Shown: in pieces, positions 1 through 54,867 of the stretch
How positions within the stretch are numbered: position 1 is the stretch's first letter
Layout of the letters: each line of letters begins with the position of its first letter
Assembly: GCA_902791165.1 (NCBI GenBank)
Contig: CADAVB010000034.1
Span: forward strand, 1-54,867
From: an uncultured Bacteroidia bacterium
Lineage (GTDB): Bacteria > Bacteroidota > Bacteroidia > Bacteroidales > F082
Length of the DNA stretch: 54,867 nt
Direction: 5' to 3'
Notes under the pieces: model-generated
What the model was told of the DNA's origin: nothing
Database searches by the model: none
What the model saw: the letters and a program-made list of their open reading frames with translations, nothing else
Position numbers and translations under genes: made by a program

Positions 1-1
1 C

Positions 2-187
2 AAGGAAGCCAAGGAGAAAGAACGGGCAAGAACGACATCTTCAAGGTCAACGACCACGCGCAAAAAGAAATCGGCGGGAGCCAAAGCGCTCGAAAAGACC
101 CTCAATACGACGGCCTCAACCATAGGGCGCAACCTCGGCAACCAAATTGTCCGCTCGATTTTAGGCGGCATCTTCAAGAAGAAATGA
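2..187 (+). CDS. C-terminal end of a HerA-like (DUF853/YjgR) ATPase, partial
   Basis: An open frame enters from the left edge and stops at TGA 185-187. The visible 61 residues are a lysine, arginine, serine and threonine rich low-complexity stretch followed by an alanine-rich segment and the tail IVRSILGGIFKKK. A basic linker leading to an R-x-[IV]-LGG-[IL]-[FL] tail is how DUF853 (HerA-helicase-like, YjgR) proteins end, so the upstream part is probably a P-loop ATPase. No catalytic motif is inside the window, so the assignment rests on the tail alone and is tentative. It is convergent with pcm, with a shared terminator between them. Confidence 0.5.
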   Translation, partial: KEAKEKERARTTSSRSTTTRKKKSAGAKALEKTLNTTASTIGRNLGNQIVRSILGGIFKKK

Positions 188-197
188 GAAAAAGAAA

Positions 198-226
198 GGC
201 TCCTCGATTGTCGAAGAGCCTTCTTT
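198..226. terminator. Bidirectional rho-independent terminator
   Basis: A 10-bp stem (198-207 with 211-220, one mismatch, loop TTG) is followed by a T-rich run on the plus strand. It lies between two convergent genes and can serve both. Confidence 0.75.
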
Positions 227-227
227 T

Positions 228-893
228 CTAATCGTTTCCAAGTTCTTTCAGCATGGGCACAAACTTGAAGTCGCCAAATTCCTCTTTTTTTAGGCTTCCG
301 TCGTCCATTTTGGTGATTTTTAGCATGGTTTGACCTTCTCCAACGGCGTTATCCATCGGAATGACCATGATGCCGCCGGTTTTCATTTGCTCGACAAGTA
401 CTTCGGGAATTTTAGGCGCGCCCGCCGTGATGATGACGCGGTCGAAGGGGGCGTAGGTGGGTAGGCCTTCAAAGCCATCGCCGAGGAAAGTCTTCACGCG
501 GAAGGGGAGTTGTTCGAGGATTTCCTTGGTCTTGAAATAGAGGTTACGCTGTCGCTCGATGCTGAACACCTTGGCGCCCATAGCAGCGAGCACACAGGCC
601 TGATAGCCTGAACCCGTACCGATTTCAAGCACCTTCATGCCTTTGGTGAGGCTCAAAAGCTGGGTTTGGAAAGCCACCGTCGAAGGCTGCGAAATGGTCT
701 GCCCCGATCCAATAGGGAAGGCCATGTCTTGATAGGCGAGTTCGACGAAGGAAGAATCCAAAAACACGTGGCGTGGTACCTCGTTGATGGCCGACAGCAC
801 GGCCTCGTCGCTGATGTCCTTGCTGCGCAACAGCTCAACAAGTTGTATGCGAAGACCCTTGTGGCGGTAGTTGTCTAATGTGATGGTTGTCAT
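228..893 (-). CDS. pcm: Protein-L-isoaspartate O-methyltransferase
   Basis: SAM-dependent enzyme that methylates L-isoaspartyl residues in damaged proteins so that they can return to normal aspartate. The 221-residue product shows the family block with PIGSGQTISQPSTVA around residues 60-75 and the SAM-binding motif VLEIGTGSGYQA around residue 88, followed by the FDRVIITAGAP block. The ATG at 893 is preferred over a TTG two codons upstream because the protein then starts at the usual distance from the first conserved helix. It is divergent from the Gfo/Idh gene and is a single-gene unit ending in the terminator at 198-226. Confidence 0.93.
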   Translation of the reverse strand: MTTITLDNYRHKGLRIQLVELLRSKDISDEAVLSAINEVPRHVFLDSSFVELAYQDMAFPIGSGQTISQPSTVAFQTQLLSLTKGMKVLEIGTGSGYQACVLAAMGAKVFSIERQRNLYFKTKEILEQLPFRVKTFLGDGFEGLPTYAPFDRVIITAGAPKIPEVLVEQMKTGGIMVIPMDNAVGEGQTMLKITKMDDGSLKKEEFGDFKFVPMLKELGND

Positions 894-953
894 TTTCAAG
901 TTTTGCGCCGCGAAATTACGCTAATTTCCAACGCTACCAAAGCAGAAAAGAGT

Positions 954-961
954 TATTTTTG
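954..961 (+). promoter_or_regulatory. -7 promoter element TATTTTTG
   Basis: Matches the Bacteroidetes -7 consensus TAnnTTTG, 16 bp before the ATG of the oxidoreductase. No convincing -33 element is seen. Confidence 0.6.
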
Positions 962-977
962 CGGAAATTTTTTCGAT

Positions 978-1964
978 ATGCTGAAAATAGGTGTTTTGGG
1001 TGCGGGACATCTGGGAAAAATCCATTTGAGCTGCATCAAACAGATAGAACAATATGATTTGGTGGGCTTTTTTGATCCTGCCGACGAAACGGCACATCTA
1101 GTGGAGTCTGAAATGGGCGTGAAAAGCTTCGATTCCATTGACGCACTGATTGATGCGGTGGACGTGGTGGACATTGTTACGCCCACCATCAGCCACTTCG
1201 AGTGTGCTTCAAAGGCTTTGCAAAAACGCAAGCACGTTTTCATCGAGAAACCCATTGTGGCCACGCCCGATGAGGCCAACGCCCTAAAGATACTCGCCGA
1301 CGAGGCGGGCGTGAAGGTGCAGGTGGGTCATGTGGAGCGCTTCAATCCGGCTTTCGTCGCGGCCGAGCCTTTCATCGACGAACCGCTTTTCATCGAAGCA
1401 CACCGCCTGGCTTTGTTCAACCCGCGCGGCACGGATGTACCTGTCGTCCTTGACCTTATGGTGCACGACCTCGATATTCTCCTCACCATTGTGAAGTCGC
1501 CGATAAGCCATATCAGCGCGAGCGGTGTCAGCATCGTCAGCCCAACGCCCGACATCACCAACGTGCGCATTGAGTTTGAGAACGGCGCGGTGGCCAACCT
1601 CACCTCGTCGCGCCTGTCGATGAAAAACATGCGCAAGACCCGCATCTTCCAAAAAGGGGCATACATCACCGTGGATTTTTTGGACAAGAAAGCGGAAATC
1701 TTCCGCATCCATGACGAGGTGGACGAGAGCAATCCGCTTTCGGCCAACATCACCCTTGCCGACGGAACACAAAAGCAAATCACCTTCGAGATGCCTGAAA
1801 TTCATCAGATTAACGCCATCAAAACGGAACTTGAGCGTTTTCGTGATGCCATCGTCCACAACACCAGGCCCACCGTCACCCTCGACGACGGCATCAATGT
1901 GCTGAAATTGGCCCATCGCATCCTTAATGCCGTCGAAGCGTCGGTGGCCAAAGTGAAGAAATAA
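978..1964 (+). CDS. Gfo/Idh/MocA family oxidoreductase
   Basis: NAD(P)-dependent sugar or cyclitol oxidoreductase family, 328 residues. The N-terminal Rossmann fold opens with GVLGAGHLGKIH (residues 5-16), and the family EKP motif is at residues 90-92. The C-terminal half is the substrate-binding alpha/beta domain with the VGHVERFNPA and LDLMVHDLDI segments. An upstream in-frame start at 903 would put the -7 promoter element inside the gene and add residues before the glycine loop, so ATG 978 is chosen. The substrate cannot be read from sequence. Close relatives in Bacteroidetes are often annotated simply as Gfo/Idh/MocA oxidoreductase. Confidence 0.9.
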   Translation: MLKIGVLGAGHLGKIHLSCIKQIEQYDLVGFFDPADETAHLVESEMGVKSFDSIDALIDAVDVVDIVTPTISHFECASKALQKRKHVFIEKPIVATPDEANALKILADEAGVKVQVGHVERFNPAFVAAEPFIDEPLFIEAHRLALFNPRGTDVPVVLDLMVHDLDILLTIVKSPISHISASGVSIVSPTPDITNVRIEFENGAVANLTSSRLSMKNMRKTRIFQKGAYITVDFLDKKAEIFRIHDEVDESNPLSANITLADGTQKQITFEMPEIHQINAIKTELERFRDAIVHNTRPTVTLDDGINVLKLAHRILNAVEASVAKVKK

Positions 1965-2022
1965 AGCCGCTCGCAGACAATATAAACCAGCCTGATTCGT
2001 TTAATTCAAAAAAAATACAGTT

Positions 2023-2976
2023 ATGATTCGGAAATTTATTCCTTTTGCAGCCGCTTGCATCGCCTTCATGGCTCTCGGTTCCTGCCAAAAGTTTGAAGGC
2101 GGACAGAGTGTACCGGCGTATATCCATATCGAAGCGCTTTCTTTGGACTGTGATTACAGCGACTATGGCGCCAACACCCACAACTTCATTGATGCCTGGG
2201 TGGCTGTTGATGAGCAAACCATCGGCTGCTTCGAGCTCCCTTCCACCTTTCCGGTGCTCAAGAAAGGGAAGCACAAAGTGAGCATCCGACCGGGTATTGC
2301 CGTCAATGGAATCGGCGCGGCACGGTCCTACTATCCTTTCTGCAAACCGGCAGATTACCTCAATCTTGAATTGGTGGAGGACAGCATTATAACCCTCAAC
2401 CCAGTCATCAATTATTTCCCTATCGGAGCGGGATTTAACATGGCATGGAAAGAAGACTTTGAAAGTGCCATCGGACTTTCGCCGACTTCCGAGAGCGACA
2501 CCAGCATCATGCGTGTCAATGACGCTCAGGCATGGCATTCAGAAAACTCTTTCTATTCAGGAAGAATCGTTTTGCCCCCTGATTCGCTCGACTTCACCGT
2601 GGCCACCTCCGAGGAACTCACCTTTCACACCGAACTGACTGGCGACGGATCTGCCATGTTGGAAATGGACTACAACACCAACGACACCATGTTTGTCGGA
2701 CTGATGTATTATAAGAATTACAAGACCGAGAAACTGCCTTTGGTAAAGGTGCTTCCCACCGACAAGGAACATGGTATGCCGCAGAAATGGAAGAAAATAT
2801 ACATCAATTTAGGCCACGTCATGAAGGAAGAAAACGACGCCTCCTATTTCAAAGTGTATTTCACTTCCGACCTGACCACCGATTATGACATTGATGCAGG
2901 ATATGTTTACCATCCCAACAACGAGCAACGGTACTACTATTTGGACAACCTGAAAGTGATTTATCGCCCGAGATGA
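2023..2976 (+). CDS. Predicted lipoprotein of unknown function
   Basis: 317 residues with a clear lipoprotein signal: basic start, hydrophobic core and lipobox LGSC with the lipidated Cys at residue 21. The mature part is rich in beta-type residues and acidic/aromatic patches, with no catalytic motif I recognise. Its stop overlaps the start of the next gene by four bases (ATGA), so it is translationally coupled to a sugar transferase. That coupling suggests, but does not show, a role in envelope polysaccharide export or assembly. It begins about 58 bp after the oxidoreductase and may be in the same transcript. Confidence 0.8.
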   Translation: MIRKFIPFAAACIAFMALGSCQKFEGGQSVPAYIHIEALSLDCDYSDYGANTHNFIDAWVAVDEQTIGCFELPSTFPVLKKGKHKVSIRPGIAVNGIGAARSYYPFCKPADYLNLELVEDSIITLNPVINYFPIGAGFNMAWKEDFESAIGLSPTSESDTSIMRVNDAQAWHSENSFYSGRIVLPPDSLDFTVATSEELTFHTELTGDGSAMLEMDYNTNDTMFVGLMYYKNYKTEKLPLVKVLPTDKEHGMPQKWKKIYINLGHVMKEENDASYFKVYFTSDLTTDYDIDAGYVYHPNNEQRYYYLDNLKVIYRPR

Positions 2977-4391
2977 ACAAAAAGAAGCTGACAACGGTAT
3001 ATTTTCTTGTCGATTGGCTGGCCTCCATCCTTGCCTGGACATTGTTCTATTTTTTTCGCAAGGCGCACGAAGACCTCTATATCAATTATTGGGATCGCAT
3101 CACGCATTCTTTCGTCACGCCCAGTTTTTGGCTGGGCATTGTCTGCATCCCCATCGGCTGGCTCATTCTCCATGCCGTAACGGGTGCCTACGAAAAGGTG
3201 TATTTCAAGTCGCGGTTGAAGGAATTGGGGCAAACTTTCTTCATTACGCTGCTCGGCGTGGTGGTCTTGTTTTTCGTGGTGATTCTCGATGATGAAGTTT
3301 TAAGTTACAAGTCTTATTATCAGTCGTTTATCGCGCTTTTCACGTTCCAGTTTGTCTTGACCTATATCCCGCGCCTCCTCATCACCACAACGGTCATTTC
3401 GCGCATCCACAGCAAACGCATCGGATTCAACACACTCATCGTGGGCAGCAACGACAATGCCTGCGCCATCTACAAGGAAATAGAGGAGGAGGTGAAGCCG
3501 TCGGGCCGCCGCATGATTGGCTTCGTGAGCGTTTACGACAAGGACGAGTACAAGTTGAGCGAGTTTCTCCCGCACCTTGGCGCTTACACCGACATAGAAC
3601 GCATCGTCAAGGAAAATGCTGTCGAGGAAGTCATCATCGCCATCGAGCGTTCCGAAACCGAAACGATGAAAGTGTTGCTCTCCATCGCCGACCAGACCAA
3701 CGTGAAAATCATTCCCGCCATGCAGGACTTGGTGTTCGGCACCGTCAAGCAGTCGGCCATTTGGCAGGCTCCGTTGGTGCAGGTTACGCCTGAACTAATG
3801 CCTGTTTGGCAAAGGGTGGTGAAGCGCGCTTTCGACATTGTGGCTTCAGCCTTGGCCTTGGTCGTGCTGTCGCCGGTCTTCCTCGTTTGCGCCATCATCG
3901 TGAAAGCCACCTCGAAAGGCCCCGTGTTCTACGTCCAAGAGCGTATCGGAAAGGGCGGCAAACCCTTCAAGATGGCCAAGTTTCGCAGCATGAAGGTGGA
4001 TGCCGAATCAAATGGCACGCCGCAGCTTTCGAGCGACGACGACCCGCGCATCACCCGTTTCGGCAAGTTCATGCGCAAGGTGCGCTTAGACGAGATTCCG
4101 CAGTTTTGGACGGTGCTGAAAGGCGATATGTCGCTGGTGGGCTATCGTCCCGAGCGCCAATATTTCATCGACAGAATCATGGAGAAGGCACCCTATTACA
4201 GCCTCTTGCTGATGGTGAAGCCTGGCATCACGAGCTGGGGCGAGGTGAAATATGGCTATGCCGAAAACGTCGAGGAAATGGTGGAACGGCTCAAATACGA
4301 CGTGCTTTATATCGAGAATGTTAGTCTTGCGCTTGATATTAAGATATTGATCTACACAGTCTTGATTGTCGTTCAGGGCAGAGGTAAATAA
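2973..4391 (+). CDS. Polyprenyl-phosphate hexose-1-phosphate transferase (WbaP/WcaJ type)
   Basis: Membrane enzyme of 472 residues that would load the first sugar-1-phosphate onto undecaprenyl phosphate to start a capsule, O-antigen or exopolysaccharide unit. The N-terminal part has several hydrophobic segments, and a central CoA-binding-like domain opens with TLIVGSNDNA. From about residue 285 comes the bacterial sugar transferase domain: KRAFDIVASALALV (membrane hairpin), then PVFYVQERIGKGGKPF, KFRSM, RLDEIPQFW and MSLVGYRPER, all hallmark motifs. No other polysaccharide genes follow, so the window does not reveal which glycan it initiates. ATGA overlap with the preceding lipoprotein. Confidence 0.92.
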   Translation: MNKKKLTTVYFLVDWLASILAWTLFYFFRKAHEDLYINYWDRITHSFVTPSFWLGIVCIPIGWLILHAVTGAYEKVYFKSRLKELGQTFFITLLGVVVLFFVVILDDEVLSYKSYYQSFIALFTFQFVLTYIPRLLITTTVISRIHSKRIGFNTLIVGSNDNACAIYKEIEEEVKPSGRRMIGFVSVYDKDEYKLSEFLPHLGAYTDIERIVKENAVEEVIIAIERSETETMKVLLSIADQTNVKIIPAMQDLVFGTVKQSAIWQAPLVQVTPELMPVWQRVVKRAFDIVASALALVVLSPVFLVCAIIVKATSKGPVFYVQERIGKGGKPFKMAKFRSMKVDAESNGTPQLSSDDDPRITRFGKFMRKVRLDEIPQFWTVLKGDMSLVGYRPERQYFIDRIMEKAPYYSLLLMVKPGITSWGEVKYGYAENVEEMVERLKYDVLYIENVSLALDIKILIYTVLIVVQGRGK

Positions 4392-4417
4392 AAAAACGCG
4401 CCACGGCGCGTTTTTCT
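4392..4417. terminator. Rho-independent terminator, probably bidirectional
   Basis: Perfect 10-bp stem 4392-4401 with 4406-4415 and a 4-base loop, A-tract on one side and T-tract on the other, immediately after the sugar-transferase stop and between convergent genes. Confidence 0.88.
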
Positions 4418-4447
4418 TATTCGTGTCAATCCGTAAATCCCGTAGTT

Positions 4448-5143
4448 TTAAATCACTCCCCGTTCCAGCAGCGTCATGATGGTGTCGATTTCGTCGTCCT
4501 CGGGGTTGTTGTGCGGGTCGAACTCTGTTTTGAGGTTGTATCCCCACAGCCGCGCAAAGCCTTGGTAGAAGAAGGCGCGCACCTTGCCGCGCAGCTCCTT
4601 TACAACTTGGTAGCTTGTGTTGCCCGTTTCACGGTCGATGAGGCGCACGAGGATGAGTCCTTGGGTGATGGTGAGGTGCTTCAACTCCTCGGTGTATTGG
4701 TCGGTGATTTCCTTTTCTGCACGCTTCATCAGGCGGTTGCGCTCCGATTTTTCGGTTACGTTGGCCAGAATCGAGTCGTATTCCTGCATCTTTGCACCGG
4801 CCAGTTTGGCGTAAGGATACACTTTCTTCACGTTGCTGGCCAGTCGGCGGCCCTTGTTTGTCTCGGTGATTTGCAGATAACGCTGCATCAAGTCAATGTC
4901 CACCTCGGGCAAATAGACAATGAGGGTTGTGTCGCCGCTTTCCTCGATACGTCCATAAACCACAGTGCCTTTGATGGGGTCGGGCGTATCGCTGAAATCA
5001 ATCACCGACGACTTGGGCTGTTCGACTGCGGCCTTCTTGACTACAATAACCTTCCTTTTGGCTGCATCACCTTTGGCGATGAATTGGGAAAAACCCGTTA
5101 AGGTCATCAGAACAATCAGTGCGGTGAGGGCAATTCTTTTCAT
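4448..5143 (-). CDS. DUF4294 family secreted protein
   Basis: 231 residues starting MKRIALTALIV, with a cleavable signal peptide ending near GFSQ. The core has the DUF4294 features: GTVVYGRI, LPEVD, RYL, VKKVYPYAKLA, LIDRETGNTSY and ELRGKVRAFFYQGFARLWGYNLK. The family is almost restricted to Bacteroidetes and has no assigned function. The longer frame back to 5257 runs through the clpX terminator hairpin and is rejected. The chosen ATG has AGGAG about eight bases upstream, one of the few Shine-Dalgarno-like sites in the window. It follows clpX but has the clpX terminator in between. Confidence 0.85.
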   Translation of the reverse strand: MKRIALTALIVLMTLTGFSQFIAKGDAAKRKVIVVKKAAVEQPKSSVIDFSDTPDPIKGTVVYGRIEESGDTTLIVYLPEVDIDLMQRYLQITETNKGRRLASNVKKVYPYAKLAGAKMQEYDSILANVTEKSERNRLMKRAEKEITDQYTEELKHLTITQGLILVRLIDRETGNTSYQVVKELRGKVRAFFYQGFARLWGYNLKTEFDPHNNPEDDEIDTIMTLLERGVI

Positions 5144-5205
5144 GTTTTTTTCTCCTATCATTAAAGGTTCAACGCTTGAAATTATGCAACTATTGTGCCA
5201 AAAAG

Positions 5206-5236
5206 AAAAAGCACCCGCCGAAAGCGGGTGCTTTTT
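5206..5236 (-). terminator. Rho-independent terminator of clpP-clpX
   Basis: Perfect 13-bp stem (5206-5218 with 5224-5236, loop CGAAA). Read on the minus strand it lies 18 bp after the clpX stop and ends in a T-run. Confidence 0.92.
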
Positions 5237-5253
5237 ATGTGAAAAAACGCGAA

Positions 5254-6492
5254 TCAATCTCCGGCATGAAGCTTCTTCAGTCCCGATTTCTCGAGTTTAG
5301 CCTCAGCATATTCGCGGTCGATGACCAATTCCGTAGCAGTGATTTCGGAAGGCAGTTCAAACATGGCGTCGTTGAGGATGGCCTCCATGATGCTGCGCAA
5401 GCCGCGTGCACCCACCTTGAACTCGATGGCTTTCTCCACTATGAAATCAAACACCTCGTCCTTGATGATTAGATTGATATGGTCCATGGCGAAGAGTTTT
5501 GAGAACTGTTTCACCAAGGCGTTTTTCGGCTCGGTGAGGATGCGCTTCAGCGCGACTTCGTCCAAAGGATTGAGGTGGGTGATGATGGGCAGTCGTCCGA
5601 CGATTTCGGGGATGAGGCCGAATTTCTTCAAGTCGGCGGGCGAGAGGTACTGGAGCATGTTGTCCTTGTCGATGACCTCGTTGCCGCCGGTGCCGTAGCC
5701 AATCACGTTGGTGCGTTTTCTTGCGGCGATGAGGCGCTCGATGCCGTCGAAGGCGCCGCCCGCGATAAAGAGGATATCCTTGGTGTTGATGGCGATCATC
5801 TCCTGTTCGGGGTGCTTGCGTCCGCCTTTGGGTGGCACATTGACGACCGAGCCTTCCAGGAGTTTCAGCATGGCCTGTTGCACGCCTTCGCCGCTCACGT
5901 CGCGGGTGATGCTGGGGTTGTCGCTCTTGCGCGCAATCTTGTCGATTTCGTCGATGAAGACAATGCCGCGCTCGGCGGCGGCCACATCGAAGTCGGCGGC
6001 CTGTAAGAGGCGCACGAGGATGTTCTCCACGTCTTCGCCCACATAGCCGGCCTCGGTCAAGACGGTGGCGTCGGCGATGGCGAAAGGCACGTTGAGCATC
6101 TTGGCGATGGTGCGGGCCAAGAGGGTCTTGCCCGTGCCGGTCTCGCCCACAAGGATGATGTTTGATTTCTCGATCTCCACCTCGTCGGCTTCCACTTTTT
6201 GGCTGATGCGCTTGTAGTGGTTATAGACGGCCACGGCGAGCGTACGCTTGGCTTCGTCTTGCCCGATGACGTATTGGTCGAGGAAGTCCTTGATTTCGGC
6301 GGGTTTCTTCAGCGCTAAGCCCTTCGAGTCCAATTTGCTCTTGGGTTTGTCGTCGCCGAATTGCTCCTTGATGATGATATAGGCTTGTTTGGCGCAGCTG
6401 TCGCAAATCTGTGCGTCGATGCCTTGGATGAGCAATCGCACTTCATTGGCTTTGCGTCCACAAAACGCACAAACGTCTGATTTTCTGGCCAT
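5254..6492 (-). CDS. clpX: ATP-dependent Clp protease ATP-binding subunit ClpX
   Basis: AAA+ unfoldase that feeds substrates into the ClpP barrel. The 412-residue protein has the N-terminal zinc-binding domain with Cys 8, 11, 30 and 33. It also has Walker [12 protein letters not shown], the pore loop GYVGEDVEN, Walker [11 protein letters not shown] and the C-terminal small AAA domain with GARGLRSI. Length is normal for the family. It begins four bases after the clpP stop, so the two subunits of one protease are co-transcribed. The terminator at 5206-5236 ends the unit. Confidence 0.98.
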
Positions 6493-6495
6493 TGT

Positions 6496-7176
6496 TTATG
6501 CCTTCTTGTTCTTGATGAGCACTTCGTCGATCATGCCGTAAGCCTTGGCTTCCTCGGCGGTCATCCAATAGTCGCGGTCGCTGTCGGCCCACACCTTGTC
6601 GTAGGTCTGGCCCGAGTGCTTGGCGATGATTTCGTACAGCTCTTTCTTCAGCTTCTGGATTTCGCGTGCCGTGATTTCGATTTCGGTGGCTTGGCCTTCC
6701 ACGCCGCCCATGGGCTGGTGGATCATAATGCGTGAGTGAGGCAGGGCAGAGCGCTTTCCGGGTGTGCCGGCGCACATCAGCACGGCGGCCATCGAAGCGG
6801 CCATGCCGGTGCAGATGGTGGCCACATCGGGGGTGATGAACTGCATGGTGTCGTAGATGCCGAGGCCGGCATACACGCTGCCACCAGGCGAGTTGAGATA
6901 GATTTGTATGTCGCGCTTGGCATCGGTCGATTCAAGGAAGAGCATCTGGGCTTGGATGACGTTGGCCACGTAGTCGTCGATGGCGGTGCCGAGGAAGATG
7001 ATGCGATCCATCATCAGGCGGCTGAACACGTCCATTTGGGCCACGTTGAGCTGGCGTTCCTCGATGACGGTCGGGCTGATGTAGCCCTGACTTTTTACTC
7101 TCGACATGTATTGTTCCAAGCTCAAGGTGTTCATGCCGAGGTGCTTGGTGGCGTATTTTTGGAATTCTGTGATCAT
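6496..7176 (-). CDS. clpP: ATP-dependent Clp protease proteolytic subunit ClpP
   Basis: Self-compartmentalised serine protease subunit, 226 residues. The catalytic triad is readable: Ser128 in GMAASMA, His153 in MIHQPMGG and Asp202 in SDRDYWMTAEEA. The NSPGGSVYAG segment forms the oxyanion region. The N-terminus is about 30 residues longer than in Escherichia coli, as is common in Bacteroidetes where a propeptide-like leader precedes the mature barrel. It lies directly upstream of clpX and downstream of trigger factor, the classical tig-clpP-clpX order. Confidence 0.98.
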   Translation of the reverse strand: MITEFQKYATKHLGMNTLSLEQYMSRVKSQGYISPTVIEERQLNVAQMDVFSRLMMDRIIFLGTAIDDYVANVIQAQMLFLESTDAKRDIQIYLNSPGGSVYAGLGIYDTMQFITPDVATICTGMAASMAAVLMCAGTPGKRSALPHSRIMIHQPMGGVEGQATEIEITAREIQKLKKELYEIIAKHSGQTYDKVWADSDRDYWMTAEEAKAYGMIDEVLIKNKKA

Positions 7177-7276
7177 GTTTTTCTGTTTGTTTGGTTTGTT
7201 TGCTGCTGCCCGAAACTGCGCTGTGCTTGTATCGGGTTAAGATAGTCAGGCCCTTTCAGGGCCAACCCATTCCACA

Positions 7277-7311
7277 CTCCTAACTCCTAACTCTTAACTC
7301 CTAACTCTCAA
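7277..7311. repeat. Heptamer tandem array at the 3' end of tig
   Basis: Five consecutive 7-bp units on the plus strand: CTCCTAA, CTCCTAA, CTCTTAA, CTCCTAA, CTCTCAA. The last unit contains the stop codon of tig (TCA 7308-7310, minus-strand TGA). A separate 15-bp palindrome, GGCCC-TTTCA-GGGCC, lies at 7249-7263 further downstream of tig, without a T-run. Confidence 0.9.
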
Positions 7312-8663
7312 CTTTTCCTTTCCTCTTCGAGCTTCTTCATGAAATCCTTGTAGTTGGTCTCGGCGTAGTTGATGTTCATCTTGCCTTTCAGGAATTGGGT
7401 CATCTTGATGTCGGCGAGTTGGTTCTTCAGCTGTTCTTTCTGTTGTCCGTCCTTGAGGTAGTTGGCGGCAATCTTGTCGAGGTTGGCCTTCATGTCGTCT
7501 TCGAGCGTGGCGTAGTCGATGCCGGGGAAGATTTGCTTCAGCACAAAGTTCTTCACTTCTTCTTCGGTAACGATGAGTTCGGTGTTGGCCGAGGCGATGC
7601 TGTCTTCGATGAGCTGCCAGCGCAGGCCCTTCACATAGTCCTTCTCGTAGTTCTTTTCTACGTCGTCGGCGGTAATCTTGCCTTGGCTGTTCTCCACAAT
7701 CCAGCGTTTCAGGAAAGCGTCGGGCAGGTCGAACTTGGCGGCGGCCACGATTTCGTCAATCATCTTGTTGAAGAGAATCGGGTCGGTTTCGGCCTCGAAT
7801 TGCTTCTCCATCTCGGCTTTCACCTTGGCTTTGAAGGTGTCGAGGTCTTTCACTTCCTGTTTCGGGAACACCTTCTCGAAGAACTCTTCATTGAGTTCGG
7901 GTTTCTCGCTGCGGAGGGCGTCGTCGATGATGATATTGTAGTCGCTATCAACTGGTGCGTCGTCACCCAGCACTTTGGCCACGGCTTCTTCGCTACCGAA
8001 GGCCTTGGCGAGGTTCACGACAAACTCGGCACCGACTTCCTTGCCGATGAATTTCTTGCGGATGGTCTTGTTGGTGATTTGGTCCAAATGGATGTAAACA
8101 CCGTCTTTTTGGAAGCCGTCTTCCACTTCCTTGCCGTCTTCGGCTTCGCGCACCTTCAGTTCGAGGCGGTCGTTTTCGCCCACGGTTTCAGGATGGCTGG
8201 TGTTGGGGTTGCGCTCCAGCATATCGTCGATGGCGTGTTGCACGTCTTCCTCTTCAGGGATGATGTGGTAGAAATCGACCATGGTGTTGGTGTAGTCGAT
8301 GTTGATTTCGGGACGGATGGCAGCCTCAAAGCAGAAGTCCATATCGTCTTGGTTCTCAAGGTCGTTGGGCTGTTGGTTGTCGAGGTCGCTCAACGGATAG
8401 CCGATGAGATTAAGCTTGTTTTCGGCGATATGCTTATTGAGGTTGTCTGAAACCAAGGAATTCAGAGCTTCCATTTTCGCGCTGGCGCCATACATTTTCT
8501 TTATCATGCCCATCGGCACCATACCGGGACGGAAACCAGGCACACTGGCGCGTTGGCGCATTTGTTTCAAAGTCTTTTCAACGGATTCTTGGTAATCAGC
8601 CTTTTCGACGCTGATTTTGATGGAGATGAGGTTCTCTCCTTTTGCAGTCTGTGTGATATTCAT
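7308..8663 (-). CDS. tig: Trigger factor, ribosome-associated chaperone
   Basis: Chaperone that binds the ribosome exit tunnel and shields nascent chains. The 451-residue product starts with the ribosome-binding domain, including the signature GFRPG at residues 43-47 followed by VPMGMIKKMYG. The middle FKBP-like region is degenerate, as is usual in this phylum, so prolyl isomerase activity is doubtful. The C-terminal helical arms are present. It follows tRNA-Leu and precedes clpP-clpX. Its stop codon lies inside a heptamer repeat array. Confidence 0.95.
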   Translation of the reverse strand: MNITQTAKGENLISIKISVEKADYQESVEKTLKQMRQRASVPGFRPGMVPMGMIKKMYGASAKMEALNSLVSDNLNKHIAENKLNLIGYPLSDLDNQQPNDLENQDDMDFCFEAAIRPEINIDYTNTMVDFYHIIPEEEDVQHAIDDMLERNPNTSHPETVGENDRLELKVREAEDGKEVEDGFQKDGVYIHLDQITNKTIRKKFIGKEVGAEFVVNLAKAFGSEEAVAKVLGDDAPVDSDYNIIIDDALRSEKPELNEEFFEKVFPKQEVKDLDTFKAKVKAEMEKQFEAETDPILFNKMIDEIVAAAKFDLPDAFLKRWIVENSQGKITADDVEKNYEKDYVKGLRWQLIEDSIASANTELIVTEEEVKNFVLKQIFPGIDYATLEDDMKANLDKIAANYLKDGQQKEQLKNQLADIKMTQFLKGKMNINYAETNYKDFMKKLEEERKS

Positions 8664-8691
8664 TTCTAACTTGTTGATTGTTTTCGACTTG

Positions 8692-8773
8692 TGCGGATGA
8701 AGGGACTCGAACCCTTACTTCTCTCGAAACCAGATCCTAAGTCTGGCGCGTCTACCAATTCCGCCACACCCGC
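8692..8773 (-). tRNA. tRNA-Leu (UAG)
   Basis: 82-nt cloverleaf with a long variable arm. The acceptor stem GCGGGTG/CATCCGC contains one G-U pair, the anticodon loop CTTAGGA gives UAG, and the T-arm has GGTTCGAGTCCC. The 3' CCA is not encoded. It lies just upstream of tig. Confidence 0.96.
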
Positions 8774-8796
8774 GTGTGTGCACGATTTTGAGGGCG

Positions 8797-8804
8797 CAAA
8801 GATA
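8797..8804 (-). promoter_or_regulatory. -7 promoter element TATCTTTG for tRNA-Leu and tig
   Basis: Minus-strand match to TAnnTTTG, 23 bp upstream of the tRNA-Leu 5' end. Confidence 0.6.
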
Positions 8805-8816
8805 CAACTTTTCTTT

Positions 8817-8899
8817 GAATTATGAATGAAGAATGTGGAATTATGAATTAGGTATAGATTCAACATTCCTAATTCCGAATTCCTAATTCCGAATTAATT
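8817..8899. repeat. Inverted heptamer array at the 3' end of the oppC-like gene
   Basis: Left arm on the plus strand: GAATTAT, GAATGAA, GAATGTG, GAATTAT, GAATTAG. A 13-bp centre (852-864) follows. Right arm: ATTCCTA, ATTCCGA, ATTCCTA, ATTCCGA, ATTAATT. The two arms are roughly reverse complements, so the whole can form a long imperfect hairpin. The stop codon of the oppC-like gene (8894-8896) is inside the last unit. Confidence 0.9.
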
Positions 8900-10036
8900 T
8901 TTTACATCCAAAGCTTCCCGAAGCGCGTTCCCTATTAACATAAATGCCAACACGAGGAGCATGATGGCGATGCCCGGCAAGACGGCCAAATAAGCCGCAT
9001 CGAGGATGATGAAGGCGTAGTTTTCCTTGATCATACTGCCCCACGAAGGCATGGGTGGCTGCACACCGATACCGAGGAAACTCAAACCCGCCTCAAGCAA
9101 AATGGCCGAGGCGAAGTTGGCAGCCGAAACCACAATGATAGGATTGAGGATGTTGGGCAAAATATGCTTGAAAATAATGCGTAAATTTCTGAATCCCAAG
9201 GCTCTTCCTGCTTCCACGAAAGTTGTTTCGCGGATGGAAAGAATCTGTCCGCGCACGATACGCGCCACCTCAACCCACATCGTCAGACCGACGGCGATGA
9301 ACACCTGCGCGATGCCCTTGCCCAAGGCGAAAGTGATAGCGATGACGAGCAGTAGGGTAGGGATGGACCAAACCACGTTGATGAACCATACCACCGCGTC
9401 ATCGACTTTGCCACGGAAGAAGCCGCCCAAACTGCCCACGATGATGCCAATCATCAGGCTCAGCAGCACGGCGATGAAGCCCACCGTCAAGCTGATGCGG
9501 CTACCCAACACCAAACGACTCAAAAAGTCGCGGCCAAACTGGTCGGTGCCGAGCAAAAACTTGCGGTGCTTCACGCAATGGCTTCTGATAAAAGCTTCTG
9601 CCTCGCTGTCAGAGTCGAAGATCTTGTTTGTAAGTTCTTTATTTTCAACCATTTCTGTTTTAACACTTGACCCACTTTCCGACTGGTAGAGAAACACCGT
9701 AGTTTTCTCCTTATTAATATGTAGGCTATCGAAGGGCAGGTAGGTACACTCATCGGAGCGACCTTGCAGCAAGAAAGTGAGGAAAGGCGTTTTGGTGGGC
9801 GGGTTTTCCTTTGGAATCATCAGCATATCCACCTCAAAGCCAGGTTTTTTCGTGCTGATTTCAAGCAGTTGCCGGTTGGCGTTGGGCGTTTTGTCGGGGA
9901 TGATGAGGTAGGCAAACAGGGCCAACAAAGCCCAAACGATGACGAAAAGCAAGGCCACCATTCCGAGCTTGTTGCTTCGGAACCGTTTCCAAGCCAGCGC
10001 TTTGGGAGATTGTGCGTTGTTCGTTTTTTCGACCAT
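8894..10036 (-). CDS. OppC/DppC-like ABC transporter permease
   Basis: 380-residue inner-membrane permease of the peptide/nickel (Opp/Dpp) ABC family. One N-terminal membrane segment (MVALLFVIVWALLALFAYLI) precedes the typical LGTDQFGRDFLSRLVLGSRISL entry. The permease core has the EAA-type loop EAGRALGFRNLRIIFKHILPN and ends GNALREALDV. Between the first helix and the core lies an extracytoplasmic insert of about 110 residues that is longer than usual. The start at 10036 sits 22 bp after a -7 element; the frame further upstream is not used. No OppA, B, D or F gene is adjacent, so its partners must be encoded elsewhere. Confidence 0.9.
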   Translation of the reverse strand: MVEKTNNAQSPKALAWKRFRSNKLGMVALLFVIVWALLALFAYLIIPDKTPNANRQLLEISTKKPGFEVDMLMIPKENPPTKTPFLTFLLQGRSDECTYLPFDSLHINKEKTTVFLYQSESGSSVKTEMVENKELTNKIFDSDSEAEAFIRSHCVKHRKFLLGTDQFGRDFLSRLVLGSRISLTVGFIAVLLSLMIGIIVGSLGGFFRGKVDDAVVWFINVVWSIPTLLLVIAITFALGKGIAQVFIAVGLTMWVEVARIVRGQILSIRETTFVEAGRALGFRNLRIIFKHILPNILNPIIVVSAANFASAILLEAGLSFLGIGVQPPMPSWGSMIKENYAFIILDAAYLAVLPGIAIMLLVLAFMLIGNALREALDVKN

Positions 10037-10057
10037 AAAAGGCTTCGTTTGAGCCGT

Positions 10058-10065
10058 CAAAGGTA
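10058..10065 (-). promoter_or_regulatory. -7 promoter element TACCTTTG for the oppC-like gene
   Basis: Minus-strand TAnnTTTG match 22 bp upstream of the ATG at 10036. Confidence 0.6.
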
Positions 10066-10148
10066 GCGTTTTTGCCTTGATTTCGTGGCAGAAAAAAGAA
10101 ATTTTGAAAAAAATGCGCAAAAAATGCCGCCGTTTCGGAAAAATGTTG

Positions 10149-10156
10149 TATTTTTG
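10149..10156 (+). promoter_or_regulatory. -7 promoter element TATTTTTG for tRNA-His
   Basis: Plus-strand TAnnTTTG match 17 bp upstream of the tRNA, followed by GCAGCCGC as at the tRNA-Asp promoter. Confidence 0.6.
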
Positions 10157-10172
10157 CAGCCGCAAAACCGAT

Positions 10173-10250
10173 GGTGGATGTAGCTCAGTTGGTTAGAGTA
10201 CCGGATTGTGGTTCCGTGGGTCGTGGGTTCGAGTCCCATCTTCCACCCCA
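10173..10250 (+). tRNA. tRNA-His (GUG)
   Basis: The anticodon loop TTGTGGT gives GUG. The extra 5' G (10173) opposite C73 typical of tRNA-His is present, and a 3' CCA is encoded (10248-10250). The D-arm GCTCAGTTGGTTAGAGT and T-arm GGGTTCGAGTCCC are normal. Two weak points are seen: a T-T mismatch in the acceptor stem and a C-T mismatch at the base of the anticodon stem (CCGGA against TCCGT). Confidence 0.93.
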
Positions 10251-10254
10251 AGCG

Positions 10255-10281
10255 AAAGAGGTTCATTGAGCCTCTTTTTTT
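10255..10281 (+). terminator. Rho-independent terminator after tRNA-His
   Basis: 10-bp stem 10255-10264 with 10268-10277 (one G-T pair, loop ATT), followed by a T-run. Confidence 0.85.
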
Positions 10282-10314
10282 GTTGATAACATACTGACTT
10301 TGCGGAAAAATCTT

Positions 10315-10322
10315 TACTTTTG
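10315..10322 (+). promoter_or_regulatory. -7 promoter element TACTTTTG for ruvX
   Basis: Plus-strand TAnnTTTG match 18 bp before the ruvX ATG. Confidence 0.6.
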
Positions 10323-10340
10323 CACCTCAATTTTTAGGAA

Positions 10341-10835
10341 ATGTCAAGGATAATGGCTATCGATTTAGGTAGGAAACGTTGCGGCATCGCCGTGACCGAC
10401 CCGTTGCAGATCATCGCAAACGGCCTGACCACTATTTCTTCGGCGCAACTCGTTGATTTCGTGATGAATTACTTGCAGTCTGAAGAAGTGGAAACCCTTG
10501 TCATCGGCGAGCCGAAAGACATGAAAAACAACCCCTCCGACTGCTCCAAATACATCGACCCCATCGTGAACCGACTGAAAAAACTATTGCCCAACATGAA
10601 CATCGTCCGCTACGACGAGCGCTTCACCTCCGTGATGGCGCACCAAACCATGCTCGACGCGGGCCTCAAGAAATCGAAACGGCAGGACAAGGAACTCGTC
10701 GATACCATCGCTGCCACCATCATCCTGCAATCGTATATGGAATCCATAAGAGTTAGGAGTGAGGAGTTGGGAGCGAGGAGCAACTTCGCTATACTCCACA
10801 CTCCTAACTCCACACTCCTAACTCCACACTCCTAA
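10341..10835 (+). CDS. ruvX: Putative pre-16S rRNA nuclease / Holliday junction resolvase-like YqgF
   Basis: RNase H-fold nuclease (YqgF/RuvX) implicated in pre-16S rRNA 5' processing. The 164-residue frame carries the catalytic motifs IMAIDLGRKRCGIAVTD near the start, LVIGEPKDM, RYDERFTS and the C-terminal KELVDTIAATIILQSYM. Relatives end soon after this last motif, at about 138-140 residues. Here the last roughly 25 codons (from IRVRSEELG onward) are the translation of a heptamer repeat array that has run into the gene. The catalytic core is intact, so the tail is probably tolerated. It is likely in one transcript with def. Confidence 0.92.
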   Translation: MSRIMAIDLGRKRCGIAVTDPLQIIANGLTTISSAQLVDFVMNYLQSEEVETLVIGEPKDMKNNPSDCSKYIDPIVNRLKKLLPNMNIVRYDERFTSVMAHQTMLDAGLKKSKRQDKELVDTIAATIILQSYMESIRVRSEELGARSNFAILHTPNSTLLTPHS

Positions 10836-10887
10836 CTCCACACTCCCAACTGACTGATAACTAAACAACTGATAACTGTTAACTAAT
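10752..10887. repeat. Inverted heptamer array spanning the ruvX 3' end to the def start codon
   Basis: Strict 7-bp register from 10752 to 10849. Left arm: GTTAGGA, GTGAGGA, GTTGGGA, GCGAGGA. A 14-bp centre ending CGCTATA follows. The right arm is eight units alternating CTCCACA and CTCCTAA, the last being CTCCCAA. Then come AACTAAAC, AACTGAT, AACTGTT and AACTAAT, directly followed by the def ATG at 10888. The left arm is inside the ruvX reading frame, and the ruvX stop (10833-10835) is inside a right-arm unit. Confidence 0.93.
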
Positions 10888-11460
10888 ATGATATTACCCA
10901 TCGTAGCATACGGTCACCCCACCTTGAAAGCCGTGGCCCAACCCATCACCCCCGACTATCCCGAGCTCGACAAACTCATTGCCGATATGTGGGAAACCCT
11001 CGCGCACAGTGAAGGCGTCGGCCTCGCCGCGCCACAAGTGAACAAGTCCATCCGCCTGTTTCTCGTTGATGGCAACCCCTTCTATCCTGACTACCCGGAC
11101 GGCAAGGACTTCAAACAAGTCTTCATCAACGCCGAGTTGCTCGAAACCTTTGGCGACGACGTGCCGTTCAAGGAAGGCTGCCTCAGCTTGCCCAACATCT
11201 ATGAGGAGGTGATGCGCCCCGACAAAATCCGCATCAAGTATATGGACGAGCAGTTCAACGAACACGAGGAAGTCTTTGAAGGCATTCGTGCTCGCATCAT
11301 CCAGCATGAGTACGAGCATCTCCAAGGCCATGTGCTCACCGACCTTGTCGCACCGCTGCGCAAAACCCTGCTGCAAAGCAAGTTGAAATCCATCATGGAG
11401 GGCCGCTGCGACGTGGATTACCGGATGATTTTTCCCAACAACAAGAGAAGACGTAGATAA
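10888..11460 (+). CDS. def: Peptide deformylase
   Basis: Metalloenzyme that removes the N-formyl group from new proteins. All three signature motifs are present in the 190 residues: GVGLAAPQV, EGCLSLP (metal-ligand Cys) and HEYEHLQG (HExxH metal ligands). Length is normal. The start codon directly abuts AACTnnn repeat units and there is no Shine-Dalgarno sequence. It forms a likely operon with ruvX upstream and a TPR lipoprotein 11 bp downstream. Confidence 0.97.
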   Translation: MILPIVAYGHPTLKAVAQPITPDYPELDKLIADMWETLAHSEGVGLAAPQVNKSIRLFLVDGNPFYPDYPDGKDFKQVFINAELLETFGDDVPFKEGCLSLPNIYEEVMRPDKIRIKYMDEQFNEHEEVFEGIRARIIQHEYEHLQGHVLTDLVAPLRKTLLQSKLKSIMEGRCDVDYRMIFPNNKRRRR

Positions 11461-11471
11461 AACTTATAACA

Positions 11472-11996
11472 ATGAAAAGATTTCTAAACCTGATGCTCGT
11501 CGCAACGATGGCCTTCACTTTGTTGGCCTGTGGCGAGAAAAAACTGACCCAAGACGACCTGAAGAAGGCCGAGGCAGCTCTGTTCAACGAAGACATGACG
11601 GCCAACCCCGAAGCGGCTCCCGTTGCTATCAAGCAGTTCTGTGAGTTTGCCAAGCAGAACCCTGACGACCCATCGGCTCCCGATTGGTTGTTTAAGGCAT
11701 TGGAAATCGCTGTCGGACAGAACGATGCAGCTAAGAGCGAGGAGATTTGCCAGCAATTGATGGACAAATATCCGACTTACGAAAAGACACCATTTGGCAT
11801 GTTTATGCTTGCCTCGTTTGTGTATCACGACCAGATGAATGACATCGACAAGGCACGTGTCTTGTTGGAGCGCATCGTTTCTGACTATCCCGAGAGTGAG
11901 ATTACGCCTTCGGCTGAGGCCTCGATTGGCTTTTTGGGCATGACTCCAGAAGAAATCATTAAGCATTTTGAGGCGCAAGCACAAGTGGAGCAATAA
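11472..11996 (+). CDS. TPR-like lipoprotein
   Basis: 174 residues with a lipoprotein signal (hydrophobic core followed by LLAC, Cys at about residue 20). The mature part is helical, with alternating pairs such as APDWLFKALEIAVGQND and KARVLLERIVSDYPES that resemble tetratricopeptide repeats. This points to a periplasm-facing scaffold rather than an enzyme. It follows def by 11 bp in the same direction. No specific function can be named. Confidence 0.82.
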   Translation: MKRFLNLMLVATMAFTLLACGEKKLTQDDLKKAEAALFNEDMTANPEAAPVAIKQFCEFAKQNPDDPSAPDWLFKALEIAVGQNDAAKSEEICQQLMDKYPTYEKTPFGMFMLASFVYHDQMNDIDKARVLLERIVSDYPESEITPSAEASIGFLGMTPEEIIKHFEAQAQVEQ

Positions 11997-12013
11997 CCTG
12001 CCCCGAGAAAAAG

Positions 12014-12050
12014 AAAAAGTCCGCGAAAACCACTTCTCGCGGACTTTTTT
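12014..12050. terminator. Bidirectional rho-independent terminator
   Basis: Stem of 8 GC-rich bp (GTCCGCGA 12019-12026 with 12037-12044), extended by A/T pairs to 12014 and 12049, between the convergent lipoprotein and metK genes. Confidence 0.9.
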
Positions 12051-12068
12051 TGTGCTCTGCAAAACGTG

Positions 12069-13340
12069 TCAGCAGCCGAAAGTTTTCTTCATCTGATCAA
12101 CAAGGTCGAGTTTCTCCCAAGCGAAGAACTCCACGTTCTTGAAGATTTGCTTGCCTTCGCGGAAGGTGTCCTGGTCTTCATAGAACACCTCCACCTTGCG
12201 TTTCTCATCCTTGCGACCGAAGTGTCCGTAAGAAGCTGTTTCCTCGAAAATCGGGTTGGTGAGGCCGAAGCGCTTCACGATGAAGTAAGGCCTTAAATCG
12301 ACCAACTCCTTGACTTTCAAAGCAATTTCAGCATCGCTCATCTTGACGTGTGAGGTGCCTTCGGTGTTCACGTAAAAACCGACAGGCTCGGCCTTTCCGA
12401 TGGCGTAGGCAATCTGCACCAAGGCTTGGTCGCACACGCCAGCGGCCACGAGGTTCTTGGCGATGTGGCGCGCAGCGTAGGCCGCCGAGCGATCGACTTT
12501 CGAGCTGTCCTTGCCCGAGAAAGCGCCGCCGCCGTGGGCACCGCGACCGCCGTAGGTATCGACGATGATTTTACGGCCCGTGAGGCCCGTGTCGCCGTGT
12601 GGTCCGCCAATGACGAACTTGCCCGTGGGGTTCACATAGAGCTTCATGTCGTCGCCGAAGAGTTCCTTCAAATGGGCAGGAAGTTTTTCTTTAACTCTGG
12701 GAATCAGAATGTTGCGTACATCGTCCTCAATTTTTTTGAGCATGATGTCGTCTTTGTCAAACTCATCGTGTTGTGTGCTGATGACGATGGTGTCGATACG
12801 AAGCGGTTTCCAGCCTTCGCCGTATTCCACCGTCACCTGCGACTTCGCGTCGGGGCGGAGATACTTCATCTGGTTGCCTTCCTTGCGTATGGCGGCTAGC
12901 TCTTGCAGCAGCATGTGCGAGAGGTCGATGGTCAAAGGCATGTAGTTCTCGGTTTCCTTGCAAGCGAAGCCGAACATCATGCCTTGGTCGCCGGCGCCCT
13001 GTTCCTCTGGATTTTGGCGGCCAACGCCTTGGAAAATGTCGTTCGACTGGCCATGCAAAGCCGACAAAACACCACACGACTGGGCGTCAAACTGATACTC
13101 CGACTTGTTGTAACCGATTTTGTCGATGACGCGACGCGCCACATCGGGAATCTCAACATAGCCGTTGGTGCGGATTTCGCCCGCCACGACGACCAAACCG
13201 GTGGTAACCAAAGTTTCACAAGCCACCTTCGAGGTGGGGTCTTTGCTGAGAATCGCGTCCAAAACGGCATCCGAAATTTGGTCGGCTACCTTGTCGGGAT
13301 GACCCGCCGAAACGGACTCTGAAGTGAAATAATAACCCAT
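12069..13340 (-). CDS. metK: S-adenosylmethionine synthetase
   Basis: Makes S-adenosylmethionine from methionine and ATP; the product supports the methyltransferases in the window (pcm, rsmH). The 423-residue protein shows [18 protein letters not shown] near the N-terminus, [12 protein letters not shown] and the [22 protein letters not shown] phosphate-binding loop. Length is typical for Bacteroidetes. A -7 element lies about 135 bp upstream, giving a leader of roughly 125 nt. I see no recognisable SAM riboswitch in it. Confidence 0.98.
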
Positions 13341-13473
13341 AACAAATTGTTTATTAGTTAGTTAATAATGAATTTGTGTGGGAAGTATTGACTGAAAGTA
13401 GTAGGAAAAAGCATTGGTTTAGCATTTTTTCTTGTGGTTGCAATCAAATCAAATCTTTCCACGATTGAGGCTG

Positions 13474-13481
13474 CAAAGGTA
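13474..13481 (-). promoter_or_regulatory. -7 promoter element TACCTTTG for metK
   Basis: Minus-strand TAnnTTTG followed by GCAGCC, implying an untranslated leader of about 125 nt before metK. Confidence 0.6.
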
Positions 13482-13529
13482 CGGTTTTTTCCGATACGAG
13501 GAGGGTTTTGGCGAATAAAAAAACCAAAC

Positions 13530-15101
13530 TTACCGTTTGACTTCATGATACTCCTCTTCCGTGTTGATATTCCAGATGTTGTCTTTTGTCGTGATGTTGT
13601 CGCGAATGTTGGCCACGGCTTCCATGGCGGTCAGCATGGAGTGGTCCATGTTGTTGTAGTGGTGCTGGCCGTTACGCCCTATGCAATATAGGTTTTCGAT
13701 GTTGTCCAAAAAGGCCCTAACTTTGTCCAATTGGTAGTATGACCCGTAATAGGCAGGGTAAGCCTTTTTGATTTTTACCCTCGTGGCATCCAACACATCG
13801 TTGCGGTCGATGATGCCGATCTGCGACAGCTCGCCGATGGCCATTTGAATGAAGTCGGTGTTGCTCATATTCCATAGCGCGTCGCCTTCCGAGCAGAAAT
13901 ACTCCATCCCGACAAACATCGTGTTCTTGTAGTCGTCCACCATATAGGGCGACCAGTTGTTGAAGATTTGCAGTCGTCCCACTTTCACCTCGCGCTCTTG
14001 AATGTAAACCCATGTGTCGGGGATACGGTTGTCGTAGGTGGCGATGTGGGTTTGGTTCTGGATTTTCATTTTCTTGACCAAGAGTCCAACGGTGATGAAA
14101 TCGCGGTAGGGGAGTGTGGTGGCGATGTGCCTAACCTCTTCTGGAATGTCGATGCCACGAAGCGCTTCCACAAGTTCTTTTAGGGGCATGGACGAGATGA
14201 GGTAATCGCAAGGGTGGTTTTCAATGGCATTGTCATGGCTGACGTCCACCGATTTCACACGGTTCCCTTCCAGATAGATGGCCGTCACTTGGCTGTTTTT
14301 GACGATTTCGCCCGATTGTCGTTCCATGTCTTGTGCCACGGTTTCCCAAAGCTGCCCTGGCCCATATTTGGGATAGACAAACTGCTCGATCAGGGAGGTT
14401 TCGACTTGTTTTTGCGACAGGTCGTCATCGGAATGATGGCGCGAAAACCGCTTGGCAATCATGTCTTTGAGCACCTTCGACACCGAGAGGCCTTTCACAC
14501 GCTGTGAGCCCCAGTCAGCACCAAGTTTCGACGGGTGTACGCCCCAAACCTTTTCGGTGTAGTCTTCGAAAAAAAGCTCATAAAGCGGTTTCCCGAAACG
14601 GTTGATATAAAAGTTCTCCAGCGAATCTTCTTTCCGCTTGAAAACCGAGGCGAAAACATAGCCACAACCCGCTTTGAGGGTGCGCCAGAGGCCCATGTTG
14701 GCAAAAGTCTGGAATTTCAGGGAGATGGGATAGTCGAAAAACTTGTGGAGGAAATAAATGCGCGAAACCCTTTCGCGCACCAGCATAACACGGTCGTCGT
14801 TTTCGGGGTCGGGGCCGTTTGGGGCAAAGGTTTTGTCTTTGTGCAACAAAAAGTCGTCTGAAGCGGGTTGTCCCTGCAAAGGCATGACTTTGTTCCACCA
14901 TTCCATGACCAGGGTGCTTTTGGAGAAAAAACGGTGGCCGCCAATGTCCATGCGGTTGCCCTTGTAGTTGATGGTCTTTGAAATGCCGCCCACTTGGTCT
15001 TCCATCTCAAAAACAACGGGATGGATGTCGGTTTGGCTCAAAAGCTCGTAGGCTGCGGTCAGTCCCGCCGGCCCTCCTCCGATGATAATGGCTTTTTTCA
15101 T
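13530..15101 (-). CDS. UDP-galactopyranose mutase-like FAD/NAD(P)-binding oxidoreductase
   Basis: 523-residue flavoprotein with the dinucleotide-binding start [17 protein letters not shown], then DQVGGISKT and [11 protein letters not shown], a combination seen in UDP-galactopyranose mutase-like and protoporphyrinogen-oxidase-like proteins. The C-terminus has the second FAD contact [21 protein letters not shown]. The M at 15101 is preferred over one four codons upstream. It overlaps the end of the GtrA gene by four bases, so the two are translationally coupled. The pairing suggests modification or transport of a sugar or lipid-linked precursor; the exact substrate is unknown. Confidence 0.85.
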
Positions 15102-15538
15102 GGATTCGTACAATTGTCGTGCCTAAAGAGAGTGAATCTTCGGACAAAAAAGTTCCAAAAAAAGACGATGACGGTGGCAATCACCTTGGAAAGCATATAA
15201 TGAATGCCCCATTTGTCGGTGCAAAGATACATAAAAAGGCTGTTCAGTCCCAAACCGATAATACCGATGAAGGCAAAGATGAGAAACTCTGCCCATCGGT
15301 TGGAAACCTTGCGCTTGTCGAAGACCCATGAAACGCTGAGTATGTAGTTCGTTGTCAGGCCGAGGATGAACGAAATGGTGGCTGACAGCAGATAGTTGAG
15401 CCCAAACCATTCGGTGAGCAGCACCATCGCTCCATAATCCACCAAAAATGCCACACCTCCGACAAAACCATACCTAAAAAGTTGGATGACTACATTATCG
15501 CTCGGGGCTTTTAACAGCTTGTCGGTCCATTTGCTCAT
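15098..15538 (-). CDS. GtrA family membrane protein
   Basis: 146 residues with four hydrophobic segments in the GtrA/DPMS layout: [53 protein letters not shown] and [17 protein letters not shown]. The last carries the conserved WNF-x3-R motif. GtrA proteins are thought to flip polyprenyl-linked sugars across the inner membrane. It is coupled (ATGA) to the downstream flavoprotein. The upstream gldA-type gene is ten bases away on the same strand. Confidence 0.93.
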
Positions 15539-15548
15539 GGCAAGCTTT

Positions 15549-16420
15549 TTATTTCGTCAGCTTCTGGAACGCCTCTTCAATGCTTAAGTCTTCCTTCTGC
15601 AAGGTCTTGATAATCAGGTTGCGTTCCACCGACCACTTCATCAAGTTGGCGCGGATGTCGGTGTCGCCTTGCGGCTCAATAATCCAGTGGTTTTCTTTCA
15701 CGCGCTGCACGCGGCCCACTTGCGGGATGCCCTGCAAAAGGGCTTCGCTCACCTCGCTCTCAAACTCCACGACGACCACGTTGCTGGCCGCGTTTTCCTG
15801 TTTCAGGTTCTCGAAATGGCGCGCTCGCAGATGGCCTCCACCTCTTGCATGATGTGGGTGGAGAGCAGCACGGTTTTCTCCTTGCCGAGGCTGGAGATGA
15901 GGTTGCGGATGTCGATGAGTTGGTTGGGGTCGAGGCCAGAGGTGGGTTCGTCCAAAATGAGCACCTGCGGGTCGTGCATCATGGCTTGGGCTAAGCCCAC
16001 GCGCTGGCGGTAGCCTTTCGAGAGGGCCCCGATTTTCTTGTGTGCCTCTATGCCGAGGCCCGTTTCCTCAATCATCGCCTCGATACGCTTGCGGGCCGCT
16101 TCGCCTTTCAGTTGGTGCACACCGGCCACAAACTCAAGGTATTCGCGGACGTACATATCCAAATAAAGCGGGTTGTGCTCCGGAAGGTAGCCCACGATGC
16201 GCTTGACGGCCATAGGCTCGTCGGTGACGTCGTGGCCTTCCACGCTTACCGTGCCCGAGGTGGGCGGGATGAAACAGGTGATGATTTTCATCAGCGTCGA
16301 TTTGCCCGCGCCGTTGGGACCGAGCAGGCCGACGATACCTTTATTAATAGAGAGCGTTACGTCATTGAGGGCAAGTTGCTCGCCGTAACGCTTGGTGATA
16401 TGGTTGATTTCGATGGACAT
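15549..16420 (-). pseudogene. gldA: ABC transporter ATP-binding protein GldA-type, broken by internal deletion and frameshift
   Basis: The first frame (start 16420) gives SIEINHITKRYGE, Walker A GLLGPNGAGKSTLM, signature LSKGYRQRVGLAQA, Walker B VLILDEPTSGLDP and the H-loop STHIMQEVE. It then runs out of frame at about 15805 after AICERA. The normal C-terminal part resumes in another frame (ENLKQENAASN, then VVVEFESEVSEA) and continues to the stop at 15549. The roughly 14 residues expected between them (the IIxxG-type beta strand after the Cys) are missing, so this is a short deletion not divisible by three. The nucleotide-binding core is intact; the C-terminal domain is lost unless a frameshift restores it. 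GldA belongs to an exporter complex linked to gliding in flavobacteria but is widespread in non-gliding Bacteroidetes. An assembly error is possible. Confidence 0.75.
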
Positions 16421-16437
16421 TGACTTGAATTTTGGTG

Positions 16438-16445
16438 CAAAGGTA
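16438..16445 (-). promoter_or_regulatory. -7 promoter element TACCTTTG for gldA
   Basis: Minus-strand TAnnTTTG match 18 bp upstream of the ATG at 16420. Confidence 0.6.
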
Positions 16446-16498
16446 CACAATTTAGAGAAAACCGCAAAAAACCATTTTGTGAATTGAAAAATAGTTAT

Positions 16499-16506
16499 TA
16501 CCTTTG
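16499..16506 (+). promoter_or_regulatory. -7 promoter element TACCTTTG for the GLPGLI gene
   Basis: Plus-strand TAnnTTTG match about 50 bp upstream of ATG 16557. Confidence 0.6.
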
Positions 16507-16556
16507 CGACAATAAAGGAATCTCCATTTTCTATCAATACTATGATGTAATTGACT

Positions 16557-17417
16557 ATGTATAGCAAGAAAATCTTGAAGCGTTTTTTCAGTGTCGGATT
16601 GTTGTTATATGCCTTTGTACTAATGCTACCAGCACAATCGAAAGAGAGTGCTTTCGATTCTTTGGATGTGGCTCGTCTGCAAGTCATGTACGATTTGACA
16701 TACAGAGAGGATACGACCCATTTGGAATGGGCAAACAAGGAAAGGATGGTGTTGCTCGTCGGCAACAGCGTTTCCGATTTCGAGAGTTATGGGAACTACA
16801 AACTCGATCGCATCCGATTCGAAAAGATGCGCGATGGAACCTATCCAGAATGGTTCACCTCCAACGGGGGAGATTTTGTTGGAAGGTACATGTTCCAGGT
16901 TTTCAAGAATCATCCTGAAGGGAAAATGACCGTAACAGACCATGTATTCCTTACCGACAAATTCAAGTATGAAGAGGATTTGAATGCGTTTTGCTGGGAC
17001 ATCCTTGACGACACCGTCAGCATCGAGGGCTATTTATGCCAAAAGGCAATGTGCGATTATGGCGGACGCTCATGGGAGGCTTGGTTTACGGAAGAACTTC
17101 CCTTTAGCGATGGTCCGTACAAGTTCCACGGGTTGCCAGGATTAATCCTTAAGGTAAACGACACGAGAAAACACTACTGTTTCAATTTCGTTTCCATTGA
17201 AGTGCCTGAACCAGGCACAAATATCGAATGGCATGATGTGTCATACTATGGTTTTGATTATATCCCAACCACAAGAAAAGGACTGTTCAAGGTGGAAGAC
17301 GATTTACGCGAGAACATCATGAACCACTTTGACGAGCGGACGAGTCCCGATATTCAAAAAAGAATGTACAACGTAATGCAATCCCGCAACAATCCTATCG
17401 AATTAGACCGTAAATGA
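16557..17417 (+). CDS. GLPGLI family exported protein
   Basis: 286 residues with an N-terminal signal peptide (FFSVGLLLYAFVLMLPAQS) and the motif that names the family, here HGLPGLILKVND at about two-thirds of the length. The preceding segment WEAWFTEELPFSDGPYKF is also typical. The family is Bacteroidetes-specific and of unknown function; it is regularly encoded next to a large outer-membrane barrel protein, as here. ATG 16557 is chosen over a TTG two codons upstream. The stop overlaps the next start by four bases. Confidence 0.92.
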   Translation: MYSKKILKRFFSVGLLLYAFVLMLPAQSKESAFDSLDVARLQVMYDLTYREDTTHLEWANKERMVLLVGNSVSDFESYGNYKLDRIRFEKMRDGTYPEWFTSNGGDFVGRYMFQVFKNHPEGKMTVTDHVFLTDKFKYEEDLNAFCWDILDDTVSIEGYLCQKAMCDYGGRSWEAWFTEELPFSDGPYKFHGLPGLILKVNDTRKHYCFNFVSIEVPEPGTNIEWHDVSYYGFDYIPTTRKGLFKVEDDLRENIMNHFDERTSPDIQKRMYNVMQSRNNPIELDRK

Positions 17418-20038
17418 GGCTTCGTCTGCTCCATATCATTCTGTTGATTCTGTTTTGTCAGATATTGCCGGCGCAAACCGTGCTCACCGGCCATGTGAAA
17501 GACACCGAGGGTGAGCCTTTGCCCAATATCAAAGTGCTGGCCTACAAGGCGGGAAGCCGCATCATCGTGGCTTATACAGGCACCGAAAACGACGGCAAAT
17601 ACAGCCTCACCGTTAATGCCGAAGCCGACAGCCTCGATGTGGCCACCTCGTCGCTCTTTTTCGAGAAGCAGACCAAACGCATCGCCAACCGCAGCCAGAC
17701 GGTGGATTTCACGCTTCGTGAAGAGGTTCAAGAGCTGAAAGGTGTCACCGTGCGCGCCCGCAGCATCGAGCAGAAGGGCGACACATTAGAATACATCGTT
17801 GGCTCCTTTGTGCAGAAGCAAGACAAGAGCATTGAGGACGTGCTGAAGCGTATGCCCGGCATCGAGGTGGCCGACGATGGCAAAATCACCTACCAAGGCC
17901 TGCCCATACAGAAGTTCTACGTCGAAGGCATGGACCTGATGGGCGGAAGTTACGCGGCGGTCAGCAAGAACCTGCCGCACCAGTCGGTGTCGTCGGTAGA
18001 AGTGTATGAGAACCACCAGCCCATCAAGATGCTGGAGGACCGCGTTGATTCCGAACAGGCTTCCATCAACATCAAGTTGGCCAAGGACGTGGCCCTCACC
18101 GGCACGGCCAAAGTCGGCCTCGGCGCGTGGCCTTTCCTTTGGAACGTAAACACCACGCCCATGCTGTTTTCGGGCAAGGTGCAGATGCTGGCCGCCTACC
18201 GCACCAACAACACGGGCGACGACCTCAGCATGTACACCCGGATGCTCACTTTCGAGAACTACAACTCGAATCGACCCGCCAAGTTGGGTGAGGAACTTGG
18301 CATCAAGCAGGCCGCCACGCCGCTTTTCAACGCCAACCGCTATTTGGACAACCAAACGCACCTCGGCAACCTGAACACGCTGTTTCCCATCAGCGAAAAC
18401 ACCACCTTGCGCGTCAATCTCTACTATCTCAACGACTTGCGGAAGCAATCGGTGAGCCAAAGCAACACGCTTTACCTTGCCAACGACACCCTCGCCTACA
18501 CCGAGCAAATCGACAACCGCTTCCGCGACAACCGGCTTTTCGGCACGATTACGCTCAACCGCAACGACAAGGCTTATTACTTGGACAACAAGCTCAACTT
18601 CTCCACCACGTGGGACAAGGCTTTCGGCCTCGACGTGAACAACGGCTTGCCCGTCCGACAAACCTTGGAAACGCCCGCTTTGTCCGTCGATAACGACCTG
18701 CGCCTCATCGTCCCTGTCGGGAAAAGGATGTTGGACATCACCTCATACATCGGTTACGGCCAAACGCCCCACCGCCTTGAAGTGGAGCCAGGGCAGTTCG
18801 CCAATCTGCTCAACGACAGCATCGCCTACGCGAAAACCGTGCAGCAACTCAACACCCGACAATATTTCGCCGACCATGCCGTCAGCGCCATTTTCACGGC
18901 GGGACGGTTCACCATACGCCCTAAGGCGGGCTTCCTCTTCGTAGAACGGCAAATCCATTCGCATTTGGCCCTTTCCGACGGCGAAACCGACTGGCAAAGC
19001 CCGCTTGCCAACGATGCGCAAGTGCGCCGCCGCCAAATAAAGCCCTACCTCAACGCCAGCGTGGAATACAAGCGCAAGCGCCTCAGCGCAGGCTTCGACT
19101 TGCCGCTGAGCCTGCAATCCGTCACGGTGCAAAGCGAAACCGACGGCGACCAACTGACCAAGCTGCTTTTCAATCCAAGCCTTTGGAGCCGCTTGAAACT
19201 CGGCAACTTCTGGACAATCAACGCCTCGGCGCGATTGAGCCACAACATCGAGAACTACAACACTTGGATGGATACCTATCTGATCACCGACTATCAGAAC
19301 TTGGTGATGCGCAAAGCGCCGCTCTCGTTGTCGCGCACCCTTTCGGGCAGCGTAGGCGCGCAATTCAAGGAACCGTTCATTTCCCTCAACGCCGACCTGC
19401 GTTATGGCCTTGGCCACACCCACAGCGAAAACATGTACCGCTACGAAATAGGCGAAGGCGGCCTCAGCACCTTGCAAATCGTGGAAATGCCCAACAACCG
19501 TTTCTATCAAACCCTGAGCGGCAGCGTCAAGAAGTATTTCTCGCCCATCCGCACCACCATCGGCCTGAAAGGCAACCTTTTGGACTCGCGCGGCGTTTCC
19601 TTGGTCAATGATGCACTGCTGGACACGGAGTCGTTTTCCTACAGCCTGTCGCCCTCCATCATGTTCAAGGTGACTGATTGGCTCAATGTGGACTATTCGC
19701 TGAACTACAACAAGTTGTATTCCTTCATCGACACGCAAAAACGCAGCGACATCACCTATTGGAGGCATTTCGGCAAGGCCTTTGCCTTCTTGAAGCGTAA
19801 CCAAACCGTGAGCTTGACGGCGGAATACTACCGTCACCAAGGCAAACCTTATCTCTTCGTGGATGCCGCCTACGAGTTCTCCATCGAACAGCCCAAACTC
19901 GGCTTCGAAGTGCGCTGGAACAACATTTTCAATAGCAAGCGGTATGTTTCCTATTATTCGGGTGCCTTTTCGGTGCAGGAAACCGCATATACCCTCCGCC
20001 CGATGGAGGTGCTGGCCTCGGTGAGGTTTAGGTTTTAA
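17414..20038 (+). CDS. TonB-dependent-receptor-like outer membrane protein (GLPGLI partner)
   Basis: 874 residues. After a signal peptide (LLHIILLILFCQILPAQ) comes a carboxypeptidase-regulatory-like beta sandwich (LTGHVKDTEGEPLPNIKV). A plug-like domain follows, with SIEDVLKRMPGIEVADDGKITYQGLPIQKFYVEGMDL split over two blocks. A long beta-rich barrel ends in SVRFRF with the terminal Phe expected of outer-membrane barrels. No TonB box is obvious. Coupling (ATGA) to the GLPGLI gene supports a two-component envelope module. The substrate, if any, is unknown. Confidence 0.88.
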   Translation: MRLRLLHIILLILFCQILPAQTVLTGHVKDTEGEPLPNIKVLAYKAGSRIIVAYTGTENDGKYSLTVNAEADSLDVATSSLFFEKQTKRIANRSQTVDFTLREEVQELKGVTVRARSIEQKGDTLEYIVGSFVQKQDKSIEDVLKRMPGIEVADDGKITYQGLPIQKFYVEGMDLMGGSYAAVSKNLPHQSVSSVEVYENHQPIKMLEDRVDSEQASINIKLAKDVALTGTAKVGLGAWPFLWNVNTTPMLFSGKVQMLAAYRTNNTGDDLSMYTRMLTFENYNSNRPAKLGEELGIKQAATPLFNANRYLDNQTHLGNLNTLFPISENTTLRVNLYYLNDLRKQSVSQSNTLYLANDTLAYTEQIDNRFRDNRLFGTITLNRNDKAYYLDNKLNFSTTWDKAFGLDVNNGLPVRQTLETPALSVDNDLRLIVPVGKRMLDITSYIGYGQTPHRLEVEPGQFANLLNDSIAYAKTVQQLNTRQYFADHAVSAIFTAGRFTIRPKAGFLFVERQIHSHLALSDGETDWQSPLANDAQVRRRQIKPYLNASVEYKRKRLSAGFDLPLSLQSVTVQSETDGDQLTKLLFNPSLWSRLKLGNFWTINASARLSHNIENYNTWMDTYLITDYQNLVMRKAPLSLSRTLSGSVGAQFKEPFISLNADLRYGLGHTHSENMYRYEIGEGGLSTLQIVEMPNNRFYQTLSGSVKKYFSPIRTTIGLKGNLLDSRGVSLVNDALLDTESFSYSLSPSIMFKVTDWLNVDYSLNYNKLYSFIDTQKRSDITYWRHFGKAFAFLKRNQTVSLTAEYYRHQGKPYLFVDAAYEFSIEQPKLGFEVRWNNIFNSKRYVSYYSGAFSVQETAYTLRPMEVLASVRFRF

Positions 20039-20054
20039 GGCTCAATATACCCAT

Positions 20055-20121
20055 GAATTATTCCCAGATTGACCAAAAATTTAATTCATGATAATTCGTG
20101 ATTCATTCCTGGCAATTCGTG
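20055..20121. repeat. Degenerate AATTCGTG/AATTCATG repeats
   Basis: The stretch after the barrel gene holds several AATTCATG, AATTCGTG and ATTCATT words at irregular 8-11 bp spacing. It looks like a decayed member of the short-repeat type found elsewhere in the window; a shorter trace (ATTCGTGTC, AATCCGTA, AATCCCGTA) follows the terminator at 4392-4417. Confidence 0.45.
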
Positions 20122-20172
20122 TCAGAAAAGAAAAAAAGTTACATATAATGTGACTGATAAACAAAAAAGTCG

Positions 20173-20180
20173 TATTTTTG
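20173..20180 (+). promoter_or_regulatory. Distal -7 promoter element TATTTTTG upstream of rplM
   Basis: Plus-strand TAnnTTTG match; if used it gives a leader of about 170 nt containing the hairpin at 20225-20256. Confidence 0.5.
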
Positions 20181-20224
20181 CAGCCTCGTTCAATCATCCA
20201 AAACTGTCTCTGGTTGGTTCTAAC

Positions 20225-20256
20225 GCATTGATTTTCGGGCGAAAGGGAATTAATGC
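20225..20256 (+). promoter_or_regulatory. Hairpin in the rplM leader, possible ribosomal-protein autoregulatory element
   Basis: GCATT pairs with AATGC at the base. ATT/AAT pairs lie above it after a G-T mismatch, and TTTC/GAAA close a GGGC loop. It lies between the two promoter-like sites in front of the L13/S9 operon. Function is inferred from position only. Confidence 0.35.
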
Positions 20257-20288
20257 ACAAAAAAGTTGGAGCGAATCGGAGAAAGATG

Positions 20289-20296
20289 TAATTTTG
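20289..20296 (+). promoter_or_regulatory. Proximal -7 promoter element TAATTTTG for rplM
   Basis: Plus-strand TAnnTTTG match about 60 bp upstream of ATG 20358. Confidence 0.55.
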
Positions 20297-20357
20297 CACG
20301 CCCTTAAAAAAGGCATGTATCGTTATTGAATTGGATAAAAAACAACAAACAAAAAAA

Positions 20358-20822
20358 ATGAATTACTTAAGCTACAAAACAGTAAGCGTCAATAAGGAAA
20401 ACGCCAACAAGAAGTGGTATGTCGTTGACGCCGAAGGTCAAATCCTGGGCCGTTTGGCCTCACAGGTTGCCCAGATTCTGCGGGGCAAGAAGAAGGCATG
20501 CTTTACTCCCCACAGCGATTGTGGTGACAATGTCATCATCATCAATGCAGAAAAAATCGTCCTGACTGGAAAGAAGATGGACCAGAAGTACTACATGCGC
20601 TACACCGGCTATCCTGGTGGCCAACGCATCCGCACCGTGAGCGAACAACTGAAGCGCAAGCCCACTTTCGTTCTTGAGCACGCCATCAAGGGTATGCTCC
20701 CGAAGAACAGACTCGGCAGCGAGATTTTCAGGAACCTCTACGTTTACGAAGGTCCTAACCACAAGCACGAGGCACAACAGCCCATCGAACTCAAGATCAA
20801 CACAATTAAGAATAAAGATTAA
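20358..20822 (+). CDS. rplM: 50S ribosomal protein L13
   Basis: 154-residue protein of the large ribosomal subunit. Recognisable blocks are WYVVDAEGQILGRLAS, DCGDNVIIINAEKI, YYMRYTGYPGG and AIKGMLPKNRLG. A start nine codons upstream would be possible, but residue 1 at 20358 (MNYLSYKTVSVN) matches family length. An A-rich leader without Shine-Dalgarno sequence precedes it. It is first in the order rplM-rpsI-rpsB-tsf. Confidence 0.98.
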   Translation: MNYLSYKTVSVNKENANKKWYVVDAEGQILGRLASQVAQILRGKKKACFTPHSDCGDNVIIINAEKIVLTGKKMDQKYYMRYTGYPGGQRIRTVSEQLKRKPTFVLEHAIKGMLPKNRLGSEIFRNLYVYEGPNHKHEAQQPIELKINTIKNKD

Positions 20823-20824
20823 TC

Positions 20825-21211
20825 ATGGAAGTTATCAACGCTTTAGGTAGAAGAAAGACCGCCGTTGCCCGCATCTACATGAAGGCCGGCAGTGGCAACA
20901 TTACGGTGAACAAGCGCGACTACAAGGAGTATTTCCCGACGAGCATCCTCCACTATGTGGTTGAACAGCCTTTCATGCTGACCGAAACCCTCGGCCAGTA
21001 TGACATCAAAGTCAACCTCGACGGTGGCGGCATCAATGGCCAAGCCGAGGCCCTTCGCCTCGCCATCAGCCGCGCCCTCTGCGAAATCAACCCCGAGTAT
21101 CGTCCCACCCTGAAGGCCAAAGGTTTGATGCGCCGCGACCCGCGTATGGTCGAGCGTAAGAAACCCGGTCAGCCTGGTGCCCGTAAGAAGTTCCAATTCA
21201 GCAAACGTTAA
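20825..21211 (+). CDS. rpsI: 30S ribosomal protein S9
   Basis: 128 residues starting with ALGRRKTAVARIYMK and ending in the conserved basic tail KKPGQPGARKKFQFSKR, which reaches the decoding site through its C-terminal Lys-Arg. It starts two bases after the rplM stop; L13 and S9 form one operon in most bacteria. Confidence 0.98.
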   Translation: MEVINALGRRKTAVARIYMKAGSGNITVNKRDYKEYFPTSILHYVVEQPFMLTETLGQYDIKVNLDGGGINGQAEALRLAISRALCEINPEYRPTLKAKGLMRRDPRMVERKKPGQPGARKKFQFSKR

Positions 21212-21321
21212 GCCCTCAGAAGCCAAGCGATTTTGTTTAGTATCCAAATTGCTGAGATTCTTTATGTTAAGACTACTCGGCGATTGTATTCAGTGAATGT
21301 AAACATTAAAAAAGAAAACTC

Positions 21322-22146
21322 ATGACACAAGTAACATTTGAAGAACTGTTGGATGCCGGTTGTCATTTCGGCCATCTCAAGAGAAAATGGAATCCGAACA
21401 TGGCTCCCTATATTTTCATGGAGCGCAATGGTATCCACATCATCGACCTTTATAAGACCCAAGCCAAGATGGACGAGGCCGCCAATGCCCTCTGCCAGTT
21501 GGCCAAGTCGAACAAGAAAGTCTTGTTCGTCGCCACCAAAAAGCAAGCCAAGGACATCGTCGCCGAAATGGCAAAGAAAGTCGGTATGCCTTACGTGACC
21601 GAGCGTTGGCCCGGCGGTATGCTCACCAACTTCGCCACCATCCGCAAAGCCGTCAAGAAAATGACGAGCATCGACAAGATGATGACCAGCGACGCCTACA
21701 AGAGCCTCTCGAAGCGCGAGAAACTGCAAATCGAGCGCGAACGCGAAAAGCTCGAGAAGAACCTCGGCTCCATCGCCGACCTCAGCCGTCTGCCTTCCGC
21801 CCTGTTCGTGGTGGACATCATGAAAGAGCACATCGCAGTGGCCGAAGCCCGCAAACTCAACATCCCGACCTTCGCCATCGTTGATACCAACACCAACCCC
21901 AACCTTATTGACTTCCCCATCCCGGCCAACGACGACGCCTCGAAAAGCATCGCCCTTATCGTCGGCAAGATGACCGAAGCCATTGAAGAAGGCATGACCG
22001 AACGCAAGAACAACAAGGACCTCATCCAAGAAGAGGAAGAGGACGAAATGGACGAGATGAAAGACAACAACGAGGAAGAGGAAAACAAGGATGAACGTCG
22101 TCCGCGCGGCAATCGCCGTCCTCGCAAACCTGTTGCAAAAAACTAA
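21322..22146 (+). CDS. rpsB: 30S ribosomal protein S2
   Basis: 274 residues with the S2 blocks LLDAGCHFGHLKRKWNP, VLFVATKKQAKDIV, RWPGGMLTNFATIR and AIVDTNTNPNLIDFPIPAND. The last roughly 45 residues are a highly acidic Glu/Asp/Asn run followed by a basic RRPRGNRRPRKP tail, an extension common in Bacteroidetes S2. The 110-bp gap after rpsI has no convincing TAnnTTTG site. Followed by tsf, the usual pairing. Confidence 0.98.
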   Translation: MTQVTFEELLDAGCHFGHLKRKWNPNMAPYIFMERNGIHIIDLYKTQAKMDEAANALCQLAKSNKKVLFVATKKQAKDIVAEMAKKVGMPYVTERWPGGMLTNFATIRKAVKKMTSIDKMMTSDAYKSLSKREKLQIEREREKLEKNLGSIADLSRLPSALFVVDIMKEHIAVAEARKLNIPTFAIVDTNTNPNLIDFPIPANDDASKSIALIVGKMTEAIEEGMTERKNNKDLIQEEEEDEMDEMKDNNEEEENKDERRPRGNRRPRKPVAKN

Positions 22147-22167
22147 TTAAACAGAAAGGACAATACA

Positions 22168-23160
22168 ATGAATATTACCGCCTCTCAAGTTAATGAATTG
22201 AGACAAATGACGGGTGCTGGCATGATGGACTGCAAGAAGGCCCTCGTCGAAACCGAAGGCGACATCCAAGCCGCCATCGACATCCTTCGCAAGAAGGGTA
22301 TGGCCAAGGCCGCCAAGCGCGCCGACCGCACCGCCGCCGAAGGCTGCGTGCTGTCGAAAGCCACTGAAGACCACAAGTATGCCGCCCTCCTCATGGTGAA
22401 CTGCGAAACCGACTTCGTGGCCAACAACGAAGACTTCGTGAAATTCACGAAGGACGTGCTGGAAGCCGCCGTCGCTAACCGCGTGAAGGACATCGAAGCC
22501 TTGAAGGCTCTTGAACTCAACGGACAGACCGTCGAGGCTCTTGTTGCCAACCAGAGCGCCGTCACCGGTGAAAAGACCGAACTGGGTGCTTTCAGAGTGC
22601 TCGAAGGTGAATATGTGGCCAACTACAACCACCCGGGCAACCGCCTTGCCACCATCGTCGAGATGAACAAGAATTTCGCTGGTGTTGAGGAAGTGAGCCA
22701 CGAGGTGTGCATGCACGTCGCCGCCATGAACCCGCTTTCGGTGAGCGAAGCCTCCATCCCGCAAGAGGTGAAGGATCGCGAGTTCCAAGTTGCCGTCGAT
22801 AAGACCAAGGAAGAGCAAATCCAAAAGGCTGTGGAAGCTGCCCTCCGCAAGGCTGGCATCAACCCGAACCACGTGGATAGCGACGACCACATCAACTCGA
22901 ACATCACCAAGGGTTACATCACCGAGGAACAAGGCGCACAAGCCCGCGAAATCAAGGCCAACGTGCCTGGCACGGTGCAACTCAACGAAGGCATGATCCA
23001 GAACATTGCCAAGGGGCGTCTGAACAAGTTCTTCAAGGAGAGCTGCCTGCTCAACCAAGTCAGCCTCGTTGCCGACCCGAAGACCGTCGCCGAATACATC
23101 CAGGCCGCCGACAAGGAAGCCACCGTGGTGAACTTCGTGCGTATCAAGTTGGGCGAGTAA
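22168..23160 (+). CDS. tsf: Elongation factor Ts
   Basis: Guanine-nucleotide exchange factor for EF-Tu, 330 residues. The N-terminal UBA-like domain has LRQMTGAGMMDCKKAL. The core contains NCETDFVANNEDFVKF, the conserved TDFVxx contact with EF-Tu. Length is longer than in Escherichia coli but normal for this phylum. It lies 21 bp after rpsB and ends at the terminator at 23205. Confidence 0.98.
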   Translation: MNITASQVNELRQMTGAGMMDCKKALVETEGDIQAAIDILRKKGMAKAAKRADRTAAEGCVLSKATEDHKYAALLMVNCETDFVANNEDFVKFTKDVLEAAVANRVKDIEALKALELNGQTVEALVANQSAVTGEKTELGAFRVLEGEYVANYNHPGNRLATIVEMNKNFAGVEEVSHEVCMHVAAMNPLSVSEASIPQEVKDREFQVAVDKTKEEQIQKAVEAALRKAGINPNHVDSDDHINSNITKGYITEEQGAQAREIKANVPGTVQLNEGMIQNIAKGRLNKFFKESCLLNQVSLVADPKTVAEYIQAADKEATVVNFVRIKLGE

Positions 23161-23204
23161 ACCAGATTTGTACTGACACACGCAGTGTGTCCGCAATGTG
23201 AATA

Positions 23205-23242
23205 CCGGCGCATCCGAAAATTTCGGGTGCGCTGGCTTTTTG
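23205..23242 (+). terminator. Rho-independent terminator of rpsB-tsf
   Basis: 14-bp stem with two G-T pairs, 23205-23218 with 23222-23235, followed by CTTTTTG. Confidence 0.88.
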
Positions 23243-23257
23243 TTTAGAAAAATTCAA

Positions 23258-23265
23258 TACCTTTG
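23258..23265 (+). promoter_or_regulatory. -7 promoter element TACCTTTG for the yitT-like gene
   Basis: Plus-strand TAnnTTTG match 56 bp upstream of ATG 23322. Confidence 0.6.
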
Positions 23266-23321
23266 CCGCTTCAAAACGACTGAAAATTAAACTAAATAAT
23301 TGATTTTTAACTAATTAAGTT

Positions 23322-24266
23322 ATGCAAAACGAAAAATTGAAGCAACAAGTCATAGCCTACGCCTTATTGGTGCTTGGCTCTGCACTTTTCGCCATCGGCG
23401 ACGTGATGTTCGTGAACCCCTACCACCTTGCGCCTGGCGGCGTGTATGGTCTGGCCAACGTGTTCAATGCCCTGTGGGGATGGAAAATCTCTGTGTCGGG
23501 CATTGCCATGGACATTCCGCTGCTCATCATCGGCACCATCATCCTCGGCCCCAAGTTCGGCATCAAGACGATTATCTCGGTGATTCTGATACCTGTGTTC
23601 ACTTATATCCTTGAAAGCACATGGGGCTATGCGCCTGTGATTCACGGCGGTAGCGTGGTTACCGACACCCAATCGGCGCTTTATTACATCGCCAAGGACG
23701 GCTCGCAGAGCTGGTTCATGCCCGATATGGTCTTGAACACCATCGTTTCAGGCCTCATCTATGGCGTGGCCATCGGCGTCATTTTCCGCGCTGGTGCCAC
23801 TTCGGGCGGCTCCGACATCATCTCCATGATCATCCACAAATACACCAAAATCAGCCTTGGCACCCTCGTGATGATTGTCGATAGCATCATCTCGCTCAGC
23901 ACTTTGCTGGCCTTCGAGGACATCCGCCTGCCCATCTATTCCATCCTGCTGATTTACATCGAAGGCAAGGTCATCGACCTCGTTGTGGAAGGCGTGAAGA
24001 GCTACAAGACGGCCTTCGTGGTCACTGACAAGATTGAGGAGGTGCGCAACTTCATCATCAAGGATCTCGACCGAAGCGGCACGGTGTTTGCTGGTAGCGG
24101 CCTCTATCAAGGTGCTGAGCGCAAGATGATTTACGTCACCCTCAACCGCTCCGACTTGGTGAAACTGAAAGCCAACCTCCGTTTCTTAGACCCCAACGCT
24201 TTCGTCAATGTAATTGAAAGCTCCGAGATTATGGGCAATGGCTTCAAGGCCTTGCCGACAGAGTAA
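23322..24266 (+). CDS. YitT family membrane protein (DUF161/DUF2179)
   Basis: 314-residue inner-membrane protein. Five or six hydrophobic segments in the first 210 residues include the family blocks NPYHLAPGGVYGLANV, LIIGTIILGPKFGIKT and FRAGATSGGSDIISMI. The soluble C-terminal DUF2179 domain carries GSGLYQGAERKMIYVTLNR. Members are predicted transporters of unknown substrate. It is a single gene with its own promoter and a terminator at 24295-24330. Confidence 0.92.
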   Translation: MQNEKLKQQVIAYALLVLGSALFAIGDVMFVNPYHLAPGGVYGLANVFNALWGWKISVSGIAMDIPLLIIGTIILGPKFGIKTIISVILIPVFTYILESTWGYAPVIHGGSVVTDTQSALYYIAKDGSQSWFMPDMVLNTIVSGLIYGVAIGVIFRAGATSGGSDIISMIIHKYTKISLGTLVMIVDSIISLSTLLAFEDIRLPIYSILLIYIEGKVIDLVVEGVKSYKTAFVVTDKIEEVRNFIIKDLDRSGTVFAGSGLYQGAERKMIYVTLNRSDLVKLKANLRFLDPNAFVNVIESSEIMGNGFKALPTE

Positions 24267-24294
24267 TCCTTGGCTAAAGATGTAGGCATCTAAT

Positions 24295-24330
24295 AAAAAG
24301 GTTTGAAATCAAATGATTTCAAACCTTTTT
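24295..24330 (+). terminator. Terminator with a perfect 15-bp stem, merging into a tandem array
   Basis: 24295-24309 pairs exactly with 24316-24330 around the loop CAAATG, ending in five T. The 3' arm is also the first unit of the 15-bp tandem repeat that follows. Confidence 0.88.
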
Positions 24331-24435
24331 ATTTCAAATTATATGATTTCAAACTAAACGATTTCAAATTAGTTTATTTCAAATCAAAATATTTCAAATT
24401 ATTTCATTTCAAATCGTTCTATTTCAAATCAAATG
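24316..24435 (+). repeat. Tandem array of eight 15-bp units, ATTTCAAAT plus six variable bases
   Basis: Units start at 24316, 24331, 24346, 24361, 24376, 24391, 24406 and 24421 with no length variation. ATTTCAAA is invariant and the ninth base is T or C; the next six bases differ from unit to unit. The array ends three bases before the -7 element of the ATPase gene. Because the unit is five codons long, the plus-strand frame shared with the ATPase reads through it as an FKxx(Y/D/H) pentapeptide repeat. That is probably a by-product, as the likely ATPase start is 24471. Confidence 0.93.
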
Positions 24436-24437
24436 AT

Positions 24438-24445
24438 TATATTTG
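24438..24445 (+). promoter_or_regulatory. -7 promoter element TATATTTG for the ATPase gene
   Basis: Plus-strand TAnnTTTG match 25 bp before ATG 24471. The position of a -33 element falls inside the 15-bp repeat array. Confidence 0.6.
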
Positions 24446-24470
24446 CGGCGTGAAACTAATCATTTGCGCT

Positions 24471-25598
24471 ATGGAAAGTCCGTTTATTTATGGCAAAATG
24501 GCTGAAAGTGAGTTCTTTATCGATAGAGAGAAAGAAACCGCCCAATTGCTCGGCAACTTCAAAAGTTTGGTGAACACAGCCCTCATCTCGCCGCGCCGCT
24601 GGGGGAAAACCTCACTCGTGAACAAAACCTTGGAGATGCTTGAGAAAGACAAAGGCTTTTATGCCGCCCGAATCGACATCTTCAACTGCCGCACCGAGGA
24701 GCAGTTCTACAAGACCTACGTCAATGCCGTGCTGCAAGCCTCGGCCTCGAAGCTGGACGAATGGGTCGCGCTGATGAAGAAACACATCGGCTCGGTAGGG
24801 CCGAAGATTTCACTCGGCGAAGGGAGTTCGTCCTATGAAGTGACTTTCGGCCTCAATTTCAAGGAAGTGCAGTATTCCGAGGACGAAATCCTCGACCTTC
24901 CGCAGCGCATCGCTGAGGAAAAAGGCAAGAAATTCGTCATCTGCATCGACGAGTTCCAAAACGTGGGCAACTATGCCGAATCGCTGGCGTTTCAGCGTAA
25001 GTTGCGCTCCCACTGGCAGTTGCACAATTCGGTGTGCTATTGCCTCTATGGAAGCAAGCGCCACATGCTTTTAGACATTTTCGGCAACTACGAAATGCCC
25101 TTCTACAAATTCGGCGACCTCATGTTTCTCGACAAAATCGCCGAAGCGGACTGGATACCTTATATAGTAGGTCAGTTCAAGAAGACGGGGAGGCTGATTT
25201 CCAAGGAGTTGGCTTCTGATATTGTCCGCAAGGTGGACGCGCATCCCTATTATGTGCAGCAACTGTCGCATCAGGTGTGGCTGCGCACGGAAGGCACTTG
25301 CACGGCTGAAACCGTTGCGACCGCACACGCCAACATCATCGACCAGATGAGGTTGCTGTTCAGCAACTTGCTTGATTCGCTGACGCCCAAGCAAATCAAT
25401 TTCCTTCATGCCGTGGTGGACGGCGTGGAGAATTTCTCCTCGAAAACCATCCTTGACAAGTACGAATTGGGCACTTCGGCCAACATCAAGAACCTGCGCA
25501 AGGCCATGTTGCAGCGCGACTTGATTGACGTGTTGCCCGGACGAACCGAAATCCAAGATCCGATTTTCGCGGCTTGGCTGAAGCAGCAGGTGGTTTAG
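24471..25598 (+). CDS. AAA family ATPase (archaeal-type ATPase fold)
   Basis: 375 residues. Near the N-terminus FIDREKET is followed by Walker A SPRRWGKTSLV; Walker B is FVICIDEFQNV; and a sensor-like region reads CLYGSKRHMLLDIFG. The C-terminal third (LTPKQINFLHAVVDG, ANIKNLRKAMLQRDLID, DPIFAAWL) is a winged-helix-like domain. This is the ATPase_2/DUF-type family often expanded in Bacteroides and archaea, with no defined function. The ATG at 24471 is chosen because it follows the -7 element; an upstream TTG start would translate the repeat array. It has no operon partner. Confidence 0.85.
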   Translation: MESPFIYGKMAESEFFIDREKETAQLLGNFKSLVNTALISPRRWGKTSLVNKTLEMLEKDKGFYAARIDIFNCRTEEQFYKTYVNAVLQASASKLDEWVALMKKHIGSVGPKISLGEGSSSYEVTFGLNFKEVQYSEDEILDLPQRIAEEKGKKFVICIDEFQNVGNYAESLAFQRKLRSHWQLHNSVCYCLYGSKRHMLLDIFGNYEMPFYKFGDLMFLDKIAEADWIPYIVGQFKKTGRLISKELASDIVRKVDAHPYYVQQLSHQVWLRTEGTCTAETVATAHANIIDQMRLLFSNLLDSLTPKQINFLHAVVDGVENFSSKTILDKYELGTSANIKNLRKAMLQRDLIDVLPGRTEIQDPIFAAWLKQQVV

Positions 25599-25702
25599 TC
25601 GCGTTGGTTCATTTTCCTTTGTGCATAACTGTCCGTTCAAAAATCCAAATCAACAGTAATAAGTAGATGAGCAAATTTAGTTTACATATTGACGCGAGCT
25701 AA

Positions 25703-25833
25703 GGGACTATGACTTGTGACTATGAACATGACTGCTTCGGCCAAGGACTGAAATTTCAGCATTCCTGTGAAAGCGGTCATAGTCATGGTCAGAGGTCATG
25801 GTCAAAAAGTCCCGAAGTCCCGTGTCCCGCGTC
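25703..25833. repeat. GAC/GTC inverted short-repeat element in a 340-bp gap
   Basis: GACTATGAC (25705-25713) has its exact reverse complement GTCATAGTC at 25776-25784. The left side repeats GACTATG/GACTTGT words. The right side repeats GTCATGG/GTCAGAG and then GTCCCG three times at 7-8 bp spacing. GGGAC at the left end pairs with GTCCC on the right. Apart from this element and the promoter at 25915, nothing is seen in the gap 25599-25939. Confidence 0.7.
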
Positions 25834-25914
25834 AAAAATCATGCAGTTTAATTTTGAACAGTTACTTAAACAGTTTTCTCAATCCTGCGCCTTGATTCGG
25901 CACGATCTTTTTGC

Positions 25915-25922
25915 TATCTTTG
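25915..25922 (+). promoter_or_regulatory. -7 promoter element TATCTTTG for the RhuM gene
   Basis: Plus-strand TAnnTTTG match 17 bp before ATG 25940. Confidence 0.6.
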
Positions 25923-25939
25923 CCGCATAAAACTAATCC

Positions 25940-26461
25940 ATGGAAAACCAAATCGTCATATACCAAACCGATAATGGACAGACTGCTATCGATGTCAGGC
26001 TGGAGAATGAAACCGTATGGCTCTCAACCAGTCAGATGGCTGTATTATTTCAAAGAGAAGAGTCAAATTTAAGACGGCACATAATCAATGTGTTTAAGGA
26101 AGGAGAATTGAATCGCGAGAATAACGTGCATTTTTTACACGTTATTGGCGTTAAGAAGCCTGTCCCATTTTATAGTCTCGATGTCATCATCTCTGTAGGC
26201 TATCGCGTCAAAAGCCAGCGTGGTGTGCAGTTCCGCCAATGGGCCAACAGGGTGTTGAAAGACTATCTGCTGAAAGGCTATGCCGTGAACGAGAAGATTC
26301 GCAGAAACCAAATCGGGGAACTGCGGCAGTTGGTGCAAATGAGCAAGCGCATAGCCGACAATACCTTGGTCGCCTTGACGTTGATGATTGCCGAGAGCAA
26401 GCCCGAGGAAAAGGATGTGATGGTGAAGGTGGTGGTGAACCTTATCAATCAGAAAAACTAA
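25940..26461 (+). CDS. RhuM family protein, shortened
   Basis: 173 residues. The first 130 match the virulence RhuM family: IVIYQTDNGQTAIDVRLENETVWLS, then QMAVLFQ, NVHFLHV and PFYSLDVIISVGYRVKS, GVQFRQWANRVLKDYLLKGYAVNE. Family members are usually about 330 residues. Here the sequence departs after QLVQMSKRIADN into an unrelated-looking 33-residue tail and stops, so the C-terminal half is missing. RhuM genes lie on islands and near restriction or toxin genes in many bacteria; their molecular function is not established. The downstream DNA holds gene fragments, which fits a decayed accessory locus. Confidence 0.8.
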   Translation: MENQIVIYQTDNGQTAIDVRLENETVWLSTSQMAVLFQREESNLRRHIINVFKEGELNRENNVHFLHVIGVKKPVPFYSLDVIISVGYRVKSQRGVQFRQWANRVLKDYLLKGYAVNEKIRRNQIGELRQLVQMSKRIADNTLVALTLMIAESKPEEKDVMVKVVVNLINQKN

Positions 26462-26467
26462 AGTCTC

Positions 26468-26573
26468 ATGTCCAAAAACCAAAGCAGAAATTACATTTGG
26501 CTCATCGAAACGTTCTACAAGGCCAAAAGATAGCGAGCATGGAGAAACGGATGCGGAACAACTACAACGAGAA
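26468..26573 (+). pseudogene. Remnant of the 5' end of a WYL-domain transcriptional regulator gene
   Basis: ATG 26468 opens MSKNQSRNYIWLIETFYKAK, then stops at 26531-26533. This closely resembles the start of YafY/WYL regulators (M-S-[KR]-N-x-x-[RK]-Y-x-W-L-[IV]-[DE]-T). In another frame the next bases read MEKRMRNNYNE, reminiscent of the next conserved segment of those proteins. The rest of the gene is absent. The fragment is short, so this is a tentative call. Confidence 0.45.
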
Positions 26574-26636
26574 ATGAAAAACTTCGCCGCCACAGACTTC
26601 GAGACTGCCAATAATGAGCGTAGCGGTGTGTGCAGC
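26574..26636 (+). pseudogene. Remnant of the 5' end of a DnaQ-like 3'-5' exonuclease gene
   Basis: ATG 26574 reads MKNFAATDFETANNERSGVCS, nearly the N-terminus of DEDDh exonucleases (FAAIDFETAN, Asp and Glu of the first exonuclease motif). The similarity then ends abruptly and the frame continues into the 3' end of purN on the opposite strand. Only about 21 codons are left. Confidence 0.6.
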
Positions 26637-26685
26637 GACCGCCCGATTGGATATGTCGTTGTCACAGAATGGTTTTCAGGTTTAG

Positions 26686-27255
26686 TCAGTTCTGCGACCT
26701 TAACACCTGCTCAATCGCCACAGGGAAATACGCCTGCTCCAGTTGGTGGATTTTGGCCGCCAAAGAGTCGGGCGTTTCGTTTTCGTCCAAACTGACGCGG
26801 GCTTGCAGGATGATTTCGCCACTATCGTACAACTCGTTGACATAGTGCACAGTAATGCCAGATTGCGCTTCCTTGGCCGCGACAACCGCTTCATGCACAT
26901 GCTCGCCATAAAAGCCTTTGCCGCCATATTTCGGCAGCAGGGCAGGATGGATGTTCACAATCCTGTTTGGGAAAGCCTTGACCAAGTTTTCAGGGATTTT
27001 CCATAGAAATCCAGCCAGAACAATCAAGTCAATATCAAGGTCTTGCAACTCTTTGATGAAGTCTTCGCTGTTGAAATCCTGTTTGGTAATCATCCGCACC
27101 GGGATATCCAATTTCTTGGCTCGCTCGATGGAATAGGCCTTGGGATTGTTGCACACCACATTGGCGATTTCAATGTCTTTGTGGTCGGAAAAATACTCGG
27201 CAATGCGCTGCAAGTTGGTGCCGTTGCCGCTTACGAATATGGATAACTTTTTCAT
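26686..27255 (-). CDS. purN: Phosphoribosylglycinamide formyltransferase
   Basis: Third step of purine synthesis, formyl transfer from 10-formyl-THF to GAR. The 189-residue product has the substrate loop SGNGTNLQ, the catalytic block VNIHPALLPKYGGKGFYG (Asn and His) and GITVHYVNELYDSGEII (catalytic Asp). Length is normal. It lies downstream of the exported 747-residue protein on the same strand with 16 bp between. Before a 14-bp duplication in that gene, the two would have overlapped by ATGA. Confidence 0.96.
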   Translation of the reverse strand: MKKLSIFVSGNGTNLQRIAEYFSDHKDIEIANVVCNNPKAYSIERAKKLDIPVRMITKQDFNSEDFIKELQDLDIDLIVLAGFLWKIPENLVKAFPNRIVNIHPALLPKYGGKGFYGEHVHEAVVAAKEAQSGITVHYVNELYDSGEIILQARVSLDENETPDSLAAKIHQLEQAYFPVAIEQVLRSQN

Positions 27256-27271
27256 TCTCTGTATTTTATGT

Positions 27272-29515
27272 TTACGGTTTCGTTTCTGCCCAAATCAAAC
27301 CACACCAAATAGCCCACACCAAATAGCCTTCTTTTACTTCTCTGGTATGGATGTTTTTCCCTTCGATGGAGATGGGCTTGGTGCAGAGCAGGGTTAAGCC
27401 TTCTATTGACGGGCCGTTGTTGGTGATTTGTATGCTGTTGTCGTTCAATATGTTGTATTCGATATTGAGTAGTTTTTCGTAATGACCGAGGTATTTCTCT
27501 ATGGTGGTGGGTAGGAGTTTTTTCTCGTCGCGCAGTCGGGCGAGTTGGCTCAGTGCGAAATTGAATCCTGGCATGGTTACGATGGTGCCGTTTTCGTTGA
27601 GTTGCCAAAAGCCGCGCGAGGGGTTGGTCCAGGCGGGATAGATGTGGGTGATGAATACATTGTGTTGGTTTACAAGTTGTTGTAGTCGGATAGAGTCGAA
27701 ATAGTAGTACCAATCGCTGTCATCGTTCACTTCTAATGTTGAGGGCGTGGACCACAGCAAAAAGTCCTTGTCGCCGTTGGGCAAGGTGGTGATTTGACGG
27801 TTGGGGATGGCGTCGCCGAAGCCATCGTAGGGTTGTATGAATTGGCTGTAGAAATTCAGGGATTCCATGCTGTTTTCCTCGTAGTAGGCGTTCCAAAGGT
27901 AGCGCACGCCGTTTTTTCGCCAGAGGTCGGCGGCATAAAAAGGCGAATCAGGCAGCAGCCCGTCGCAAACCATGTCCTCGCGGTTCTTGTCGGGACCGTT
28001 GTTGTAGCCGTGGTCGATCCATGAAACCGAGCCGAATTGTTGTTTCATGAAGCGTATGGCCTTGGGCATGGCGCTGGGAACAGTGGTGTATTGTTCGGGC
28101 GAGTGAAGGCAAATCTCAAAGCCCTTTTTCTTTATGGCTTTCAGAAGTTTATAAAAGTCTTTGTCGGTTTTGATGGTGGCATGAAGTCCTGAAAACAAGC
28201 CGTTGCTTGTTTCGTGGTTGGTGACTTGGTCGGGGTTCCAGTAAAACACGCTTTTGGTGACAGGGATGTCGAAGTAGCAAAATCCCCCAGTTGCCTCTTC
28301 TGGCTTTGTAATGTGCTCATTTCCAAAGAGAACGGCACGATGGGTGCGCAGGTCGGCCCAGTCGGCGTGTTCGGTGAAGATGAAGGCAGATGGGTAGCCG
28401 TCCCAAACGGGCAAGAGGCGTGGAATTTCGTCCAAGTTCTTGTTGATGAATAAGTTGAACTCGCCTTGTAGCATTTCTCCTTGTTTGATTTCGCGATAAG
28501 AAATGTCTTCAAACAAATCGGAAGTGTCGGCTCGCATGGGATAATGGATTAGCGGATGGTCGCGCCAATAGTTGATGTTGAAACAGGCGGTGCGGTTTTC
28601 CGCGTTCAATTGCAGCGACGAGATGCCCGTGTTGTGGTAGGTGCTCAGCGAAAGGCTGTCGTGTTTTATGATAAAGCCTTCACGGTCAAGGTAATACGAT
28701 GGCTGTAAATTTGTGCTGTCAATGTGCTGATTTCGGCGATAGACGGTGATTTCGCCTTCGGGCAAAGGCAATAGATAAGCCAAGCGCAGCAGTTTTACTG
28801 ATTTCTTGAATTGGACTTCGGTTTTCACGGTGATATGGCCTTCTCGGTTGTCGAAAACGAGCCTCGACTCGATCACGGACGGGTCGCTGATTGTATCGCC
28901 ATTAGCGTCGAGATATTCCACGACGGGGATGAAACTATCGGGAGAAATGCCAGTTTCTTGTTTTGTAATATCTTTCGTTTTTGGGAAGTAACTGGGAAGA
29001 TGAAAAGGTTCAATCTCTAATTGTGCGTTGTCGATGAGGAGTGTGTTTTGTCCGTTGTTCCAAAGGTAGCATTTGATTTCTCCGGTTCCAATGTGGTCGG
29101 AGGGGAGGTTGGTTTCGAAGCGGGCCTGCGACCAACTGGAGCTGTCTGAAAGAAAGTTTTTGAGCGGAATGGCGTTCCAATAAGGAAGGGAGCCGCCGTC
29201 GATGCTGAAGACGACGAGGGTTTGAAGTACAGTGTCGGGTGTTTTGAAGTCGAAACCGTAGCGGAGTTTGATGTTTTGTCCTGGGTGGTTGGTGCCAGCC
29301 GCGAAACTGAATCCCAAACCAAATTCGTTTTGCGGCTCGCAGCGGCAAATATGGTTGCCGGAGAGCGAGTCGCCATCGGTCGCGATATGTATGTTCAACC
29401 AAGGCGTGAGCCATTCGTTTTGGTTCTCGAAGTCGTTGGAAAAGCTTTGAGCCGAGCTGTAGTGGGCTAATGCGAGTGTTGTCAACAATAGGAATGTTTT
29501 CAGGCGTAGTTTCAT
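27272..29515 (-). CDS. Large exported protein, possibly polysaccharide deacetylase-like, with frameshifted C-terminus
   Basis: 747 residues with a signal peptide (FLLLTTLALAHYSSAQ). An N-terminal beta-rich carbohydrate-binding-like region of about 180 residues is followed by a larger domain. The latter has AFIFTEHADWADLRTH, GFEICLHSPEQYTT and IDHGYNNGPDKNRED, recalling the Asp/His metal sites of NodB-fold deacetylases; this is an inference, not a firm match. The last 11 residues are abnormal: an exact 14-bp tandem duplication (27301-27328) shifts the frame. Removing one copy restores GYLVWFDLGRNETVNIKYRE with its stop overlapping the purN start. Confidence 0.7.
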   Translation of the reverse strand: MKLRLKTFLLLTTLALAHYSSAQSFSNDFENQNEWLTPWLNIHIATDGDSLSGNHICRCEPQNEFGLGFSFAAGTNHPGQNIKLRYGFDFKTPDTVLQTLVVFSIDGGSLPYWNAIPLKNFLSDSSSWSQARFETNLPSDHIGTGEIKCYLWNNGQNTLLIDNAQLEIEPFHLPSYFPKTKDITKQETGISPDSFIPVVEYLDANGDTISDPSVIESRLVFDNREGHITVKTEVQFKKSVKLLRLAYLLPLPEGEITVYRRNQHIDSTNLQPSYYLDREGFIIKHDSLSLSTYHNTGISSLQLNAENRTACFNINYWRDHPLIHYPMRADTSDLFEDISYREIKQGEMLQGEFNLFINKNLDEIPRLLPVWDGYPSAFIFTEHADWADLRTHRAVLFGNEHITKPEEATGGFCYFDIPVTKSVFYWNPDQVTNHETSNGLFSGLHATIKTDKDFYKLLKAIKKKGFEICLHSPEQYTTVPSAMPKAIRFMKQQFGSVSWIDHGYNNGPDKNREDMVCDGLLPDSPFYAADLWRKNGVRYLWNAYYEENSMESLNFYSQFIQPYDGFGDAIPNRQITTLPNGDKDFLLWSTPSTLEVNDDSDWYYYFDSIRLQQLVNQHNVFITHIYPAWTNPSRGFWQLNENGTIVTMPGFNFALSQLARLRDEKKLLPTTIEKYLGHYEKLLNIEYNILNDNSIQITNNGPSIEGLTLLCTKPISIEGKNIHTREVKEGYLVWAIWCGLIWAETKP
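27301..27328 (-). repeat. Exact 14-bp tandem duplication causing a frameshift
   Basis: On the minus strand GGCTATTTGGTGTG occurs twice in a row. Fourteen is not a multiple of three, so the extra copy changes the C-terminal frame of the exported protein. Confidence 0.93.
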
Positions 29516-29536
29516 AGGATGGGGCTATAAACCCTG

Positions 29537-29544
29537 CAAAGGTA
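29537..29544 (-). promoter_or_regulatory. -7 promoter element TACCTTTG for the exported protein and purN
   Basis: Minus-strand TAnnTTTG match 22 bp upstream of ATG 29515. Confidence 0.6.
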
Positions 29545-29576
29545 GGAAAATAACGGCAGACGGGTTGGAAATTGTG

Positions 29577-29615
29577 AAAAAACAATAGGGACGCGTCGGA
29601 TGTGCGTCCCTATTG
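29577..29615 (-). terminator. Rho-independent terminator of the dcw operon
   Basis: Perfect 12-bp stem 29583-29594 with 29604-29615. On the minus strand it is followed by six T and lies about 38 bp after the ftsZ stop. Confidence 0.92.
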
Positions 29616-29652
29616 GCTTGAAAAACAAATAGTTTGCAATAAAGTCTTGCGA

Positions 29653-31383
29653 TTAGTCCACGTTGTCGTGGAGGAAGGCGTTTTGGCTGCTGATGCCGTT
29701 TTGCGAAGTGGAGTAATGCGACATATCATTGTCGAAGTTGTTGTGGATCTCCATGTCGCGGCGCATATAGGCGGGTTGGCTTTCCAGCTCTTCCAATCCG
29801 CGTTGAGTCCTGAAGTTGTAGCTCAAGGCGCGGAGGCGTTGGCGTTTTATTTCTTCCATCGGGTCGTTTTCGCGGATGGGTTTGGCTTCCATTACGGCCA
29901 CATCCCCGGCCACTTTGGCGGTGGCTTCTTCTTTGGTGATGATGCGCGATGTGATTTCAAAGCCTTCATCGTCGTTTTGGTGTTGGAACGGGTTGTTGAA
30001 CACCTTAAAGGTGGGCTTTGGCTCTTCGCGGAGCACCGTAGGAGTCGTGTCAGTTTCAGGTTGCACGGGTTGAGGGGGTGTCATGGGTTCCAACGGGGTG
30101 TCGTCAATGATGTCGTCGTTTTCTTCTTCGATGGGGAACAGGGTGTGCCTGATGATATGATCTTCGGCGGCGGGCTTGTTTTCTGGCTCGGGAGTCTGGA
30201 TGGGCTTAGCGGCCGCTTGCGATTCGGCAGTGGCGATGGTTGAGGCTGCCAAGGGGGCGGCGCTCATGGGCGTTCCCGTTTGGGGAGCGTTTTCGTTGAG
30301 AACGTTGCCGTGGATGTCGTAGATTTTCTTCTCTCCGTTGTTCTTTTTCTCCTCCATGGGCTTTTTCTCGCTATGTAAGCCATTCGGTTTCTGGTCGTGG
30401 TTGAAACCGGTGGCGATAAGGGTGACGCAAAGTGCGTTGCCGAGGCTTTCGTCGGTGCCGTTGCCCCAAATGACATCGGAATTGTTGCCGCAAGCGGTCT
30501 GGGCGATTTCGAGGATTTCATCGACTTCGTCCAGCGACACTTCGTCGGTGCCGGAGGTGATGTAGAGCAAGATGTTCTTGGCACCTTCGATGTTGGAGTC
30601 GTTGAGCAAGGGCGAGTGGATGGCGGCCTTGATGGCTTTCTCGGCGCGGCCTTCGCCTTCGGCGGTGCCCGAACCCATAATGGCTTTACCGCTGTCTTTC
30701 ATCACGGTGGTGACGTCTTCAAAGTCCACATTGACGTAGCCAGGAACGGTGATGATTTCGGCGATGCCTTTGGCGGCGGTGGTCAGCACATCGTCGGCCT
30801 TGCGGAAGGCTTCGGAGAGTTTCAGGTCGCCGTATTGGTCGCGCAGTTTATCGGTGCTGATGAGGATGAGTGTATCGACGCATTTTTTGAGTTCGTCGAT
30901 GCCGCTGAGGGCTTGCATTTTGCGGCGACGGCCTTCGCGTTCCATGGGGAGGGTAACGATGCCGACGGTGAGAATGCCTTTCTCTTTGGCGATTTTGGCG
31001 ATGACGGGAGCGGCGCCTGTACCGGTTCCGCCGCCCATGCCAGCGGTGACGAAGAGCATCTTGGTGGTGTCGTCGAGGAGTGCGGCGATTTCGTCTTTGC
31101 TCATTTCGGCGGCTTCACGCCCTTTGTTGGGGTCGTTGCCTGCGCCGAGGTCGCGTTGGCCGAGGTGCACCTTGGTTTGCACGCCGCTTTTCTGCAAAGC
31201 CTGATAATCGGTGTTGCACAGGATGAAATCAACGCCTTGAATACCTTCCTCCATCATGTGGCTGACGGCGTTGCCACCGCCGCCGCCCACGCCGATGACC
31301 TTAATGTAGTTGGGTTTGGTCGCATTGACGGGCTTGAAGATTTCGTTTTGTCCCGTTGGGTTGTTGTCGTATAGGTTTTCCAT
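29653..31383 (-). CDS. ftsZ: Cell division protein FtsZ
   Basis: Tubulin-like GTPase that forms the division ring. Nucleotide-binding segments are VIGVGGGGGNAVSHM, the tubulin signature MGGGTGTGAAPVIA and the T7 loop NVDFEDV. At 576 residues it is well above the 380-450 usual for bacteria. After the globular part (to about residue 330) comes a long low-complexity linker rich in Pro, Glu, Thr and Ala. A C-terminal peptide region with LEELESQPAYMRRDMEIHNN is typical of the Bacteroidetes tail. Last gene of the dcw operon, 15 bp after ftsA. Confidence 0.97.
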   Translation of the reverse strand: MENLYDNNPTGQNEIFKPVNATKPNYIKVIGVGGGGGNAVSHMMEEGIQGVDFILCNTDYQALQKSGVQTKVHLGQRDLGAGNDPNKGREAAEMSKDEIAALLDDTTKMLFVTAGMGGGTGTGAAPVIAKIAKEKGILTVGIVTLPMEREGRRRKMQALSGIDELKKCVDTLILISTDKLRDQYGDLKLSEAFRKADDVLTTAAKGIAEIITVPGYVNVDFEDVTTVMKDSGKAIMGSGTAEGEGRAEKAIKAAIHSPLLNDSNIEGAKNILLYITSGTDEVSLDEVDEILEIAQTACGNNSDVIWGNGTDESLGNALCVTLIATGFNHDQKPNGLHSEKKPMEEKKNNGEKKIYDIHGNVLNENAPQTGTPMSAAPLAASTIATAESQAAAKPIQTPEPENKPAAEDHIIRHTLFPIEEENDDIIDDTPLEPMTPPQPVQPETDTTPTVLREEPKPTFKVFNNPFQHQNDDEGFEITSRIITKEEATAKVAGDVAVMEAKPIRENDPMEEIKRQRLRALSYNFRTQRGLEELESQPAYMRRDMEIHNNFDNDMSHYSTSQNGISSQNAFLHDNVD

Positions 31384-31398
31384 GGTATTATGTTTTTT

Positions 31399-32772
31399 TT
31401 AGTTGATGTCCTCAGGGGTGAGAAAGTTGGAGAAACGGGTGATGATTCCCTTGACGATGTCGTTCATGCTTCTGCGCGTCTTGTTTTCCTCTTCTTCGTT
31501 TTCGTTGATGGTGGTTTCAACGGGTTCAATAGGAAGGCCGGAAACGGTTTCGTCGGGATGATGCAGGGCTTCTTCGCGTTGCCGTTCGGCTTTTTGCGAT
31601 TCATACAGTTGGTTGTCGTGCTCCATGCGAGCGATGGTTTCAATGACGATACCGATACCTGTGGCATACATGGGGCTCGACAGCTCTTTCAGCGTGTTTT
31701 CGGCAAGGTGTTCGTTGGGATAGCCGATACGAACTTCCATGCCGGTCTTGAATTCGGCTAATTGTTGGATGTGCTTCATCCTGGCACCGCCGCCGGTAAG
31801 CACTATGCCTGCGATTAGGCGGTTGCTCGACTTGGTTTTCTGGATTTCGAAATTGACCAAGTCGAAGATTTCCTCCAGGCGCGACTGGATGATGCCAGCC
31901 AGACTCTTGAAGGAGATTTCCTTGGGCGGACGACCTTTGATGCCAGGAATCGACACCACTTCGTCGTCGCGGTTTTCGTTGGCCAGGGCCGAGCCGAACT
32001 TCACTTTCACTTCTTCGGCATAGTGGCGGATGATGGAACAGCCCGTGCAGATGTCTTCGGTGATGATGTTGCCCCCGAAGGGGATGACAGCGGTGTGCTG
32101 GATTTTCTTTTCCTTGAAGATGGCGATGTCGGTGGTGCCGCCGCCGATATCAACGAGTACTACGCCCGCGTCTTTTTCCTCTTCGTCCAATACGGCTTGG
32201 GCCGAAGCGATGGGCTCAAGGATCATGTAGTCCATGGTGAGGCCGGCGTTTTCGATGCACTTAATGATGTTCTTGGCGGCCGAGGTGCGTCCTATGATGA
32301 CGTGGAAGTTGGCCTCAATCTTGCTGCCCAGCATGCCCACGGGGTTGGAGGTCAGCTCGCCGTCCACGTAGGTGTCTTGGCGGATGATGTCGATGATTTC
32401 TTCACCAGGCATCATGTTGATTTTGAACGTGTCGTGGCGCAGGCGTTCCAGTTCGGCTTCGGTGATTTCGGTTTCGTGGTTGTCGCGCATCATCACGCCG
32501 CGATGTTGCAGACTCTTGATATGCTGTCCTGCAATACCGACGCTGACGCAGTTGATTTCCACGCCCGATTGTTCCGAGGCTTGTGCTACGGCTTTTTGGA
32601 TGGCGTTGACGGTTTCGACGATGTTGATGACTTCGCCGCGCCTTACGCCCGTTGATATGGTCTTGCCGCATCCCAATATCTCTATTTTACCATTGTTGGC
32701 TTTTCTGCCAACGATACAGGCAACCTTGGTGGTGCCGATGTCTAATCCGACGATGATTTTTCCTTCGCTCAT
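31399..32772 (-). CDS. ftsA: Cell division protein FtsA
   Basis: Actin-like protein that anchors FtsZ to the membrane. The 457 residues include the phosphate-1 loop VGLDIGTTKVACIVGR, VVLVDIGGGTTDIAIF and the adenosine motif AGIVLTGGGARMKHI. A conserved C-terminal amphipathic end (VKGIITRFSNFLT) serves as membrane-targeting helix. It starts four bases after the ftsQ stop and is followed by ftsZ. Confidence 0.97.
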   Translation of the reverse strand: MSEGKIIVGLDIGTTKVACIVGRKANNGKIEILGCGKTISTGVRRGEVINIVETVNAIQKAVAQASEQSGVEINCVSVGIAGQHIKSLQHRGVMMRDNHETEITEAELERLRHDTFKINMMPGEEIIDIIRQDTYVDGELTSNPVGMLGSKIEANFHVIIGRTSAAKNIIKCIENAGLTMDYMILEPIASAQAVLDEEEKDAGVVLVDIGGGTTDIAIFKEKKIQHTAVIPFGGNIITEDICTGCSIIRHYAEEVKVKFGSALANENRDDEVVSIPGIKGRPPKEISFKSLAGIIQSRLEEIFDLVNFEIQKTKSSNRLIAGIVLTGGGARMKHIQQLAEFKTGMEVRIGYPNEHLAENTLKELSSPMYATGIGIVIETIARMEHDNQLYESQKAERQREEALHHPDETVSGLPIEPVETTINENEEEENKTRRSMNDIVKGIITRFSNFLTPEDIN

Positions 32773-32776
32773 GGCT

Positions 32777-33411
32777 TTATCTTTTTGTGCAAACTATTTG
32801 ATTTTTGTATTTCAGGTTGATTGTTTTCCAATGTCTTGACGCTTCTTTAGTGATTTGTTGTTTCATGAAAGCCTCCAGCCTACGCAGCTTGTCGTCGAGT
32901 TGGGTGGTGTCGCCGAGGATAATCTGGGCATCCAGGCCACGGGCGGAGATTTCGAACTCATTTTGGCTGTTGCAGTGGATCTGCCCGATGCAGCTTCGCA
33001 TGAAGGTGTTGCGCTCGATGGCGTTATTGACTTGCATGGCGTTGATGATGTTGCGGTCGGCCTCGAGGGTGTCGCAAAGCTGGTGTCCCGCTTCGTTTCC
33101 AAAATGGAAATTGCCGTTGGCAATGAGCAGATGGGGCGTATAACCTTTGGAGGGCGGCAAAACGATGCCTTCTTTGGTAACATAAACTGAGCGACCGTGA
33201 CAGTGCCAATCATGGCACCGCCGCAGATGTTATGGACTTCGGCCAGCACCTCGCTCACTTTCACAAAGCCGCTGTCGGCATCGCGCTCAATGTTGAGATT
33301 GACGGATTTCACCGGCGTTTTAAGGTAGCTTTCGCGGGCTGCGATGAACAAGGCCACCAGCCCAGCCGCTGTTGCCAACCATAACAATATGCTCAATATC
33401 TTTTTTACCAT
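32777..33411 (-). pseudogene. ftsQ: Cell division protein FtsQ, broken by internal deletion and frameshift
   Basis: The first frame (start 33411) gives a membrane helix ILLWLATAAGLVALFIA and the start of the POTRA domain, GFVKVSEVLAEVHNICGGAMIGT. It then loses the family pattern at about 33190. In another frame GRSVYVTKEGIVLPPSKGYTP resumes the family sequence and continues normally to INLKYKNQIVCTKR at 32777. About 45-50 residues that should lie between (second half of POTRA, KHPxVxxAEVY and the QRxPILRV strand) are missing, and the remaining parts are in different frames. FtsQ links early and late division proteins and is essential in most bacteria. Overlaps the murC end by seven bases. Confidence 0.8.
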
Positions 33412-34700
33412 GTTGCTATCAGTTTTTCCAAGGGTTCAACAAAACGGTCGATGTCGCCCGCACCCATTGTTACCAACAGTTCGGGTCTTTCTCTGTCAAT
33501 CAGGCTGACTAGTTCTTCTTTTTTGCAAAGGTTCTTGTTTGGCAATGCCACCTTGTCCAACAAGGCCTGTGAGGTGATTCCTTCGATGGGGCGTTCGCGT
33601 GCTGGATAAATGTCGAGCAGCACAAGTCGGTCGGCGGTGCCAAGCACGGCAGCAAATTCGTCCATGAAGTCGCGGGTACGGCTGAAAAGGTGAGGCTGGA
33701 AGACGAGTGTGAGCTTGTGTCCAGAAAAAGCTTCGCGCACGGCTTGCAGGCAGGCGCGGATTTCTTCGGGATGGTGGGCGTAATCATCTATGTAACAATA
33801 TTTTGTATTGTTTACTCGAATATCAAAACGACGTTTTACGCCTTTGAACGTGGCCAATGCGTTAGCAATGCCCGTGGCGGCGATTCCCATTTGGCGCGCT
33901 GCGACAAAGGCGGCGGTGGCGTTCATCACGTTGTGGGCGCCTGCCATAGGCAAACGTATGGCCGTGCTCGTGCCTTCGCCTTCAATTACGAAATCGGTGA
34001 TGCCGCGATTCGAACCAACGACATGAGCGCGATAGTCGCATCCTTCGTTGAAACCGAAGCGGACGAGGTTTTCAGCTTCGATGTCTAGGCCTTCTTTCAC
34101 GATAACTTGATGTTCGGCGAGGCGGGCAAATGCGTTAAAACTTTCGGCCAAACGTTGTTTGTCGCCGTAGATATCCAAATGGTCGGCATCGATGGAATTG
34201 ATGATGCTGACTTGAGGGTGCAGGTGCATGAACGAGCGGTCGTACTCGTCGGCTTCCACCACGAGAATGCTTTCGCTGCCGTTGCCGAGCAACAGATTGC
34301 TCCCGAAATTGTTGGCGATGCCGCCGATGAAGGCTGTGGTTCGGGTGCCGCAGGCGTTCAAGATGTGAGCGGTCATGGCCGTGGTGGTGGTTTTGCCATG
34401 GGTGCCTGCCACCGCGATGGTGAAGTGGTTTTCGGAAATCTGTCCTAAAGCCTCGGCACGTTTCAGCATAGGCACTTGGCGCTGGCGCAAGGCCTCAAAC
34501 TCTGCCAATGATTTCGGGACAGCAGGGGTGTAAACCACCATGTCGATGTGAGTGGGCAATAGGTCGGGGCGGTCATCGTAATGGATGGCCATGCCTTCGT
34601 TTTCCAATTGCCGTGTGAGCGGTGAAGGCGTCAGGTCGTATCCGGCCACGGTGTAGCCCATGCTATGGTAATACATCGTATGTCCTTCTCCGTTTTTCAT
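33405..34700 (-). CDS. murC: UDP-N-acetylmuramate-L-alanine ligase, N-terminus missing
   Basis: Adds L-Ala to UDP-MurNAc. ATP-binding VAGTHGKTTTTAM, the EADEYDRSFMHLHP block, IDADHLDIYGD, DDYAHHPEEI and the C-terminal FQPHLFSRTRDF are intact. The family N-terminus, a strand followed by the UDP-contacting GIGGIGMSALAR loop, is absent: the reading frame opens MKNGEGHTM and joins family sequence at YYHSMGYTVAGYDLTPSPLTR. The product is therefore about 20 residues short at a functional site. An alternative start at 34676 (preceded by GGAGAAGG) would be shorter still. The lesion sits beside a repeat element that has entered the murG 3' end. Confidence 0.85.
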   Translation of the reverse strand: MKNGEGHTMYYHSMGYTVAGYDLTPSPLTRQLENEGMAIHYDDRPDLLPTHIDMVVYTPAVPKSLAEFEALRQRQVPMLKRAEALGQISENHFTIAVAGTHGKTTTTAMTAHILNACGTRTTAFIGGIANNFGSNLLLGNGSESILVVEADEYDRSFMHLHPQVSIINSIDADHLDIYGDKQRLAESFNAFARLAEHQVIVKEGLDIEAENLVRFGFNEGCDYRAHVVGSNRGITDFVIEGEGTSTAIRLPMAGAHNVMNATAAFVAARQMGIAATGIANALATFKGVKRRFDIRVNNTKYCYIDDYAHHPEEIRACLQAVREAFSGHKLTLVFQPHLFSRTRDFMDEFAAVLGTADRLVLLDIYPARERPIEGITSQALLDKVALPNKNLCKKEELVSLIDRERPELLVTMGAGDIDRFVEPLEKLIATW

Positions 34701-34707
34701 TTCGTTT

Positions 34708-35847
34708 TTATTGGTTTGCAGGAGGGCAGACACGTGGGGCTGCCCCTACCAAACAACTATCAACTATTACATTAACAATGTCATCGGCGGCGTTCGGGCG
34801 GGCGAACTTGCCGATGTTGGCTTTCATTTTCTCCTGTTTTTCGCCGTCGGCAACTAAAGCCAACAGCGCGGGAATCAGCTCGGTTTCCGTTTCGGCGTTG
34901 CGCACCATCATTGCGGCTTCGGCCTCGACGAGTTGTTGAGCGTTCTTGGTTTGATGGTCTTCGGCTGCGGTGGGCAGCGGCACGAAGATGACGGGCTTTT
35001 GCACCAAGGCCAATTCCGAAATCGACATGGCACCGGCTCGCGAAACGACCACATCGGCCACGCTGTAGGCCAAGTCCATGCGGTCGATGAATACGGTGGG
35101 CTTCACCTTGTCTTCAATGCCCAAGGCTTTCACTTCTTCGTTGGCTTGGTCGAAGTAACTCTTTCCTGTCTGCCAAATGAGCTGCATTTCGCTGTCTTTG
35201 AAGGTTTTGAGTTGTGCACTGATACCTTTGTTGATGCCCAAGGCGCCTTGGCTTCCGCCAACCAATAGCGCGACAGGCTTCTCGGGATCCAAATTGAAAT
35301 ATTCCGCAGCCTCGGCGCGTGTGCCCGTGGCGGCGATGTTGGCCCTCAACGGATTGCCCGTGAGGTGTATTTTTTCTTTCGGGAACCATTGTTCCATGTG
35401 GTCGTATGCCACGCAAATGGCTTTGGCTTTGCGTCCCACATTACGGTTGGTTTTTCCGGGGTAAGAGTTCTGCTCCTGAATAACCGTTGGGATGTGCAAG
35501 TAGTTGGCAGCCATTAAGGTAGGTCCACTGGCGAAGCCGCCCACACCGATAACCACGTCGGGTTTGAAGCGTTTTAGGATGCCTATGGCGCGATTGATGC
35601 TGTCAATGAGTTTGATGGGCAAGCTGAGCGAGCGGAGGTCTTTGGTCATCCCGCTAATCCAAAGTCCTTCAATGGGATAGCCTGCTTTGGGCACACGTTC
35701 CATCTCCATGCGACCTTTGGCCCCAATGAAGAGGATGTCGGCCTCGGGCAACCTGCGCTTCAAGGCATCTGCGATGGCGATGGCGGGAAAGATATGGCCG
35801 CCCGTGCCGCCGCCGCTAATCACGACTTTCGGGTTCTCTTTCATCAC
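34708..35847 (-). CDS. murG: UDP-GlcNAc:lipid I N-acetylglucosaminyltransferase MurG
   Basis: Converts lipid I to lipid II on the inner membrane face. 379 residues with the glycine-rich acceptor loop ISGGGTGGHIFPAIAIADAL, EQNSYPGKTNRNVG, the donor site LLVGGSQGALGIN and VSRAGAMSISELAL, QLVEAEAA. The last 17 codons (VDSCLVGAAPRVCPPANQ) are the translation of a heptamer pair and a palindromic repeat and look like an acquired tail. It starts 32 bp inside ftsW, indicating tight coupling. Confidence 0.96.
   Translation of the reverse strand: MMKENPKVVISGGGTGGHIFPAIAIADALKRRLPEADILFIGAKGRMEMERVPKAGYPIEGLWISGMTKDLRSLSLPIKLIDSINRAIGILKRFKPDVVIGVGGFASGPTLMAANYLHIPTVIQEQNSYPGKTNRNVGRKAKAICVAYDHMEQWFPKEKIHLTGNPLRANIAATGTRAEAAEYFNLDPEKPVALLVGGSQGALGINKGISAQLKTFKDSEMQLIWQTGKSYFDQANEEVKALGIEDKVKPTVFIDRMDLAYSVADVVVSRAGAMSISELALVQKPVIFVPLPTAAEDHQTKNAQQLVEAEAAMMVRNAETETELIPALLALVADGEKQEKMKANIGKFARPNAADDIVNVIVDSCLVGAAPRVCPPANQ
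34711..34767. repeat. Palindromic element plus heptamer pair at the murG 3' end
   Basis: GGGCAG (34724-34729) pairs with CTGCCC (34740-34745), and TTGGT (34711-34715) pairs with ACCAA (34748-34752), giving a hairpin with an internal loop. Two copies of CAACTAT (34754-34767) follow on the plus strand. The whole element is translated as the murG C-terminus and ends one base before its stop codon. Confidence 0.75.
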
Positions 35848-37138
35848 TGTATTCGCTTGCTTCGTTATAGTTTTCCGTTATATTGACATCGGCTTGTTCG
35901 GCCGCTTGTTGTTCTTGTTCGGTTTCCTCGTCCATGTTGCGCGTCACGCTGAGAATCATGCCGATGATGAATCCTGTGGCCATCATCGAGGTTCCGCCCA
36001 TGCTGACGAAGGGCAGCGGTTGTCCCGTGACGGGCAGCAGCCCAATCGAAACGCCCATGTTGATTGTGGCTTGCACGATGATCAAGAAGCCCAATCCAAA
36101 GGCCATGAAGGCGCCGAAGGTGAGTGGCCGTTTGATGACGATGCGGATGACTCTCGTGAATAGGATGACATAGAGGAGGAGTACGATGACAGCGCCCACG
36201 ATGCCGTATTCTTCCACGATGATAGCGTAAATGAAATCGGAGTAGGGATGGGGCAAGAAGTTGCGCTGTTCGCTCTTTCCTGGACCTTTGCCGAACACCG
36301 AACTGGTGGCCACGGCAATCTTGGCATAGGTTTGCTGGTAATGGTGATCGTCGAAGGGGTCAAAGTCCTCGTCGCGACTGGCGCCCATGGCACTCAGTCG
36401 GTTAGACCAGGTTTTGATACGGTTTTGTTTGGGAATATATTTGATGGCTTCGCCGCCGTTTTCTATGCTGGCAATGCTGGCTTTTTCAGCTCTGCGGTTG
36501 CCAATCTCGGTTTTGGCAGCATCGAAAAGGAGATAAAAGCCAACCAAGGCGACGAAAATACCCATGATGGCCAAAAGGTGAATGAAACGTACACGTCCGA
36601 TGAAAAGCAATACCATGCAAACGAGCACGAGAATGGCCGCTGTGGAAAGGTTTTCGGGGAAGATGAGCCCTGCCGTCGCAACGATTGGTAAAACCAACTT
36701 TATAGCTATTTGTTTGAAGCTGCGCAGCGAGTCGCCCATGATGACCAATTGGCGTGAGAGATAAGTAATCAGGATAATTTTGGCCACTTCGCTCGGCTGG
36801 AACGAAATGCCGAACAGATTGATGGCGCGGTTGGCGGCGTTGATGTTGCGGCCGAAAATCAGGGTGTAAAACAACAAGGCCAAGCATGGCACGAGCAGGA
36901 ACCATGCAAATTTGGCAAAACGCCGATAGTCAATCTTGTAGGCGACAAACATCATGGCATATCCGACGAGCAGCGTGCCCGAGTGCTTCATTAGCAAACG
37001 GCCTGTGCTACCGCCGTACTTGTTGAACACGAGGGCACTGGTAGCACTATACACAACGATGAGCGAGGTGATGCCCAACAGCAGTGCCACAATCCAAATG
37101 ACCTTGTCGCCTTTCACTATTTTGTTCAAGCCATTCAT
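35816..37138 (-). CDS. ftsW: Lipid II polymerase / cell division protein FtsW
   Basis: SEDS-family septal peptidoglycan polymerase, 440 residues with about ten membrane segments. Motifs: ISFQPSEVAKIILITYLSRQL, FPENLSTAAIL, HPYSDFIYAIIVEEYG and PLPFVSMGGTSMMATG. A long extracytoplasmic loop (about residues 215-285) and an acidic cytoplasmic tail are typical of the phylum. Its start overlaps the truncated murD by four bases and its end overlaps murG. Confidence 0.96.
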   Translation of the reverse strand: MNGLNKIVKGDKVIWIVALLLGITSLIVVYSATSALVFNKYGGSTGRLLMKHSGTLLVGYAMMFVAYKIDYRRFAKFAWFLLVPCLALLFYTLIFGRNINAANRAINLFGISFQPSEVAKIILITYLSRQLVIMGDSLRSFKQIAIKLVLPIVATAGLIFPENLSTAAILVLVCMVLLFIGRVRFIHLLAIMGIFVALVGFYLLFDAAKTEIGNRRAEKASIASIENGGEAIKYIPKQNRIKTWSNRLSAMGASRDEDFDPFDDHHYQQTYAKIAVATSSVFGKGPGKSEQRNFLPHPYSDFIYAIIVEEYGIVGAVIVLLLYVILFTRVIRIVIKRPLTFGAFMAFGLGFLIIVQATINMGVSIGLLPVTGQPLPFVSMGGTSMMATGFIIGMILSVTRNMDEETEQEQQAAEQADVNITENYNEASEYSDEREPESRD

Positions 37139-37689
37139 TCTCCAAGTTTTTTCACGGATGCGATGTATTGGTCGCCGCGTTCTTCGTTGCTTGTGCTGCC
37201 TTTTGCGGCGCGGCAGCCAGGCGAAAACAACACCACGTCGTTTTCCTTCGCCAATTGGGAAGCGATGTAAACGGCGGTCTCGATGCTCTCGGCATCATAA
37301 ATCAGTTTGACGTCGCTCTTGAAAGTGGAGCGCAGGTGACGGCTGTCGTTGCCGAGGCAAATGAGTGCTCTCACATTCTTGCGGGCAGCAGGCTTCAGTT
37401 CGCTAAAGTCGGCTCTGTGGTCGTCGCAGCCTGCAATCCACACCACAGGATTGACGATGTTCTCGAAGGTGAACCAAGTGGCGTTCACGTTCTCCGCCTT
37501 CGAGTCGTCGTAATACATCACGCCATCAACGGTGGCCACATAGCTTTGGCGATGCCCCACCATCTGGATGCCGCCCAGACTCTGTTTGATGCTTTCTTTT
37601 CTAATGTTCAAAATACTTGATGGTATGCCCTCCGCCAGGGTATGGGGCTGTTTCAGTCTTGTGTTGGTTAGTTCTTCCAAGTAAGTCAT
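37135..37689 (-). CDS. murD: Truncated MurD: isolated C-terminal Mur ligase domain with eroded motifs
   Basis: 184 residues in the exact place of murD (between mraY and ftsW, ATGA overlap with ftsW). Homology begins at LAEGIPSSILNIRKESIKQSL and covers only the last domain of a protein normally near 445 residues. The UDP-binding domain and the ATP-binding GKTT domain are gone. Even the remaining domain has changed at family hallmarks: DSKAEN where DSKATN is usual, WIAGCDDHRAD instead of GGxDKGND, and FSPGCRAAKGSTSNEERG instead of SPACASFDLFxxYEDRG. The frame is nevertheless open and coupled. Such a protein cannot be a D-glutamate ligase. It is either a decaying remnant, with a full murD elsewhere, or a domain kept for another role. 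Confidence 0.8.
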   Translation of the reverse strand: MTYLEELTNTRLKQPHTLAEGIPSSILNIRKESIKQSLGGIQMVGHRQSYVATVDGVMYYDDSKAENVNATWFTFENIVNPVVWIAGCDDHRADFSELKPAARKNVRALICLGNDSRHLRSTFKSDVKLIYDAESIETAVYIASQLAKENDVVLFSPGCRAAKGSTSNEERGDQYIASVKKLGE

Positions 37690-37700
37690 GACGCTATATT

Positions 37701-38978
37701 TTATCTGATTTTAAACGTAATTAGTGTAAATGCAGCCAAGAGGATGGTTACAATCCAAAAGCGGATGGTGATTTTTACCTCGTGGTGAACGGTGTTGTAG
37801 CCCTCGCCGTGTCCTTTGAAGGTGACGGTTGTGTTGGGATATTTTTCCTTGAACGAACTATAACTCGTTCTAAAGTGGTCGTGCAAGGGACCTTTCTTCC
37901 AGATTCTGTGTTTCTTGCCGCGCTTTAGGAACACCTTCACGTCCAAGTCGGAGAGGATTTCGAAGAGGAAAACGCCGCACAGCAAAGGCAGCAGCAACTC
38001 CTTGTGCATGATGATGGCCGACACCGCAATGATGCCACCGATGGTCAGGCTGCCCGTGTCGCCCATGAAAATTTGGGCGGGGAAGGAGTTGAACCACAAA
38101 AAGCCAATCAATGCGCCCACAAAAGCGGCCAAAAAGACCACCAACTCCTCGCTTCCAGGGATAAACATCAAGTTGAAGTGACTGGCTGTCACGGCGTTAC
38201 TAGAAATATAGGCCAAGGCCACCAAAGCGATGCCGATGATGGCCGAGTTGCCCGAAGCCATGCCGTCCATGCCATCGTTGAGGTTGGAACCATTGCTGAC
38301 GGCCGCCACCACAAACACGGTGAGCAACACAAAGAAAATCCATGCTAAATAGTACATCCACTTGGGACCGGCCCACTTGAACAAGTCGGCGTAGTTGAGG
38401 TTGTGGTTTTTCAGGAAGGGAATGGTGGTGCGCGTCGATTTCACGTCGGGGCTTTTCACCACGATTTCCTTGTTGTCCTCGATTTTCACCTGCACCGTTT
38501 CGTTGATATGCACGGCGGGACTGAAGCGTAACGTCAAACCGACGATAAGACCGAGCAGGATTTGACCGCCCAATTTTACCTTGGGTTTCAGGCCGTCCTT
38601 TTTCTTCTTGAAGGTCTTGATGTAGTCGTCGGCGAAACCTAAAATGCCAAGAATCAGCGTGGTGGCAATCATCAAAAGGGTGTAAACGCTATGCAATTTG
38701 CCGACCAACAGCACGGGAACCAGAATGGCCGTGATGATGATGACGCCGCCCATGGTGGGCACGCCAACTTTTTTGGTGTTGTACGGGTCGATAGATGCGT
38801 CGCGTTGGCTCTCAACGACTTTCTTGCGCTTCAGCAGGTTGATGAAGTAGCTGCCGAACCACACCGATACGATGAGTGCCAAAATAACTGCCATCGCCGC
38901 GCGGAAAGTGACGTAATTGAACACGCCCGCGCCCGGGAAATTGCACTTTTGCAGATAATTGAACAAGTAGTATAGCAT
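37701..38978 (-). CDS. mraY: Phospho-N-acetylmuramoyl-pentapeptide transferase MraY
   Basis: Makes lipid I by transferring phospho-MurNAc-pentapeptide to undecaprenyl phosphate. 425 residues, about ten membrane segments. Motifs include GGVIIITAIL, the Asp pair GFADDYIKTFKKKKDGL, the catalytic NLNDGMDGMASG and FMGDTGSLTIGG, and the histidine-containing HDHF block near the C-terminus (KKGPLHDHFRTSY). An extracytoplasmic insert of about 60 residues after the fourth helix is typical of Bacteroidetes. TGATG overlap with murE upstream; 11 bp to the truncated murD. Confidence 0.97.
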   Translation of the reverse strand: MLYYLFNYLQKCNFPGAGVFNYVTFRAAMAVILALIVSVWFGSYFINLLKRKKVVESQRDASIDPYNTKKVGVPTMGGVIIITAILVPVLLVGKLHSVYTLLMIATTLILGILGFADDYIKTFKKKKDGLKPKVKLGGQILLGLIVGLTLRFSPAVHINETVQVKIEDNKEIVVKSPDVKSTRTTIPFLKNHNLNYADLFKWAGPKWMYYLAWIFFVLLTVFVVAAVSNGSNLNDGMDGMASGNSAIIGIALVALAYISSNAVTASHFNLMFIPGSEELVVFLAAFVGALIGFLWFNSFPAQIFMGDTGSLTIGGIIAVSAIIMHKELLLPLLCGVFLFEILSDLDVKVFLKRGKKHRIWKKGPLHDHFRTSYSSFKEKYPNTTVTFKGHGEGYNTVHHEVKITIRFWIVTILLAAFTLITFKIR

Positions 38979-40435
38979 CAGTTGGCCTCCTTAAATGCTT
39001 CCGACAACACTTCTTTGTCGTCGAAATAGTTCTTTATTCCGTTGATTTCCTGATAGTTTTCGTGTCCCTTTCCTGCCACGAGGATGATGTCGCCTTTTTT
39101 GGCCAAGGCCACGGCGGTGCGGATGGCCTCGTGGCGATTGGTGATGGAAAGCACTTTGTGGCTGTCCTCGGATGTGATGCCGGCCTTCATTTGGCGGATG
39201 ATTTCATCGGGGTCTTCGTTGCGTGGGTTGTCGCTGGTGAGGATGACGCGGTCGCTGAGCTTGACGGCGACGGCAGCCATCTCGGGGCGCTTGGTGGTGT
39301 CGCGGTTGCCGCCGCATCCCACCACGGTGATAAGCGTTTCCTTGTGGCGGCGCACGTCGTTGATAGTGGTCAGCACGTTTTCCAAGGCGTCTGGCGTGTG
39401 GGCGTAATCGACGATGCCGACGATGCCGTTCTCGGAACGCACCATATCGAAGCGTCCGTTGGCGCCATGCAACTTGCTGATTTCCACCAGTAGTTCGTTT
39501 TTGTCAAACCCTAATGCCGAGGCTGCGCCATAAATGGCCAAAAGGTTGCTCGCATTGAAGCCGCCGACGAGTTGGGTGAACACCTCCACACCATTCACTT
39601 TCAGCAACATGCCGTCGAAGTGGCTCTCCATGACGACACCTTTGAAGTCGGCGTCGTGTTTTAGCGCGTAGCTGATCTTCTTGGCTCGCGTGTTTTGCAG
39701 CATCACCGCGCCGTTTTTGTCGTCAAGGTTGGTCAAGGCGAAGGCCGTGTCGGGCAGGTTGTCGAAGAATTTTTTCTTGGCATTGCGGTAGTTGGCCATC
39801 GTTTTGTGGTAGTCCAAGTGGTCATGGGTGAGGTTGGTGAAGATGCCGCCCGCGAAGTGCAGTCCCGCGATGCGGTCTTGGTCCACACTGTGCGAACTGA
39901 CCTCCATGAAGGCGTATTCGCAGCCACTTTCCACCATCTTTTGCAAGAGCGCGTTCAATTCAAGTGGGTCGGGGGTGGTATGCGTTGAAGGGATAACTTC
40001 GCGGCTGACGATGTTTTCAATGGTGGAGAGCAGTCCGCAGCTGTAGCCCGCGTCGGTGAAAAGCCTATATAATAAGGTGGCGATAGTGGTCTTGCCGTTA
40101 GTGCCGGTTACACCGACGAGTTTCAACTCTTTTGACGGATTGCCGAAGAAATTGGATGCCGCCACGCCGAGCACGTAGGCCGAGTTATCGACTTGGATAT
40201 AAGTCGTGTTGTCGGCACTTGTTTTGGGCATTTTCTCACAAACGATGGCTTTGGCACCTTGCGCGACAGCCTTGTCAATGTAGTCATGACCATCCACTTG
40301 GGTGCCTTTTATGGCAAAGAACAGGCTGTTTTCCCCAACTTTGCGTGAGTCAAAGGTCAAGTCAAGGATGTCGATGTCCTTGTTTCCTTCAATCTCTAGC
40401 AGATTGCAATTGACTAATATCTCTTTGAGTTTCAT
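38978..40435 (-). CDS. murE: UDP-MurNAc-L-Ala-D-Glu:meso-diaminopimelate ligase
   Basis: 485 residues with all three Mur domains: [22 protein letters not shown] loop [40 protein letters not shown] and C-terminal [26 protein letters not shown] carries the DNPR signature of diaminopimelate-adding enzymes, which predicts meso-DAP peptidoglycan. It is complete, in contrast to murD and murC in the same operon. Start overlaps the ftsI stop by four bases. Confidence 0.97.
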
Positions 40436-42594
40436 TGTCTTTCCAATTTAAGGTTGATGACGCTGTTGGCTTTCAGGGTGTCGCCAGCTTGTAGCGATTG
40501 TTCTTTCACCATGCCTTGCCCGCTGAATTGGGTGGTGATTCCCATTCCTTCAAGCAGGTAAACGGCATCGCTGAGGTTCATGCCTACCACATTGGGGACT
40601 ACATTGGGCCGCAGTGTGGTTTCTTCTATCTTGATGTTGCCGTTCTCGTTGGCGCTTACTCTCACCCAGTCGTTGCCCGAGGCCAGGTCGGTGTAGTGTT
40701 CGTTGATGCCTTCGAGGAAAGCGATGGCTTGGTCGTGGGGCATGACGATGGGTTGTGCGGGTACGGAGATGGGGCTCGCCCCGATGCTGTCGTCTTCTCG
40801 CACGCCCAAATGCATGGCATAGACTTTCTCGGCAATTTCGCGGAAGCCTGGGGCCGACACACTGCCTGCCGCCCAAAACGCGCCACGGGCGCGGCTTACC
40901 ACCACGATACAGCTGTATTTGGGTTTGTCGGCAGGGAAGTAGCCCACGAAAGTGGTGTTGTAGAGTTTTCTCCCGATGCCAGGCTCATGGTAGCCGTAGC
41001 CTTGCACGCGGTCGTAGTATTGTGCCGTGCCGGTCTTGCCTGCTGCCGTCACCACACAGTCTTTGAACTGCCTTTTGGCGGTGCCTCTGATGACCACGCC
41101 CTCAAGCATGGTTCTCAACTTTTCGATGGATTCGGGCGAGGCGATGCGCTCGTTGAGCACGATGGGGTCGAACTTCTCGATGGTTTCGGGACCGCGACGG
41201 ATTTCCGACACAAATTGTGGCTTCATCATGCGGCCGCCGTTGGCGATGGCATTATAGAGGGTGATGAGATGAAGGGGTGTAACGTTCACTTCGTAGCCTA
41301 TCGACATCCAGGGTAACGACACGTTCGACCAAAGCTTTCTGCCGTCTTTCGTTTTGTCGGTGGGGTGTTTGATGTAGGGCTGTGCCTCGCGGGCAATGCC
41401 TGTTCCCACCTTTTTGTTCAAGCCGAGGGCATACAGACCATCGACATATTTCTCGGGATGGGCGGCGAATGCCTTAGTAATCAGCACAGCGGTGCCTTTG
41501 TTCGACGACTGCTCGATGACTTCTTGCACCGTGCAGATGCCGCCTTGGGCAAAACTATGGTCGTCGCGCATGGTACGGTTCGAGAACTTGATGGGGCCTC
41601 CGCCGATATTCACTTTGTCGTCGAGGCTCAGTTTCTCGTTGTGGTTGAGCAGCACCACCATCGAGGCAATCTTGAACACTGAACCGGGTTCGTAGCGTTC
41701 GGCCAAGGCGAAGTTGGTCGATTCTTCGTAGGCGCCCGTCTTGTGGTTGAGCGACAGGTTGGCGATGGCCCTGATGTAGCCAGTTTCCACATCCATCAAG
41801 ATGGCGCAGCCTTGCTCGGCTTTGTTGGTGGTCATGGTGTTGTGGAGCGCTGTTTCCACGATGTCTTGCAGCTTGATGTCGAAAGTGGTGATGAGGTCGT
41901 TGCCGTTGCGGGCGTCCACATCGTCTTCCGATTTGGTCTCAATCCAATTGCCGTGGTGGAGTCGGCGCATCTGCTTGTGGCCATCCTGCCCGCGTAGGTA
42001 TTCGTCGTAGGTGCCTTCCAATCCAGCCTTAAGTGTGTCGTTGAGGTAGTAGCCGATGGTGCAACCGGCCAGTTCTTTGTAGGGCTTGTTGCGACGCACT
42101 TTCTTCTCGGCGATAAATCCGCCTTTGAACTTACCCATGTTGAAGATGGCGCATTGCTCTTCCATCTTGCGGCATTGCTCAAGGCTGATGTTGCGGGCAA
42201 TCAGGTTGTGGCGGTTGCCTTTTTCCTTGCCTCGCATGATGTGTTCTTTCCATTTGCTGGCGCTTCGGTCGGGATACAATTCGGCCAGTTGCGCACAAAG
42301 TGTGTCGATTTTGCTGTAAAACAAGATGCTATCAACAGCTTTGGCATCAAAGAAGACGTCGAAAAGCGGGATGGAAGTGGCCAAAAGGCTACCGTCGGCG
42401 GAGATGATGTTGCCCCGCGAGGCCTCCAATACCTTCAGTCGGTATTCACGTTTCTCGGCCAGTTCCCTATATTCCTCGTTGTCTGTCGTGATGAGCAGCA
42501 CGGTCTTCGTAACGATGACGATGCCAAACAGCAGCACGCAGAGGTAAATGAGGTGGGTCTTCCAAAGGGTGTCGGTTTTCGGGTCAATCTTCAT
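40432..42594 (-). CDS. ftsI: Septal penicillin-binding protein FtsI (PBP3) with PASTA domain
   Basis: 720-residue transpeptidase with one N-terminal membrane helix ([21 protein letters not shown]) and a pedestal domain. The catalytic domain has SxxK in [10 protein letters not shown], the second-motif segment EQSSNKG and KTG in [13 protein letters not shown]-terminal PASTA domain ([19 protein letters not shown]) may sense peptidoglycan. Length is normal for the phylum. Overlaps ftsL by 11 bp and murE by four. Confidence 0.97.
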
Positions 42595-42961
42595 GGCTTC
42601 TTTCCGTAGTTGCAGGTTGTTCTTCTATATGGATGCGTTTCAATGGCTCAAGAGGTTCCTTGATGCCGCTGTTTTTCAGTTTTTTGGCCAAGACCGATTG
42701 CTTCGAGGCTTGCATGATGTCCGACTTGAGTTGGATGTATTCCACTTGTAAGTCGTTGAGGATTTTACCGTTGCGTGCAATCTCACGGTTACGGTCTTCG
42801 GCGATGTAGGTGTTGGTAATGAGGGCCATCAGCAGGATAGTTACAAACACCATGAAAGGGAATTGCTTCTTGAACTCCTCCCTGACCAGGAAACTACCGC
42901 CCAAGATGCTCATTATCCTTTTCGGACGCTTCTCTTTTTTCTGTTTTTTCTCCTTCTTCAT
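42584..42961 (-). CDS. ftsL: FtsL-like division protein
   Basis: 125 residues: a strongly basic cytoplasmic start (KKEKKQKKEKRPKR), one membrane helix (FMVFVTILLMALITNTYIA) and a periplasmic coiled-coil-like segment. This is the FtsL layout and the gene lies between rsmH and ftsI, where ftsL is expected. Sequence conservation in this family is low, so position and topology carry the call. Confidence 0.85.
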   Translation of the reverse strand: MKKEKKQKKEKRPKRIMSILGGSFLVREEFKKQFPFMVFVTILLMALITNTYIAEDRNREIARNGKILNDLQVEYIQLKSDIMQASKQSVLAKKLKNSGIKEPLEPLKRIHIEEQPATTERSHED

Positions 42962-42962
42962 G

Positions 42963-43859
42963 TCAGGCGATCCTTTCTGCTATTCTCAATTTGGCACTGC
43001 GGGCGCGGCTGTTGCGCTCCACCTCGGCGGAGGAGGGTACAACGGGCTTACGCGTTATTAATTTATAAGGTGTCAGCAAGTTACCGAAGAAATCTTTCTC
43101 TTCCTTGCCTTCGGCATTGCCGGTTTTGAAGTAGTTCTTTACAATGCGGTCTTCCAGCGAATGATACGACATCACCACCAAGCGGCCGCCGGCATGAAGC
43201 ACATCGGGGCATTGTGACAAGAAGGAGCGAAGAGCGTCCAACTCGCCATTGACTTCGATGCGCAGGGCTTGGAAAATCTGCGCCAGCACCTTGTTCTCGT
43301 GGCCGCGCGGCAGTCGCGGGGCCACGGCGGCTTTCAGCTGGGCTGTGGTTTCTATGGGCTCGGCATCACGAGCCATGACGATTTCGGTGGCTACCAAGCG
43401 GGCGTTTTGCACCTCGCCATAAGTGGCCAGCAGGCGTGTCAGTTCGTCGAGGTCGTAGGTATTGACCACTGTGGCTGCGTCCAAGGGTGTGCTTTGGCTC
43501 ATGCGCATGTCAAGGGCGCCGTCAAAACGGGTTGAGAAACCTTTTTCGGGTGTGTCGAATTGGTGCGATGAAACACCCAAGTCGGCGATAATGCCGTCCA
43601 ACTTGCCGCCATGGTAGAGCTGGATGAAGTTTTTAAAATACTTGAAGTTTTGCGGGATGAAGGTGAAACGCGGGTCGTCGAAGGCGTTGCGTGCTGCGTC
43701 GTCGTCCTGGTCGAAAGCGTAAAGATGGCCTGTGGACAGACGTTCCAGGATGGCGCGCGAATGTCCGCCGCCACCGAAAGTAACGTCGGCATACACGCCA
43801 TCGGGGCGTATGTTCAGCCCTTGAAGGCACTCCTCCAACATGACCGGATCGTGATACAT
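42963..43859 (-). CDS. rsmH: 16S rRNA (cytosine1402-N4)-methyltransferase
   Basis: 298 residues of the MraW/RsmH family, which methylates C1402 in the ribosomal P site. Motifs: YHDPVMLEECLQGL, SAM-binding YADVTFGGGGHSRAIL, GIIADLGVSSHQFD, FSTRFDGALDMRMSQ, IFQALRIEVNGEL and VMSYHSLEDRIVKNYF. Start ATG 43859 lies 17 bp after mraZ. Complete. Confidence 0.98.
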   Translation of the reverse strand: MYHDPVMLEECLQGLNIRPDGVYADVTFGGGGHSRAILERLSTGHLYAFDQDDDAARNAFDDPRFTFIPQNFKYFKNFIQLYHGGKLDGIIADLGVSSHQFDTPEKGFSTRFDGALDMRMSQSTPLDAATVVNTYDLDELTRLLATYGEVQNARLVATEIVMARDAEPIETTAQLKAAVAPRLPRGHENKVLAQIFQALRIEVNGELDALRSFLSQCPDVLHAGGRLVVMSYHSLEDRIVKNYFKTGNAEGKEEKDFFGNLLTPYKLITRKPVVPSSAEVERNSRARSAKLRIAERIA

Positions 43860-43876
43860 GGTCTTCCTCCTTGTCG

Positions 43877-44326
43877 TTATTTGATGTTGTCGCTCAAAAT
43901 CTGCAGGAACAGGTCGTTGTCCAAGCCTTCCACCGTTTGGTCATACAAAGCTTTGTCCCAAATTTCCATTTTGGTCGTCACCGCAGAAACCACCACCTCT
44001 TTGACGAGCGCGGCGCGCTCCAAGAGGTCTTTCGGGATTTGCAAGCGCCCGTTGGCGTCGAGTTTGGCCAAGCGAGCACCAGCGTTGTACTTGCGGATGA
44101 CGGCCTCGTGTTGCGGGTTGAACGGACTGAGCGACGTGCGCAACTTGGCTTGCACTTCGTCCCAATCCTTGCGCGTAAACAACTCAAGGCAGTGGTTGAA
44201 CAAGCCCGGACGCAACACAAAGCCCTCGTCGGCCTGCTCGCCCAACTGCTCTTTGAAGTCGCTCGGGACCATCAAACGGCCCTTGCTGTCCAACTTGCAA
44301 CTGAAATGTCCTACGGGGTAACTCAT
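43877..44326 (-). CDS. mraZ: Transcriptional regulator MraZ
   Basis: 149 residues with two AbrB-like halves, each with the D-x-(K/N)-GR signature: CKLDSKGRLMVPSDFK near the start and AKLDANGRLQIPKDLL in the second half. MraZ binds repeats upstream of its own gene and represses the dcw operon in several bacteria. Here two identical 15-bp boxes lie just upstream (44367-44401), which supports autoregulation. First gene of the operon. Confidence 0.97.
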   Translation of the reverse strand: MSYPVGHFSCKLDSKGRLMVPSDFKEQLGEQADEGFVLRPGLFNHCLELFTRKDWDEVQAKLRTSLSPFNPQHEAVIRKYNAGARLAKLDANGRLQIPKDLLERAALVKEVVVSAVTTKMEIWDKALYDQTVEGLDNDLFLQILSDNIK

Positions 44327-44357
44327 CTTGTTTTTCCTGTTGTCTGTTTTCAGGCTT

Positions 44358-44365
44358 CAAAATTA
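44358..44365 (-). promoter_or_regulatory. -7 promoter element TAATTTTG of the dcw operon
   Basis: Minus-strand TAnnTTTG match 31 bp upstream of the mraZ ATG, directly downstream of the MraZ boxes. Confidence 0.65.
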
Positions 44366-44366
44366 C

Positions 44367-44401
44367 TGCATTTTCTCCCACTACGGTGCATTTTCTCCCA
44401 C
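44367..44401 (-). promoter_or_regulatory. MraZ operator: two direct repeats of GTGGGAGAAAATGCA
   Basis: Identical 15-bp boxes at 44387-44401 and 44367-44381 (minus-strand reading), 20 bp apart centre to centre, or two helical turns. The core TGGGA matches the known MraZ-binding core TGGGN. The boxes cover the region just upstream of the -7 element, so binding should block initiation. Confidence 0.85.
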
Positions 44402-44547
44402 TTTTTTCTCTCTTTTTGCTAAAAAGTTTTCAACAATAACTGTTAATAGCTTAAAAAACAGCAAAATATATGATTTTATGGACAATGTGGCAAAATGAAA
44501 TCCAACACGCTTTTTTGCCAAAATGTGTTTTGCGTCTTTCTTTTTTC

Positions 44548-44555
44548 TATTTTTG
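44548..44555 (+). promoter_or_regulatory. -7 promoter element TATTTTTG for the glycine-lipid operon
   Basis: Plus-strand TAnnTTTG match 27 bp before ATG 44583, divergent from the mraZ promoter. Confidence 0.6.
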
Positions 44556-44582
44556 CCTCCAATTGTGGCAGTATTTTTTACT

Positions 44583-45458
44583 ATGGAGAACGAACAAAGC
44601 AACCTGATTGATCTCAGGAAAATCTTCAATGCCAAGGTGCCCAAGCTGATGAAATATATGCCTAACTTCTTGTTTCGCAGGATTCAACGGCTGTTGCACG
44701 AGGACGACATCAACGAGATTCTGACCAAGTATGCCGACAAGCAAGGCCTGGATTTCGTCAATGCGCTCATCGCGGATTTCAACCTTGAACTGGAGTTGAA
44801 AGGCATTGACAATCTCGTGGCGTCCGACCGCATCGTTGTGGCTTCCAACCACCCGTTGGGCGGCCTCGATGGCATCGCGCTCATTGGCGCGGTGGGCAAC
44901 CATCGCGGCGAAACGCAAACTCCTGTCAATGACTTTCTTATGTTCGTCAAAAACCTGCAACCCATTTTTATCCCTGTCAATAAGGTGGGCAGCAGCACGG
45001 CCAACCGCGAGGAAAACCTGCGTTTGTTCAACGAGACTTTTGAGAGCGACAAGACCATCTGCTATTTCCCCTTTGGGCTTTGCTCGCGCAAAACCGACGA
45101 CGGCACCATCGTGGACCTCGATTGGAAAAAGACCTTTGTCAGCAAATCGAAGGCCTTCCGCCGCGACATCGTCCCCGTCCACATTGAAGGACGCAATTCA
45201 AACTTTTTCTACAACCTTTCACGTTGGCGCAAAAAGCTGAATATCAAGGCTAATATTGAAATGGCTTTCCTCGTTGATGAGTTTTTCAAGCAACGCAACA
45301 AGAAACTCACCATTTCCTTCGGCAAGCCGATATCCTACGCCACATTCGACCAACGATTCACCGACGCGCAATGGGCAGAGAAGCTCAGGACCTTCTCTTA
45401 CCAGCTCGCCAACGACTGCAACATAGTTTTCGACCCCAACAAAACCTACACGATATGA
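44583..45458 (+). CDS. glsA: 1-acyl-glycerol-3-phosphate acyltransferase-like O-acyltransferase (GlsA type)
   Basis: 291-residue PlsC-superfamily acyltransferase with the catalytic NHPLGGLDG (H-x4-D) motif near residue 95, the FIPVNKVGSS region and ICYFPFGLCSRK. It is immediately followed by and coupled (ATGA) to a GNAT-type N-acyltransferase. In Bacteroides thetaiotaomicron such a pair (GlsA with GlsB) makes glycine lipids: GlsB acylates glycine to commendamide-like lipids and GlsA adds the second acyl chain. Function is transferred by this context and family. ATG 44583 follows the -7 element; the upstream extension is not used. Confidence 0.82.
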   Translation: MENEQSNLIDLRKIFNAKVPKLMKYMPNFLFRRIQRLLHEDDINEILTKYADKQGLDFVNALIADFNLELELKGIDNLVASDRIVVASNHPLGGLDGIALIGAVGNHRGETQTPVNDFLMFVKNLQPIFIPVNKVGSSTANREENLRLFNETFESDKTICYFPFGLCSRKTDDGTIVDLDWKKTFVSKSKAFRRDIVPVHIEGRNSNFFYNLSRWRKKLNIKANIEMAFLVDEFFKQRNKKLTISFGKPISYATFDQRFTDAQWAEKLRTFSYQLANDCNIVFDPNKTYTI

Positions 45459-46429
45459 ACATGGAGAAAATCATCGATCCGGTTCCCGTTGCCGACATCC
45501 TTGCGGAGCTGACGCAGGAACGTTTTTTCCGCAAAACCAACAACGCCGGAAATGAAATCTATATAGTTTCGGCCCACAATGCGCCTGCCACCATGCGCGA
45601 AATCGGGCGCCTTCGCGAAATCAGTTTTCGCGACTCGGGCGGCGGCACGGGCAAGGCTTGCGATATTGACGAGTTCGATACCCGCGAGGAGAACTTCTTT
45701 GAGCAACTCATCGTCTGGAATCCAGCTGAAAAAGTCATCATCGGTGGCTATCGTATGCTACTCTGTGACCATCTCCCCGTGGGCGAAAACGGGCAAGTCG
45801 ATACGCCCACCAGCGAGCTGTTCCACTATTCGGAGCGTTTCGTCAAGGAATACCTGCCTTACACGCTCGAACTGGGTCGCTCCTTCGTGCAGCCTGAATA
45901 CCAGCCGTCAAAGAGCCTGTCGAAAGGCCTCTATTCCCTTGACAACCTTTGGGACGGGCTCGGATCGATTTGCGATATTTATCCCACCGCCAAGTATTAC
46001 TTTGGCAAGGTGACGATGTATCCCCAACTCGACCGCCTTTCGCGCGACATGATTCTTTTCTTCATCCGCAAACACTTCCCCGATCACGAAAACCTTGTTT
46101 GGCCACAACCCGAACTCAACCTGCCCATCCTCACTGACACGGCAACGCTGGAGGAAATCTTCACTGCCGACAACTACCAAGCCGATTACAAGACGCTGGT
46201 GCGCCGTGTGCGCGAGCGTGGTGCCGCAGTGCCGCCTTTGGTGAACGCCTACATGAACCTTTCGGCCACACTCCGCTCGTTTGGAACAGCCCTCAATCCA
46301 GGCTTCGGACAGGTGGAGGAAACCGGACTGCTGCTCACCATCGCCGACATGTTCCAGGAGAAGGTGGAACGCCACGTGGTTTACGACAAGAACGCAACGC
46401 CAGAACACCTAAAAACCGATGCCCAATGA
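45455..46429 (+). CDS. glsB: GNAT N-acyltransferase, hemolysin/OlsB-like (GlsB type)
   Basis: 324 residues of the acetyltransferase_5 family related to OlsB. Visible blocks: [45 protein letters not shown] and a C-terminal half with [12 protein letters not shown]. Family members transfer an acyl chain from acyl carrier protein to an amino acid; next to the PlsC-like gene this fits glycine N-acylation. Start 45455 overlaps the previous stop; the end overlaps engB by four bases. Confidence 0.85.
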
Positions 46430-47040
46430 GAATCGACAAAGCCAACTTCTTGACGAGCAACACACGTTTTGATTTCTTGCCCAACGACAGCATCCCCGAG
46501 TATGCCTTTATCGGGCGCTCCAATGTGGGTAAATCGTCCTTAATCAATATGTTGGTGCAACGGCGTGGCTTGGCAAAAACTTCATCGGTTCCAGGCAAAA
46601 CGGTGGCAATCAACCATTTCATCATCAATGACGCTTGGTATCTCGTCGACCTTCCTGGCTACGGCTATGCGCAGCACTCGAAGAAAACCCGCGAACAATG
46701 GCGGGTGATGATCAATAACTACATCACGCGCCGTCGCAACTTGGTGTGCACCTTTGTCCTTGTCGATTCGCGCCTCGAGCCACAAAACAACGATGTTGGC
46801 TTCATGGAGTGGCTTGGCGAGCAACAGGTGCCGTTCTGCATCGTTTTCACCAAGGCCGACAAGGTGAGCAAGGCAGAACTGGGACGTAATGTGGAAGCCA
46901 TGCGGAATCGCCTCCTGGAAGACTGGGAAGAATTGCCGCCTATTTTCATCACCTCTTCCGAAACCAAACAAGGCCGCGACGAGGTTCTAGACTATATCGA
47001 ATCCCAAAACGCCATCGTCGCCGACTTGATGAACAGATGA
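46426..47040 (+). CDS. engB: Ribosome biogenesis GTP-binding protein EngB/YsxC
   Basis: 204-residue GTPase for large-subunit assembly. G1 [17 protein letters not shown]2 region [15 protein letters not shown]3 [14 protein letters not shown]4 VFTKADKVS and G5-like ITSSETKQG are all present. Normal length. The four-base overlap with glsB joins it to the lipid operon, without implying a shared function. Confidence 0.97.
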
Positions 47041-47075
47041 CGTCGCGAAGAGGGCGAATCAACAAATCCGTTCCT

Positions 47076-49217
47076 ATGAAAAAACTATCATTTGCATTAT
47101 TTGCGGCCCTCATCCTGGCCGCCTGCACCAAACAGCAACTTCCCGTTGCCAATTACGACATCATCCCGCAACCCAAAGAGGTGCAACTGAATGACGGGAA
47201 ACTTTTTGAACTCAACTCCAAGACGGTCATTTATTACGAAGCCAGCCTTCAGCGCGAAGCGCAGTTTCTCTGCGAATATGTGAATGACATTTTGGGCTTT
47301 GCCTTGAACCAGCAAGAGTACCAAGGCCAACCGAATGGTATCGTGCTGAAACTTTCGCCCGCCGACTTCGACCAAGCTGAAGCCTACGAAATCAACGTCA
47401 CGCCGAAGCAAATCACCGTGAAAGGCGCGGACGCAGCGGGCGTGTTTTACGGCATCCAAACCCTGCGCAAGAGCCTGCCTTTTGAACAATTCAGGACTGA
47501 CACGCAGGTCAGCCCCTACAAGTGTCAATTACCTTGCGGCACGATTCGCGACTTTCCGAACTTCGCCTATCGCGGAATGCATCTCGACCCCTGCCGACAT
47601 TTCATTGACTTGGACTCGGTGAAGATTTACCTCGACATGATGGCCATGCACAACATGAACCAGTTCCATTTCCACCTCAGTGAAGACCAAGGCTGGCGCA
47701 TCGAAATCAAGAAATATCCTGAACTGACGGAAATTGGCGCGTATCGCAATGGCACGGTCATCGGGCATAATGGGAATTTGTATGACACCATTCGTCATGG
47801 CGGTTTCTACACCCAAGACGAGCTCCGCGACCTCATCCAGTATGCCGCCGAGCGCCACATCAACATCATCCCCGAAATCGACCTGCCGGGCCACATGCAG
47901 GCGGCTTTGGCCTGTTATCCCAATATGGGTTGCACGGGCGGACCCTACGAGGTGTGGCGGCGTTGGGGCGTGTCGGACGACGTGCTTTGCGCTGGCAACG
48001 AAGAGGCTATGCAATTCGCTGAAAACGTGCTCAATGAGGTAATTGACCTCTTCCCCTCACCTTACATCCACATCGGCGGCGACGAGTGCCCCAAGGTGCG
48101 CTGGGAAAAGTGCCCCAAGTGCCAAGCCAAAATCAAGGAATTGGGCATCAAGAAAGACGAAAAGTATTCTGCCGAAGATTACCTGCAAAGCTATGTGATG
48201 AACCGCATGGCGAAGGTGGTGGAGGCGCGTGGCCGTCGCGTCATCGGCTGGGACGAGATTCTGGAAGGCAACGTTTCCGAAACGGCCATCATCATGAGTT
48301 GGCGAGGCATCGAAGGCGGCATCGAGGCGGCACAAAAAGGCCACGATGTGATTATGACGCCTTTGTCGCACCTTTATTTCGATTACTACCAAAGCGAGGA
48401 CATCGCTAATGAGCCGGCTTGCATCGGCGGCTACCTGCCCGTGGAGCGCGTTTACGAGTTCCAGCCACTGCCCGAGGAACTGACGCCTGAGCAGCAAAAA
48501 CACATCATCGGCGTGCAGGCCAACATTTGGACGGAATACATCGCCCATTTCTGGCATGTGCAATACATGGCCTTGCCCCGCATGGAAGCCCTGACGGAAA
48601 TCCAGTGGAACAATCCGCAAGAGCGTGACTTTGAGTCGTTTGTGGAGCGTTGCCACAAGATGAGGCAGTTCTACGACCTCTATCATTACACCTACGCCGA
48701 CCATATCTTCAACCCGAAAGCATGGGCTGACACGGTGGAAACCAATTTGGCCACCCGCAAACCGATTTCCTTGCGCCAGCAGCCTGCCGAGAAATACACA
48801 TACGAAGGTGCCAAGTTGCTGAACGACGGCAATTTGGGTCGCGGCGCATACAATTCAGGGCGTTGGTTGGGCTTTTGCGGCTATCCTTTGGATGCCGTCA
48901 TCGATTTGGAGCAGCCCGCCGAGATGCAGCATGTCCGCTTCCATGCGCTTATTAATAAAGGTGCATGGATTTATAACCCAAGTTCGGTGAAAGTGCTGGT
49001 GTCCGACGACGGCGAAACGTTCCGCCAGGTGGCGCAAAAGGACATCCCGATTTCCACTTGGCACGACAAGGAAGGCATATTTGCATACGAACTTGATTTT
49101 GAACCGATAACGGCGCGTTTCGTGGAAGTCGTGGTTTCTGGCTACGACCTGCCCGAGGACCACAGCGGCTTCGGCAATCCGGCTTGGATTTTCGTTGACG
49201 AAATCGAAGTGTGGTGA
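47076..49217 (+). CDS. Beta-N-acetylhexosaminidase, glycoside hydrolase family 20, lipoprotein
   Basis: 713 residues with lipoprotein signal (FAALILAAC). A GH20b-like N-domain is followed by the GH20 barrel: GMHLDPCRHFIDLDSVK, MNQFHFHLSEDQGWRIEIKKYPEL (in two blocks) and the catalytic Asp-Glu pair in IHIGGDECPKVRW. A C-terminal beta-sandwich (PAEMQHVRFHALIN, VLVSDDGETFRQV) resembles a discoidin or carbohydrate-binding domain. It likely trims terminal GlcNAc/GalNAc from host or bacterial glycans at the cell surface or in the periplasm. The start at 47076 was chosen for the signal sequence; the frame is open 13 codons further. Confidence 0.93.
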   Translation: MKKLSFALFAALILAACTKQQLPVANYDIIPQPKEVQLNDGKLFELNSKTVIYYEASLQREAQFLCEYVNDILGFALNQQEYQGQPNGIVLKLSPADFDQAEAYEINVTPKQITVKGADAAGVFYGIQTLRKSLPFEQFRTDTQVSPYKCQLPCGTIRDFPNFAYRGMHLDPCRHFIDLDSVKIYLDMMAMHNMNQFHFHLSEDQGWRIEIKKYPELTEIGAYRNGTVIGHNGNLYDTIRHGGFYTQDELRDLIQYAAERHINIIPEIDLPGHMQAALACYPNMGCTGGPYEVWRRWGVSDDVLCAGNEEAMQFAENVLNEVIDLFPSPYIHIGGDECPKVRWEKCPKCQAKIKELGIKKDEKYSAEDYLQSYVMNRMAKVVEARGRRVIGWDEILEGNVSETAIIMSWRGIEGGIEAAQKGHDVIMTPLSHLYFDYYQSEDIANEPACIGGYLPVERVYEFQPLPEELTPEQQKHIIGVQANIWTEYIAHFWHVQYMALPRMEALTEIQWNNPQERDFESFVERCHKMRQFYDLYHYTYADHIFNPKAWADTVETNLATRKPISLRQQPAEKYTYEGAKLLNDGNLGRGAYNSGRWLGFCGYPLDAVIDLEQPAEMQHVRFHALINKGAWIYNPSSVKVLVSDDGETFRQVAQKDIPISTWHDKEGIFAYELDFEPITARFVEVVVSGYDLPEDHSGFGNPAWIFVDEIEVW

Positions 49218-49227
49218 TTTTTTTCCT

Positions 49228-49235
49228 AATTTTGC
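49228..49235 (+). promoter_or_regulatory. -7 promoter element TAATTTTG for surE
   Basis: Plus-strand TAnnTTTG match 16 bp upstream of ATG 49252. Confidence 0.6.
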
Positions 49236-49251
49236 GGAAAAATTGACCTAG

Positions 49252-50034
49252 ATGGACAGCCAGCGACCTTTGATTCTGATTACCAACGACGACGGCCATG
49301 AGGCGAAAGGCTTCCGCAAGCTGATAGCGCTGATGCGCACCCTCGGCGACGTGGCGGTCATCTCCACCGATTCGGTCATGTCGGCCAAGAGCCATTCCTG
49401 CACGATTTTCGAGAAACTGCGCTCCCGAGTGGTGAAGGAAGAGGCAGGTTACGTGGAGTTTCGCTGCAACGGGACGCCCGTCGATTGCGTGAAGCTGGCC
49501 TATCAGAAGTTGCTCCCGCGCCATCCCGACTTGGTGGTTTCGGGCATCAACCATGGCACCAACGCGGCCTCCACGGTGGTCTATTCAGGCACCATCGGGG
49601 CTGTCGTCGAGGCCTGCATGAACGGCTTGAACGCCATAGGTTTCAGTCTTAACACGCTCGACCATGACGCTGATTTCGACCACCTCGATCAAGCCATCGT
49701 CAAGATAGCCAAGAAGGTGCTGACCGAAGGCCTGCCTAAGGGCGTGTGCCTCAATGTCAATTTTCCCAAGCGTTGCGACAAGCCATTGAAAGGCATCCAA
49801 GTGTGCCGCCAAGCCTCCTGCCGTTGGGTGGAGTATTTCAAAGAGCAATACGACGAAAACGGGTTGTATTACGACCTGAGCGGCGAGTTGGTGAGCGACG
49901 ACATCGTGCCGGGAACGGATTTGTATGCCATCGAGCAGAATTATGTCGCGGTGGTGCCCACATGCTACGATTGGACGGCGCGCAATTGCCTCGAAACGAT
50001 GAAAGACTACGAACTAATAAGCATAAACGAATGA
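49252..50034 (+). CDS. surE: 5'-nucleotidase SurE
   Basis: 260-residue metal-dependent nucleoside monophosphate phosphatase. The metal site LITNDDGHEAKGF is at the N-terminus, followed by the NGTPVDCVKL, VVSGINHGTNAA and YSGTIGAVVEA motifs. Length is normal. It has its own -7 element close to the start. The stop overlaps the next small gene by four bases; lpxB follows, an arrangement seen in other Bacteroidetes. Confidence 0.96.
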   Translation: MDSQRPLILITNDDGHEAKGFRKLIALMRTLGDVAVISTDSVMSAKSHSCTIFEKLRSRVVKEEAGYVEFRCNGTPVDCVKLAYQKLLPRHPDLVVSGINHGTNAASTVVYSGTIGAVVEACMNGLNAIGFSLNTLDHDADFDHLDQAIVKIAKKVLTEGLPKGVCLNVNFPKRCDKPLKGIQVCRQASCRWVEYFKEQYDENGLYYDLSGELVSDDIVPGTDLYAIEQNYVAVVPTCYDWTARNCLETMKDYELISINE

Positions 50035-50279
50035 AAATCAAGGATAGTTTTTGGATTGGTTTGTTGGCAGGAGCAGCCAGTTTCGGACTGTTTTTTCTCC
50101 TGCTGAGCCTTATTCCCTGGGCCGAACCCTATCGCCGCGCACCTTTTCTTTTGGCTTTCATCCCAGGCATCATCTTGTTTAGGATGTTGTTGGTGAAGTG
50201 GAAATATGACCTCATGGGACGCGGCATTTTGGCGGTCACGGTGGTGGGTATGTTGCTGGTTTTCTTTTTGTTCAAGTAA
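50031..50279 (+). CDS. Small membrane protein of unknown function
   Basis: 82 residues starting MKIKDSFWIGLLAGAAS, with three hydrophobic segments (FWIGLLAGAASFGLFFLLLSL, FLLAFIPGIILFRMLLV split by a loop, ILAVTVVGMLLVFFLF). It is coupled to surE (ATGA) and 12 bp ahead of lpxB. No family name recognised. A longer upstream frame overlapping surE is rejected as a shadow. Confidence 0.8.
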   Translation: MKIKDSFWIGLLAGAASFGLFFLLLSLIPWAEPYRRAPFLLAFIPGIILFRMLLVKWKYDLMGRGILAVTVVGMLLVFFLFK

Positions 50280-50291
50280 AAACGAGACATT

Positions 50292-51434
50292 ATGGCCAAG
50301 CAAAAGCGAATCGTGAAATACTACATCATTGCCGGTGAGGCTTCGGGCGACATGCACGCTGCCAACCTCATCGCCGCAATGAAAAGCCAGTACCCCAACG
50401 CCGAGTTTCGTGGCTTCGGCGGCGACCTGATGCAACAGCAGGGCATGGAACTCTTGAAACACTACCGCACGATGGCCTACATGGGTTTCGTGGAAGTGGC
50501 GGTCAATCTGCGCAAAGTAATGAATAACATTAGTTTGTGCAAGAAAGACATAGAGGAATACCAGCCCGACGCGATTATCCTCGTGGACTATCCCGGATTC
50601 AATCTCCGCATTGCGGAATTTGCGCGCGAGAAGGGCTTCAAGGTGTTCTATTACATCTCGCCGCAGGTGTGGGCATGGAAACGCCGCCGCGTGAAGAAAA
50701 TCCAAAAGTCGGTGAACAAAATGCTGGTCATCTTGCCTTTCGAGGAGGAGTTTTACAAGAATTACGGCGTCAATGTAATTTATGTCGGTCATCCTTTGCT
50801 TGACGAGTTGGCCAAGTTCGGCACGGGCAACCGCTCCATTTTCCTACGTCGCAACAGCCTTGGCGAGAAGCGCGAAATCATCGCCCTCTTGCCTGGGAGC
50901 CGTACCCAAGAGGTGAAGCGAATGTTGCCAGTTATGCTGAAAGTGGCATCTCATTTTCCTGAATATCAATTTGTTGTTGCGGGTGTTTCGTCCGTCGAAG
51001 CGAGTCTTTACAAACGCATTATCGGCAAGGCCGACGTGTTCTTGATAGAGAACCAGACCTACGACCTGCTCCAAAACGCCAGCGCGGCGTTGGTAACCTC
51101 GGGGACGGCCACTTTAGAAACGGCCTTGTTCTCGGTGCCAGAGGTGGTGTGCTACAAGGCCAACGGTTTCTCTTACCTCATCGCCAAATGGCTTATCAAG
51201 GTGAAGTTTATCTCGCTGGTGAACCTCGTAATGGATAAAGAAGTTGTCAAAGAACTGATACAGAGTGATTTGACAGAGAAAAACCTTGTCGATGAATTGG
51301 GTCAATTGTTGCACGATGGCGAGCGACAGCGGCAATTGTTGGAGGAATACGAAGAATTGAGTGACCGTTTAGGCAACGCGGGTGCTTCTGACAAGGCTGC
51401 TTCGGTCATCATAAAAGAAGCCCTAAAAGGATGA
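50292..51434 (+). CDS. lpxB: Lipid-A-disaccharide synthase
   Basis: 380-residue GT19 enzyme that condenses UDP-2,3-diacylglucosamine with lipid X. Motifs: IAGEASGDMHAANLI, GFGGDLM, AYMGFVEV, DYPGFNLRIAEFA, YYISPQVWAWKRRR, LPFEEEFYKNYGVNVIYVGHPL and LLPGSRTQEV. Complete and of normal length. It predicts a Gram-negative outer membrane with lipid A. Confidence 0.97.
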   Translation: MAKQKRIVKYYIIAGEASGDMHAANLIAAMKSQYPNAEFRGFGGDLMQQQGMELLKHYRTMAYMGFVEVAVNLRKVMNNISLCKKDIEEYQPDAIILVDYPGFNLRIAEFAREKGFKVFYYISPQVWAWKRRRVKKIQKSVNKMLVILPFEEEFYKNYGVNVIYVGHPLLDELAKFGTGNRSIFLRRNSLGEKREIIALLPGSRTQEVKRMLPVMLKVASHFPEYQFVVAGVSSVEASLYKRIIGKADVFLIENQTYDLLQNASAALVTSGTATLETALFSVPEVVCYKANGFSYLIAKWLIKVKFISLVNLVMDKEVVKELIQSDLTEKNLVDELGQLLHDGERQRQLLEEYEELSDRLGNAGASDKAASVIIKEALKG

Positions 51435-51451
51435 GTCGTCCCGATTGACTT

Positions 51452-53578
51452 ATGACCCAATGGAGCAAATACCCTTTTGTCAGAATATTGATACCCTTTG
51501 CGTTGGGTATCTGGCTTAGGGTGTTTTTTCAAAATATTGAGCTTCCGAATTGGACTTTGTTTGCCGTCATGCTGGCCTTGTTTGCCATGGCTTTGATGGC
51601 GGTTTATCAATTGAAAAGCTATCGTTTTGTCTGGCTTTTTGGTGCCATCATGGCTTGTTACCTTGTTATTGCCGGATATGCTTTGACGCGGTTTCATGAG
51701 GCTTCCGTCCACAAGGACTATTACCGCTACTACGAGGCCGATGCGCTTTATTACGTGGCTCGCGTGTTCGAATATCCCACTGAGCGCGAAAACAATGTCA
51801 AAGTGCAGCTCGAACTGCAATGTCAGTTTGGCGACACCATGCCTTCGCAAACGGTTTCGGGGCGCGTGATGGCTTATTTACAGAAAACGGATGCAGCATT
51901 GGCACTTCAATATGGCGATTTGTTGGTTCTGCCTGCCCCCGTTGGGGAAGTGTCGCCGCCCAAAAACCCCGAGGAGTTCGATTATCGGGCTTTCTTGATG
52001 CGCCGTGGCATTACGGGACAAGTCTTTTTGAAAGAGCAAGATTGGATGGGTTTGGGCGTTAGGGATGCCAATCCCTTGTTTGCTTTTGCCTACCGTTTTC
52101 GTGACAAGCTGACGGCTTCGCTTCGCAAATGCGGCTTGAAAGACCATGAGTTTGGGGTTGCAGCAGCCATTCTTTTGGGTTACGATGATTTTCTTGAGGA
52201 CGAGATGCGCCAGAAATATGTCGCCGCTGGGTCCATGCACATCCTTTGCGTGTCGGGGATGCATGTGGGAATCATTTATTTGTTGGCGTCGCTTTTGCTC
52301 GGCTTCCTGCGAAAGAAAGAATGGCATAAAGCATTGAGGAATCTATTGTTGCTTGCTATTCTTTGGTTTTATGCACTCATTGCGGGACTGTCGCCTTCCA
52401 TCCTGCGCGCTGCCTTGATGCTCAGTTTTGTCATCGTTGGCGATCTGTTGCATCGCAAAGGCTTCGCTATCAATTCTATAGCCGCTTCTGCATTTGTCTT
52501 GCTTTGTGTCAATCCCATGAATTTGTTTGAGCTGGGATTCTTGCTGTCCTATTCGGCGGTTGTAGGCATCGTGGTACTGCAACGGCCCATTTATGGACTG
52601 ATTTATGTGAAAAACAAATTGCTCAACAAACTGTGGAACATCACGGCTATTGCGCTTGCGGCACAAGTAGCCACCATACCGTTCACCTTGTTTTATTTCA
52701 GGCAGTTCACTACTTATTTCTGGCTGAGCAATCTGTTTATGACGCCGATTTCTTTCGTGGTGGTCATGGGGGGAATGTTGCTGCTCTTGTTGTCATGGGT
52801 TCCCTATGTCAATCTAGTGCTGGGGTACTTGGTTTGGGGCATGATTTATCTGATGAACAGGGTGGTTGGCTGGATTGACGGACTGCCGTTTTCGATTGTC
52901 AAGGGATTGTATATTAGTCAATTGGAGTTTGTTTTGCTATTGACGGCTTTCGTGCTCTTGCTGCTTTTGGTCACTTTTCGGAAAAAGCGAATGGTGTTTG
53001 AGTTCCTAACGGTTATGCTGCTGTTTATGCTTTCGCTGACGGTTCGCCTTTATCGTGCTGATAATCATGGCGAAATTGCGTTTTTCAGTCTGCGCAAACA
53101 TACGGCGGTCGATTTCATTATGGGCCATCAACACCTGCTTTTGGCAGATTCAACCTTAATGGATGATGTTGCAACGATGGATTACAGCATGGAAGGTTTT
53201 TGGGCGCGGAAGCATTTGTCGCGTCGCCCCGAGTGGCTCGCCTTCGACGCCGATTATTGCGGACCTTTTTTGCGGAAGAAAGAGAACCTCATCACTTTTG
53301 GCGGCAAGTTGCTGGCATTATGGCCCGACGACAATAACGTTAGTGATAGCCTTTCCTGTCGTTTGCCCGTTGATTATCTGCTTGTTACGGAAAGAGTAGG
53401 AGAGAATCACAAGCCTAACCTTGCTTCTGTGGTCAAGGGCTACGAAGTGGGATTGTTGCTGATAGATGGAAGCGTTCCGCATTACAAGGCAAAAGAATGG
53501 AAGGCACAGGCACAAGCGTTGAATCTGTCTTGTTATGACCTTTCTGAAGGCGCTTTGGTGTTGGACTTGAGTCCATAA
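51452..53578 (+). CDS. comEC: ComEC/Rec2-type DNA-uptake channel protein
   Basis: 708-residue multi-spanning inner-membrane protein. After two or three N-terminal helices and a DUF4131-like domain (PPKNPEEFDYRAFLMRRGITGQVF) comes the competence domain with CVSGMHVGIIYLLASLLLGF and AGLSPSILRAALMLSFVIVGDLL. The last 170 residues do not show the HxHxDH metallo-beta-lactamase motif found in Bacillus ComEC, as is common in Bacteroidetes. It probably translocates single-stranded DNA. Starts 17 bp after lpxB. Confidence 0.92.
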   Translation: MTQWSKYPFVRILIPFALGIWLRVFFQNIELPNWTLFAVMLALFAMALMAVYQLKSYRFVWLFGAIMACYLVIAGYALTRFHEASVHKDYYRYYEADALYYVARVFEYPTERENNVKVQLELQCQFGDTMPSQTVSGRVMAYLQKTDAALALQYGDLLVLPAPVGEVSPPKNPEEFDYRAFLMRRGITGQVFLKEQDWMGLGVRDANPLFAFAYRFRDKLTASLRKCGLKDHEFGVAAAILLGYDDFLEDEMRQKYVAAGSMHILCVSGMHVGIIYLLASLLLGFLRKKEWHKALRNLLLLAILWFYALIAGLSPSILRAALMLSFVIVGDLLHRKGFAINSIAASAFVLLCVNPMNLFELGFLLSYSAVVGIVVLQRPIYGLIYVKNKLLNKLWNITAIALAAQVATIPFTLFYFRQFTTYFWLSNLFMTPISFVVVMGGMLLLLLSWVPYVNLVLGYLVWGMIYLMNRVVGWIDGLPFSIVKGLYISQLEFVLLLTAFVLLLLLVTFRKKRMVFEFLTVMLLFMLSLTVRLYRADNHGEIAFFSLRKHTAVDFIMGHQHLLLADSTLMDDVATMDYSMEGFWARKHLSRRPEWLAFDADYCGPFLRKKENLITFGGKLLALWPDDNNVSDSLSCRLPVDYLLVTERVGENHKPNLASVVKGYEVGLLLIDGSVPHYKAKEWKAQAQALNLSCYDLSEGALVLDLSP

Positions 53579-53687
53579 ATGGTTTTCTATTGTTTTGTAT
53601 ATAGTTGAAAATCAAATAGATATAAATTATTTTGAGAAAATTATTCAAAAAAACAAAAAAAATGCTTGCAGTTTGCAAAAAAGGTTG

Positions 53688-53695
53688 TAATTTTG
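53688..53695 (+). promoter_or_regulatory. -7 promoter element TAATTTTG for tRNA-Asp
   Basis: Plus-strand TAnnTTTG match 40 bp upstream of the tRNA, followed by GCAGCCGC. A possible weak -33 (CTTG, 53665-53668) lies 19 bp further up. Confidence 0.6.
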
Positions 53696-53735
53696 CAGCC
53701 GCTATGACAGACATAGCAGCCACATAATAAGCGTT

Positions 53736-53810
53736 GGTCTGGTAGTTCAGTTTGGTTAGAATGCCTGCCTGTCACGCAGGAGGTCGCGGGTTCGAGTCCC
53801 GTCCAGACCG
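53736..53810 (+). tRNA. tRNA-Asp (GUC)
   Basis: 75-nt cloverleaf: perfect acceptor stem GGTCTGG/CCAGACC, anticodon stem CCTGC/GCAGG with loop CTGTCAC giving GUC, T-arm GCGGGTTCGAGTCCCGT, discriminator G. CCA is not encoded. Confidence 0.97.
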
Positions 53811-53811
53811 C

Positions 53812-53843
53812 AAGAGCAATCCAAGAAGGGTTGCTCTTTTTTT
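53812..53843 (+). terminator. Rho-independent terminator after tRNA-Asp
   Basis: 11-bp stem 53812-53822 with 53828-53838 (one G-T pair), followed by a T-run. Confidence 0.88.
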
Positions 53844-53887
53844 GTGCAGTTTTTTACGGCAAACCGTTCCATCACCGCAAATTTCCA

Positions 53888-53895
53888 TATCTTTG
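53888..53895 (+). promoter_or_regulatory. -7 promoter element TATCTTTG for the suf operon
   Basis: Plus-strand TAnnTTTG match 41 bp before ATG 53937, followed by GCAGCC. Confidence 0.6.
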
Positions 53896-53936
53896 CAGCC
53901 TAATTTGAAATCATTCTTAATAAGAAATGGACCAGC

Positions 53937-54867
53937 ATCCGAAAGACAATATTATCAGCGAAGTTACAAGCAAAGAGTATGAATACGGCTTCGTGACCGA
54001 CATTGAAACCGATTTTGCGCCGAAAGGTTTGAATGAGGACATTATTCGCCTGATTTCCAAGAAGAAAGAGGAACCGGAATGGCTGTTGGAGTTCCGTTTG
54101 AAGGCCTTCCGCCATTGGCAAACGCTGAAACAACCCAACTGGGCGCACCTCGACCTTCCCGAAATTGACTATCAAGACATTATCTATTACGCCGCGCCGC
54201 GCAAACGCCAGCAGATACAAAGCCTCGACGAGGTTGATCCCGAATTGTTGGACACTTTCAACAAACTCGGCATCTCTTTGGACGAGCAGAAGAAACTCTC
54301 TGGCGTGGCCGTCGATGCGGTGATGGACTCGACTTCGGTGAAGACGACCTTCCAAGACACGCTCTCGAAACACGGCGTCATCTTCATGTCGTTCAGCGAG
54401 GCGGTCAAGCAGCACCCCGACTTGGTGAAAAAGTACCTCGGGACGGTCGTGCCTTACACCGATAATTTCTTTGCCGCTTTGAACTCGGCGGTGTTCAGCG
54501 ACGGCTCGTTCTGCTATATCCCAAAAGGCGTGCGTTGTCCTTTGGAACTCTCGACGTATTTCCGCATCAACGCAGCCAACACGGGTCAGTTTGAGCGCAC
54601 CCTCATCGTGGCCGACGAAAGCGCGTATGTGAGTTATATGGAAGGTTGCACGGCACCGCAACGCGATGAAAACCAGCTTCATGCGGCCATCGTGGAGATT
54701 ATTGCCGAAACAGACGCAGAGGTGAAATACAGCACCGTGCAGAACTGGTATCCGGGCGATAAGGACGGCAAAGGCGGCGTGTATAACCTCGTCACGAAGC
54801 GAGGCCTTTGTCGCGGCGAGCGCTCCAAAATCTCTTGGACGCAGGTCGAGACGGGTTCGGCCATCAC
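53937..54867 (+). CDS. sufB: Fe-S cluster assembly protein SufB, 3'-truncated by the window edge
   Basis: Scaffold subunit of the SUF iron-sulfur cluster assembly complex. The visible 310 residues run in one open frame to the right edge: [82 protein letters not shown] and [22 protein letters not shown]. These are the standard SufB blocks. The rest of the gene, and probably sufC/D/S, lies beyond the window. Confidence 0.95.

Follow-up and report, generated by a model that had tools for sequence, protein, structure and literature searches.

The window analysed here is a stretch of 54,867 nucleotides from an uncultured gut bacterium of the order Bacteroidales (contig CADAVB010000034.1 of assembly GCA_902791165.1). 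In its dcw operon the place of murD, between mraY and ftsW, is taken by an open reading frame of only 184 residues, which we call murD-C. The features of the region are the following (all on the reverse strand; residue equivalents refer to E. coli MurD and are our assignments):

34708..35847 (-): murG, an open frame that overlaps the ftsW end
35816..37138 (-): ftsW, downstream neighbour of murD-C
37135..37138 (-): ATGA, an overlap shared by the stop of murD-C and the start of ftsW
37135..37689 (-): murD-C, 184-aa ORF holding the end of the MurD central domain and the entire C-terminal domain
37504..37506 (-): Asp 62 of murD-C, present in 42 of 42 short sequences; presumably E. coli D317
37549..37551 (-): Arg 47 of murD-C, present in 41 of 42 short sequences; presumably E. 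coli R302
37555..37689 (-): residues 1-45, MurD central-domain tail, in which the His-Asn..Asn of full-length MurD (the Asn residues presumably adenine-binding) is lost
37687..37689 (-): Met 1, start codon, sharing its alignment column with a near-invariant internal Met of full-length Bacteroidales MurD
37701..38978 (-): mraY, upstream neighbour of murD-C
38978..40435 (-): murE, intact

The murD-C frame is open, starts 11 bases past the mraY stop (37701) and runs into ftsW by the ATGA overlap, as the first-pass annotation had described. Its description of the product as the C-terminal part of MurD alone is also correct. The MurD profile TIGR01087 matches only at positions 288-440 of 441 (E 3.2e-31) and the score of 108.9 bits stays under the curated cut-off of 211.95 bits, whereas Pfam Mur_ligase_C (PF02875) is matched with 41.1 bits against a gathering score of 28.4. 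Solved MurD chains likewise align to murD-C over their C-terminal part only. Compared with the MurD ligase, murD-C therefore has the same operon place and homology to the last part of the profile, but it has no UDP-binding domain and no P-loop and keeps the central domain only as a tail. The catalytic Lys, Glu and His of the three-domain ligase are, like the ATP P-loop, located in the deleted part, and the adenine- and glutamate-binding residues are eroded. At the D-Glu site (T321, K348 and S415, which we take to be the E. coli numbering) the window protein has Glu, His and no SFDLF. The loss of hallmark motifs claimed earlier is thus uneven: SFDLF is gone and the GGxDKGND region has become GCDDHRAD, but DSKATN survives as DSKAEN. 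A new N-terminal extension was considered for the first 45 residues and rejected, as these align as the central-domain tail.

The neighbouring genes had all been said to look intact. This holds for murE and mraY, which score above the curated cut-offs; ftsW is a full-length profile match below its cut-off (242.7 against 337.5 bits) and murG is supported by its open frame and similarity only. Further along, at the ftsQ place between murC and ftsA (32777-33411, reverse strand), there are two overlapping short frames of 182 and 127 aa, as if ftsQ were frameshifted or shortened.

A second murD elsewhere in the genome had been proposed from the window, and one exists. The genome to which the contig belongs (98.7% complete) holds one full-length MurD at G000:C23:8377-9585, scoring 321.8 bits in the genome search and 325.5 bits as a protein. 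It overlaps an upstream ORF that matches the MurL model NF041275 with 272.3 bits (E 5.5e-81, profile positions 6-411 of 447). Because this model, named for Xanthomonadales, has a curated cut-off of 700 bits, we call the gene MurL-like. No glutamate racemase gene murI was found in this genome; a D-amino-acid transaminase is another source of D-Glu. As described in parts of PMC8788868, MurD2 of X. oryzae attaches L-Glu, which MurL then epimerises with ATP, and Glu197 and Arg358 of MurD2 (E. coli D182 and K348) set the preference for L-Glu. All 78 MurD2 loci that could be aligned (some genomes counted twice) have Glu at D182, Arg at K348 and Ile at K319. MurL and an over-cut-off MurI never occur together in 80 Bacteroidales genomes (58 with MurL, 17 with MurI), which were chosen rather than drawn at random: 9 bear the short gene, 16 are family relatives or contig-edge cases and 55 are top-scoring. 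The other five (G411, G479, G243, G448 and G337) have neither. Taken together, the MurL-like gene adjoining MurD2, the missing murI and the L-Glu residues suggest that a MurD2-MurL route, adding L-Glu and then epimerising it, probably took over from MurI-MurD, and that such a D-Glu bypass probably runs in this organism.

The short domain is present in 95 of 99 genomes of the genus and in 46 of the 46 good ones; the query matched 96, but G093 is not counted because its match is MurD2 only. The four genomes without it are 62-72% complete. All 19 loci from L119 to L137 show the gene order mraY-short-ftsW, and so do L009, L010 and L039. MurL is found in 93 of the 99 genomes (44 of the good ones), and murI over cut-off in none of the 99. 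Two good genomes with the short gene, G023 and G073, show neither MurL nor any full MurD, so the adjacent pair is probably absent from these bins as a whole. In the remaining 74 genomes of the family (15 genera) MurL occurs in 71 and murI over cut-off in none, with weak sub-threshold matches in 30. Here 66 of the 74 have a MurD match of E 1e-110 or better, a range in which the complete dcw gene scores. A normal murD at this site in relatives, which the first-pass annotation had named as refuting its observation, occurs only at a distance, in other genera of the family; the genus itself has none. One genome of genus g10 (G132) carries a short dcw gene, and dcw MurD pieces lie close to contig ends in G107 and G156. 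With the short query, no dcw MurD match is obtained in G129, G131, G138, G144 and G161. Among these, G131 and G144 are good genomes with MurL, in which dcw MurD is possibly lost entirely or hidden in an assembly gap; MurD-C may therefore not be indispensable.

Across the order, a profile of the short proteins was run on 393 genomes and matches 388, mostly through full-length MurD. Among the matches listed, at least nine genomes outside the family, from at least six families, have a short dcw murD (f110: G437, G495; f56: G322, G227; f12: G378; f24: G302; f6: G177, G288; f37: G208), so that a gene lacking the N-terminal domain and most of the central one is found in the murD place of this genus, of one g10 genome and of at least six other families. 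In f56 it sits on a contig of 5.26 Mb. MurL is present in nine of these nine genomes, and the MurD2 neighbour was read in seven (L324-L330). G221 and G271 were excluded since they are short only through a contig end; G177 was retained, as a stop lies upstream in frame, although its contig ends before mraY. All short proteins start at one alignment column, with Met.

The change between short and full-length genes requires 8 steps on a tree of the C-terminal domain and 7 on an FtsW tree, of which well-supported branches force at least 4 and at least 5, respectively. Because descent does not restore a domain once it is gone, these changes point to several independent losses; the reduced lineages counted here are a minimum. 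Both trees place the f110 short genes, with good support, next to full-length genes from f110; for f6 only the FtsW tree shows such a grouping, and for f12 both trees do, but without good support. For g1 and g10, which have long branches in both trees, there may have been one shared truncation or two. The spread of one truncated allele by transfer was rejected on the same counts of changes.

Purifying selection on the 184-residue frame is evident, with a dN/dS of about 0.2. For the 44 named loci of the genus the median is 0.238 and the maximum 0.48 (491 pairs with dS 0.1-1.5), and 20 disjoint pairs give 0.185. In a wider set that includes duplicate loci, the medians are 0.216 for the short gene, 0.19 for ftsW, 0.126 for murG, 0.115 for murE and 0.089 for mraY; murD-C is therefore constrained about as much as ftsW and less than the enzymes. 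A pseudogene would show broken frames or a dN/dS near 1, whereas all 94 extracted short ORFs are open. Ten positions are invariant across 49 diverse short sequences. In 64 distinct short sequences Glu is found at T321 in 79% and Lys at K319 in 20%, while K348 and SFDLF are nearly always gone; in this genus the glutamate site is thus eroded too, and the fold core is retained. The ten short sequences from outside the genus (nine from other families and G132) keep DSKAT in 10/10, Lys at K348 in 6/10 and SFDLF in 6/10, but the His before N268 is replaced in 10/10 and both Asn residues are left in only 2/10. The counts given above for Arg 47 and Asp 62 combine these ten with 32 genus sequences. Within f110, similarity of the C-terminal domain is 0.73 and 0.70 between short and full-length proteins and 0.68 between full-length ones. 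The corresponding dN/dS is 0.115 for short against full, 0.114 for full against full and 0.075 for the short pair, and we see no sign of relaxed selection on the f110 murD-C.

The start of the short proteins corresponds to a Met that full-length genes contain as well. Among full-length loci, all 66 from MurL-bearing groups have this internal Met, as do 20 of the 22 from MurL-less genomes (86 of 88 loci in total; the 88 encode 82 distinct proteins). The 66 include L209, whose genome (G116) gave no MurL match. L188 (G136:C182), with Leu at this column, was left out of the 66; this additional full-length MurD lies at a contig end, and its bin is 9% contaminated and has another dcw-type MurD. Of 78 MurD2 sequences, 1 has Met at this column; beyond the order, 10 of 36 MurDs do, mostly those of Gammaproteobacteria. 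All 66 loci keep K115, E157, H183, K198, N268, R302, D317, K319, T321, K348 and S415, and 65 keep D182 and N271.

According to parts of PMC6847099, Bacteroidetes lack Shine-Dalgarno sites, and A at -3, -6, -12 and -13 together with low structure aids initiation. Of 82 sequences, 59 have A at position -3 relative to the internal Met, and 59 have A at -12; at -6 the favourable A is mostly missing (A in 11, T in 60). For comparison, A at -3 is seen at 46 of 71 ftsW, 22 of 40 mraY and 13 of 21 murG starts, but at only 3 of 74 for a conserved Met 17 codons on. The A at -3 of the internal Met can also stem from amino-acid constraint. GC content is 0.42 in the whole gene but 0.255 over -20..-1, close to the values at the ftsW (0.252) and mraY (0.254) starts, and the mRNA around the internal Met falls on average in the most open 9% of windows. 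The Thr that follows is encoded by ACA in 56 of 66 cases, compared with 517 of 1720 elsewhere. Overall, the nucleotide context of this conserved in-frame Met resembles that of a start.

Synonymous positions show the same tendency. Third-position GC at the internal Met is the lowest of 439 windows in the MurL-bearing groups; in the MurL-less set, with 442 windows, those at the internal Met take second and third place, on a par with the true start. When 33 genomes representing 32 families are scanned, the window centred on the internal Met ranks first of 445, and none of 500 synonymous shuffles reaches it. As controls, mraY has its minimum at the true start and ftsW at its 3' end, where murG starts in the window (and by inference elsewhere). 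The murG start is not picked out with 14 sequences, the first columns at the ftsW start are too gappy to score, and the murE sequences are too few to scan. An internal promoter was rejected on the -7 motif only, which we take to be the Bacteroidales promoter motif: upstream of the internal Met it occurs once in 7380 bases, which is no enrichment over whole genes (28 in 112677). Our literature searches found no internal murD start and no stand-alone Mur C domain.

These results lead us to two connected proposals. MurD-C is probably a stand-alone protein, retained after MurD2-MurL had replaced MurI-MurD, which agrees with the second reading of the first-pass annotation (a single-domain protein kept in the operon) and is supported by the genus-wide presence, the dN/dS and the same unit in other families. 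With somewhat less assurance, we favour Bacteroidales murD being a two-product gene. It would encode the ligase and, from the internal Met, a non-catalytic MurD-C with a role in the wall or division, the second product being suggested by the nucleotide signals in full-length genes. With the ligase made dispensable by MurD2-MurL, 5' deletions sparing MurD-C would be tolerated, and repeatedly only MurD-C, from the same codon, would be kept. That the same MurD tail is kept in several separate lineages suggests that it has its own job. What this job is can be stated only tentatively: MurD-C might be a non-catalytic partner of MraY, FtsW, MurG or Mur ligases, with the ATGA overlap coupling its synthesis to that of FtsW. 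A binding or scaffold role is favoured because the ATP-binding residues are eroded while the fold core is kept, and partners in lipid II synthesis or division are suggested by the operon place. Most sampled MurL-bearing families retain the complete dcw ligase, and one possibility is that it could use recycled D-Glu.

Several other explanations have to be weighed. The first-pass annotation had offered decay under relaxed selection as one reading, murD being redundant through MurD2-MurL and its C-terminal piece not yet lost. In its favour, the ligand motifs are eroded within the genus, dN/dS (0.216) lies above that of mraY, murE and murG, and G131 and G144 may do without dcw MurD entirely. Nevertheless, neither frameshift nor stop is found in the 94 ORFs, dN/dS is well under 1 in 491 of 491 pairs, ten positions remain invariant in sequences this diverse, the f110 short pair is at 0.075 without a rise between short and full-length genes, and an identical C-terminal unit remains in separate lineages. 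Given the genus-wide presence, the invariant positions and the dN/dS we reject decay as the main reading, and as an explanation we consider it unlikely. Even less can be said for a deletion of the front of murD in the assembly or an artefact of binning. The window is indeed one contig of a 98-contig assembly, but the short gene occurs in nearly all genus genomes, on 44 named contigs of up to 332 kb from several projects (many from the same genomes as the G-numbered set) and on the 5.26 Mb contig of another family. These independent assemblies lead us to reject an assembly deletion, and the chance of an artefact is negligible.

The remaining two alternatives accept that the gene is retained. 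Its value might lie in translation, with the internal start and the short ORF passing ribosomes on to ftsW and murG and the protein hardly mattering. The ATGA overlap and the start-like signals would fit, but such a relay has no need of a conserved 140-residue fold, nor of W84, R47, D62, S156, P157 and other core residues in nearly all short proteins at a low dN/dS; we therefore give it little credit. Conversely, the protein might act in trans, either by supplying MurD2 or a different Mur ligase with a C-terminal domain or by sensing glutamate or a nucleotide. The almost invariant R47 and D62 and, outside the genus, the survival of DSKAT and partly of K348 and SFDLF are in line with this. However, MurD2 already has a complete C-terminal domain, the His before N268 and most of the Asn pairs are lost even outside the genus, and within it the glutamate site is gone, which makes this role improbable as well. 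A retained MurD-C stays our preferred reading.

Bacterial isoforms from internal translation starts are reportedly known, as in the Spa33 variants. As there, a C-terminal product would arise from an in-frame internal start; MurD-C differs in being part of a Mur ligase, in being deduced from sequence, and in that several lineages keep the isoform-like part only. If true, a much-studied cell-wall gene has a hidden second product whose role is separable from catalysis, and the natural deletion lineages isolate MurD-C.

The glutamate route resembles that of Xanthomonas as far as described in PMC8788868: a MurD2-type ligase next to a MurL-like gene, the L-Glu determinants and no murI found. Differences are that the organisms are Bacteroidales, that MurL reaches 272 of the 700 bits set for Xanthomonadales, and that here most sampled MurL families keep a complete dcw MurD while some lineages have MurD-C only. 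In the portions of the reviews considered here, MurL carriers are Gamma- and Alphaproteobacteria and rare actinobacteria (2021), with the addition of weak orthologues in a fungus, cyanobacteria and an amoeba (2018; PMC5808125). These portions do not name Bacteroidota as carriers, the stem 'bacteroid' being absent from that of PMC5808125, and our literature searches on a missing murI in Bacteroidetes found nothing. The bypass would thus be placed in an order of major gut bacteria, and the clean exclusion of MurL and MurI in our sample would aid annotation.

Some minor observations concern the ligases themselves. The P-loop of MurD2 reads GTKGKS in 78 of 78 loci (for example L001:1390-2724), with Lys replacing the usual Asn. 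At G000:C20:40931-41704 (L007) a Mur ligase match lies within an open frame of 1015 aa, possibly a fused MurF-alanine racemase. Seven loci (L146, L151, L157, L160, L166, L225 and L273) have MurL and MurD2 in a single open frame of 662-954 aa and are apparent fusions.
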